A DNA stretch of 64,000 bases, taken from Lampris incognitus. Its lineage: Eukaryota > Chordata > Actinopteri > Lampriformes > Lampridae. The stretch is from positions 58,311,350-58,375,349 of the forward strand of contig NC_079219.1 in the NCBI RefSeq assembly GCF_029633865.1, written 5' to 3'. Both the position numbers and the translations under genes were made by a program. Positions 1-64,000 of this stretch are shown here, piece after piece. The stretch's first letter is position 1. The number at the start of each line of letters is the position of its first letter. Under the pieces are notes generated by a model. It had not been told where the DNA came from and ran no database searches. It saw nothing but the letters and a program-made list of their open reading frames with translations.

Positions 1-7
1 CATTTTT

Positions 8-322
8 TTGACATGCCCTAAATTAAGAACATTGGGGGAAGAGGTGTTTGAGGCACTTAAAGAAGTATTCCACCAAAACTTCACAAAAGATCCAAAGGTG
101 GCATTACTGGGATTAATGCCGGGAGGGATTGATGGCAGAACAAAAAAATATATCTTTTACAAATATTTATTACTAACAGCAGCAGTTAAATGCATCACAA
201 TTAAGTGGTTTAAACCTGACCACCCAACATACAATTTATGGACTGAGAAAGTATGGGAACTATATCAGATTGAAGAAATAACATACTCTTTGAGACTTCA
301 GAAAGATATATTTATTAAATGA
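8..322 (+). mobile_element. L1-type LINE fragment (ORF2 C-terminus)
   Basis: About 104 codons stay open to a stop and resemble the C-terminal tail of fish L1/Tx1-type LINE ORF2. The match rests on the Trp-rich stretch (IKWFKPDHP, then LWTEKVWELYQIEE) and the terminal ITYSLRLQKDIF block. The rest of the element lies outside the left edge, so only the 3' end is visible. No poly(A) tail or target duplication is evident downstream. Confidence 0.6.
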
Positions 323-1989
323 CTGTTATGTTTGAGCTCATCCTGGAAGATTATGGTACTATTTTGCCCCTGAGTGCTACATTTGTGTGAACCTGGTGGA
401 CTCTATTTGTTTTAGTCTTTAAGGCCCTGTTGGAATATTAGTGTATTGGCACATATAAGACATTGGACCCTTTTTATTATTATTGTTAATTCTGGTTCAT
501 TGCAGCTTTGACATCAAGACCGCATGAAGACATTTAGCTGCCATGAATGGCGTAAATACAACCTTCTGTATCTGGACAACAAAGCACATACTGACCTTAT
601 TACCGTTAAGAAAAGAAAAACACTAATTAAAGCCTCGGCTTAAAGTTAAACCACCTTTAGTCAGGCTCTGTTCTTATGTTTTAGCCAGCTTTAATTTTTT
701 CTTTTTTTTTTCATAAATTTTTCCATGTATGAGAAAATGAGCATGGTGCCAGCAACTAGTTGCAAACCATAATGTTCAATTAGGACACAAAAACACGCAT
801 GCACGCATGCACACGTACACACATACACACACACACAAAAAGGGCTATTTGTTGACCTCCTCTCATTGTCTACACCAAGACAGTGGCCCCCATGAGCAGG
901 AGTCCTGAAATATTTTCTTTGTGTCGTATGCCATTACTTGATATGGGTCAGAGTTTTCTCTGTAATCTGGCGACGATAACAAAGAGGGGCTCTACGGGGA
1001 AAATTGAGTTGGGTGAGTCTTCTGCCATCAAATCCAGGCTGGAATTCCTCTGACCTGGGAGCATTTGCCTTGATCATCCTTTCTGCCAGGGAAACGTTGA
1101 TATCTGGTGTTTATTCAGCGCCCTGACACTTGTGCCTTTTATTGGAAAAGCCCATTGTTCTGATCTGAAATGGTATAACTGGTCTGGCACATGAGTCTAG
1201 GAGAAATATTTGGCTTGCCTTTATGCTGTGAAGTGATAATGCAGGAGCTGGCAACTGAGACGCAGATGTGATTCGTGTGAAGAAGGAGTCAGGCAAATAA
1301 CATTGCCACGCTCAGTTAAAACACGAGGCGGACTGGCTCGCCGTTACTGTACTGGGTGTAATGTATATCTGTGATACACCAATGCACTTTACTCTCTCGC
1401 ACCAGTGTTCACATTTCCCACTCACAGAGCCTGTCAATCAAACTTACATAGCACATTTAGTGCATAAAAAGTAGAATGAAATGCACCTAACATGAGAAAG
1501 ATTGCAATTGAGAAAAGACCGGTATTTAACTATACACAGGATTAGATAGAGGGGGAGAGAGTTTACAGGGTGACAACAAACCCCAGTTAGACTAAGGACC
1601 ATGTGTGTATATGTATGTATGTATGTGAGTCTGCTAATGGTCATTTCTGGGGCAGAATACAAATCTGGGCTGGGATAAGTTTTCAGTCTTACACAGGGGT
1701 CTAGACATCATCAGTGTGCTTGTGTTTGTGTGTGTGTGTGTGTGTGTGTGCGTGTGCGTGCATATACAGTATATATAAATGTATGGAGTATGTTTATGCA
1801 CATTATTCCAAAGGTGTGCAGTCGTGGCCATGCATGTGACATAGTTTTAGAGGGGGGGACATCTGTGTACTTGGATGGATCAAAGCCATCATTTTCAGCA
1901 GCTTATCGCTGTGTAGATGAATGTAAATAAGTCCTTTGAATTACTCTTGGAAGAATAAGTCTTAGGAGTTTTTGCCACTTCTATTGTGT
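323..1989. other. Intergenic DNA, simple repeats only
   Basis: No coding exon is recognised. The stretch has a degenerate (CA)n tract near 795-838 and a (TG)n microsatellite at about 1725-1750. The short open frames are low-complexity. It is probably upstream flank or a first intron of the BAIAP2 gene, whose first coding exon has a splice acceptor just before it. Confidence 0.5.
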
Positions 1990-2180
1990 TCTATTGTATT
2001 CGGCCATGCTAAATTGCCCCTAGGTATGAATGTGTGTGTGTGTGTCGGCCCTGTGATGGCCTGGTGGCCTGTCCAGGGTGTCTCTCCGCCTGTCGCCCAA
2101 TGACTGCTGGGATAGGCTCCAGCATCCCCGCGACCCTGAGAGCAGGATAAGCGATTCAGATAATGGATGGATGGATTGTG
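1990..2180 (+). repeat. L2-tailed SINE, 3' part
   Basis: This is the 3' half of a very abundant fish repeat: a (TG)n block, GGCCTGTCCAGGGTGTCTC, CCCAATGACTGCTGGGATAG, AGCAGGATAAGCG, and a terminal (ATGG)n. The same family recurs at 30085-30425 (+) and 21030-21418 (-), and its head at 6727-7090. The tRNA-like head is missing here. Confidence 0.7.
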
Positions 2181-2377
2181 TTTTTGTTTTTATTTTATTT
2201 TATTTTTTTCTCAAAATATTCAGTGGGATTTTGCGAGCGTCTACAACAGTCAATACTTGCGTTGTTTACATTTTTCAGGGGATTCCTGTCCAGCGTGAAG
2301 CATAAGGGCCCACCCTGACCAACAGGAGGAGCGGACTTTAAACACATACGTAGTGAGAAGACACTGAGTGGGGAACC

Positions 2378-5300
2378 ATGTCTCGCACAGAGGAGGTCAA
2401 CAAGATGACAGAAAATGTCTATAAGGTAGAACATTTCTGTCTGACGTGACGATGAAACTGTAAGAATGAATTCATGTGAATGTCCTAGATCAGTGATGTC
2501 CAACCCTGTTCCTACCATCCTGCCAGTTTTCACTCCAACCCTAATTTAACACACCAGATTCTACTGATACCCTGCTGACCAAGACATTGATTAGTGGAAT
2601 CAGATATGTTAAGTAAGGTTGGAGTGAAAACCAGCAGAAGGGGAGCTCTCCAGGAGCAGGTTGGACACCACTGTCCCAAGCTGTACTGCTGGAGAAACAA
2701 TCTCCCCTTCAGAAGTGCTTTCCAAAATTGATTTTCTGTGCAGCCTTTAAAAAAAAAAAAAAAGCAGAATATTAATTGTGTATGTTTTTGTGCAGGGGAT
2801 TCTGGACCAGTTCAATCCCAGTCTGAAGAACTTCGTGGCCATGGGGAAAAACTACGAGAAAGCCCTGACAGGTTGTTGAAACTCATGCTAGGTTTACTTC
2901 CCTACCCTGTGGGTCCTAACACGTTGTGACTGGGGTGACACTATCTCACAAGTCTGTCCACCGCTACGTACATACATATAGTAGTTGTAAACTGTTGGAC
3001 ACGCGTAGTCGTTGCAACACCTCTGAGCTTACAGTCCCATCCATGTCCGGGACGTGGATAAACCCAGACGGAGTGATGAATAATAGTACTAATAATGATA
3101 TGTTGGTATGTGTGAGTGGGTGAATGTGGGGCACAAATTATAAAGCACTTCGAGTCCTCTGTAGAAAAAGCACTATATCAATGCAGTCCATTCAGCATTT
3201 TAATAATAATAATAATAAGCTTTATTAAATAGAAGCTTTCATATATGAAATGCAAAGTGCTCTACATTAGAAAGAAGCAAATTAAAACGATCACAAGCAG
3301 AAAAGAAATACAACAAAAAGTCAGTTTAAAAGTGCTTCAGAATCAACAAAAGCAGGGAAAATGAAAAACAATTGAAGTGCATGTAAGATAATTAGTCTAT
3401 TGTGTCACAACAAAGAAATAGATGTGAAAAATAAAAGAAACAAAATGATGATTAGCTAAAAGGTAGAGCATCTAGTAAAATGTGTTTCATTGAACAGGAT
3501 TTTTATTTTGTTAGTGTGTTATTGGAAAGAGTAACATGAAAAACAGGGAAAAGCTGAAAGAAGATTGGAAAGAGTAACATGCTGAATATTCCTGGAAAAG
3601 GATCCGTCACTATAGGCAGGGCTGAGTTAAACCCACCGCCTCAAATGAGAAATCATGTGTACAAGTAATCAGGGATGCACCAGTGTCACGTTTTCACTGG
3701 TGATACCGATTCTGAGTTGTCAGTTTTTCTCCACCATTGAAGAAAAAGAGGCTTCCGTGTGCCAGAAAACACAAGTCCAGCCGTTTTGCTTTCATTGATG
3801 ACACTCTACTCATGGATTTTGGTGCCGTATTTTAGTCTCGAGTAAAATCTCCAGTACTGATGACTGACATGGTTATCGCTGCATCCCTACAGATCATGTA
3901 CAGAGGCTCATTGTCAAACCAGACACTGCTAAAAAAGCTTCTGTCCTTCTCAGGGGTGACGGTTGCTGCCAAGGGCTACTTCGATGCACTGGTGAAGCTG
4001 GGAGAACTGGCAAGCGACAGCCAGGGCTCCAAAGAACTGGGTGAGTGGGGGAGTGACAGAGACGGAGGGGGCTTTCTTTTCTTTTTTTCCCCCCCAAATA
4101 TGAAGATCAGTGGATGGATAATCAATTCGCCCCATAAAGTTGCAGGAAGCGAACACAACGGCAAGATGAGCGCTGTAATGATGTGACTGTGTTGCAGGTG
4201 CTGTTGGCTGAGCGTTTAAGGCCTAGAGAGGGAACGAGGAAACGAAGGGAGAGAGAGAGAGAGCGGCAGGGAATGAGGGAGAGAGTAGAGTCATTGTTGA
4301 GAGATTAACAACACCACATGATCTCATTGTAATGCTGAAAACAGCGGGGGAGGCAGGCAGGCAGGAGTGAGGGAGGGAGAGATGCCAGACGCACCACAAA
4401 CTCACAGCTGATAGCCAGGCCCAGTTAACACACAATCAGTAAAATAACAACTTTCTAATGAAACAACAGAGGATAAGAGGGAATTATAAGATTTGTCTTT
4501 TGATGGCAGTGCAGATAATTTCACAGTTTGACTGTACATGATGAAGTGTATCAATATGTATGTTGTCCTTTATGTGACTGAAATGCCAATATGAGCAGAC
4601 AGGCGTAACGCTCAGGGTCTCACCGCTGTATATTCTGTCTTTGAGGGAGTAAGCGTACAACGGCAGACTTTGTTTTTTTTTCTTTTTCTGCATATATTCT
4701 GTGTTAGTAATGTCTCCACTGTTTCCTGTCCTCTGCTCCCATCTAGGAGACACGCTGTTTCAGATGGCTGAGGTCCACAGACAGATTCAAGTGCAGCTGG
4801 AGGACGTGGTAGGTGTTAGTGCTGTTGATCTTGGTAGTTTTACAAGAGACAGGCCTCTCATGGAAAGTGCATCAAATTGTGTTTTGCTGTAAGAAATGTG
4901 CTACATCAATAGTCTGGTTAATTGACTGACTGTGGATGTTGGAGTGCTGGCGTGGTGTGCTAAACAACTTACACCGAACTTGTCCATTTACAGTTAAAGC
5001 TGTTTCATTCAGAGCTGCTCGCCCAGCTGGAGCAGAAACTGGAGCTGGACATCAAATATCTCACCGTAGGTTTTTTTTTTTTTCCCGATGAAAGTCGGCA
5101 CTTTGAGCATACCTGCAACTTCTATTAGCAGTTTAGTCTGTTAAAGCCTTTGTCATCGGATGCTGTTTCAACCTACCGTTTCTCACGGCATCTTTCTCTC
5201 TCTCCCCCCTACTTTCTCACTTGGCTCCTCAGGCCACACTGAAGAAGTACCAGAGTGAGCGCAAGTCTAAGTCCGAGTCTATCGAGCGCTGCCAGTCCCA

Positions 5301-5788
5301 GCTGAAGAAACTTCGCAGGAAGAGTCAAGGCAGCCGCCACCCCAACAAGTATGGAGACAGGGAGATGCAGGTAACCGCAACCCAGGAACCAAAACTACGC
5401 AGTGCTGAACTGTGACCCCACCCCCCACCCCCCCGTCAGTTGTGTAAGGGCAGGCCCAAAGTGACAGACATGGAGATCTGATGTATTTAAGTGTTGAGAA
5501 ACAATAAACCTCCACAAGCACGGATCATATCTATCTTATTCAAAAGAATTAAGGGACTAAAACTGTGAGTGTGTTTCTGCACAAATCAGGCCACTGTGAA
5601 TAAGATTACGCGAAAAAAAACAACACCCAATCTGCCTCAGCTGAGTCTTTATGAAACAAGCACCTTAGTGCAGCAGTTTTTATTGGAAGAAAAAGGGTGA
5701 TATAAGAGCGAGAGAGGATTTGGTGATTTGGAAGGAACAAATGGGGAAAAAAAGGGGAGGGGCTCCTCTGGAAGAAAAGGTCGGGGGC

Positions 5789-5822
<34 letters not shown>

Positions 5823-8800
5823 AGTGGGAGTTGGGGATGAGGGACGATATTTTGGGATTTTGACTTCGTTATCGTTGCTCAGCAGACAGGATATGATGTC
5901 ACATCTTTCGCTGTTGTGCCGCCATCCCCACATTGTGTTTTAAAGGTCACTCTCATGTCCACGTGTAAACTGGTGTTTGCCTCGAAATGGAAAACTTTCC
6001 CAGCTTTTTTTGTTGTTGTTGCTTTTCAGTTTGTGGAACTGATGAGTCGTCGACAAGGTGAGCTGGACACGCTCGTGGCGGTGGGTTACAGGTCTGCACT
6101 GACTGAGGAGAGGAGGAGATACTGCTTCCTGGTTGACAGACAGTGTTCTGTCACCAAGCTGCTCATCAATTACCACTGCAAGGTGATAAACACCAGGGGG
6201 GGGCACGCTGGGCATGATCTGGCATGTTCAATCAATGACAGTTGATTATTGATATGCTTATCTCTGTCACGCTTTATAATCGATAGCTGAAACAGCGATC
6301 AATATATGAGTATGAGGGCACTTATTAGTTCTCATAGTATACTTGTTAACATTAGCAGATAGCTCTCAAATATTCATACCCATCTTATGAACTTCAAACA
6401 ACTGGTGATAATCGTGTTACAAGAAAAACACCAGAGTCTAAAAAAAAAAAGAATGTGAATTTAGGCCTGACATTATTGCACAAAGTCTTAGATGGGTAAG
6501 ATTAGGGCAAATCTTTAGGTCTAGATGGTCTATTCTGGTAAATATTAGAAAGAAATCAAGTCTAGATTAAAAAAAAATAGAAATAAAAATGGGGAGGGCA
6601 GTAGATATAGCCATATTGATAAGACGGTTATGAACATTTTTATACCGACTGCTAATGTAACTGCTAATGTTAAGTGTGTTGTAAGAACTTGTAAGCACCC
6701 TACCGATGATTTATCAATCAATCCATTTATCAGTTGGGGGCAGCGCGGTGGCCCAGTCAGCACTGTTGCCTCACAGCAAGAAAGTCCTGGGTTCAAACTA
6801 CCAGGCTGTCCCTGGTAGTTTCTGTGTGGAGTTTGCGTGTTCTCCCTCTGTCTGCGTGGGTTTCCTCCGGGTGCTTCGGTTTCCTCCCACCATCAAAAAG
6901 ACATGCATGTTAGGGTTGATACTCCTGCCTGTGCCCCTGAGCAAGGCAATGGAAAGAAGAACTGGAGTTGGTCCCCGGGCGCTGCAGCTGACCACTGCTC
7001 CTATACAATAGGATGGTTAAATGCAGAGAACACATTTCACTGTAACCAAACAACTGCACAATGACAAAATAAAGTGGCTTTCTTTCTTCTAGTTACAGCC
7101 ACTCATTAATGACCCTTCTTACCTCTTTTTTTTTCTGAATCCAACTTAGGTGAGAGAGCTTTTGTCCCAGAAACTGTCATCGTGGCAACAGTCCTGTTCT
7201 CAGCCAACTAAGCTCCCAGAACGGGCCCTTAACCTGTTGCGCCACACGGCTCCTCAAGGCTCCGGGGCCTCAGGGATCGCTGAGGTCCTCCGCCACACCA
7301 AGTTAGGCACCTCCCAGCCAGAGCAGGTGAGACGGCGGCAGTCCGTCTGTAATGTGTCGGATTACTGTTTGTCTTTACACTGTTTGGAAAACTCACCTGT
7401 GGTTGTAGTTTCATGGTGGCTGGATACTCCGTAGCTGATGTGATGGGTTAATGTACAGTCTGTTTGACACGGACATTTTACTAAACGGGAATACGAAATT
7501 ACAATTTGACGAACTTCATGTGGCAGCCCTGTCACTTGTTGAATTAGCAAACTCAGACATTTAACTGTTTTGTAGCGATAACCTTTTTTGTGCTTTGATT
7601 TTTGCTGCCACCGACTCTTGATGATCCAAGGCACGCCGACACTAAATGTGCTCGACTTGACATGCGGCCTTGACTATGATATGATTCCCATCTAGCACTT
7701 GTCAGCTGGTAACTTTTCAATGTATCTGTTACCTGCTGACTCTCTTTTACGTTGCTTTGGATAAAAGTTTCTGCCAAATGAGTAAATGTGAGTATAAATA
7801 ATTTTTTTTCTATTCTCTGTCGCTGTGTTTTAGAGGCTCTCTGTCCAGGAAGTCCCTCCTCTGTTGAACGGAGACTCCAGTCGCTCCCAGCAGCAGCGGC
7901 AAGTCCCCTCATCCTCGCAGAACGACAACCCCCCGCCCCAGGGCTCCCCACAGACTTTTCGCTCCCAAATTGCCACCTCAGGGGCCAGTGGCGGCACGTT
8001 GGGAGGAGACACCCCCCAGCACACCAGCGCATCTCTGAGCACCTCAAGCAGCCCCCTGGCTGAGGGCAGCAGCAGTGCCAGCCCGGGTGCATCTACCCCG
8101 ACCACCTCCAGTGGTTCAACTCAGCAGAGCCCCCTCCTTCAGGCCACCGGCACCTCCAACCTTTCTCCCAGCCTCATCCCCTCCACTGTGCTGTCCCTCA
8201 GCCAGGCCTCCACTGTGCACAGCTCCACCCTGGCCATGACCCTCCCCATCTCCCACAGTGCTCCGCACAGTCCCCCGCTGCCCCACAGCGCGCCCCTGTC
8301 CAGGGCCTTGACCCCAGTGCAGTTGCTGCACCAACAGGTGGGGCCCGGCGGGAGCAGTGCCTCCTCACTGTCCCACAATCCTTTGATGATGAGGGCTGCG
8401 GACATATCTGCAACGGCAACGCTGCCACTGCCTAGGAGACCTGTCAGTGAAATGCGGATGGGTGGTTTCCATGGTAACATGTCTCAATCAAATCAAAAGC
8501 ACCCAAAACTTATAAACTTTTATGTATATATGTAAAACATCTAATACACTGAAGGACAATTACTTTTTTTTTTCACAACCTGGGTCTTATTTTGTGCAGT
8601 TTTCACCATGCATGTCAGTTATGTCATTTTACTCTCTGGCTTAATTTTGGACACGCAACCACCGCTAGACACAGCTTTAGAACAGTTTATAACTTTATAA
8701 CTTTTACAGGGCAACGGAACACAAGGCCTAAACCTGTCCTTTACACAACAACACTAAACACGGTGCATCAGTTAGACCGTGTACACGATTTCCCATTACC

Positions 8801-11800
8801 TGCGACTTCTCTACTGTGCCGGGCAGGCAGTTAGTGGAAGAGTAGGATTAGCTGTGGCAAGTAAAGGGTGGCCATCCCTGCAAGCTGAACCAGGAAGCAG
8901 CTCAGCGATGTGATCGACCATTGATAAATTTAGACATTTCAGGCAGTAATGTGTGTGGTTTAGATAACTGGGTTGAATTGGACTTGTTGAAATACGTCGG
9001 ATGCTCTGGTTTGTTGTAAAACGGTGGATGCAGAAGCCTGTGAGTAGGTCGATATCAGAACCAACATGCATGATGGCAAAAACTACAACTATCCTTTAAA
9101 ATGCAATCCAGTACACTTAACGGTATGTCAGAGTGCATGGGTCAAAAGTGGGTAAAGATAAAAGAGGATAAACAGAACAAAAACATGGGATAAAGGGAAT
9201 GGAGTAAGGAGAAAATAAAAAAGTGAATTAGTAAAATAGATAAACTAAAACCTCATTAAGATAGTGACTATAAAAGAACAGGGAAATGCGATGAGATGAC
9301 AGATCCTGTGACTGATCAGCAGCTAATGAAAGCGGCGGGCTGACTGGCCTTGGTAAACTCCAGACGTGTTTTGAGTAAGGGTTTAAAAGCAGCCGTTGAA
9401 GTGTCTCTTCTCAGTTCAAATCGGAGACTACTACAGGGTTTCGGACCACATACACCAGTCAGACAAAACATCAAAACCACCTGAGGCCTGTCTTCAGTGA
9501 ACACCGTTGGCATGAAGGGGTGTACCCGGCGTGTAACGATGTTTAGGTAGGTGGTACGTGTCAAAGTACCGTCCATATGAATGCCAGGACCCAAGGTTTC
9601 CCAGCAGAACACTGCCCAAAGTATCACACTGCCTCCACCGGCTTGACTTCTTCCCATAGTGCATCCTGGTGCCATCTCTTCCCCAGGTAAATGACGCACA
9701 CGCACCCGGATGGCCACATGATGTAAAAGAAAACGTGACTCATCAGACCAGGCCACCTTCTTCTATTACTCCGTGGTCCAGTTCTGATACGCACATGCCC
9801 ATTGTAGGTGCTTTCGATGGTGGACAGGGGTCATCATGGACACTCTGATCGGTCTGCAGCTACGCAGCCTCACACACAGCAAGCTGTGATGCACTGTGTT
9901 CTGACACCTGTCTATCAGGGCCAGCGTTAACTTTTTCAGCAGTTTTAGCTACAGTAGTTTTTCTGTGGGATCGGGCCAGGCGGGTGAACCTTCACTCCCC
10001 ACGCCCATCAATGAGCTTTGGGCGCCGTTCAGCGGTTGTCCTTTCTTGGACTCTTGGTAGGTACTGACCTGCATACCAGGAACACCCACAAGACCTGTCG
10101 TTTTGGAGGTGCCCTGACCTGGTCGTCTAGCCGTCACAATATGGCCCGTTTCAAAGTCGCTCAGATCCTTACGCTTGCCCATTTTTCCTGCTTCCAAGGC
10201 ATCAACTTCAAAAACTTGACTGTTCACTTGCTGCCGAGTATGTCCCAGCCCTTGACAGGTGGCGTTGTGTTACCCATCAGTGGTTCAGTGTTTTGGCTGA
10301 TCGGTGTACACTGAATGCAACCTCACCATGAGTCTTAGTTGATGTTATTGGAAGAGTTAGGGAAATGACTGTCTAGGTCTGAGGGCCCTGCCATGACCAC
10401 ATTTATACAACAGGTCTTGTTGATCTATTTTCTTAACCTCTGGTGTCCATCTCTATAATGGTATTACCAGTTTCCTCCATCATTGCCATCGGTTTTCTTC
10501 CTTTTCCCCTCCATCCAGGTTCAAGTCTCCCTAGAATGTTGCCCCTATCGGGACCCTCTCGTGTAGAAGCCGTCTTCGCCCACACTCCCGGACGGTCAGA
10601 GGCAAGTTTAGGGGGCGGAGCCTGCTTACTTCACTTCCTGCCTGGTGATGGCATTACCCTGCTCATCTCCGAGCCCAGAGACGGGTGGCACTACGGTCAG
10701 AATGAACGGACCGGGCGGTAAGCTTCATAAGCACGACACAGACAGGCGCGGCTCTACGGGGTGGCAAGGGCTCTGGGACACAGTCTTGCCACCCCTGTTG
10801 CCACCCCATTTATAAATCAGATAATATGTTTTTAAAGTATATTTTATGTACATGCATGGTGAAGGTCAATGAGACCCGCACCAAACTCATCTCAAACAGA
10901 AGTCGCCGATTTAGAATCCCCCTCCCCCTCACAGGCGCGGATCTACGGGGTGGCAAAGGGGTGGCAGCTGCCACCTCTGGGACACAGTCTTGCCACCCCA
11001 GGAAAAAATCTCTAGATCCGACACTGTGACACACACACTCAGATACGTTGCTATGTTGCTTGAATGGCTTTTTGTGTTGATTTTATGAAGATGCAACCCT
11101 GAAGATTGTCATTATTTTTGTTTAACTTGACAGCTTTGGTGATGCTGGTAATTGTGGTGTTTGACCACTCCACATCCCACATGTTCATTAGAAAACATGA
11201 CTGAATCTGATTACTGGTGTTACTATAACTGTTGGTAAAGTTTTTCTGTGAGCTTGCACCTCCATATCGGTTTTGTTAAACAACTTTGCTTCTTACTCTT
11301 GTTTTGTACTTCCTACTCAAGAGTTTTGGACTAAACTTAACTTTTTTCAGGAAAGGCTGGTTCCCTTTCTCCTACACTCAGGCACAGCCCAACAACATGG
11401 ACAACGCTGACAGCAGGTCAGTCAACCACGAAAGATTGCCTTCGCTAAAACACAGCATTAATCTTGACGTTACAGCTTACAGAAACACTTCCTGTCATGT
11501 CTCTGCCCTTGGTTCATTTTGCTAATTTGACAATGTCAATAAAAATAAATCAAGGCAATCATAACATGCTCTGGTATACAGGAATCTGATCAGGGACTTC
11601 TTTTTCTGCCCAATTGTACCTGGCCAATCACCCTGCTCTCTGAGCCGTCCCGGTTGCTGCTCCACCCCCTCTGCCGAACCGGGGAGGGCTGCAGACTACC
11701 ACATGCCTCCTCCAATACATGTGGAGTCACCAGCCGCTTCTTTTCACCTGACAGTTAGGAGTTTCGCTAGGGGGACGTAGGCTGTGAGAGGATCACGCTA

Positions 11801-13505
11801 TTCCCCCCAGTCCCCCCCCCCCCCAAACAGGCGCCCCGACTGACCAAAGGAGGTGCTAGTGCAGCGACCAGGACACACACCCACATCCGGCTTCCTACCC
11901 GCAGACACGGCCAATTGTGTCGGTAGGGACGCCTGACCAAGCCGGAGGTAACACGGAGATTCGAACCGGCGATCCCCGTGTTGGTAGGCAACGGAATAGA
12001 GCACTACGCCACCCAGGGACATTTTTTGTGCTGAAATTAAATGTCCCTCCCTTTTCCTTTGTTGTTCACCATAGAAACAAAGCCTCCAGAAGTCACTCTT
12101 GTTTTCAAACAGTCACGATTCGAGTCTTCTGCCCTTCCCATCTTTTCGTTCTCTATAGCCTCATCTCTCACCACTCTCCCCCTTTGCTTTCAAACACCAA
12201 CCGCATTGCTGATGACCTTACATTTAATCTCACATCACTCCTAAATATTTCCTTTGTCTTTATGACTTGCACATTTTTTTTACTTTGTCCGTGGTCCTCC
12301 TTGCAGTTGCCTCCTGTTATCTAAGGTCAACAGCACCAGCACTGGCCAACTGGACAAGCTGGTGTCTCCGGGTCTGCCGGCCCTGACTCTGGAGTCGGAT
12401 GAGGAGCGCTCTGTTCCTCCCCAGAGGGTCAGCACCTTCCGCCCGCGCCCGTACAGCATGGCCGACAGCAACAAGTTCAGCCTGAGGCCTATTGGAAAAG
12501 GTCATGAGTTCGAGTGGATGGGGCCTCCCAGCCGGCCCTCTCTGTCAGTGCTCATGCAAGAGGTACAGCTGCTTCGTTGTAACAGAACTTTAAAACCTTA
12601 ATATCAAATGTGGTTCTCATTTTCCTGTCTCTTCTGCAATGCAGATCTCCTCAGATTCAGCCTCACCGCCACCCTCCCCAACCAGGTAAATATTAGCGCT
12701 GATATACAAGTAATCTGCAGATGTCAGCGATCGCCAGATAATATCATGGCAGGCATTTTCCCCCATCAAATAAGGGACGAGACACCAGACACAAGGTGTT
12801 CAGAAATGGGTGTGATGTTCAACTGTTTGTGTCCGTCCTGAACCAGGACGTAAGTGTGACTAACGCTTCCAGGAATTAGATTTTGTCATAACAGCTGTGG
12901 TGATGTGATGTAAAGTTAACCCAGGATCTTGATACATTAAGATCCTTTGCAAGTATGCAGAGACGTATCAGACATGTCCCTTTTCTGACAGTATTTCCCT
13001 GAGTTGGCCAAACTAGACACCATCTGCCTGTGCAGGCAACGAGTCGAGCGCCTTGGATGTTGGCTGTTGTCACAGCAACAATGACAGTCGCAAAGAACGT
13101 TACAATGTTTCCACGACAACGGCATCAAAATCAAAGACTCAACATCCAAATACTGACGAATGCCCATCTTTAAGTTTCCAGAACCCAAAATGATGTCTAA
13201 AAAATAAACTCATGTGTTCATTTCATAATGATAATCATAAGTCTGAGGAATGCAAGCAAGTCTATGAAACTGCAACCACCAGGTGTTTGGTGTTTTTAAT
13301 TGATGAGTGGCTCACTGATTCATTTGCCGTCGATCAACCAATCGATTAATCGACGGATCGTCTCAGCACTGCAGATAACCATACCTATTAGTGTGCTGTA
13401 TCGTAAACCTTTTGACCGTCCTCTCTTTTCAGGACCAATCCATTCGCTCACATCCGGCTCCGAAAAACTGTCACCAATGACCGCTCTGCTCCCATCATTG
13501 AGTGA
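2378..13505 (+). CDS. baiap2: BAIAP2 (IRSp53) I-BAR/SH3 scaffold protein
   Basis: Membrane-bending adaptor linking Rho GTPases to actin at filopodia and synapses. Fourteen coding exons join in phase (695 aa): 2378-2425, 2796-2871, 3954-4040, 4747-4808, 4994-5065, 5233-5370, 6030-6182, 7150-7326, 7834-8473, 10519-10717, 11351-11416, 12307-12562, 12645-12685, 13433-13505. Residues 1-271 form the IMD (I-BAR) helices, nearly human-like (KGYFDALVKLGELASDSQGS, KKLRRKSQGS). Residues 272-484 are one Ser/Thr/Pro-rich exon. The SH3 spans about 500-560 (GWHYGQ, GWFPFSYT). The C-terminus has NPFAHIRLRKTVTNDRSAP, the family's WH2-like end. An acceptor at 2278 shows a further 5' exon exists. The IMD fits BAIAP2 better than BAIAP2L1 or L2; whether this is the a or b teleost paralogue is not decidable. 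The CRIB core is not found, although the segment just after it (RLSVQE..LLNG) is. Confidence 0.93.
2491..2673. mobile_element. hAT-like MITE in baiap2 intron 1
   Basis: The ends are inverted copies: CAGTGATGTCCAACC at the left and GGTTGGACACCACTG at the right. The next 20 bp, around TTTTCACTCCAACC, are also palindromic. No coding capacity. The flanking 8-bp duplication is poorly preserved, which suggests an old insertion. Confidence 0.6.
3080..3560. repeat. SINE tail plus (AAT)n and A-rich repeat
   Basis: 3120-3200 reads like the common fish SINE tail (AAAGCACTTCGAGTCCTCTG, AAAAAGCACTATATCAATGC). It is followed by (AAT)n and a stretch resembling the reverse of the same kind of tail (AAGCTTTATTAAATAGAAGC, GCAAAGTGCTCTACATTAG). 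All lies in baiap2 intron 2. Confidence 0.45.
6727..7090 (+). repeat. tRNA-headed SINE, alternative tail
   Basis: The head GGTGGCCCAGTCAGCACTGT and TCCTGGGTTCAAAC resemble tRNA A and B boxes. The body GTGTGGAGTTTGCGTGTTCT and GGGTTTCCTCCGGGTGCT matches the family at 21 kb and 30 kb. The tail differs, ending in ACAAAATAAAGTGGC. It lies in baiap2 intron 7, about 60 bp before exon 8. Confidence 0.65.
9449..10312 (-). mobile_element. Tc1-like transposon, internally deleted
   Basis: Inverted ends (TACACC..TCAG.CAAAACA near 9450, and TTTTGGCTGATCGGTGTACA near 10310) enclose transposase pieces on the minus strand. The N-terminal DNA-binding part MGKRKDLSDFETGHIV starts near 10180. The catalytic piece WSDESRF followed by LPGEEMAPGC and GGGSVILWAVFCWETLGPGI is at about 9500-9750. 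The third catalytic region (DNAPCH..NSPDLNPIEHLWD in relatives) is absent, so the 864-bp copy cannot encode a full DD34E enzyme. Situated in baiap2 intron 9. Confidence 0.85.
10740..11030. repeat. Possible MITE with duplicated arm
   Basis: A block (CGGGGTGGCAAGGG, then GGGACACAGTCTTGCCACCC) occurs at 10755-10800 and again at 10945-11000. The right end GATCCGACACTGTG is an approximate inverse of CACAGGCGCGGATC. Possibly a hAT-related non-autonomous element or two partial copies. It sits in baiap2 intron 10. Confidence 0.4.
11598..12020 (-). repeat. tRNA-derived SINE, copy 1
   Basis: On the minus strand it begins with a tRNA-like head (GGTGGCGTAGTGCTCTATTC as A box; CGGTTCGAATCTCC as B box) and runs through a long GC-rich body to a tail reading CAATTGGGCAGAAAAAG. 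CAGGGAC occurs at both borders and may be the target duplication. Relatives are at 17405-17837, 51745-52173 and 52204-52412. Confidence 0.75.
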
Positions 13506-15684
13506 ACCCGGGTCCGTCAGGATGAGGCCGCAGGTGTGAAGTCTTAGATGACACTCAGACTACACCTTAAACTCAACTCTGTTTTTGTTTTTTTCAAATG
13601 TGACACATGTTGAATTTTTGTTTCAGAAGTGTAAACACACACACCAAAAAAAAAAAAAATCTAATTTCTGAACGTGGAGTTGGGCCACTCACACATGAGT
13701 GGCCCAACTCCAGGTATTGAACATGCACGGGTATCTGATGGTGGGTGTTTACAAAAGTGAATGTGAACAGCGAGGTGAGAATGATACATGAGTAAATTGT
13801 ACCCTAGCGAGTCTTGCATCGAGCCCTGCAGTGTGTACACATAGCAGTGTGTACACATAGCAGTGTGTACACACAGCACTGGACTAATGGTGATCTCACG
13901 TTGAGGTGTAGTTTGACCCTGCTGTCGGTGGTATCTTGCTGTGTTTAGCCTTCGGTTGAATTCTGAAGTTATTTTCGCGGTTTATTTTGATCACCTTGGG
14001 AGAACATTTCAAATAAGATGATTTTATTAATTTTAACTGAATGAAGACTTACGAGGCTCGTATCTATAATACCACGCGTCCGAGTGTCAGTGTGTGGCAT
14101 AGTAAAAAAATGATTTATTTTTTTTTAATTCTTAAATAAGTAAAGGCCGATGTGTCGCTTAACACTGAGCTGATTCGTGTTTGCTGACACTTGCGGTTCA
14201 TTTCGTTTGGATGGTTTTAGTCTTTTTGTAGTTCTGAATCTCTGAAAAGAGGAAGAAAATCAAGCCAACTATTAAATCCGAAAACTGTATTTGAATGAAA
14301 TGAGATGAAGGTAGAGATGATAAGACGAGACCTTACCCACATTTAACATGTATAGAAAAATCACTGTAGTGTTAGGAAAGAAAAAAAGCCAGACGAGAGA
14401 AACTACATTTTTATGCCCTTGATACTCTCGGCTACCTTTTAAAGACGCCTCATTGATGACGTACCTGTGTGTCTTGTGTAAATCTGTGCTGTTAGTGAAA
14501 AGCGTAGGTTTTTCCCCGATCACCGCGTGTAGGGACTGGCTCCTCATATCAGGTTGTGTGTCTGTGATGTAGATTCTCCTCAGTGTGAAGCGTCAATGAA
14601 CAGGACAGGCTCCTACTGTAGGTTTCCTTCCCAGGATAGCGTTTCCAGGATCGCTCCCGGCGACGGCGGTTCGGGAGCTTGGAACGTGCGTTTTCGTTTC
14701 CTCTCGTAGAATTATTCAAGCCATGTTTTTTTTTCTTCCTATTTGAAGGTTTTTGCTTGACATTCTGCAGCCTTCACGTTTTAACTCTGCATATTAAAAT
14801 GTTTTAAAGTTTATTTTGCAGAATATGGACAGTTTGTGAAACAGGAAGATGAGTAGTTCATTTTGACGCTGTACGATTTGCTTAGGAAATGTCTAAAATC
14901 ATCGTAAAGTAAATAAGGTATTTTCTGCTGCTGTAAAATCGCACAGTTTGTGTTTTGTGAGCGTAGGTCAGACTGACGTCAGTACGTTCAGTCTGAACTG
15001 AGTAGACGGATGAACATTTTACCTACTGACCTGAAAATAACAACTGTAAAAAAAAATTTGTTTTAAAAAAAAGGAAGAGAGACACATGCTGTCCTAAACC
15101 TTATAAGCATACTGTTGGAGTTTCAGACCGTCATCTGCAGATTTAGGGGAATGATGGAGACTTGTAGTTCAGTTTTTCCAGTGGGATCAGAGAGGGAAAT
15201 CCTCGCCATGCCTTTGCTCGGTGTGGAGAAACCGCTACGAGGAAATGCATTCGCCGGCTTCACGGAGGCGAGCAGGAGTGGGTCCCTCTGATGGGTAACA
15301 TCTGAGGGTTTGGATGTGTGACTTGTGGTAAGAGAAGTGTCCTTCAGAGGGTGAGAGAGGGAGCGTGTGTCTGAGGGCCGAAGGCGTTGGGAGTGAGGGA
15401 TCTCAGTGCTTAGTCTTTTCGAATTTGTATCTTCTAGATTGATTTTCAGTCCCAAACCTGAAGCTAGACAACACCTAGCTGGAGCTGTAGTTGCATGTTT
15501 ACCAATCAGACACTGCAGAATCTTCTAGAGGGATGAGACGGCCAAGACTGATGATAGGCTTGCATGTTTACCGGGGAAATGATGACTGTGAAGGTGATGA
15601 AGAAAGTTTTAGGGAGGTTGAACAGTGTCTGAGCAAGTGTTAATGGTAAACTAGAGATATCGAAATAGTATTTTGCTCTGCCTC
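13506..15684 (+). other. Probable baiap2 3' UTR and downstream flank
   Basis: No exon of another gene is recognised. A perfect hairpin lies at 13675-13712. An 18-bp motif (GCAGTGTGTACACATA) is repeated three times near 13828-13880. The rest is AT-rich with poly(A)/poly(T) runs at 13648, 14105 and 15048. No canonical AATAAA was found close to the stop, so the transcript end is unresolved. Confidence 0.4.
13675..13712. repeat. Perfect 17-bp inverted repeat (hairpin)
   Basis: The arms TGGAGTTGGGCCACTCA and TGAGTGGCCCAACTCCA are exact complements separated by CACA. It lies 170 bp after the baiap2 stop codon and would fold as a very stable RNA stem on either strand. Confidence 0.9.
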
Positions 15685-16089
15685 CCCAGATAGCATCTGG
15701 ATGTGGGCCACTTCAGGCGATGATGCGGCACTGATGGCCTTCTTCTGGCCCTGACAAAATGGATGTGAGCCTGAAGTGGTCCATAAGTATAACAGCAAAT
15801 ATGGCCCAAATATGCCAAATCCCATGTGGGCCTTTTTTGGCAAAGATGCGGTGCTCTGGGCAACATGTGATCTGGATGTGACCCTGAAGTGGCCCGTGTG
15901 GTAAATGGTGAATATGGCCCAAATATCACAAAACAGATATGGGCCACCTTTGGCAAATATGTGGCACATGCGGCATTGCTATGGCTTGGTTCTGGCCCAG
16001 ATCTGGCAAACGGGAGCAGACCGCCCAAGTGCCATCATTCCACGTGGTATGTGGGGCGGGTCCGGGCCACAGCAGTTCTGCTATCTGGG
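15685..16089. mobile_element. Non-autonomous DNA element with CCCAGATAGCA ends
   Basis: Eleven-base perfect terminal inverts, CCCAGATAGCA and TGCTATCTGGG, bound 405 bp. The interior repeats short TGGCCCAAATAT and TTTGGCAAA-type motifs. The long open frames inside are by-products of this repetition. The superfamily is not clear from the ends. Confidence 0.65.
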
Positions 16090-16729
16090 TTGCAGCTCTT
16101 TAGGGTCACCTAGCAAACTGTTGAACAGTGAAATATGTGTGTTTAAAGTGAGACGGTTTGTGTTCCTGTCCTAATAAGTGTGTCTACGTTTTATCATCAG
16201 TGTTCTGACATGGACTTACTGTGATCTCTTCGCACCTCGTTGCACTCAAGAGGTGGCTAACACACACACACACACACACACATTGTATAAAATAGCTTCG
16301 GCACAGGACACAACTTACTCTGACTTATTAATGATGTTGCAGAAATGTATTTAGCTCATGCTTACTTATGCTTGAAAGAAGTGTTTTTTAAAAAAAACTC
16401 ATCAAATGCTCTGACTTTTACTTGGCTGTTTTTGTTTTTTGTTTTCTCTTTTTTTCATGAAGTGATACTTCACTTTGGTAGAAGGTTTACTTTTTAGTGC
16501 GTGCACCAGCATAGAAGGGCAATGGCTGTCACTACCCGATCCGTACCGGGAACCCAGTTTGTTCAAACCGGACCTAACCACGCTTGCCTTGCGCCAGCCA
16601 ACAACGACAACGCTGCACATACGTAGAACAAGTCGGGTTTCCGGTGCGGGTCGCACGCGGGAGAAGTTTGCCTTCAGGGCTTTCTGCCAGGACGTTTCCG
16701 GTCTAACAGAAGCGTTCAGTCGACTCTGT

Positions 16730-17133
16730 GCATAACTGTAGTCCACTGACTTCCGGTTTCTACTGCAGCGGTCATGCCAGTTTCCTGTTTGTTGGCGTGT
16801 GCTATTGACAATGGTATATTTGTCACGATGCCTGCAAGATTTACCGAGGATAAATGTCAACCACATGCACAGAACTGCCGACAAACTTAACGGGTGAAAA
16901 GTTTCGGGTTGTACATATCAAGTTACAGACGGATGGAAGTAACTTTTCACCCATTTGCTGGTAGGTGCAGGTGAAAGTTTGTCGACAGTTGTGTGCATGT
17001 GGTTGACATTTATCCATGGTGAAACTTGCAGGCATCGTGACAAATATACAATTGTCAATAGCACACGCCAACAAACAGGAATCTGGTGTGACCACTGCAG
17101 TAGAAACCAGAAGTCAGTGGACTACAGTCATGC
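16730..17133. repeat. Long inverted repeat (fold-back element)
   Basis: The left arm (about 16730-16907) and right arm (about 16940-17133) are inverted copies over about 170 bp at roughly 90% identity. Shared blocks include TAGTCCACTGACTT, TTGTTGGCGTGTGCTATTG, TTTGTCACGATGCCTGCAAG and ATAAATGTCAACCACATGCA. The spacer is short and unrelated. This is the structure of a fold-back MITE. Confidence 0.85.
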
Positions 17134-17404
17134 AGAATGCATTAAGGTTAGGATTAGGTTGAGGGCGAGGTTAGGGGACGGTTAGCTATCGGTTGAGGTG
17201 AACGTTAGGCTCAGGTGAAGTTGAGGTTAGGTGACGTTTAGGCAAGTTCAATGAATTTGGCAGAAAGCCCCGAGGCCAAACTTGTCCCGTGTGCTACAGC
17301 TCGGGGGATTTACAATGGCAGTCGGCCTCCAACATTTGTCATCTTGCTGATCTGTCTACACTGGCATTTAGAGCTTTCCACCAACCTCTCCTTTTTTTTT
17401 GATC

Positions 17405-17837
17405 CCCCCCCACCCTACTTTTTCTCCCCAATTGTATCCGGCCATTTACCCCACTCTTCCGAGCCGTCCCGGTCGCTGCTCCACCCCCTCTGCTGATCCG
17501 GGGAGGGCTGCAGACTACCATATGCCTCCTCCCACACATGTGGAGTCGCCAGCCGCTTCTTTTCACCTGACAGTGAGGAGTTTCTCCAGGGGGACATAGC
17601 GCATGGGAGGATCACGCTATTCCCCCCAGTCCCCCCCCCCGAACAGGCGCCCCAACCGATCAGAGGCGGCGCTGGTGCAGCGACCAGGACACATACCCAC
17701 ATCTGGCTTCCCACCCGCAGACACGGCCAATTGTATCTGTAGGGACGCCCGACCAAGGCAGAGGTAACACGGGGATTCGAACCAACGATCCCCGTGTTGG
17801 TAGGCAACGGAATAAACCGCTAAGCTACTCGGACACC
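17405..17837 (-). repeat. tRNA-derived SINE, copy 2
   Basis: Same family and orientation as the copy at 11598-12020: head TAGCTTAGCGGTTTATTCCG, B box GGTTCGAATCCCC, body GAAAAGAAGCGGCTGGCGAC, and tail CCGGATACAATTGGGGAG. Flanked on the left by degenerate GGTTAGG-type repeats at 17145-17245. Confidence 0.75.
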
Positions 17838-18162
17838 CTCCACCAACCTCTTGAAACACAGCAAGAGTAGAAGTGAGACCGTGGGCACAAACGGACATGT
17901 CATTGCCTTGGTTCTGACGCGGGTGAGAAAGTTGAGGGTGGGATTTATCCTAGATGAAGTTATTTAAAGTGAAATTAAGTTTGTGGTCGTCGCCATGCCT
18001 CACATGTGTGCTTCACTAGTCATGAAATGCCGGCTTGTTGGAGGTTCAAACAATTCTGCCAGAGTGAAATATTGATTTATGACTGCACACTGTTCTCCAC
18101 AGCTGTTTTATTCTGAATATATTCCAACGGTGTTGTTCAACTGTATTCTTGGTTGTATCACT

Positions 18163-18418
18163 ATGAAACACTACAGAAGACATATGTAGACTATGGAAGA
18201 CATCTCATGAGAATATGAAACACTACAGAAGACATATGTAGACTATGGAAGACATCTCATGAGAATATGAAACACTACAGAAGACATATGTAGACTATGG
18301 AAGACACCTCATGAGAATATGAAACACTACAGAAGACATGTAGACTATGGAAGACACCTCATGAGAATATGAAACACTACAGAAGACATATGTAGACTAT
18401 GGAAGACATCTCATGAGA
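18163..18418. repeat. 52-bp minisatellite, about 5 copies
   Basis: Five head-to-tail units beginning ATGAAACACTACAGAAGACA and ending CATCTCATGAGAAT. They are almost identical; one unit lacks two bases and two carry a T-to-C change. Non-coding. Confidence 0.95.
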
Positions 18419-18419
18419 G

Positions 18420-19402
18420 GTATTGCTGGGGAAAACACTCCTTGCCTGAAATACTGAGCGTTGACATGTTTTGAAATAAATATGCTATGAAAAACAGTAA
18501 AGCAAATCTCCAGTTCTGCTAACATTTTTAAGAAGCAAACCAGGGATACCGTTGGTCCGTCTACTAGTGTGGGGTGTCATTATCAGTAAAGTTTACACAA
18601 GAACAAGGGGGACAATTACTGCATACATGTAAATTAACAAATTGGCCACACGTTCTTCCGTATACAAGCAGCACGAGGGGAACTTTCTGAGTGCTGTTGT
18701 GTGATATGGTGACGCTATCACTACGGGCCTATTGTTTAAAGAGATTCATGCAGTATCGCATCATATCATAACTGTTCACTAACGTAACACAGTGAGTACA
18801 AGGAAAGAAATGCATTTAATGCAGTGCAGCGTTAAACTAATTCCAGGTTGTCAACCTGAGCCTCTTGAAGGATCAGTTGTGTTCACCCGTAGTTTCAAAA
18901 CTCTGGGTGCTGCAGCAAGCAGAAACCTCAGCTTTGGACAGCTATGCTTCCTTTACAACGAGCCTGACACTGGTGTTCAGCTTAGTTTCTGCAGGCATCT
19001 GAGATGTAACGGTCACACAGTATTACAACGGCCTTGCAGTGGACACCAAGATTTTCTGTGGCCTTGTAAGCATCAAATCTGTTAAAACTTAAAGGGCGTC
19101 AACCTCCCCGAACATTTACTTTACTCTGAAACAGCCAGACGAGGCTCATTGTGGTCAATGTAGCTCCAGTAAAGATGTCCCACGAAATTCAAGTTATTCA
19201 GTGCATTTTTTCTTTTTTTAGCAAATTTCTCGATATTCTGATTTAAAATTTAGCAGAGACCATGTTTGTCAAGAAGTTTGTAGAACAAACAAAGCAGTCT
19301 ATTTTTATTAATTTTCCCAAACACACTACTACTGTGCAATACACTGGCTGTCACATGTAGTCACGTTTTCTGGAATCATGTCAGCAAATTGCTTTAGGGT
19401 GC

Positions 19403-19433
<31 letters not shown>

Positions 19434-19770
19434 TATGCACATATTTATGTAATGTTACTGTAATTTTTACAAATATGAAATCAATAAAAATTTGCAGGAC
19501 AAAAAGTGTGGCGTTTTGTGAGGATTTTACATGAAAAACACCTTCAGTCAGATGGGGGCGTGCCAGTTAGTTATGTCAGCTGGTGTCATGTTCGAGTGAA
19601 ATGAAAACCTGCATACACATGGCTCTCAGAGGCAAGTGATTATTATCACGACTCTAAAGTTTATCACTGGGGTAAGAGTGCAAAAACATGTATTCAGTCC
19701 AAATTCAGAGAACGTATGATCCAAACAAACAAGTATCATGGACAAGAATTATATTAAATAGACAGAATTT
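18420..19770. other. Intergenic DNA between baiap2 and ndufa3
   Basis: No exon or recognised repeat apart from an (AT)n run at about 19401-19437. The open frame at 18792-19085 has no family resemblance and no splice-site context. Confidence 0.45.
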
Positions 19771-19776
19771 TTTATT
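19771..19776 (-). terminator. ndufa3: ndufa3 polyadenylation signal
   Basis: TTTATT on the plus strand is AATAAA on the minus strand, 63 bp past the ndufa3 stop. Distance and orientation suit a short 3' UTR. Confidence 0.6.
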
Positions 19777-19838
19777 GTGGGTCACTGACATGTGGAGCAG
19801 CTATGCAGACGGGAACAGGCAGAGCACAGGATCTGAAG

Positions 19839-22457
19839 TTAGAGGTTTTTCAGCCACTCTAGGTTTGGTCCCTTTGGTTCACAGGGATGGGCTGGGACAT
19901 CTGGCATGTTTCCATCGTCTCGCACAGGAACTGTGGCAGAAGATACAGAAGGCAGTTTGAATGCCTGGTGGAGCAGATATTAAAGCCACCGATAACTTGG
20001 CTCACATTTTAAAAATGTCTATACGATATTAAAGATGTGCGATTTAAGAAGCATTACCCAAAGTTTCAATAAACAACCTCACCTCACCTAGGGCGTCCAG
20101 GTGAGGTCAGTAAACAAGCACAATTAAAAATAATTCAAAACGCTGGCTTACGGGCTAGAGTCTGCCTGCCAGGACAGTGTGGGCATGGTCGATCATATAA
20201 TGAGCGATATTGGTGACTTGCAAGCAATGTAAACAATCAACCCAACGATACGGCGGTCAGTGAGAGCTGGTTAGCACTCTGCTATTCATGGCAGAATTAG
20301 CTAGGACTGGCATGGTGCCGCCATGCATGTTTTATTCAACAGACAGCAGTTTTCCTGAGGATTATCTATAAGCAGGAAACTGACAACTTCACAACTGACT
20401 GGTATACAAGATCCCCAGATTACCTGACGTCAGTAACCTCCATGTTAGTTCTGCCTAACTCAAAGCGGTGATATGAGAACAAAGAAAACTCATAAGCTAA
20501 ACTGATGTATTTTGCTGTCAGTATGTCTACACAAGACCCTGTTATGTTAAGAAGCTAATTAAAGAAATCGATTTTTAAGATTTTAAAGTATATGATTAAA
20601 TCTCCTAAACGGGTGGTTTAACAAGCTGCTTCACCTCTGTACAACATCTTAGGGGAGGTGTATTAGAAAATAAAGAGGAATGTGTGTAAAATAACCATTT
20701 TTACCTGGGTAGTTGTATGGCGTAGCTTGGTTTATCATTGCTGAATACTTTGTGAGGGGACTGACAAATGGCAGCACAAGCCCTGAGGAAACAGAGGTCA
20801 TACATTTGATATTTTTCAATTTGAGCTCATTTCCACAGTACAGCCATTTTGCCTTGTTGCCTTTTAATCAAACATCTGAAAGTAAATGTTTGAGACATTA
20901 CTGAATAGGAGACGGTCAAGACAATAATCAGCAATCAGACAAATTATAAACTAATACGAATGCATTCGAAATTGGAGTTTTGGGGGGAAGTCTATGGCGA
21001 GATCTACACAGTAATAATAATAATAATAATAATCCATCCATTATCCGAACCGCTTATCCTGCTCTCAGGGTCGCAGGGATGCTGGAGCCTATCCCAGCAG
21101 TCATTGGGTGGCAGGCGGGGAGACACCCTGGACAGGCTGCCAGACCATCACACAGGGCTGAGACACACACACACACACACACACACCTAGGGGCCATGTT
21201 TAGTACGGCCGACTCAGCTGACCTACATGTCTTTGGACTGTGGGAGGAAACCGGAGCAACTGGAGGAAACCCACACAGACACGGGGAGAACTTGCACACT
21301 CCACACAGAGGACGACCCGGGACGACCCCCAAGGTTGGACTACCCCGGGGCTCAAACCCAGGACCTTCTTGCTGTGAGGCAACCGTGCTAACAACTGTGC
21401 CACCGTGCCGCCATAATAAATTTTTTTTTTTTTGTGAAGCACTTTGGCAATTTTAGAAAAGTGCTATATAAACATTAGGTAACACTTTAGTATGGGGAAC
21501 ATAAAAAAACTTAATTACTAGTGAATTAGTAATGATCAAGATGTCACTTTAGTATGGGGAACATATTCTAAGTAACAAAAACTTAATTTACAGTAATGTA
21601 ACACTATGAACACTTGTAGTTTTGTGTTTTGTTATGTAAGAACAGACCATATTCATTAAGTGTTAGTAAGGGAGAATAACTCTTCTTGTGGTACTACCAC
21701 CTTATAAAGGCCACACTAAGCAAAGCATATTGAGATGGTACTACTAATAAGCAATACTTCTGAGGTTATAGAGGGAAAACTCATAGTTAATGGCTTACTG
21801 GTTGTATAATAAGGCCATGCAGAATAAGGCATTAATGAGTACATAATAATGACCAATTAAGAGCCAACATGTTGCTAATTTGCATGCTAATAAGCACCTA
21901 ATTAATGGTGACTACGTTCCTCATACTTAAGTGTTACCAAATGTTATTATCAGTAATAATTTATAATGCCACAAAGTGCTTCACAAAAAAATAAAACCTG
22001 AAAGATGTCATATCTGCTGTCATATCTGTCAGTAAAGCATGAGAAAACTTGGAGAAGCTAATTCACACACCCACGTTCAAAATGTGCAGTTACAGACAAT
22101 GCACAGACGTGTAGGTCCATTCTTGGGACGAATGCCACATAGAAGCAACAGACATTTTCACATGCAAGTTAATATTTTGAGCATCTCGAACATCGTTTGC
22201 TGAATGGCCTCAATTCTCTAAGGACCCGGTGTAAAGCCTAACGCTTAAACACGCTGCAGCTAGACGGCGGTGGGGGGTAACGACGTTGCCCCCTTAACTT
22301 AGTTGACACAAGCGTATTTTAACGCCAATTAAACACACGGAAAGCAAGCAAGCGCCTCACCCACAAGCGCCACCGTGCAAGAGGTGACGATCACCGGCTC
22401 CTTGTTCCAGGCGTTCTTCAGGAAGGCTCCGACCCCTGGACACACAAGGAGGCAGCG

Positions 22458-22548
<91 letters not shown>

Positions 22549-22790
22549 ATGTCAACAGCTCACCCAGCCGGTCCGCCGGCTTGCTATGCAGCTAACGTTA
22601 GCTGTAAATCCAAGGTCACATTTCTTAATTAAATATCACTAAATAACCTATTTGAAGAGGAAGAGCCACAACGTCTTTGCAGCAATTAAGACCGTTCAAA
22701 CAGCTCAGTTATATGGGCGGGACACGGAATAAACCCGCTATTTCACGGCTTGAGCGCACGGAGGTGACAAAATGTGTACGAACCCGCCAT
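19839..22790 (-). CDS. ndufa3: NADH dehydrogenase (complex I) subunit A3
   Basis: Small single-span accessory subunit of the membrane arm of mitochondrial complex I. Four minus-strand exons join in phase into 83 aa plus stop, about the size of human NDUFA3 (84 aa): 22784-22790 (M-A-G), 22361-22435, 20705-20782, 19839-19930. The N-terminus [16 protein letters not shown] is followed by a hydrophobic helix (about residues 16-33), then [20 protein letters not shown] and the C-terminal [24 protein letters not shown] and stop. These blocks match the mammalian protein. The start was chosen because ATG-GCG-G before a GT donor gives the correct phase and N-terminus, although the 7-nt coding first exon makes that point the least certain. 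The gene is divergent to tfpt. Confidence 0.93.
21030..21418 (-). repeat. L2-tailed SINE, near full length
   Basis: Minus-strand copy in ndufa3 intron 2. It reads from (ATGG)n and AGCGGTTCGG through TCCAGCATCCCTGC, a (TG)n block and GGTTTCCTCC to the tRNA-like head near 21415 (GGCACGGTGGCACAGTTGT, GGGTTTGAGCCCC). It is the most complete copy of this family here. Confidence 0.75.
21478..21938. mobile_element. MITE with GGTAACAC ends
   Basis: GGTAACACTTTAGTATGGGG at the left is matched in inverse by CTCATACTTAAGTGTTACC at the right. A second GTCACTTTAGTATGGGGAAC lies inside at 21541. It is inserted in ndufa3 intron 2 next to a SINE-like tail and encodes nothing. Confidence 0.6.
22459..22547. 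repeat. (CA)44 microsatellite in ndufa3 intron 1
   Basis: About 44 uninterrupted CA units. On the ndufa3 transcript this is a (UG)n tract ending about 23 nt before the exon 2 acceptor. The intron is 348 nt, so the tract makes up about a quarter of it. Confidence 0.97.
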
Positions 22791-23035
22791 GTTGCCTTCT
22801 GTAGTTTTTCAAAGCCGTGGGCGCTCACGGGAAATGACGTAAAATGGAACGCGAGCGTCTTCTTCGTCTTCTTCCGCCGCTTTTTCTTCTTCGTCGTTTA
22901 GCCGACAGACCGCGAACCAAAATTGAACGTGCATGCCGCCACCTGCTGCGCAACTATGTGTAGCATCATCTACGCGAAAAATTTCGTAATGTGTGTGTGT
23001 GTTAGTTAGTGTAGATAGCGAGACCGAAAACTAAA
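22791..23035 (-). promoter_or_regulatory. ndufa3: ndufa3 promoter and 5' flank
   Basis: GC-richer sequence directly upstream of the ndufa3 start, containing GAAGAAGAAAAAGCGGCGG-type purine-rich motifs on the minus strand and no TATA box near the ATG. This suits a housekeeping promoter; the exact transcription start is not visible. Confidence 0.35.
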
Positions 23036-23720
23036 GCACTTATGATTCTAATTCTTTTTGGAGGTGGTAGGTATTGTCTCAGAGAGTAAGGGAAAAATCC
23101 CAGAACATTATAATTATGCATAATTATGCATAAATATGCAAAATATGCATGTTTATAAAAATGGCCAAAAAACAATTTTCTCGGCATTTCAGATAATTCT
23201 GAGCATCTTTGATTTTTTTCACCTATATAAAAAAAAAATTCCGGGACTTAGAAATGTTTTGGCATTATGCAAAATATATGCATTTTTGCAAAAATGCACT
23301 TATGGTCCTAATTTTTTTTTGGAGGTGGTAGGTATTGTTCCAGAGAGGACCAGAAAAATAGCAGAAAATTAAAATATAATTATAATAATTATGCATAATT
23401 ATGCATTTTCTAAAAATGGCTAAAAAACCACTTTTCTCGGCATTTCAGGTGATTCTGAGCAGCTTTGATTTTTTTCACCTATATAAAAAAAATGTCTGGG
23501 ACTTAGAAATGTTTTGGCATTATGCAAAATATATGCATTTTTGCAAAAATGCACTTATGATCCTCTTTTTTTTTTTTTTTGGAGGTGGTAGGTATTGTTC
23601 CAGAGAGGACCAGAAAAATAGCAGAAAATTAAAATAATTATGCATAATTATGCAAAATACGCATTTTCTAAAAACGGCTAAAAACCATTTTTCTCGGCAT
23701 TTCAGATGATTCCGAGCATT
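23036..23720. repeat. AT-rich tandem repeat, about 255-bp unit
   Basis: Two and a half units start near 23036, 23298 and 23552. Each has GGAGGTGGTAGGTATTGT, a cluster of ATGCATAATTATGCAT-type motifs, TTTCTCGGCATTTCAG, TTTTTTTCACCTATATAAAA and GCAAAATATATGCATTTTTG. It lies in the divergent spacer between ndufa3 and tfpt. Confidence 0.9.
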
Positions 23721-23790
23721 TGGGGGGGGGTTGGAGTGGGGGAGGGGGGTTTAGGGGCAGGGGGAGGGCGGTTAGCTGGCAGGATGAAGA
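23721..23790 (+). repeat. G-rich run with quadruplex potential
   Basis: Several runs of three or more G (GGGGGGGG, GGGGG, GGGGGG, GGGG, GGGGG) occur within about 50 bp right after the last tandem unit. The pattern fits a G-quadruplex on the plus strand. Confidence 0.6.
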
Positions 23791-24059
23791 GGAGGGAGAT
23801 TTAGACGGGCGGATCACCAATCCGCTACATTGTAGCGGGGTTTTTCTAGCGACTTTATAAAGAAGTTATATTCAATCGATCAAGTTGCATTTTATATAGC
23901 GCTTTTCCTGCTCCAACACATATTCTGAAAAGTAACTCCGTTTTCTATTAAAACTAAACGATTAAAATTAAGTATTAAAATTCATAAAATGTATCGATTA
24001 AAATCAATAACAGATTAATTTAATTGAGAAGATTCGATGGGTTTTTTTTGGGGGGGGTA

Positions 24060-24479
24060 GCGTAAATAATAGACGTTCCTAGCCACACTCCATACCAGCT
24101 GGTGGCGGTAATGCGACAATTCGTTGTTTGTCAACCGCCAATAAACGCCAAGAAGACGAGGGCGAAGAAGCCAGGCAGAAGAAACAGACGAAGAAGAAGA
24201 AGACGAAGAAGAAGAATAGAAGAAGACGAAGAAGAAGAGGAGGAAGCAGTGTTCATCAGTGTGAATTTTGTCTATTAAAGCCGTCAGAGTGGTTTCCGGT
24301 CTATAAAGCGGCCGCGGCTGTTTTCTTCACATGCAGCCGTGACTCGCGGTACTCCGGGTGATTAGCTCGTCTGTCGGGACGGACGTGCCTCATGTGATTG
24401 TGAGGTTTGAAGACGCGGTAGGGGAGGAAGATACAGTCCAGGAAGCAGCGTCGCTGGGTAACTGGATAAGCTCCCAAAC
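24060..24479 (+). promoter_or_regulatory. tfpt: tfpt promoter and non-coding first exon
   Basis: 24095-24245 is a common fish repeat (CTGGTGGCGGTAATGCGAC, AACCGCCAATAAACGCCAAG, then (GAA)n). It is followed by GC-rich sequence and a strong donor CAAAC|GTAAGTAG at 24479/24480. The next acceptor in a suitable place abuts the tfpt ATG at 25622, so this is the likely 5' UTR exon. Its 5' border is not determined. Confidence 0.45.
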
Positions 24480-24910
24480 GTAAGTAGCTGTAGAAAGTTC
24501 ACGCATTGTTTTAATTCTCCCACGTGGGTGCACGTGAAATCCCCGGTAAGAGGGCGCGTGCGGGACCCCCCATGTGCACAATCAACATGCTTTACCGTTT
24601 CTTCCTGGCGATGCTGAGCTAGTGCTGACAAACAGGTATCCTCCTTCAACTTTCGGGAATAATGAATAGTTATTTGGGATCTTTGCGGTAAATCTGTGTT
24701 AATCCTGGATCCCGAGGCTGTTTACACCTGGCACTAACATGTGTGTGACAAATGTGTTGTGTTTCCTCCCTCCTCCTCCCCTGATGTCTTCATCCCTCTT
24801 GCTTTGTGAAGCCCCCTCCCAGTGGTCATCACAGGGGCAAACACAACGGTGTGTGTGTGCGTGCGTGTGTGGTGTGGTGTGGTGTGGAGTACATAAATGT
24901 ACTCCATATG

Positions 24911-25086
24911 CAGAGGTGGAAAAACCCGGTCCAGAAAGTAAAAACCCTAACCATGTCTTTACTCCATCCATGTATTAAACCAGCTAATTTGGGAAACTAG
25001 TCAGTGCAATCTGATGGTTTAGTACATGGGTGGAGTAAAGACACAGTTAGGGTTTTTACTTTCTGGACCGGGTTTTTCCACCTCTG
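24911..25086. mobile_element. hAT MITE with 8-bp target duplication
   Basis: Near-perfect palindromic ends, CAGAGGTGGAAAAACCCGG and CCGGGTTTTTCCACCTCTG, with arms about 70 bp long. It is flanked on both sides by TCCATATG, an intact 8-bp duplication typical of hAT elements. Lies in the presumed 5' UTR intron of tfpt. Confidence 0.9.
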
Positions 25087-25621
25087 TCCATATGCACTCT
25101 GTATGTACTGTGTAGTTTTCCACTTCTCTGTGTGTATGAAACTTCTCACTCACTGCAGACACACACACACACATGGCCACTAACTCCCACACACTGCGGA
25201 CACAAATGGCCACTAAATCATGAGGGCCTCTCCGGCCTGGGACAGCAAAGATAAGGGTAACGGACCCACAGACACACACCAGACACAGGACATGATTAAC
25301 GTAGATGTTTTCCTGCATTCCTTTGTAAGACAACACCTTGGTTAATGCAGGAAACATAGGGTATGACGTGACGGACTGCTCTATAAAAACCCACCACCTC
25401 CAGCTCAAGTTGGAGCTTATCCTCACAGACTGACGTCTGTGATCATATGACTCTCCATCTGCAGATGCATTAAAGATTCTCTGTTTGCTCCAATATTTGT
25501 CCGATGATTATTCTTCCCAGAGGTTGCTGGGGCAAGAGACCATTTAAAGGATAACAAAATCCACAACAGTGGGTGGAGTCAAGATATTTTCCAAAAAGAA
25601 AAAATAATATTTTCTTTACAG

Positions 25622-28600
25622 ATGATGGAGGATTTCTCCGGTTTGGACCTGCCACCTCTCTTTGGAGGGCACATCCTGGAAGCAGAGTTGGAACCTGGTG
25701 GTGTTGAGCTTGGCCCAGGGGAGGTAACTTTACTCTTCCCCTCACAGGATAAATGGCCGTTTTACATTGGCCAACTAGGCCCGTGCTTCTTAGGTCAAGT
25801 CAATTTCGTTTGTGTAGCTCAATATCGCAAATTACAAAATTGCCCCAGGGGGCTTTACAGCAACACAACATCCTGTCCTTAGACCCTCTCATCGGATAAG
25901 GAACAACTCCCTAAAAAACCCTTTAACAGGGAGAAAAAATAGGAAGAAACCTCAGGGAGAGCAACAGAGGAGGGCTCTCTCTCCCAAGATGGACAACATG
26001 CAATGGATGTTGTGTGTACCCAGTTTACACAATACAACATTGACAGAGGATAACACAATTATAATGGAATTATAAAATATATGAAGAATGGGGAGGATGC
26101 CAAGCAGTGTCCAGATTCCACCGGAACAGCCCAGGACCCGAGCCACATGTCCAGTATCACCATGTAGACCAAAAGAAACAAAAAACAAAACACACACATT
26201 AGTCACACGTCTGAATGAGAGAAGGATAGAACATTGAAACAGGATAAAATTATGTGGATTTCACACAAACAACAAACAAAGGTCACACAAACATTAATTA
26301 ACATATAGATACATGGTAATCTGAGTACAAACTGGGCACTTTCTTGATGCACTGTTGCCAGTACAGCTATTAAATCATTACCATTTTAAACACTGTTAAT
26401 ATCTGAGTCAGCAAATAAACTTCATCTACCTGTTCCGTGAATTTGAATGCATGTCACTTTGATGTTGGGCTTACAGATATGAATAAGGCGTGATATTTCT
26501 TTTACTCAGTGGACATCTTTCCACTACACACACACACACACGCACACACATGCACACATATGCACACAAATACACACCTTGTTATACCAGAGTAAAATGC
26601 TATATAGGACCGTAAAAGCAGAATCTGAAAATGACACAAAAAACTTTAGGACATCTATTGTAACACAAGAGGCTAAAGTAAAATATGTTATAATAATGAC
26701 CTGTATGGAGTGTACATTATTTAAAAATACAGAGAATTTGACAAATGGTTATGAGTTGATCCCATATGGTGGCTGTTTTTAGATTATTTTCAGCTGAGAG
26801 ATTACCAACAGTAAGCACCACAGAAGTTGTGTTTTATGAGAAAAGCTGTGAATTAGAGATTTTTTTTTTTAATACATTTTCTGATTTTTCCCTGTTTCTC
26901 CCAATTTAGTGGCCAATCGATCCCTATTTTAATTCAAACACCCACCCTCATAATGCATGCGTTCGCCAATTGCATCTCTCCGGCCGGCGGTCTCAAAGGA
27001 GACGCCTCGCCACTTCCGTGACAAGGTGAATCCAGGCCGAACCACTGCCTTTTCCGACACACACAGAGACGCATTCATGTGACGAACACAAGCCGACTCC
27101 CCCCCACCCCGAAGACAGCGCTGCCAATTATTGCTGCTTCATCAAGTCCGGCCATAGTCGGATCTGACGAGACTGGGGCGCAAACCCCGGTCCCCAGTGG
27201 GCAACTGCGTCGACACAAAGCCGATGCTTAGACCGCTACACCACCGCGGACCCCTGAATTAGAGATTTCAGTAAGACTAAAGTTTGCAGAGATGTTTGCA
27301 AAAGAGGATGTCATTAATTGTGACAATCTCAGTTTAAGCATTAAGTCCTTTACAGGTAGAAATCGATGGAGCGTTGCTCTGTCAAGACCAGTGTTGGGGG
27401 TTCATGCTTAATGCTGCTACACGTACCTGAGAGTGTGTATATGGAAGTCAAAGAAATACAAGGCTCTAATGATTTGTAGCAACATTGCTCATTCTTATGT
27501 AAAAACAGTTACTAGGAATGTATTTGTGAAGGCGAATATACATGTACCAAGTTATTTTCTCCCAGGTGGAGCAAGGCCCTGGAAACAGAGAGCTCTTGGA
27601 AAGTGGAGGGCAAGACGATGAAGAGAGGAGAGCACTTAATAAAAGAAAATACATAGCTCTGAGTAAGAGATGTAAAGAAATCGAACAGGTATGTGTATAT
27701 ATATATATATATATATATAAATATATATATATATAGATAGAAAGATGGATAGATAGATATAGATATGCCTGCACATGCCCTTACGTGCATGTGTACATGT
27801 ACATGCACACTCACTAAATGAGTGTCAGGAGAAAGTTGAATTATAATAGATTTATTTTTATCGATCCCCAGAATCTTTCACAAAATGTTCATTTTCACCA
27901 CCCTGAAATAAATCCCATGTGCTCTTTGTTTAAGGTGAATCAAAAGATCCTTTGTCGCCTTCACCAAATACAAAGATTAACACGACGCATGAAGAAAGAA
28001 AGACGGTACGCAGTTTAATTCCCTGCCATACGTACATTTAGCTGGTTTTGACTTCATGAAGATCTTAAGTTCAGATCGTTTTGACAGGTATTAAAATTCA
28101 TTTTGGTTTGGTGCACGCTGAACTAGTCTGAACATTTTGCCTATAATTGTTAGTCTTGCTCTACTTCCAGTCAGACCGTGGTGCATACGACTTATGATGT
28201 TAAAGCAATTTCACTAAAGTCCAAGCCCAGTTTAGGGAATGATGGCATGATGTGATGCAGTGCATTGCGCGTTCATGGTTGGAGGAACCTAATAGCATGG
28301 CAATATGGATCACCTTTGGCAATTTATAGCCACTTTGTCTGTTTGAACACCCGACTCATGACAATAATTCCTATAATTTATTTTTCTGCCAGACTTGTGC
28401 TCCTCTGAAGATAGCAAACTAAAAGCAACAACAACAACAAAAATCCCTTTGTGAAACCACAGTGCATGTGATTGTATAATAGAACTACATTGTGGACATG
28501 ATTTCTGACTTTTTAAAGAGAGTTTTATTTGGAAATCCCTTAGGTTTCTCATGAAGACCCTTGATGCTCATGGTGATGACTACAGAACTGCACAGCTCAC

Positions 28601-29454
28601 TATAGTGCTTGAGGTGAGGATAAGATGGATGGATTGGTGACCAGCTCTGTGTCTGGAAAATGAGGACCAAAAAGCGCCGCTAATTTAGCTACGGTCCCCA
28701 GCACCAAGGTGCACCGACAGAGGGAATGGGGAGAAGACCACAGCGTTTCAAAAAAAAAGAAGATCTGTTTATTGATCTTGCTGTAGCAGTTACCTAGAAG
28801 CTCAATCTTCTGCCATTCGATTTTTGAGACATTTAAACTTTTACCTCCAACTTTCTGAAGTGTTTCATGGTCTTATTGTCTCTGCATCATTTGTGGGGAG
28901 CAATATGTTTATTGTAAGCTCGTTGCAGGATGAGTCCGGCACCCATTTAGATTCTGCTCCCGGTGGAGAGGATGACAGGCCGAATGGTGCATCAGGCTCC
29001 TCCTCCTCTGCTGCATTCCATCATGTGGCTGGACCAAAGAAGAGGAGACATCGAATTCCAAAGCAGGAGAAAGATAAAGATCAGCAGGTTGGTAAAGACT
29101 TGTTAACCTCAGCCATGGACATGCATTGATGGATTCCGCTTTATGGTAACAAGTCAAGTAAAGTAATGTATTACAGATCAGTTCATTAAAGTTTTCTATC
29201 TGTGTGTGGGAGTATGTGTGTAGGTGAATTTTCAGTGTTTGTACATATTTACATACAATTTGGAGATTTTGGACAGACGTGTATCTGGATATATGGATGG
29301 GTATTTGGGAGGACAGGTGGATGGGTCTGTGTGACTGGATCGACTTTGCCCATAACTGGCTTTCCATTCCCCTTCACAGAATGAACCAGATATGCCGATG
29401 TTGGCTGAGACACAGTTTGGAGAATTGCCCAGCCCAACCTCTTTGTCTCACTGA
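25622..29454 (+). CDS. tfpt: TCF3 fusion partner homologue, INO80 complex subunit F
   Basis: Nuclear subunit of the INO80 chromatin-remodelling complex. Six exons join in phase into 199 aa (human is about 253): 25622-25723, 27566-27688, 27935-28005, 28544-28613, 28929-29087, 29380-29454. The N-terminal LPPLFGGHILEAELE and the central coiled-coil block (LNKRKYIALSKRCKEIEQVN, RLHQIQRLTRRMKKERRFLM, DDYRTAQLTIVLED) match human TFPT. The Ser-rich basic segment GPKKRRHRIPKQEKDKD is a likely nuclear localisation signal. The C-terminal tail is shorter than the mammalian one. The acceptor CAG directly abuts the ATG, so the UTR is supplied by an upstream exon. The second codon is also ATG. It is divergent to ndufa3 and followed by cnot3 in the same direction. 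Confidence 0.93.
25795..26200. repeat. Dispersed fish repeat in tfpt intron
   Basis: Recognisable blocks shared by many fish loci: GTCAAGTCAATTTCGTTTGT, CCTTAGACCCTCTCATCGGA, TAAGGAACAACTCCCTAAAA, AGAAACCTCAGGGAGAGCAA. Class is not certain, possibly a LINE or SINE 3' region. Right border is approximate. Confidence 0.45.
26855..27256 (-). repeat. tRNA-derived SINE, second family
   Basis: On the minus strand a head GGTGGTGTAGCGGTCTAAGC and a B-box-like GGGGTTTGCGCCCC lead into a GC-rich body and a tail with GGCCACTAAATTGGGAGAAA. It is related in layout, but not in body sequence, to the copies at 11.6, 17.4 and 51.7 kb. In tfpt intron 1 of the coding part. Confidence 0.65.
27696..27770. repeat. 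(TA)n and (GATA)-like microsatellite
   Basis: (TA)n from about 27700 to 27735 and then GATAGAAAGATGGATAGATA. It begins 8 bp after a tfpt exon, immediately beyond its donor. Confidence 0.9.
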
Positions 29455-30084
29455 CAAAGATACTGCTCCAAATGTCCTGCTATCACAAGATATAGTGAAC
29501 AGATCTGCTCAGTAGATATGGTGCCATTCTTCCAGCTGAGCTTTGATTTATATTTTGTATTATATGTAGTTGCACTTGACCAGTGCTTCAAGTTTGAATT
29601 AATGGAGGTAATTTAATTCTTTTATGTATATATTTTGTATGTATTTACTATATTATTGTTATTTTGTACTGAGTTGATAACAGCGTAGTATTACACTAAG
29701 TAGCAAATGCAAGTACAAATTGTTGCTGATGTGCCTGTTTGATCAAAATTTGTCAATCCAATTTTTGTCCCAACCAGTTTATTAAGGGCCTGGAGAACGC
29801 AACCGTGGATCTTATTCCTGATTACTTGTTGGTTATTAAATCTCAAAAAGCAGCTCCTAATCCAACATCCATTATTAATGTGAGAATATTATCAACTATA
29901 CCTTTGGCATTAGGCTGCAAAAGTGAAAAGTCAAGCAATTTTAGAGCTGATCTGAAATGGGCCCGAATCTGATCCTGACATGCAGAACAAGGCATTTACC
30001 AAGCAGTCAACCAAATGAGTTTGCTGTTTTATGGAATATGTTAGAATAAATTGTCAATTTTAGCACACTAACCTCTGAAAAATT

Positions 30085-30425
30085 AATGTGGTTAGCGCGG
30101 TCACCTCACAGCAAGAAGGTTCTGGGTTCAAGCCCCGGGGCGGTCCAAACTTGGTGGGGGGGGGGGGCCCTCTGTGTGGCGTTTGCATGTTCTCCCCATG
30201 TCCGTGTGGGTTTCCTCCGGGTGCTCCGGTTTCCTCCCACAGTCCAAAGACATGTAGGTCAGGTGAATTGACCGTACTACATTGTCCCTAGGTGTGTGTG
30301 TGTGTGGGCCCTGTGTGGTGGCCTGGCAGCCTGTCCAGGGTGTCTCCCCACCTGCCGCCCAATGACTGCTGGGATAGACTCCAGCATCCCTGAGAGCAGG
30401 ATAAGCGGTTGGGGTGATGGATGAA
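30085..30425 (+). repeat. L2-tailed SINE
   Basis: Plus-strand copy with head GTTAGCGCGGTCACCTCACA, GGGTTCAAGCCCC, body TTTCCTCCGGGTGCTCCGGT, a (TG)n block and tail AGCAGGATAAGCGGT. Lies between tfpt and cnot3. Confidence 0.75.
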
Positions 30426-30429
30426 CAAG

Positions 30430-30879
30430 ATTTGGTATTAAGAATTAGTTGGCCCGGTCAGTTTTAGATCACACCCCCCCTCACAGAGAAAAGTATTGAT
30501 AAACGACATTGCTCTTTTTACATTTTTGGCTGGAAAAAAAAAAAGGTCTTCCAGCTCGTGGACGAAAAAAATGCCATTTTTATATTTCCTCCTGTTTAGA
30601 TTGCAAATGTGCAACATGTCAAAATCATTTTCTAGAAATGCCATGCCTTTGCAAAGGGGCCATCAATATCTGAGTGTAAGATAAGAGAGGTTGTTGGCAG
30701 GATAAAAAAAAAATGTTTGACTGTAGCTTTAGTGGTTTGGAGATCATCATCATGATAATGATAAGAGAAATAAGATCAGGCATCATGATGATAATGATAA
30801 TAAGAGAAATAAGATCAGACATGTGTAACGTGTGGCTGCCTTTAGGGTGATTGTAATTCATCTGATTGCTGGTCCAATT
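30430..30879. other. Spacer between tfpt and cnot3
   Basis: No exon recognised. It contains two ATCATCATGATAATGATAA-type simple repeats near 30745-30800. The open frames are low-complexity. Confidence 0.4.
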
Positions 30880-31117
30880 GTGGGCACTTGTTCCAGCGGA
30901 CGTTTCCCAGCGCGAGCCGCGAGATCCGTCCAATCACGTCCCGCGGATGGGGCTTAGGGCGGAACCCAAACTCGGGAGGTGGGATTTAGCTACCGTCCAT
31001 CTTTAGCTAGGGTACAGCGAGATTGTCGAAAAGAAAACAAATTGGAAGTAAAGAAGAGTTTTCGGAATTAGTCTTGGCAATAATTCAGAAAGAAAAAAAC
31101 GAAAGCCCAGAAATTAG
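30880..31117 (+). promoter_or_regulatory. cnot3: cnot3 promoter and non-coding first exon
   Basis: A CpG-rich block at about 30895-30965 (CCAGCGCGAGCCGCGAGATC, CAATCACGTCCCGCGG) contains an ATTGG/CCAAT pair and no TATA box. It precedes A-rich leader sequence ending at a donor AAATTAG|GTAAAC at 31117. The coding first exon has its own acceptor at 31963, consistent with an upstream non-coding exon here. Confidence 0.5.
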
Positions 31118-31397
31118 GTAAACGCCGAAAACAAGTGTGGTTCTGTGTGGTCGGGTTGACCCAGTTTCCCTTTTTTTTTCTTCCTTTCCTTAATTGGCTA
31201 GCTGGCTAGCATTTTATGCAGTGGCTAGCTAGTTAGCCACGGTTAGCTAGGGGGGGCTCGCGATTAGCAATGGTTCTACTGTATAGCACCCTCCACAACG
31301 CAACAGACATTATAAAACGGCGAAATGCGCCCCCAACGTATTGATGCATGAATACAAACTCATTCCACCTTTATGCAGCCTGGTTGCTGCTTTGAAA

Positions 31398-31806
31398 CGG
31401 TCCAGCTGGTTATCGATCCTAGACCAGCGAGCAGTGGGTTAGCTTGGGAACAGTAGCTGGCTAGGTGGGTAGCTAACGTTAGCTGGCAAGCATGTCAACC
31501 TGATGTGCAACGCGTGAAAGTCCACTAAACCAGTCACGTTGCTGAAGTTTGAGAATTTGACGACACGGGTCTACTCTGCCTGTGCTTGGATATTGGGAAG
31601 CGGCCAGCTGGTTATCTATCCTAAACTAGCTAGCAGTGGGTTAGCCCAGACACAGTAGCTGGCTAGTCGGGTAGCTAACGTTAGCTGGCAAGCATGTCAA
31701 CATGATCTGCAACGGGTAAAAGAGCCCTAAATCATTCACGTTGTGGAAAGTTAATGATTCGGCCAAACTGTCTGTCTGCTCTGCACGATGCTTGGGTGTT
31801 GGGAAG
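31398..31806. repeat. Tandem duplication, about 205 bp, in cnot3 intron 1
   Basis: Two successive copies each begin with CCAGCTGGTTAT and contain AGCAGTGGGTTAGC, GTAGCTAACGTTAGCTGGCA and AGCATGTCAAC. They end with TTGGGAAG. Identity is roughly 80%. Both contain the perfect palindrome AGCTAACGTTAGCT. Confidence 0.8.
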
Positions 31807-32009
31807 ATACTTCAGGTCGACAATTCTCACGATGTGTAATTGGCCAACTGCAAGCTTGCTGATATTAACGTCAGGTCCATCCTTTGTAAACGGAGACAGA
31901 TGAAATGAGGGCAGATGTCTTTTGTTCCGTGCACCCTTTTAAAGCATTCTGTCCTTTCTTTAGCTGACTTTGTGACAGACGGAATGTGGACAGTCTCGTA
32001 GTCAAAGCC

Positions 32010-41034
<9,025 letters not shown>

Positions 41035-41783
41035 CAAACAAGAGGGATGCGCAAGGAAGGAAATAAAGAGAGAAAACGTGCTGCTGTTGACATTCCGAGA
41101 CTGAACTCCATGCTGTGGATAGAGATTGTGATGTGTAGTAGAAGCCCTCTCCTATAATGGAGAACCGGTGTCTGTATAGGCTGCATCTCACATGAAGCCC
41201 CCGCTCCTCCATGTATGTGCGTTACTTTTGACCATCGGCCCTGTGGGCCTGATCAGACGCAGCGCACCGCATGGGGCTAAAAGGGTATCATGTGAGATCT
41301 GCGTTTGTGCCTGTCTGTGTGCACACTCAGTATGTGGCATTAGGAAAGCCTACCCCATGCATGTTTCTCATGTTATGTTTTGTTTTATTTTTTTTCCGTT
41401 TCAACAAGATTCTATGTACCACCTACCCAACATGAGCCTGGAACTCTTTGACTCGACACAAAGCAAACATTGAATTCGACTGAAGTAAAATTCCCACTTA
41501 TTTACTGTAATTTGGTGGTTTAGAATGGGGAAGTACAGTGAACATTTTAAACATGGTGTGTAGGAATGGCTTCTTTTTAAGACCCTATGATGCCTGTTGA
41601 ATATGGTCACTATTAGAGATAGTGAGCGATTATCAATAGTTTTATTGATATTGTCTTGGTCGATTTAAACACTGATTGAGAATGACCACAGGGCCTCTCC
41701 CTGTGACAGGGAAAGAGTCCTTATTGGACATGGATTAAATTGCTATGCAATTGAACTGGTCTCTGACTCCCTCTCTCTTTACA

Positions 41784-42778
41784 AATAAAATGTTTTTAAG
41801 TTTAACTGTACAAGAAAATGCATCATTGTGGGGCATTCATGTTTGTGAGAAATTAATAAAAGTTGTAAAATAAATCTTAAAAATAGCTGAGCGATAAATC
41901 TGACGTGTATGATTCGTGTATGATGGAGGAACTCGTTCACCCTCAAAGCAGACCCAGTGAACAGGCCATTCTCAGTGTTGTGAATGTAATTGTGACCGGA
42001 TTCATTCAACTGAACCAAATTACCTCATAATCCCCTCCCAAAAGGTAATCATGTCAGTATTTGTTCACAGAAATACGAGTTTGGCTTAAGTCAACCCCCC
42101 CCCTCCTGCTTTTAAGGTTTTATACTCTTATTCTTTTGAAGTTACCTCATCTAGGTCATTTACTATCCGTTGTTCATTTTAACCACCAGTAGTGAAAACC
42201 CTACTGGGTGAAACGGTGAATGTGCACTGATATACTCTGTTTACATGTGGGGTATAAAGCATGTACCAATGTCTTCTGAAAAACCTGGTGGTGGATTCAA
42301 CCTGTAGGAGGGGTGAACTCCGAGGGATGCAACATCTCATCTGCCTTGACTGTTTTTGTGCTCTCCTGTAGAACTATGGCAGAGTTTACACTGGCACGAC
42401 AGATCCTATCTTTTCCTCGATTTACAAAAAGAAAAGGAAAAACTTACTTTTTTCCGTGTAAAGGCGATCGTGAAAAGGTCAGATCTGTGCTACAGTTAAA
42501 AGTAGATTTTATGTTGTGTAAGCGTGAATCAAGTCCTCGACATTTCTAGTTTTTAGGTGGAAAAGATGGGGGGGGAGGGGGGGGAGAAGCAAAGTTAAGA
42601 AATATTTGCCTTCTATAGATTCTATTTTTGGGGCTTAAAGAAAGGGAAGGTCACAGAAAATTGCTAAAATGTGAATTTCAACAACTATTTACAATTTTTC
42701 TCATATTTACTGGTCAAGGTTCTGCATGGGAGACGTCATAATATGGGGATACAAACAGGATTGTAAAATTTCAATAAA
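41784..42778 (+). terminator. cnot3: cnot3 candidate polyadenylation signals
   Basis: AATAAA occurs at 41784-41789, 41855-41860 and 42773-42778, the last in a context like a long 3' UTR end (AAAATTTCAATAAATACTTT). Any of these could end the message; sequence alone does not say which is used. Confidence 0.4.
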
Positions 42779-43206
42779 TACTTTTCAGAAATCAGTATGC
42801 GTGTAGTGTCCTGTCATTTATTTTGGGAAGGCAAACTGCATCTGCAGCTTCCTCGCAGGCCTTCAGCTGAGCTGGCAACTGAATGCTGTCATTTCAGGTG
42901 CCAGCCATAAGTGGACATCTTGCTTTATAAATAGAAACAGACTTAATTTTCATACCTCCCAGCCACTGGGTTGACATATTAGAGGCCGTCCTCTACTAGA
43001 AGGTCACAGGCGTGTCCCTGAAGTTGCTAATGGCCACAGAAGTATCGTGTCCTTTCAATATGGAAGGACCTGTAAAATATGATTAATGCACACTATATGT
43101 GTATTTGTTTCTCCTGTATGTCCTGTATTTTGTTTTTTTTCCCCTCTCTCCAGTTACTACATTTACCAGGATGCTTTGCGGCGTAAAGAGTCCCGCTGTT
43201 GAGGTG

Positions 43207-43425
43207 AATTTTGTGATGAGCCAATCATTTAACGTGTTTTTATTTGAATTTTGTGACGAGCCAATCATTTAACGTGTTTTTATTTGAATTTTGTGACGAG
43301 CCAATCATTTAACGTGTTTTTATTTGAATTTTGTGACGAGCCAATCATTTAACGTGTTTTTATTTGAATTTTGTGACGAGCCAATCATTTAACGTGTTTT
43401 TATTTGAATTTTGTGAAGAGCCTGT
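43207..43425. repeat. 40-bp tandem array with CCAAT motif in LTR
   Basis: Five near-identical units containing GACGAGCCAATCATTTAACG and GTTTTTATTTGAATTTTGTG. The right LTR has only about one and a half. Each unit brings one CCAAT-like motif. Confidence 0.95.
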
Positions 43426-43870
43426 AGAGCCGAAGGAACGGAGAAGACCGTAGGTTCACACTTTAGCCGTGTAGGCAACTTTCTTTAATCCACGGTAAAT
43501 CAGAGAGACAACCAAACCACAGCTCGACTGAGCGGAGGTGGCAAGAATAATCAGAAAACTGGCTGGACAACCATAACTTAACCCTGCGTTAACCTGCCAG
43601 GGCAACCATGACTTAACCCTTAGTTCCTGGGTTGAATTCTGTCCCCAATACGTGTCCACCACAAGCCAATCATAATTCGTTAACGCGCTGCAGCCGCGAA
43701 AGAGAGGGAACTGGGCACGTCCATGACTGGACCTGATCTAACCCCGCCGCCCTGGATTCCGTTTGGCTCTGCGTCACCGCCGTTTCTTCGCGGAGACCAT
43801 GTATAGCTTGTTTTGTGTACATCCTTGTTCCTCCTGCCTTTTTCTTGTTCGGTGACTTTGAGCTAGTTAG

Positions 43871-44366
43871 TGTAACCGGTTATTTTCTTGCCCGGTGCGG
43901 GTTTCCATACGAGGTGTACTGCGCCACAAGGCGGCATCACTAACCGCTCGGCTAAAGGGTCAGACCCGTTAGCTAGGGGCTAACGTGTCTTATTAGTAGT
44001 TTACAGTCGTCACCCTCTCCCCGGAAGCGCGCCCTCGCGCTTTGTTCTTCCCGCGCTCCGAAGAGACTTCTGAGAATCTGCACACTTCCGGATCCCGCCG
44101 CTGCCACCAATGTAACCGAGGGTTTGTAGATGTCGCCTATACTGTATGAAACTATAAAATAACATACGGAGGTTCCACTTTCACACGAGGACCACTTTAT
44201 TTGGATTCTCCCCCCCCCCAACCGAACTCCACAGCCACAACACTGCGTACAGCACTTCCGCTCTCTCTTCAGCCTTCAGAATAAGAGCTCAAGGCATGTA
44301 CTGTGGCAACAGCTTATAACAGGAACTTCAAATCACCAACAGGCAAGTCCAGAAAAATAGGTTACA
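43871..44366 (-). mobile_element. Miniature LTR-type insertion with tRNA-Leu PBS
   Basis: Insertion bounded by TGTAACC and GGTTACA. Read on the minus strand it has an LTR-like block (44111-44366, TG..CA ends, AATAAA near 44196) and then TGGTGGCAGCGGCGGGAT. That fits a primer-binding site for tRNA-Leu(UAG), whose 3' end is CCCACCGCTGCCACCA. Next come about 105 bp of non-coding DNA with GGGGAGAGGG, and a 135-bp TG..CA block (43871-44005). The last block shares a core (AGACACGTT, CTAACGGGTC, GACCCTTTAG) with the LTRs at 60 kb. No coding capacity. The two end blocks are not clearly copies of each other, so it may be a composite. Confidence 0.6.
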
Positions 44367-45768
44367 CTAGCTAGCTAGCCAGCTAGCTACTGGTGTTAGC
44401 TAACTGGCTACGGTGTTAGCTAACTGGCTAGCTGACGCTACAAGTTAGCACTGCGGGACCCTGACAAGTTTGCTAACCGCGGCGAGCTAGTTCTGTTTCC
44501 CCTCAGAGGGATCTTCTGAGTTCGTGAGGAGGAGCGGACTGTGGCGGGCTTGATCGCCCCCTTGGCGGCGGTGCTCACTGGCCTAGCTTCGGCTGCAGGC
44601 CAGGAGATAGCTGGGGGAGGGTGACGGTTCCCAGGCTCCTGGACTGAGCGGAGGCCCACGTGTGAGTGGCCTACACTTGCACTGACGGACGCACGCACGG
44701 TCGGCACCCTGAGCTCCGGGAACGGAGGTAAAACCATCGGTCCGAGGAGCGAGCGGTTGAAGTGGCCTCGGTGCACCAGCGGCAAGCGCCTGGTTTATAA
44801 TATCTACAGCACTTTGTGGTTTTTCTGAAGGGAGTTGTTTGTTTTCTTTTGGTTTATTTTACATCACTTTGAGATAGAGAGAGCCACTTTGCCACCTGGG
44901 GGTGAACATTGGTTTCACCCTCCGCTGTCAAATATATTGTTCATCTCCCATTAAAGCCAGTCCGCCAAACCTGCCTGCTGGGTTAGTGGGGCCCTCTTCT
45001 GAGGTGCCTGTCCAGATAGAAGGGATTTATACTAAAGATCTTCTTGATAATGGTTCTCAAGTTGCCATTTTATACCGTAGCTTTTACAGTGCATATTTGA
45101 AGTATTTGCCAATACAGCCAGTGGAAAACCTGGAAATATGGGGTTTGAGCGCTCGCAAATACTCATATAATGGATACCTGTCTCTCAAGCTTGAGTTTAT
45201 TGAAGCTGTTGCTGGAGTGCCTCAGGTGGTAGACACTCAGGCCCTTGTGTGTCCTGACCCTCTGACAGAGGAGGGGATAGCCATTTTGGTTGGCACGAAC
45301 ACTCGCTTAGTGAGGAAGTTGTTTGAGTCTTGTCAAGAACAAGCAGGAGACTGGTTTCTTAGCACTCTGACCATACACCCTATGATACGAGAGGCTTTTG
45401 AGTCCATTAAACAAACAGGTGTCTCACAGGATGACATGGACAAGCATGGTATGGTGTGGTGTGGTTCACCAAGCATAAACCAGCTGTCTTAAAGCCAGAG
45501 CAGGTGCTGCAGCTCTTAAGGTTGCCTAAGTTTCCTGGTAAGTTGAATGAGTCTTTGGTGCTTATAGACCAGGCAGTTGCGACTGATGTTGTGTCTGCTC
45601 CTGAGTTGCAGGTGACGCCTGAAGTTCATCCTGTCTCTGCTGTGTCAAACCGACACATTACTGTGACAGTGAGGAATGTTTCTGCCAGGGGAGTGCTGGT
45701 GAAGCGGGGAAGTCCCCTTGCTCACATATTCCCTGTGGACTTGGTGCCACAGATTCCATCCACTAGCA

Positions 45769-45982
45769 CAGCGTTTCTCAAACCTCTCTTGGAGGACCAC
45801 TTGTCCTGCATGTTTTAGATCTCTCCCTGCTCCAACACAGCTGGTTTAAATTATCAGTTTTGTTACTAGGCAGCTTCAGGAGCTCTTAACGAGTTGATCA
45901 TTTGAATCAGCTGTGTTGGAGCAGAGAGAGATCTAAAACATGCAGGACAAGTGGTCTTCCAGGAGAGGTTTGAGAAACGCTG
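45769..45982. mobile_element. hAT MITE nested in the gypsy element
   Basis: Ends CAGCGTTTCTCAAACC and GGTTTGAGAAACGCTG are perfect inverts, flanked by an exact 8-bp duplication CACTAGCA (45761-45768 and 45983-45990). Its presence inside the gypsy internal region shows it came later. Confidence 0.95.
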
Positions 45983-48900
45983 CACTAGCAGCTTGGAGAA
46001 TACAAGCACACTTTCTTCTGCATCTTTTGACTTTGGTACTTTTCCTATGCCAGAGGAGGCAAAACTGCGTTTGTGTGAGAAAATGATGCAGAGAAGAGAA
46101 GTGTTTTCCTGTCATGAGTGTAAGTAGGCTGCTCAAAAAGCACTATGCATGAGATTAGGCTGAACGACTTACAGCCTTTTCGGGAAAGATCCCGACACTT
46201 AGCCCCAGCTGATCTGGAGGATGTGCGCAAACATTTGCAGGAGCGCCGGAAAAATTGCATTATTGCCGAATCTAGAAGTCCATATGCTTCACCTATTGTG
46301 GTAGTGCGTAAAAAAGTCAGGAAAGGTCAGAATGTGTGTTAACTATCGGACGCTCAACCAGCGGACCATCCCCAACCAGTACACTGTTCCCAGGATCGAG
46401 GACACCCTACCTTGTCCCTCAGGAAGCAAATGGTTCACAGTCTTGGGACTTAAGAAGTGGTTATCAGATTCTGATGAGTGAGGCTGATAAGGAGAAAACA
46501 GCATTAATTTCTCCTTTAGACTTTTACCAATTTGAACGGATGCCTTAGGGTATTTGTGGTGCACCTGCCACGTTTCAGAGAGTCATGGAACGGACTGTCG
46601 AAGATATGAACTTCCTGGAAGTGCTAGTGTACTTGGACGACCTGATTGTTTTTGGAGCATGAGGAGCACCTTTTGAAGGTTCTGGACAGGTTGAGAGATG
46701 AAGGTCTCTTTAGATAAGTGCCAGTTTGGTAGGACTTCTGTGAACTATGTTGGACATGTTGTTTCACAAGCTGGAATAGCCACTGACCCTTCCAAAATAG
46801 AGGTTGTGGTTTCTTGGCCTTGGCCTCAAACCGTGACTGAGCTCAGGTCATTTTTGGGTTTCTGTGGTTATTACCGTCGCTTTGTGAAGGGTTTTTCGAC
46901 ATTGTGCCAACCCCTGAATGAGCTGCTGCAGGGCTGCCCATCTCGGGTTAAAAAGAAAAATTCGAGTTCACCTGCTGCTGACACCAAGCCTGTCTTTAGG
47001 CCCTCTGAACCTTTTGGCTCCAGATGAAGTGACCAGTGTGAGACTGCTTTCCAGGAGCTTAAAACGAGACCGACTCAGGCTGTGGTGCTGGAGACACACA
47101 AAAGCCATATGTTTTGCATGTGGATGCAAGCATTGATGGTCTAGGTGGTGTACCAAGAGCAAGCTGAGGGTTTGCGTCCTGTTGCTTTTGTCAGTCGCGG
47201 TCTTTCTCCGTCAGAGAGAAATTATCCCCAGGACCCCAGGAAGAGTATGGGGATCTAAATAAACAATTAACAATAAATTATTTGGCTCACAAGCTTGAGT
47301 TTTTGGCTGTGAAGTGGGCGATTGTTGATCGACTGCATGATTATCTTATGGAGTCACTTTAGAGGTTAGAACTGACAATCACCCTCTAACCTACATAACC
47401 AAGTCAGCAAAACTGGATGCCACTGGTCACTGTTGGCTGTCAGCATTATCCACCTACAGCTTCAGTCTGAAGTATAGGCCAGGGCAATGGAATATTGATG
47501 CAGATGCATTGTCTAGACGCCCTCGTGCCAGTCATTTCTCGGATGATGAGTGGCAAGAAATTCCAGCCCCTGGGGTGTGAGCTATTTGTCAGGTTGTGTC
47601 CACACAGAGAGCAGGTTGTCCCTCTTATCCACGTGTTGTTGATCAGATAGGTAGTCATGTGTCAGCTATTCCTAAAGCATACTGTCATACCGCTGCTTTA
47701 GCGACTGATCAGTTGCCTACATTTAGTTCTGGTGAGCTTCGAGATGCTCAGGAGAATGATCCTCTTATAGGAGAGATATGGCAAGCTATCAATCAGGAGA
47801 AAGTAGCCAGCAGCATCCAGACTAAGCACCCAGACATTAGGATCCTGAAAAGGGAGTGGGAAAATTTGTCCACTGACAAAGGGTTGTTGTACAGGACAAT
47901 TAAACAGGGTGACCAGCGTGTGAGACAACTGGTGCTACCTAAGAAATTTTACAGCCTTGTTTTGAAGTTGCTGTATGATGACATCGGCCACTTGGGGTTT
48001 GATAAGTCATATAATTTGGTTCGTGACAGATTTTACTGGCCCCGTATGAAACTGGAAGTGGAGAAATATTGTCGGACTTGTGAATGCTGCATCCAGAGGA
48101 AAACACTTCCTCAAAGAGCTGCTCCTCTTTCCCACATTCAGAGTTCTGGACCTCTGGATCTGGTGTGCATGAACTTTCTTTCGATTGAGCCTGACTCTCG
48201 AAATGTCTGCAATGTGTTGGTTGTTACCGACCATTTCACACGGTATGCACAAGCTTTTCCCACTAGGGACCAGACAGCTGTTACTGTAGCAAAGACTCTG
48301 TGGGAAAAGTATTTTATTCATTATGGTTTGCCTACCCGCATACACTCAGACCGGTATAGGGATTTTGAAAGTCGATTGATGACTTGAGATGCTGACCATG
48401 TTGGGGGGTGAAGCAGTCTAGAACATCCCCATATCACCCACAGGGAGACCCCCAGCCTGAGAGGTTCAATAGAACCTTGCTGGATATGTTAGGCACTCTT
48501 GAGTCTTACCAAAAGTCGAAATGGAGCCAGCACATTACGCATCTGGTACATGCATATAACTGTACTCTTAATGAGGCTACTGGGTACTCACGCGATTTCC
48601 TAATGTTTGGTAGGGAAGCCTGACTCCCTGTAGATGTCTGCTTTGGTGTTTCAGCAGATAACCTGTCATCTTCTTGACATTTGACATATGTGACTAAGAT
48701 GAAGCAAGAGTTGCAGGCTGCTTACCAGTTAGCTCAAGCCTCTGCCGATAAGATGAATCAGAGTAATGCAGAAAGGTATGACCAGCAAGTCCGCTATCAT
48801 AGTTTGAGTCCTGGGGATTGGGTTTTGATTTGAAATCTGGGTCTGAAGGGAACACACAAGCTTGCAGATAGATGGAGCTCTTGTCCGTATGTAGCTGACA

Positions 48901-49803
48901 GTCAGTTGTCATATCTGCCTGTGTACAGACTAAGGTCTGTTGACGGTACAGAGCCAGTCAAGGTGATGCACCGTAACCATATCTTGCCTTTGGGACAAGA
49001 GGTTAGACTAGGTCTTGTGGTTGACACCATACCAGCTCCATGTCCTCAAGCTGTGAGGCGTGGAAAGGCTAAGGAGAAGCGTAGAGCTGATGAGCCTGAA
49101 ATACCGCCTCCTGTAGTTCATAGAGACTGTTCTTCAGATTCTGAGGCTGAGTTTGGCTGTTATGCTGAAGATGTAATACCGAACACCCCTCAGGTGACTA
49201 AAAACACACAGAATGCTCAGCCTGTACGGGAGTCAGATTCCACTGAACCTAGTGACTCCACTGCACCTAGTGACCCTATTTGACTCCACTCACCTCTTAA
49301 TGTACTTACAGTTCCCTTAGAGGCTGAGCTCCCTGTCAGTCCACTTGGGACAGCTGAGGTTGTAGAGGACTTAGTACCTGTAACCGAGGACTGTAGCTTT
49401 CCTGACACTTACCCTGTAGCTCACTTTGATGTAGGTCCTTCAGACTTAGTGCCTCCTGTAGTACGCAGGTCGAGCAGGGAGAGGAAGCCTACTGACCATT
49501 TGACTTATGGCAGACTGGGAGTGCAAAGTAGGAACGGTGTAGTAGCATCACGGCATTGTGGGGTTCACCTAGCAACTTTACTCACATTTCCTTGATAATT
49601 AGAATAGTTCTCATGCCTGGTGGTGTAACTCACAAGCTCTATGTAACACCTGTACACATAGGCCTTCACTTGTGCCATGCACTACGCCTGCCATTACACC
49701 CATAGTCAGTTTTTGAGTACTAGACAATGTTTGTTGTTTTGTTTCATCTTATTACGTATGTGACCCAGCATGGGGGCATGCTGTATATTTGTTAGGGGGA
49801 GAG

Positions 49804-51045
49804 TGTAAGGACCTGTAAAATATGATTAATGCACACTATATATTTTTTTCTCCTGTATGTCATGTATTTTTTTTCTCCAGTTACTACATTTACCAGGATG
49901 CTTCATAGTGTAAAGAGTCCCGCTGTTAAGGTGAAATTTTGTGATGAGCCAATCATTTAACGTGTTTTTATTTGAATTTTGTAAAGTGCCAATCATAATT
50001 TGTTAATGCACTGCAGCCGTGAAATTGCGGAGGAATCTGGGAGTCCGGGTCGACACTCGGGAGAGAGAGGTGACTTGTTGTACTGCTCTGTGTCACCGCT
50101 GTTTTGTTTTTGTGGAGACCAGGTATAACTTATCTTTGTGTACACAGGCCCACAAGTGTAAAACAGCGCTGGTCATCCGGATCATCCTTCCTCCTCGTGC
50201 ATTTTTCTTTTTCTGTGACTTTGAGCTAGTTAGCTAGCTACTGGTGTTGGCTAACTGGCTAGCTGACACTCCAAGTTAGCACTGCGGGACCCTGACAAGT
50301 TTGCTAACCGCAGTGAGCTAGTTCTGTTTCCCTTTAGAAGGATCCTCTGAGTTCGTGAGGAGGAGCGGACTGTGGCGGGCTTGGTGGCGGTGCTCACTGG
50401 ACTTGCTTCTGCTGCAGGCCAGGGGGCAACTGGAGGGTGACGGTTCCCAAGCTCCTGGACTACACTTGCACTGACGGACGCACACACGGTTTGCACCCTA
50501 AGCTACGGGAATGGAGGTAAAACCATCGGCTCAGGGAGCTGACATCGGTCCGAGGAGCGAGCGGTTGAAGTGGCCTCGGTGCACCAGTGGGCCCCAGCGG
50601 CAAGCGCCTGGTTTATAATATCTACAGTACTTTGTGGTTTTTCTGAAGGGAGTTGTTTGTTTTCTTTTGGTTTATTTTATATTACTTTACGATAGAGAGA
50701 GCCACTTTGCCACCTGGGGGTGAACATTGGTTTCACCCTCCGCTGTCAAATATACATCATGGTTTGATTTATTTTGTTTATTTCATTTTATTCTCTATAA
50801 CTATTATCAATTAATAAATCTACTTTTCTGTTTAATTATATCTTGGGTGTATTGGCTGCTCATTTTAACTGGGTAAGTGCAGGGTCAATGTGCTCAGTAA
50901 TATAGAACGCCACGGCTTGATAGAAATTGCGCACACACCTATAGGATGATAGGTATCCATTACCAGCGTTAGAATATTTCTAACTTAAATTCTGGGGAAA
51001 TACATAATATACTAGCTTAATTGTGGGTGTAGTATTTCCGCAGTG
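49804..51045 (+). repeat. Right gypsy LTR
   Basis: Starts TGTAAGGACCTGTAAAATAT after the purine tract and repeats the left LTR blocks, including GAGCCAATCATTTAACGTG, the TAGCTAGCTACTGGTGTT stretch and CTTTGCCACCTGGGGGTGAA. It continues through AATAAA (near 50814) to TAGTATTTCCGCA. The 3' border is inferred and could be up to about 120 bp further right. Confidence 0.7.
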
Positions 51046-51464
51046 GAGGCGCCGCGCTACTTAATGTGTTATATTTCCATTCAAGTTTTTCTTGTTATAC
51101 TTTTTTTCAGTCACATGTAATAGGTACCTATTTTAATAATAACACTGGCCTAGTGACATTCAGGGCTGGACAGGAATTTCAGCAATTTCACCATCGACCA
51201 CTGAGAACCTAGGATCCTGTTTTGTTTTGGGGGTTTTTTTAATATAAGAGTGTGACTCCTGTGTGCATTATAACACCAGGTAAAAAGGGGTTACAAATAT
51301 ATGAAAAAAAGGACAAGAGACCCATCCTTCATCTGAAAGACAGGTTAAATCTGCCATTGAAATTGATACTGGAACCCCACCAGCTCCAGGGGAGCTGTTC
51401 TGTATAGTAAATTGTGAATAAAATGGGGGTGACTAAGTAATTAAGTAATGTCTGGCTTGTATTT

Positions 51465-51715
51465 ACGAGCGGCAGTAGCTCAGGAAGTCGAGCAAACTGC
51501 CTGCTAACTGGACGGTTGCCAGTTCGATCCTCAGCTTCTCCTGGCAAAAAAAAAAGTCAAGGTTTCCCTGAGCAAGACGCTTAACCCCTAGCTGTTCCCA
51601 GGTAGCTGGTAGTGAAACCTCCATCGGTGTATGAGGGCGTATGCACATGTGGCTGAAGGTGAGGTGGTCGTTGTAAAAGCGCCTCGATTGGCTGGACAAG
51701 CCTTATAACAATGTT
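51465..51715 (+). repeat. tRNA-derived SINE, third family
   Basis: Head GCGGCAGTAGCTCAGGAAGT with an A box and CCAGTTCGATCC as B box, then the fish SINE body CCCTGAGCAAGACGCTTAAC and a tail GTAAAAGCGCCTCGATTGGC. A minus-strand relative is at 63480-63665. Confidence 0.75.
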
Positions 51716-51744
51716 TTGTTTTGACATTTAAATACTTTTTTTTT

Positions 51745-52173
51745 TTTCCCTGTTTTTCTCCCCAGTTGTACTCAGCCAATCACCCCTCTATTCTGAGCCG
51801 TCCTGGTCGCTGCTCCACCCTGTCTGCCGATCTGGGGAGGGCTGCAGACTACCACGTCTCCTGCGATACATGTGGAGTCACCAGCCGCTTCTTTTCACCT
51901 GACAGTGAGGAGTTTCACTAGGGGGACGTAGCACATCGGAGGATCACGCTATTCACCCCCATTTCCCCTTCCCCCCTGAACAGGTGCCCTGACCGACCAG
52001 AGGAGGCGCTAGTGCAGCGACCAGGACACGTACCCACATCTGGCTTCCCACCTGCAGACAAAGCCAATTGTGTCTGTAGGGACGCCCGACCATGTCAGAG
52101 GTAACACGGGGATTCGAACCAGCGATCCCTGTGTTGGTAGGCAACGGAATAGACCGCTACGCTACCTAGATGC
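51745..52173 (-). repeat. tRNA-derived SINE, copy 3
   Basis: Same family as the copies at 11.6 and 17.4 kb. Minus-strand head TAGGTAGCGTAGCGGTCTAT, B box GGTTCGAATCCCC, and the GAAAAGAAGCGGCTGGTGAC body block. It is inserted directly 3' of the SINE at 51465. Confidence 0.75.
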
Positions 52174-52203
52174 CTGAAAATAGTTTAAAAAGTGACAAAG
52201 TGG

Positions 52204-52412
52204 ACCGAACAGGCGCCCCAACTGACCAGAGGAGGCGCTAGAGCAGCAACCAGGACACATACCCACATCCGGCTTCCCACCTGCAGACACGGCCTGTAGG
52301 CCTGTAGTGTCTGTAGGGATGTCTGACCAAGCCGGAGGTAACACAGGGATTCGAACCGGTGATCCCCGTGTTGGTAGGCAACGGAATAGACCACTACGCC
52401 ACGCGGATGCCC
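52204..52412 (-). repeat. tRNA-derived SINE, copy 4, 3'-truncated
   Basis: Head half only of the same family (CGTGGCGTAGTGGTCTATTC, GGTTCGAATCCC, and a body ending GGGGCGCCTGTTCGG). It lies 30 bp from copy 3 in the same orientation. Confidence 0.7.
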
Positions 52413-52982
52413 ATTTAGATAATTTAAACACCTTTAATTTGAATTTGCAAAATGAGAAAAAAAAAATTAATGAGGAGTGAATACTTTCTGAAACCACTTC
52501 AGGGCCCCCAAGTCTTTAGACCTCTCTGGACCAAAAAAAAAAAAATCGCTCCTTGGGAAATCGAAGAGAATCAGGACCCCCCCCCCCCCCCCACTTATTC
52601 ACCGCAAGTCGCTCTGTACAAGAGTGTAGGACCAAAGGCTAAAGTTTAAGTTTGAAACATTTCGTAGGCGAACTTCAGCATACGCGACTAGAATGAAAGG
52701 GTCTTTGATAGAACCACTAGTTTTGATCTATGAAGATGTTCATGCCGACTGGTTGGCATTTGTCTACTTCATACTAACAAGAATAATTCAAGAAAAGGCA
52801 AAAAATGTGTTGTTTGTTTTATCGAAATGGAGGGAAAAAAATCTATAGGTAAAAATATAAACAAAGAAAATAACACCATCTTGAAGAAATATACAATCTT
52901 GAAAAAAAATACGATTACTCGACATTTGAGCATGACTGTCACTGCGACTTCTTATGTTACATACAGGAGGAGCTACTGACAA

Positions 52983-53010
<28 letters not shown>
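52413..53010. other. prpf31 3' flank
   Basis: No exon recognised. It contains a poly(C) run at 52577-52592 and a (GT)n tract at 52983-53006, which lies immediately downstream of the prpf31 stop and so in its 3' UTR. No canonical minus-strand AATAAA stands out. Confidence 0.4.
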
Positions 53011-53014
<4 letters not shown>

Positions 53015-53017
53015 TCA

Positions 53018-56000
53018 TCACATCTTCTCCTCTTTTTTAACCTTGAGGAACTCCGCCATATTAGAGAAGTATTTCTGGTTAGCCTCGGCCACCTTCTTCT
53101 CTGCAGCTTGTGGATTCACAATCTCCAGCCCCTGCAGAGGAGAGGAAGAAGAGTTGTAGGAAACTCATGAACCGGTCAGGTGCCCAGAGAAGAAACACTT
53201 CAACATGGAGTTTTATTCTCACCTGGAGAGGAGTGAAAGCTACGCTGGAACTGGTTCCTGAGGAGCGATCTCGGACTGTAGACTTTCCACCGTACGTCAT
53301 GCTCTGCTTCTGCAGTGTCCGCTATAGAGTCAAAAACAAAAAAGATGAATTGATGAGAGGTCAGACACAAAGATAACCACCGAGTCCAAATGAGAATGCG
53401 GACGTGTTTACCTGGAGGGATTTGGAGATCCTGGCCTTAGTGGCCTCGTTGACCTGAGCCTGTCTAACACGCCCGCTGCCACTTTTCCCCAGCTGGCCCA
53501 GGCTGAAGCCGAGGTCCTCTTGGTACGCATCATCCTCAATCTGCAATACCACAAAAAGATTCAGTCGGCGGTCCGATTTGGTACACTGTACTTCACAAGA
53601 ATGCCACCATAGTCACATGAGGATGAGGAAAATAGTGTGCATACATCCCAAAGGGCACTGCATTTGGATGTGGGGTAAAAACTGGGGGGGTAAAAACACT
53701 GCATTTGGATGTGGGGTAAAAATTTAAGATGACAAAACTTTTAGAAAGCTAGAAGCAGACGGTTTACTTGCTAAACTGACTCAGTCGACCCAGCCATAGT
53801 CAGACAATACAGATTTATATTTTACATAACAGCGTGGCCTGACTGAACAACCACCACTTTAAATACTTCACAGGTAGTTTTGTAAGAGGTGGGTTAGGGG
53901 CCCCTGTACCTTCTTTCCTCTACAGACAATGTCATGAGGGAGATCAAGATGAGAGAGAAAAAAAAAAAACCGTTTGAAGGACAATATCTGCTGACCTCTG
54001 CAAAGGTCATCCTGTTGGCATGTTTCCTGATCTCAGTCAGTCCGAGACGCTCCTTCATCTTGCGGTACCTTCAGGAAGAGAGGGCAGTTCATTTGAGTCT
54101 GGTCATACCATGCTGACGCCATTCAAGCACACCACAGTTCTCATATCTATTGACCAAATCTGGCTGTGTTTTCTGTACTGTCCCAAACAACCAACAGTTA
54201 CTGCACCTCCTTCCTCCTCTCTTTTTCCTCTGTCCATCCAGTGGGGCTGGCAGAGGTTTGACCTGCTTCACTGGGGGGGGCTCCTGCCACTTGTCAAACT
54301 TCCTCTCGATCTCCTCCTTTAGATCGTAGCCGACCTGAGTTGACACCATGAATTTACCACCGTGGTGTGAATGGATCGGAAAATGAATACAGACGTGTGT
54401 GCATCTTTTTTTTTTTAACCCACCTTGCCGCCTGCACTCTCGTGGAAGCTGTCTACCCGGGCAGCCAGCGTGCACTTAGCAGCCACCAGACGAGCCGCCT
54501 TCCTCCTCAGGTCCTAAAGAAGAGAGAAGAAAAAGAGAAGAAAAAAAAAGAAAAGACAAGACAGCTGTTACTCGAACGGTTTTGCCAACCAGTCAAATGC
54601 ACAAAGATGTACTCGGGTGCAGGGTTGAACCCTGTTCATTCAAGTTCAGTATTAACGTATACTGACAGGGGGCAGCGACTGCACAACGTCACAGTGGTAG
54701 ATGTAGCCTGTGTGGGGCAGCAGGGAGGTGCTACTGAAACCTGACAGGGTCTTCCTTTGGGCACCCAGCAACATCAGGTTACATGCTGGCATCTTAGACA
54801 AGTTGGTGAGGCCTCCAGCGATACCTACAGACGGAGCAGGAAGACGTCAGAGTGACTCAAAACTAAAAATAACACGGGGACGGCAAAAACCCTTGAGTTA
54901 TGACAACCACACAATCCATATTAATAAGCTAAAAAGGGTGAAACAGACGCCGCTTCCACCCTTACCCACCCATGATCTTGGCAGCTGTTGATGCACCGAC
55001 TATGATGGACAGATTTGGTGCGATGAATGACATTCTGGATTCGACGTATTCGTATATCCTGTGTTTAGACTGGTTCAGCTCCAGGGCCATGTCACACGCT
55101 TCTTCTAACCGCTTCAGCTCGTCCTCACCGAGCAGAACACTGAAACCGCAAGAGCAGAGGGTGATCACTGTGCACATTCAGCCATGCATATTCAAATATG
55201 AGTATTTGGAAGAAACAGACATCTATCTGCACAGCCACACGGATTCACAAAATGAACATTTTTATATGCATGGCAATTCTGGCTTTACTCAGATTATCAG
55301 AAATTGTTTTCTTATGCTCTTTACATCTGTTTTGAAAAAAAAAAGTCAATGATTCAATTTTATTTAAAATATTTAGTACTTGTTAGTGACAGATTCAATT
55401 TCTCCCCATCTCCTGCAAGTAACAACAAACTGCCTCTTGGACAGTTGCTGCAGCGACACATATCACACATTTTTTAAATTATGTTTTTCAAATTAAACTG
55501 TGTTCGACGTCAACACAACTCGTATGGGTAGATGAGACAGGGAGGTTTCATAAACCAGCCAGCGTTCTGACATCTTACCCTTGTGTGGTTGAGGCCGTGA
55601 CACTGACGACCATGATGGTGGCATTAGTTAAGATCTGCTGCAGTGTCTCATTGTTCTTGCACTTGTCCAAATTGTTTCCTAGTTCCTACGTTGGAAACAC
55701 ACGCACACGCACACGCACACACACACACACACACACACATATAGTACCTGGTAGCAGCCCTGAACAGTAACTGTCCTCTGACCCAAAGCAATAATCCAAA
55801 ATGCTCTTAAGCGCCCAGCCATAATTTCACTGAGCAGACAACATCAATTACATGCGTTTCTCCACGAGGGAATTAGGAGATATTTTACACACTTGTGATT
55901 GACAGATATCAGTTAGCCAATACGGCCTTTCACTGATGTATTGTCATTAAATTCTGCCACTATAAATTTATTTCTTCAACATAAAAGCATCTCCCGAGGG

Positions 56001-56932
56001 TAGGAGCAGGTATAATCCCTGTATGAAATGGTGTCATTTTAGCTACAGTAACCCCCCCCCCCCATGGGCTGAAGACATCAACTAACTCCTTACCTTGACC
56101 GTCCGGATGTAATCTAGAGAATTTGGCACTAGGGACTCGAGCTCTGGGAACCTCTTGGAATATTTATCACGGGTAAACTTGTGAATTATATCTTAAACAG
56201 AATAAAAAGTAGACGAAAATCAGTATTGGAGACAAAAAAACTATTTTTTTTTAAATCCATGCAGTTTTTAAGACTCTAAAGCAGCATCAGTAAACTTACT
56301 TAGTTCATTGTCGATCTCTACTGTGAGGTTATTGGCTGCAACGATCAGTCTGTATTCTGGGTCTGCTTCAACTGGGCCAGACACTGAAGGAGGAATAGAA
56401 GTACCGAAAAGACAGATCATAATTATTGAAAGAAAATGAAATTAATTAAATATTTGCAGACCTTCCTTGCCACAAACTTTTTTCTGCTTTTAAAGGAAAA
56501 GATAAAAATAGTATAAAAATAGTATGCATTTGGTAACTAATGGCAGGGCAAGGGCATTACCAGTGGGATACACTCACCCTCTGAGTTCTTGCGCTGCTTT
56601 CCAACATATACTGCAATTTTGTCCGTAATCTCTGAAAACTGAAGACACACTTTTATGTTGGGGTCACCAAACATGTCACTGTAATCATGCAGCCAAACCA
56701 AATCCGAGATGCAACTCACCTGCTTGCTATTGCGAAGCTTGGCTATGGATGTCACACTTTCTGCTCCACTATAGTCAACCTCCATCTCCTCTGGGATGTC
56801 TTCCAACCCTCCCGTCTTTCCCTCTGCTTCCTCTCCATCGCTCTCTCCCTCCTCCCCTCCCGGATACAGTCCATCCTCCCCCTCATCCCCAGCCTCCTCC
56901 AGATCCGCCAGGAGCTCGTCCGCCAGAGACAT
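53018..56932 (-). CDS. prpf31: Pre-mRNA-processing factor 31 (U4/U6 snRNP)
   Basis: Binds the U4 snRNA 5' stem-loop with NHP2L1/15.5K and bridges U4/U6 to U5 in the tri-snRNP. Thirteen minus-strand exons join in phase into 507 aa (human 499): 56720-56932, 56578-56638, 56300-56383, 56094-56191, 55579-55685, 54970-55139, 54667-54824, 54424-54513, 54207-54334, 53996-54068, 53412-53540, 53223-53321, 53018-53131. An acidic N-terminus (MSLADELLADLEEA) is followed by the coiled coil and the Nop domain (RIYEYVESRMSFIAPNLSII, GASTAAKIMG, AGGLTNLSKMPACN). Then come the basic nuclear signal GQRKKRGGRRYRKMKERLGL and the conserved tail DAYQEDLGFSLGQLGKSGSG. The first 60 residues are more acidic than in human. 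The acceptor CAG abuts the ATG. It is convergent with cnot3. Confidence 0.96.
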
Positions 56933-57365
56933 CTGTTTTCAGTGGTAGAAATGGTGTGAAAAAGAGTTGGTACCAAGCAACTGGGTTAGTAAAATATTAG
57001 TATGTTATCTAAAGCACTACTAATACTACTTTTGGCTGCTCCTGTTATGTTATTGAAGCACTAAATTGTTACATTTAGTTGAAGGACCATACCAGTGGTT
57101 TTGCATATTTCAGCCCATTTACTAAAAATTGCATATACTTAACATGCTCTGACCAATTTCCAATGCATCCCATGGTGTTTTCAGCTTGTTTTCAGTGTGT
57201 TTTTGCTGCCTTGTAGGCGGTCATCAGTTTCCATTCATTTCAGCACATAAGAAAATCAACTTGCAGAGACTTGAAACTTGCCTGATGGGTAATCCATTTT
57301 AGTCACCTGTTTAACACTGTCGTTGTGGGATAACTTCAGTAGGATATTAAATATTAACAGTCAGT
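56933..57365. other. prpf31 presumed first intron, proximal part
   Basis: Unremarkable AT-rich sequence with no exon or repeat recognised. It lies between the acceptor abutting the prpf31 ATG and the RTE fragment. Confidence 0.4.
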
Positions 57366-58035
57366 AGGAGCAAGATGGAATACATATGCATGAATGAGAG
57401 GGAGGACAGTGGAATGGTGAGGATGCAAGAAGTAGAGGTGATGAAGGTGTATGAGTTTAAATACTTGGGGTCAACTATCCAAAGTAATAGGGAGTGCAGG
57501 AGAGAGGTGAAGAAGAGAGTGCAGGCAGAGTGGAGTGGGTGGAAAAGAGTGTCAGGAGTGATTTGCGGCAGAAGGGTACCAGCAAGAGTTAAAGGGAAAG
57601 TTTACAAGATGGTTGTGAGACCAGCTATGTTGTATGGTTTGGAGACAGTGGCACTGACGAAAAGACAGGAGGTGGAGCTGGAGGTGGCAGAGATGAAGAT
57701 GATAAGATTTTCATTGGGAGTAACAAAGAAGGACGGGATTAGGAACGATTATATTAGAGGGACCGCTCAGGTTGGACGGTTTGGAGACAAAGCAAGAGAG
57801 GCAAGACTGAGATGGCTTGGACATGTGTGGAGGAGAGATGCTGGGTATATTGGGAGAAGGATGCTGAATATGGAACTGCCAGGGAATAGGAGAAGAGGAA
57901 GGCCAAAGAGGAGGTTTATGGATGTGGTGAGGGAGGACATGCAGGTGGATGGTGTGACAGAGGAAGATGAAGAGAACAGGAAGAGATGGAAAAGCGACCC
58001 CTAACGGGAGTAGCCAAAAGTAGTAGTATTAGCAG
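57366..58035 (+). mobile_element. RTE-type LINE, 3' fragment
   Basis: An open frame of about 209 codons matches the C-terminal part of fish RTE-clade reverse transcriptase ORFs: KYLGSTIQSNRECRREVKKR, RVPARVKGKVYKMVVRPAML, YGLETVALTKRQEVELEVAE, RLRWLGHVWRRDAGYIGRRM, RGRPKRRFMDVVREDMQVDG. It ends with the family tail CCCCTAACGGGAGTAGCC and simple repeats of AGT/AGC. It is 5'-truncated as usual for LINEs, and the piece is still open, so it is fairly young. Lies in the probable first intron of prpf31, antisense to it. Confidence 0.85.
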
Positions 58036-58274
58036 AAGCAGCAGCAGTAGTAGTAGTGGGATAACTTCTCAAATCAACCTGCGCTTTCAACGGAATTATC
58101 TCGCAGCATTAAAGAGACTGAACAAAAAAGGCAAATAAATGTCTGTTTTGATGGATCAACTATCTGAATTATGTTTCAAGTCTTTGCAAGTTGATTTTCA
58201 TACTGTACTGAAATGAATGGAAACCAGTCTGGAAGGTGTCTGTGAATGTTCTCCTTCATCCAGGTCATGGTTCT

Positions 58275-58646
58275 CCAAAGGAGTTGAATCAAGTGTAACT
58301 GGACTTGGTTATAAATCCGTGAAGACGTTTCGCCTCTCATCCAAGAGGCTTCCTCAGTTCGTGCCTTTCTGACTAGACCAAGCTAGTCTGACTGGCTGCT
58401 GATGAGACTCAGATATTTATCCTCTTTGGAGTCGTTATCAGAGCTGTAGATGTCCATGGCTCTTTGTGATCCGATGTTTAGCAACGACAGTCGTTGGAGG
58501 TGTTAGTATCTGAGTCTCATCAGCAGCCAGTCGGACTAGCTTGGTCTAGTCAGAAAGGCACGAACCGAGGAAGCCTCTTGGATGAGAGGCGAAACGTCTT
58601 CACGGATATATACCAAGTCCAGTTGCACTTGATTCACCTCCTTCGG
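58275..58646. repeat. Fold-back repeat with ~143-bp arms
   Basis: The left arm (58275-58417) and right arm (58502-58646) are inverted copies at about 93% identity. They share GATGAGAGGCGAAACGTCTT, GGAAGCCTCTTGGATGAGAG and GCTGATGAGACTCAGATA. The spacer is about 84 bp. Likely a non-autonomous DNA element. Confidence 0.85.
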
Positions 58647-58876
58647 ACAGTCTGGAAGGTGGGTAGGAGAAACGTATTCATGAAACATCAGGTACGCTTT
58701 GGTAAATCGTCAGGAGTCATGTACAGCATACGCGATGTGTCGTCCATGGGTTTGAGACGTGCAAGAAGTGGACATGCTAACAACATGATACTAACAGCTG
58801 TCGGCTAGCTGGCACCGTGGGATCAGTTTAACAACTGGACATCGCGGGTAAAAATGAAGAATCAAATTAATTTACC

Positions 58877-59045
58877 TGGTGAGTTTGAAACTCCCGTCCA
58901 AAGAAGAAAACTTAAAGTTAGGTGGGTTGATGCTTGTTTGTTTTGTTTTTTGCTGTAGGACGATAAATATGTAGCCTGTACGGAGCTTGTGACGTGCGGC
59001 TTCAGGACGTTCGTCGCAGATTAAATACGTCAGCGATCGACGTTC
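58877..59045 (-). promoter_or_regulatory. prpf31: Putative prpf31 first exon and promoter
   Basis: On the minus strand a donor CTCACCAG|GTAAATTAAT ends at 58877. Upstream of it lie CRE-like motifs (CACGTCA, GACGTATTTA) and CpG-rich sequence to about 59045. Because the prpf31 start codon sits directly on an acceptor, a non-coding exon must lie upstream; this is the best candidate seen. Confidence 0.4.
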
Positions 59046-59149
59046 TTCGCAAGGGCTTCTGGGAGTTCAGGGGTTTTCCATTTCCCCCCTCCGTCCTTTT
59101 ATTAACGATTAAAAAGGGTCGTCATATTCAACGGGATATTACATACTGT

Positions 59150-59750
59150 TCCCTTTGGCACTTTGGATATATCTATGTATTTTTGGATGGAATGTATATT
59201 TACCAGGTTTGTTTTATAATGAACTTTCTTCAAGAATCTGTACGTGAATATAAACAATGTTCAATAAAAATATATTATTTTTAAATTCAACGGAATGCAA
59301 AATTCAAACAAAAGAAAGTAAGAATAACTATAAACAAACAAAAAGGGACAGCACGTCAGTTTTACAAAGTAGTTTTCTAAATGAAATCATAATGACTGGG
59401 GGCACTGAGAAGAATAATTGCGAAAATATATACTACACGTTGTTTGTGTCTGTGGACCCTATGTTCTGTCGCCACTGGGTGGCGCTGTGAAGCGATGGCC
59501 GGCGAAGAGGGACTGCTGTAAGGGGACAGAAGAAGAACAAGCGGAGCGAAGACGGGAAGTTGGATGGGTGCTACGTGTTGCTAAAGTAAAGTTAAATAAC
59601 CGTTCGTTGGTCTCCGGTGACCACTCACCAACGTGACATGATGACCATCTGACGATATCATCAGTCACATGGCGGCGTCTAGCCTTTCTTATTGTCAAGT
59701 CGCCGCTCCCTGCCATGCGTTCCTGCTGGCTGGTGGGACGCGTGATTTTT
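59150..59750. other. Intergenic DNA
   Basis: No exon recognised. The short frames at 59257, 59418 and 59459 show no family resemblance. 59470-59545 is GC-richer with (GAAGAA) motifs, like the repeat near 24100. Confidence 0.35.
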
Positions 59751-59751
59751 T

Positions 59752-59938
59752 TCCGTACCCGTTTTCCGGATGCCTCTGATTGGCTAGTACTCGTTGCCTC
59801 CGTTGATTAGGTTGGGGGTTAGGGATAGGGTTAGCCAATCAGAGATAGAGTACGGGCAGGTCTTCCCGGAATCCAGGTGAACGCTCTCTCAACGAGTACT
59901 AGCCAATCAAGAGGCGGAGTTCCCGGAAAACGGGTACG
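59752..59938. repeat. Inverted-repeat element with GGTTAGG core
   Basis: The ends CGTACCCGTTTTCCGG and CCGGAAAACGGGTACG are exact inverts. Inside them GATTGGCTAGTACTCGTTG pairs with CAACGAGTACTAGCCAATC. The centre holds GATTAGGTTGGGGGTTAGGG and GATAGGGTTAGCCAATCAG. No coding capacity; probably a MITE. Confidence 0.8.
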
Positions 59939-59992
59939 TGCATGGATAAGTAGACACGTTGGCCCTTGGCTAACGGGTCGGACCCTTTAGTC

Positions 59993-60238
59993 CAGTGTTT
60001 CTCAACCCAGTCCTCAAGGACCCCCTATCCTGCATATTTTCCTTGCAACCCTGAATAGGTACCTGTTTATAGTTATTCAACCAATCAGCAATGAATTATG
60101 TCAGCCGTTGCACACCTTGGATAATTAAGTGCTGCGAGATGATTGGTCGAGTAAGTACAAGCAGGGCTACCTATGCAGGGGTACAATGAAAATCTGCAGG
60201 ATAGGGGGTCCTTGAGGACTGGGTTGAGAAACCCTGCA
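59993..60238. mobile_element. hAT MITE inside LTR copy 1
   Basis: Ends CAGTGTTTCTCAACCCAGTC and GACTGGGTTGAGAAACCCTG are inverts. The flanks CTTTAGTC and GTTTAGTC are an 8-bp duplication with one difference. The long arms share CCTCAAGGACCCCCTATCCT in inverse orientation. Confidence 0.9.
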
Positions 60239-60517
60239 GTTTAGTCGACTGGTTAACGTTGTCGCTTGGCGGAGCGGGAGATACGGGTTCGCGTCTCGGT
60301 CGCGGCAGTTCCCGTGGTTGCCCCCCCTCCCCCCGAATTCGCTGCATTGGTGTCAGAAGTGGGACGGTGCGCCCAGAGGCTCACATGAGGGAGCCGATAT
60401 GCTGAAGCGCCTCCCGAAGGTGGGGAGTAGTAGTGTAACGTGCATGGATAAGTAGACACGTTGGCCCTTAACTAACGGGTGGTTATAACGTTGTCGCTTG
60501 CGGTGCAGGAGATACGG

Positions 60518-60820
60518 CAGGGGTCCCCAATAGGCGGCCCCGCGGGCCACGTCCGGCCCGTGACGGGTTGATTTATGGTCCGCGAGAATTTTTGGAGAAA
60601 TGCCAGAAGGAAGATTTTTTTTTATTTCCCTACCAAAAAATTTTTCTTTAATTTCTTAGTAAAAGTAAGCCTAGTAATATATCGAAAAATAGATGAAAAA
60701 TCTCTGTTTAAATTATAATACCTGCAACGTAAAACAAACTAACGAACAACATGCTGCTGGAGGTTGAGTGGCCCGTGGTTTTAAAAGTGGCCCGCTATGA
60801 AAAGTAATTGGGGACCCCTG
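60518..60820. mobile_element. hAT MITE inside LTR copy 2
   Basis: Ends CAGGGGTCCCCAAT and ATTGGGGACCCCTG are perfect inverts with exact 8-bp flanks AGATACGG (60510-60517 and 60821-60828). It is of a different family from the MITE in LTR copy 1. Confidence 0.95.
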
Positions 60821-60963
60821 AGATACGGGTTCGCGTCCCGGCTGTGGCGGTCCCGGACTGTCCCCCCCCCCCCCCAATTCGTTACATTGATGTCAGAAGT
60901 GGGATGGTGGCGTTATTATGAAACCCACTGCTTTTCTGGGCAAGACACGCCCTGTGCAGCATT

Positions 60964-61060
60964 CAAGCGCTAGGATTGGCCAGGCGTCCAAGCGCTAGGA
61001 TTGGCCAGGCGTCCAAGCGCTAGGATTGGCCAGGCGTCCAAGCGCCAGGATTGGCCACAT
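60964..61060 (+). promoter_or_regulatory. 25-bp tandem repeat with inverted CCAAT boxes
   Basis: Four units of CAAGCGCTAGGATTGGCCAG plus GCGTC. Each carries ATTGG (CCAAT on the other strand) and a GCGC core. They lie about 100-190 bp upstream of the likely first-exon donor (61154) of the right-edge gene. A GC-box-like CCACGCCCCG follows at 61070. Confidence 0.7.
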
Positions 61061-61084
61061 GAGTATAACCACGCCCCGTAAAGA

Positions 61085-61154
61085 AAGCTGAGTCAGACTA
61101 GATAGAGTAGACACATAATCGTTTTTTTGCGCCATTAACGATCTATCGAGCTCA
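61085..61154 (+). other. Probable 5' UTR exon of right-edge gene
   Basis: A strong donor GAGCTCA|GTAAGTAG at 61154/61155 lies just downstream of the CCAAT array and GC box. The next good acceptor (TTTTTTGCAG at 61669) opens the exon containing the ATG at 62000. Confidence 0.4.
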
Positions 61155-61726
61155 GTAAGTAGCTAACCACACTCACACTCGCTTTTCTAATGTGTAGAGC
61201 ACGATTGAATTAATACTGTCTCACCAATGATGCCGTATAATAATCCAGTTAAATTCTCATTATAACATATTGTTGTATATGTATGGTTGTCATAAAATTA
61301 GAAGGTTTTTTATCATGATCTCTATGCCTGAGAAGTTAGCTAACCTTAGGTAGCTAGCAAAATAGTTTACTGAACTGACGTCACTGAATTTAAAGTTTGT
61401 TTAAAAACCTGACATTAGCAGTTTGGATAATTAACTTTATCCAGCAAGCTAGCCTAGCTTGACAGAAGTCAGTGTCCTGTTCTCCCGCATTTTCTCTCCT
61501 GCTTAAAGCCCATTCGGTGACATTAGCTTGGTAGGAACGTTGCTGAAGTTGGATAGATAGCGTTACCGGTGATGCTGTGTCATTTATATGTTAGCGTGAT
61601 ATATTTTGTAGATTGACTCAAAAAGAGCTATGCTTTCACTGATATATATATATTTTTTTCTTTTTGCAGTTCAATACACATTTCCAACTATCATATTTAG
61701 CTGTAACACTTTATCAATCCATCCAT

Positions 61727-61945
61727 CACTCACTCACTCATCCATCCAACTCATTCACTCACTCACTCACTCACTCACTCACTCACTCACTCATTCACTC
61801 ACCCACTCATTCACCCACCCACTCACCCACCCACTCACTCATCCACTCACCCACCCACCCACTCATTCACCCACCCACTCACTCACCCACCCACTCATTC
61901 GCCCACCCACTCACTCACCCACCCATTCACCCACTCACTCACAAC
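61727..61945 (+). repeat. (CACT)n/(CACC)n repeat in presumed 5' UTR
   Basis: About 215 bp of CACTCACTCACT alternating with CACCCACCCACT. It lies in the exon that runs from the acceptor at 61669 to the donor at 62025, so it would be transcribed in the 5' leader. The long Thr-His-Ser-Leu frames through it are artefacts of the repeat. Confidence 0.85.
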
Positions 61946-61999
61946 CCAAGGCACTTTTAAGAGCCATTCTTTCTGCATCTCTCGCCGCATCTCAGCAAT

Positions 62000-64000
62000 A
62001 TGTCTTCAACTGAAGAAGAAAAACGGTAAATTAACCATAAATTAACTGGTTTTCCATCCATCAAACTGTTTTCTTCCACTATGTTTTCGTTAGTAAAGCC
62101 AGCTGTTAGCCCAAAGTTATCATTCAGCAGTGTGGCTTCACTCTTTGCTAACCTAACGTAAAGTTATTCAGGTTTCAATTTTAAATTAAAGTTAGCTACT
62201 GTCCTTAGTTCTGGCCATCTTCTTTTCCCCTTTCTCCATTTGATTACTCGACGCTAACTAGATAGATGGCATTACCTAACAGATTTAGATTGTTCTGGGT
62301 AGCACCAGGTATTTTCATATCTTCTCAATCGGGTATTTGAGGTAAGGGGGTGGAAGTGTCATGTCATTTCATTACAATTGCCTGTTTGCCTATGGAATAA
62401 CGTTGCTATGAATAGTAAGGTCTAAAATATATGATATTTCTCCTCAGACAATTTGACTTGAGTGCAATACTCAAGCCCCATAAGAAAAATGAAAAGAGGT
62501 TTACCTGCATCAGCCCCAAGAAGAGTAATATCTCGGAGTTTCCTGCTTTGAAGGTTCCTCTCTCTTTCTCACTTGCTCAAACTGGGGCAAGACCCCAATG
62601 TCTATTTTCTGTTAAAATAAATAGTCTATAATTTTAATATTGATATTATGTACCCAAGAAGCACGCTTAAGTAAATACGTTTAGAAGGTAATTTAGAAGA
62701 TCTTATGCCGCGTTACCTTATACACACACATGCTTACGCCCGTCTTTTCACATGCCTGTCTTGTTTCATTTGATTCTGCTGTGTTTCATAGGACTGTCTG
62801 CCAGACAGCTATGATTACCATGTCTGTGATTACAAGACCATTAGTGAGACAGGTGATCATGTAAACTTCAGGGCCACCCTTCGGATGGCCTTGTCATCGG
62901 AGGATGAAATAAAGCGGTGGATGAAATCTCACACAGTCACCTGGAGGGTGGACCGAACAGATCCAGGAAAGGGCCAGAAAGTTATTTTCAAGGTAAGACA
63001 CTTTGCATTGAACATCCTACAATCCTATCTTTACAGATCAGGTGATGTTCTAGTATAAAAAATATTAATCTTTTGGCTGGAGGAAATGTAGGTAATTATA
63101 ACACCTATAAGCTTAAAGGTAAAATTCAGAATTTTGGACACTTGGCCAAATTTCTCATTTATCGATGTCAAAGGGTGGAGTCCTTTCTCAGCAAAATACA
63201 ATGCTTTACCTCATACAGCGTATCCAGCTCCTCCTTAGTTTACTTTTTTTTTTTAAATCGAACGGAGAAACTTTGACAACATGTCTTGCTGGAGTGGAGT
63301 ATCTAACACTATTAAATTTTCGCATCTGTGGTAGTTGTTATTCATACTGTACAAGAACGAATGACTTCTTCTGAAGTTAGGAGAAGAAACTGATATCTCC
63401 AACTACAATGACCATTGCAGACATCACTATGAGATGGTACATGGACTGCATTTTATCTGAAGTGTTTTACTATTGATGCCTCTCATTCACCCATTCACAC
63501 ACCATTGGTGAAAGGCTGCCATGCAAGGTACCAATCCACTCATTGAGAACAATTAGGGGTTAGGTGTCTTGCTCAGGGACACTTCGACACGCCCAGGGCG
63601 GGGATCGACCCGGCAACCCTCATATTGGCAGACAACTGCTCTTACCTCCTGAGCTATGTCGCCCCCGCGTGAAAGAGAGGATTAACGTTGATTATTGCCA
63701 CAGACCTAAAATAGCACGTGTATTGTCCTTTTAAGGTGGACTTCAGATGCCAGCATAAGACTAGACCTCGGGGCATTGAAAGTAAAGGCAGAAGCAAGAA
63801 CACAAACTGCCCTGCTAAGATGACGGTGACACTCCTACGCACTCAAGTGAGCAGAGGCAGGCAGAGTCGGTAAGTCAGGCTTACTGTAAATATTACATCT
63901 TTGATATACCCTAGGTTTAGCACTGTTGTCCTGTCTTACACAGTAAAGAACATGGCATTTTTGTCTAAAATGTCTCCTCAGAAGCACGGACCCCCACGTG
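62000..64000 (+). CDS. Cys/His-motif protein, possibly transposase-derived (partial)
   Basis: I do not recognise a named gene. Five exons join in phase for 162 codons before the window ends: 62000-62025, 62448-62553, 62792-62992, 63736-63869, 63982-64000. The start MSSTEEEKRQFDLSAILKPH is followed by an acidic region with a helix (MALSSEDEIKRWMKSHTVTW). Then comes a Cys/His-rich block (VDFRCQHKTRPRGIES, KNTNCPAKMTVTL) and RSTDPHV. The C-x-H..C-P-A spacing resembles the FAR1/FLYWCH-like DNA-binding module found in MULE-derived proteins and in uncharacterised fish and invertebrate SWIM-type proteins. The remaining domains lie past the edge. The second donor (AAG|GTTCCT) is weaker than the others. 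Confidence 0.65.
63480..63665 (-). repeat. tRNA-derived SINE, third family
   Basis: On the minus strand GGGGGCGACATAGCTCAGGA forms the tRNA-like head, followed by CCGGGTCGATCCCCGCC and CCCTGAGCAAGACACCTAAC. It lies in intron 3 of the right-edge gene and matches the plus-strand copy at 51465. Confidence 0.75.

Follow-up and report, generated by a model that had tools for sequence, protein, structure and literature searches.

The array at 59936-60909 of the window (the whole stretch of 64,000 nucleotides analysed here) raises two questions: whether it derives from a miniature LTR retrotransposon (TRIM) carrying a tRNA-like stretch in its LTRs, and which autonomous element such a TRIM would depend on. 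The array is a decayed relic of a very abundant, tiny retrotransposon. It is very probably an old, truncated tandem copy of a Helenus-type, non-autonomous LTR retrotransposon, for which a five-step cycle is proposed below.

Architecture of the array

The array consists of LTR1, an 87-bp interior, LTR2 and a second primer site, in a window with an overall GC content of 44.5%. LTR1 (59936-60346, plus strand) and LTR2 (60434-60886, plus strand) are direct repeats matching over a 43-bp block at 95%, a 92-bp block at 83% and shorter blocks; LTR2 retains the ends TGTAACG...CGTTACA, and the two direct LTR copies of the sequence-only reading were thereby confirmed. LTR1 begins at about LTR position 5-8, having lost its first 4-7 bases, and its 5' end is broken beside a palindromic MITE (59754-59938). 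The interior (60347-60433, plus strand) runs from the primer site TTGGTGTCAGAAGTGGGA, which we take to be of the tRNA-Leu CAA type, to a purine-rich end, ...GGTGGGGAGTAGTAG, as had been read. The second primer site, also anticipated, lies directly behind LTR2 at 60887-60909 (plus strand) together with the truncated start of a second interior, a remnant of the array. A tandem repeat of 25 bp in 3.8 copies (60964-61057) is located directly beside the array.

Both LTRs are split by MITEs, again in agreement with the sequence-only reading. The MITE in LTR1 (59993-60236) has 69-nt inverted arms (91%) and is flanked by two copies of the 7-bp TTTAGTC, and that in LTR2 (60518-60820) is flanked by the duplication AGATACGG (two copies, 8/8). 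Both are presumably hAT-type, a label that goes by CAG...CTG ends and 8-bp duplications. LTR1 carries an A-box-like motif, TTAGTCGACTGG (60241-60252, plus strand), and a B-box-like motif, GGGTTCGCGTCTCGG (60285-60299, plus strand). The stretch CGGACCCTTTAGTCGAC is missing from LTR2, which kept its B box and is without an A box; the claim that each LTR holds both boxes was thus right for LTR1 and for the B box of LTR2, and wrong for the LTR2 A box.

Family 1 in the host genome

We searched the 1.48-Gb host genome with patterns from this family (family 1), all genome-wide repeat counts being lower bounds. Exact copies numbered at least 1078 for a B-box 22-mer, at least 2253 for a primer-site 23-mer and at least 3153 for a 27-mer from the LTR 5' end, and each reversed control gave 0, indicating that the family exists beyond chance. 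No family copy was detected in viral contigs (two patterns) or in prokaryote genome contigs (one pattern).

Eight initial loci were joined by 60 around B-box matches and 30 around primer-site matches, sampled on contig C1. One of them, L023, is a complete natural copy with an LTR of 155 bp, an interior of 118 bp, a second LTR of 155 bp and ATAA on both flanks. The loci yielded 118 clusters, and 110 were counted after eight at locus edges were dropped; the window pieces and L003, L005, L004, L035, L052, L097 and L098 were left out of the counts (L003 and L005 overlap L002 and L004, and L004 duplicates L002). LTRs of one orientation made up 85 of the 110 clusters, including 34 single LTRs without an interior and 27 with two LTRs and one interior, the remainder being fragments or arrays of up to four LTRs. 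Divergence between the paired LTRs of 30 LTR-interior-LTR units had a median of 9.7% and a minimum of 1.9%.

We then compared the 4-bp flanks in those one-orientation clusters, 35 in all, that retain both LTR ends. The flanks agreed exactly in 22, at three of four positions in 5 and at two or fewer in 8, compared with a mean of 8.3 exact matches (maximum 15 in 5000) upon shuffled pairing; shuffled pairs also match often because the target sites are biased, ATAT occupying 18 of 38 left flanks in a first pass that included duplicates and inner boundaries. The 22 duplications belong to other genome copies, the window copy having lost its LTR1 5' end. The 5-bp duplications that had been anticipated were absent from all 35 clusters, the family using 4 bp instead. 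With the genome copies, the 4-bp duplications, the tRNA-Leu-type primer site and the tRNA similarity described next, the reading of the array as a TRIM with a tRNA-like LTR stretch in tandem layout is supported.

The tRNA-like stretch of the LTR

To evaluate the tRNA-like stretch, LTRs were aligned with ten tRNA sequences, with 400 shuffles per query. The L023 LTR scored 38 against tRNA-Gly (shuffles reached 32 at most, and 0/400 reached 38), and its aligned stretch finishes with a T arm and GGGTTCG. For a second family, described below, the LTR scored 39 against tRNA-His, a value reached by 0/400 shuffles. The scores of the LTR1 part in the window (31) and of the LTR part of L015 (33) were equalled by 6/400 and 2/400 shuffles, respectively. 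Across 47 LTR pieces anchored at the primer site, and so not selected by their B box, non-CpG conservation was 0.923 in the A box, 0.957 in the B box and 0.852 in the rest; the last 15 bases of the LTR were conserved above both boxes (0.976).

ARAGORN detected no tRNA gene in the window or in 60 of the 68 loci, and Rfam reported no tRNA in the window at gathering scores. The Rfam tRNA model had no match at E≤10 in 10 of the 68 loci and in 59700-61100. Matches to miRNA and other Rfam models were under gathering scores and were treated as chance. From these ARAGORN and Rfam results, "tRNA-like" denotes promoter-like boxes and not a tRNA. A TTTT run, the Pol III stop signal, was present in 7 of the 89 full LTRs and in none of the 44 full interiors. 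A Pol III promoter in the family-1 LTR is therefore plausible as judged from its sequence, a functional tRNA in the LTR is implausible, and no Pol III stop site stands out.

The same A and B boxes would fit a tandem tRNA-derived SINE whose LTR features arose by coincidence. We consider this highly improbable, since the copies have a primer site, a purine tract, TG...CA ends, solo LTRs and LTR-interior-LTR units; the exact, fixed 4-bp duplications adjoining the TG...CA ends contradict a SINE, which would have variable duplications and a tail, and no SINE-type tail was seen in the copies inspected.

A second TRIM with a Gypsy LTR

A BLAST search of the array LTR against the window located a second, related TRIM at 43871-44366 on the minus strand. 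It comprises LTR-a (44111-44366, minus strand; 256 bp), a Gypsy LTR serving as its 5' LTR; the family-2 interior INT2 (44006-44110, minus strand) with the primer site TTGGTGGCAGCGGCGGGAT, presumably of the tRNA-Leu AAG type; and LTR-b (43871-44005, minus strand; 135 bp), the family-2 TRIM LTR with the tRNA-His-like stretch. Family 2 matches family 1 at 78% over LTR-b positions 16-87, a family-2 29-mer has at least 3356 exact genome copies, and three single family-2 LTRs are flanked by 4-bp duplications (CTAA, ATAA and CTAG).

The whole second TRIM is flanked by CTAG and CTAA (3/4). It sits inside an LTR of the window's own Gypsy (43061-50754); the insertion site being a CTAG repeat, comparison with the uninterrupted Gypsy LTR did not clearly reveal the duplication. 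As a partner of the TRIM, this Gypsy was set aside, its LTR being a different sequence. The LTR blocks of this Gypsy-like element are about 82-86% alike, and it contains an integrase reading frame (47581-48387; Pfam Integrase_H2C2 and rve), a tandem repeat of 40 bp in 5.4 copies inside one LTR (43205-43422; about one to two units in the other) and a MITE-like inverted-repeat insert (45763-45988) whose ends match the LTR1 MITE at 77%.

A first look gave 528 candidates for the LTR-a family; 40 were scored, yielding the window copy, 39 near-full-length copies at 94-95% and one partial copy at 92%. At C6:38019264-38025529, two LTR-a copies enclose a 6.3-kb element with CTAT on both flanks and the same primer site as the second TRIM. 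Pieces inside it match the Pfam models for aspartyl protease, RT RNase H and integrase zinc-binding, and by sequence the element is of the Gypsy type.

Beyond the LTR ends, LTR-a and LTR-b show no similarity. This bears on the alternative that the repeat is simply the LTR of a full-length Gypsy, the short copies being deletion products. The Gypsy found does share the TG...CA ends, the 4-bp duplications and a tRNA-Leu-type primer site, but its LTR is unlike the family-2 TRIM LTR, and for family 1 the 30 LTR-interior-LTR units exist and all 30 loci anchored at the primer site adjoin a family-1 LTR or its short interior. We regard this alternative as very unlikely and keep the TRIM reading; the same 30 loci did not reveal the main autonomous partner of family 1.

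We next read 37 LTR-a copies (L119-L155). A primer site follows 24 of them, leading into INT2 in 20, the Gypsy leader in 3 and another sequence in 1, in a sample that may be biased toward hybrids because the search started from the hybrid LTR of the window. Exact 4-bp duplications flank 6 of the 13 copies that lack a primer site; the other 7 stand after a purine stretch ending in GGTA, as expected of Gypsy 3' LTRs. Genome-wide, a 35-mer across the hybrid LTR-a/INT2 junction occurs at least 156 times and the ordinary LTR-b/INT2 junction at least 1279 times (controls 0).

The TRIM 3' LTR follows INT2 in 19 of the 20 hybrids read. Far ends were fetched for 18 of the 20 (L120 was already complete, with CCAG on both flanks, and L135 is inverted), and the LTR-b end was present in 16, giving 11 exact 4-bp duplications and 13 matching at three or more positions, compared with a mean of 1.3 exact matches (maximum 6 in 5000) upon shuffled pairing. 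A further interior follows in L126 and L143, and the common flanks of L127 and L147 probably reflect one event; with these adjustments, 10 of 13 independent hybrid ends match exactly. The duplications indicate that the hybrids were integrated as hybrid units.

Did the hybrids form repeatedly, or do they descend from one self-copying lineage with unequal LTRs? Their constant layout of LTR-a, INT2 and LTR-b agrees with a single lineage, as does the excess of hybrids over Gypsy leaders (20 versus 3 of the 24 LTR-a copies with a primer site, in a window-biased sample). In a tree with few informative sites, weak signal and no starred branch, however, the LTR-a of 21 hybrids did not cluster apart and were interspersed among 19 Gypsy or solo copies (11 label changes versus a shuffled mean of 12.0). 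The LTR-a and INT2 distances among the 20 hybrids, with means of 1.7% and 3.6%, did not rise together (r = -0.27, or -0.40 without the window copy), and two ordinary TRIM interiors were as far from the hybrid interiors (3.5% and 3.9%) as these are from one another. In addition, ordinary reverse transcription does not regenerate an element whose two LTRs are unequal. A single lineage is thus unlikely, although we give it more weight than the Gypsy-LTR alternative, and the mixed tree together with the uncorrelated distances favours repeated hybrid formation. The likely cause of the hybrids is that Gypsy plus-strand strong-stop DNA moved onto TRIM cDNA via the shared primer site. If so, the LTR-a Gypsy and the family-2 TRIM would have been reverse-transcribed together, which would name the partner.

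A foreign sequence joined to family-1 interiors

Three family-1 interiors (L036, L041 and L047) are preceded by a foreign sequence, X, and the primer site TGGTACCAGGAGTGGGGT, the TRIM portion setting in immediately behind that site. X is at least ~780 bp long, has an AATAAA and ends in CGGGCTACA. The primer site after X differs from that of family 1 and is presumably of the tRNA-Leu UAA type. The X-joined interiors account for 3 of the 14 family-1 interiors without an aligned adjoining LTR, several of the others showing a decayed LTR end. The junction of X with the family-1 interior has 8 exact genome copies, including L041 and L047 (control 0). At L062, X together with its tRNA-Leu-type primer site, again unlike that of family 1, is fused to a family-1 LTR. 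The X hybrids would form a family-1 parallel to the Gypsy-TRIM hybrids, X being a candidate Gypsy LTR.

Inverted units and palindromes

LTRs of both orientations were found in 25 of the 110 family-1 clusters, in 24 of 89 loci. Ten of these mixed clusters have both outer LTR ends, and in all ten the outer ends are of the same type (six U3/U3 and four U5/U5), which is what an inverted layout requires. Their 4-bp flanks matched exactly in 5, at three positions in 4 and at two in 1, compared with a mean of 2.3 and a maximum of 6 for shuffled flanks (P = 0.036). Loci with inverted units include L002, L006, L008, L016, L021, L090, L091 and L135, the last consisting of LTR-a, INT2 and an inverted LTR-a with CGAG at both sides.

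A genome-wide scan that covered the sequence immediately preceding the A box returned 13 palindromes, 10 of them centred on GGGTC-N-GACCC. Among inverted repeats with arms of 5 or more and a loop no longer than 3, this motif is the only one in the L023 LTR, where its start lies 12 bases 5' of the A box. The inverted LTR units suggest further strand switching: cDNA ends at the RNA 5' end would anneal via GGGTC-N-GACCC and then be extended, giving palindromes. Alternatively, the palindromes may have arisen by fold-back at the DNA level.

Relation to Helenus and other elements

Family 1 is a TRIM with a tRNA-related LTR, a kind already published as Helenus. It has two short LTRs and a short interior within less than 1 kb (non-coding as judged from length alone), a primer site and a purine tract at the interior ends (the primer being presumably tRNA-Leu), exact 4-bp duplications and a tRNA-derived A/B-box stretch in the LTR, as in L023. 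The TRIM size, LTR boxes, tRNA-Leu primer, 4-bp duplications and arrays fit the Helenus description; the assignment rests on published features, family 1 being set beside the Helenus families by description and not by consensus sequence.

In the parts of Kojima 2024 (PMC10886601) used here, Helenus, comprising zebrafish LTR-11_DR and its relatives (the TRIMp3 group), is reported from coelacanth, sturgeon, paddlefish, zebrafish and other fish, and the suggestion that a vertebrate TRIM with a tRNA-like LTR may be undescribed is superseded. The same parts agree with our families in TRIM size, in the LTR A and B boxes, in a primer site for tRNA-Leu (given there for vertebrates beside tRNA-His and tRNA-Lys), in the 4-bp duplications of the animal elements and in the tandem arrays of LTR-11_DR, and a Gypsy partner is proposed there, as it is here for family 2 (PMC10886601). 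There, Pol III transcription of Helenus is called unvalidated, how TRIM dependence on an autonomous element persists is stated as not known, and no indication of a Cassandra partner is given (PMC10886601). Gypsy-LTR hybrids were not found in those parts, and the words "inverted" and "palindrom" are absent from the main text (PMC10886601).

Cassandra of plants (PMC7215508, in the parts used) likewise has a Pol III-type small-RNA stretch in a TRIM LTR and tandem arrays, but its stretch is 5S RNA, not tRNA, and its host is a plant. The biv-TRIM of bivalves (PMC6934838, in the parts used) is another animal TRIM with solo LTRs and tandem arrays, whereas no canonical primer site was identified and no tRNA-like LTR was seen in the bivalve element. 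For the hybrids, a comparable case is that of HIV-1 proviruses having asymmetric LTRs, for which a switch of plus-strand strong-stop DNA to another molecule at the primer site has been proposed; according to the portions drawn on, that case involves two copies of one virus, unlike a Gypsy and a TRIM with an unrelated LTR (PMC9278108). Complex LTR insertions in Triticeae were also attributed to template switching, with two events in ~7 Mb in the portions drawn on, and the words "strong-stop" and "autonomous" are absent from that paper's text (PMC1950507). The listings of open-licence literature that we scanned contained no account of TRIMs having inverted LTR units or forming hybrids with Gypsy. 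New here are more than 150 natural Gypsy-TRIM hybrids, the inverted units being a further notable addition; the TRIM family itself enlarges a known group.

Proposed cycle and implications

In the cycle that we propose, Pol III would start just upstream of the LTR A box, and tRNA-Leu, to judge from the primer site, would prime reverse transcription at that site. Gypsy would provide the reverse transcriptase and integrase, a step with indirect evidence from the sister family 2, whose hybrids have a Gypsy 5' LTR. Integration would then proceed with the observed 4-bp duplication, often at the observed ATAT-like sites, and recombination or read-through would give rise to the solo LTRs and arrays that we see.

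We lean, with reservation, toward a joint reading in which the cDNA of a Helenus-type TRIM is made in the particles of a specific Gypsy. The junctions counted at least 156 times would stem from jumps of plus-strand strong-stop DNA, and in family 1 the primer site of the foreign donor would have been kept to its 18th base, where the TRIM interior takes over. The inverted units and the GGGTC-N-GACCC palindromes would be integrated by-products of cDNA synthesis that mark the RNA 5' end, namely the Pol III start.

If this joint reading is true, hybrid junctions would offer a general route from any TRIM to its autonomous partner. When located at the primer site, such junctions provide sequence evidence of joint reverse transcription, and the partner question can be tested in any genome by counting junctions composed of a foreign LTR, a primer site and a TRIM interior.
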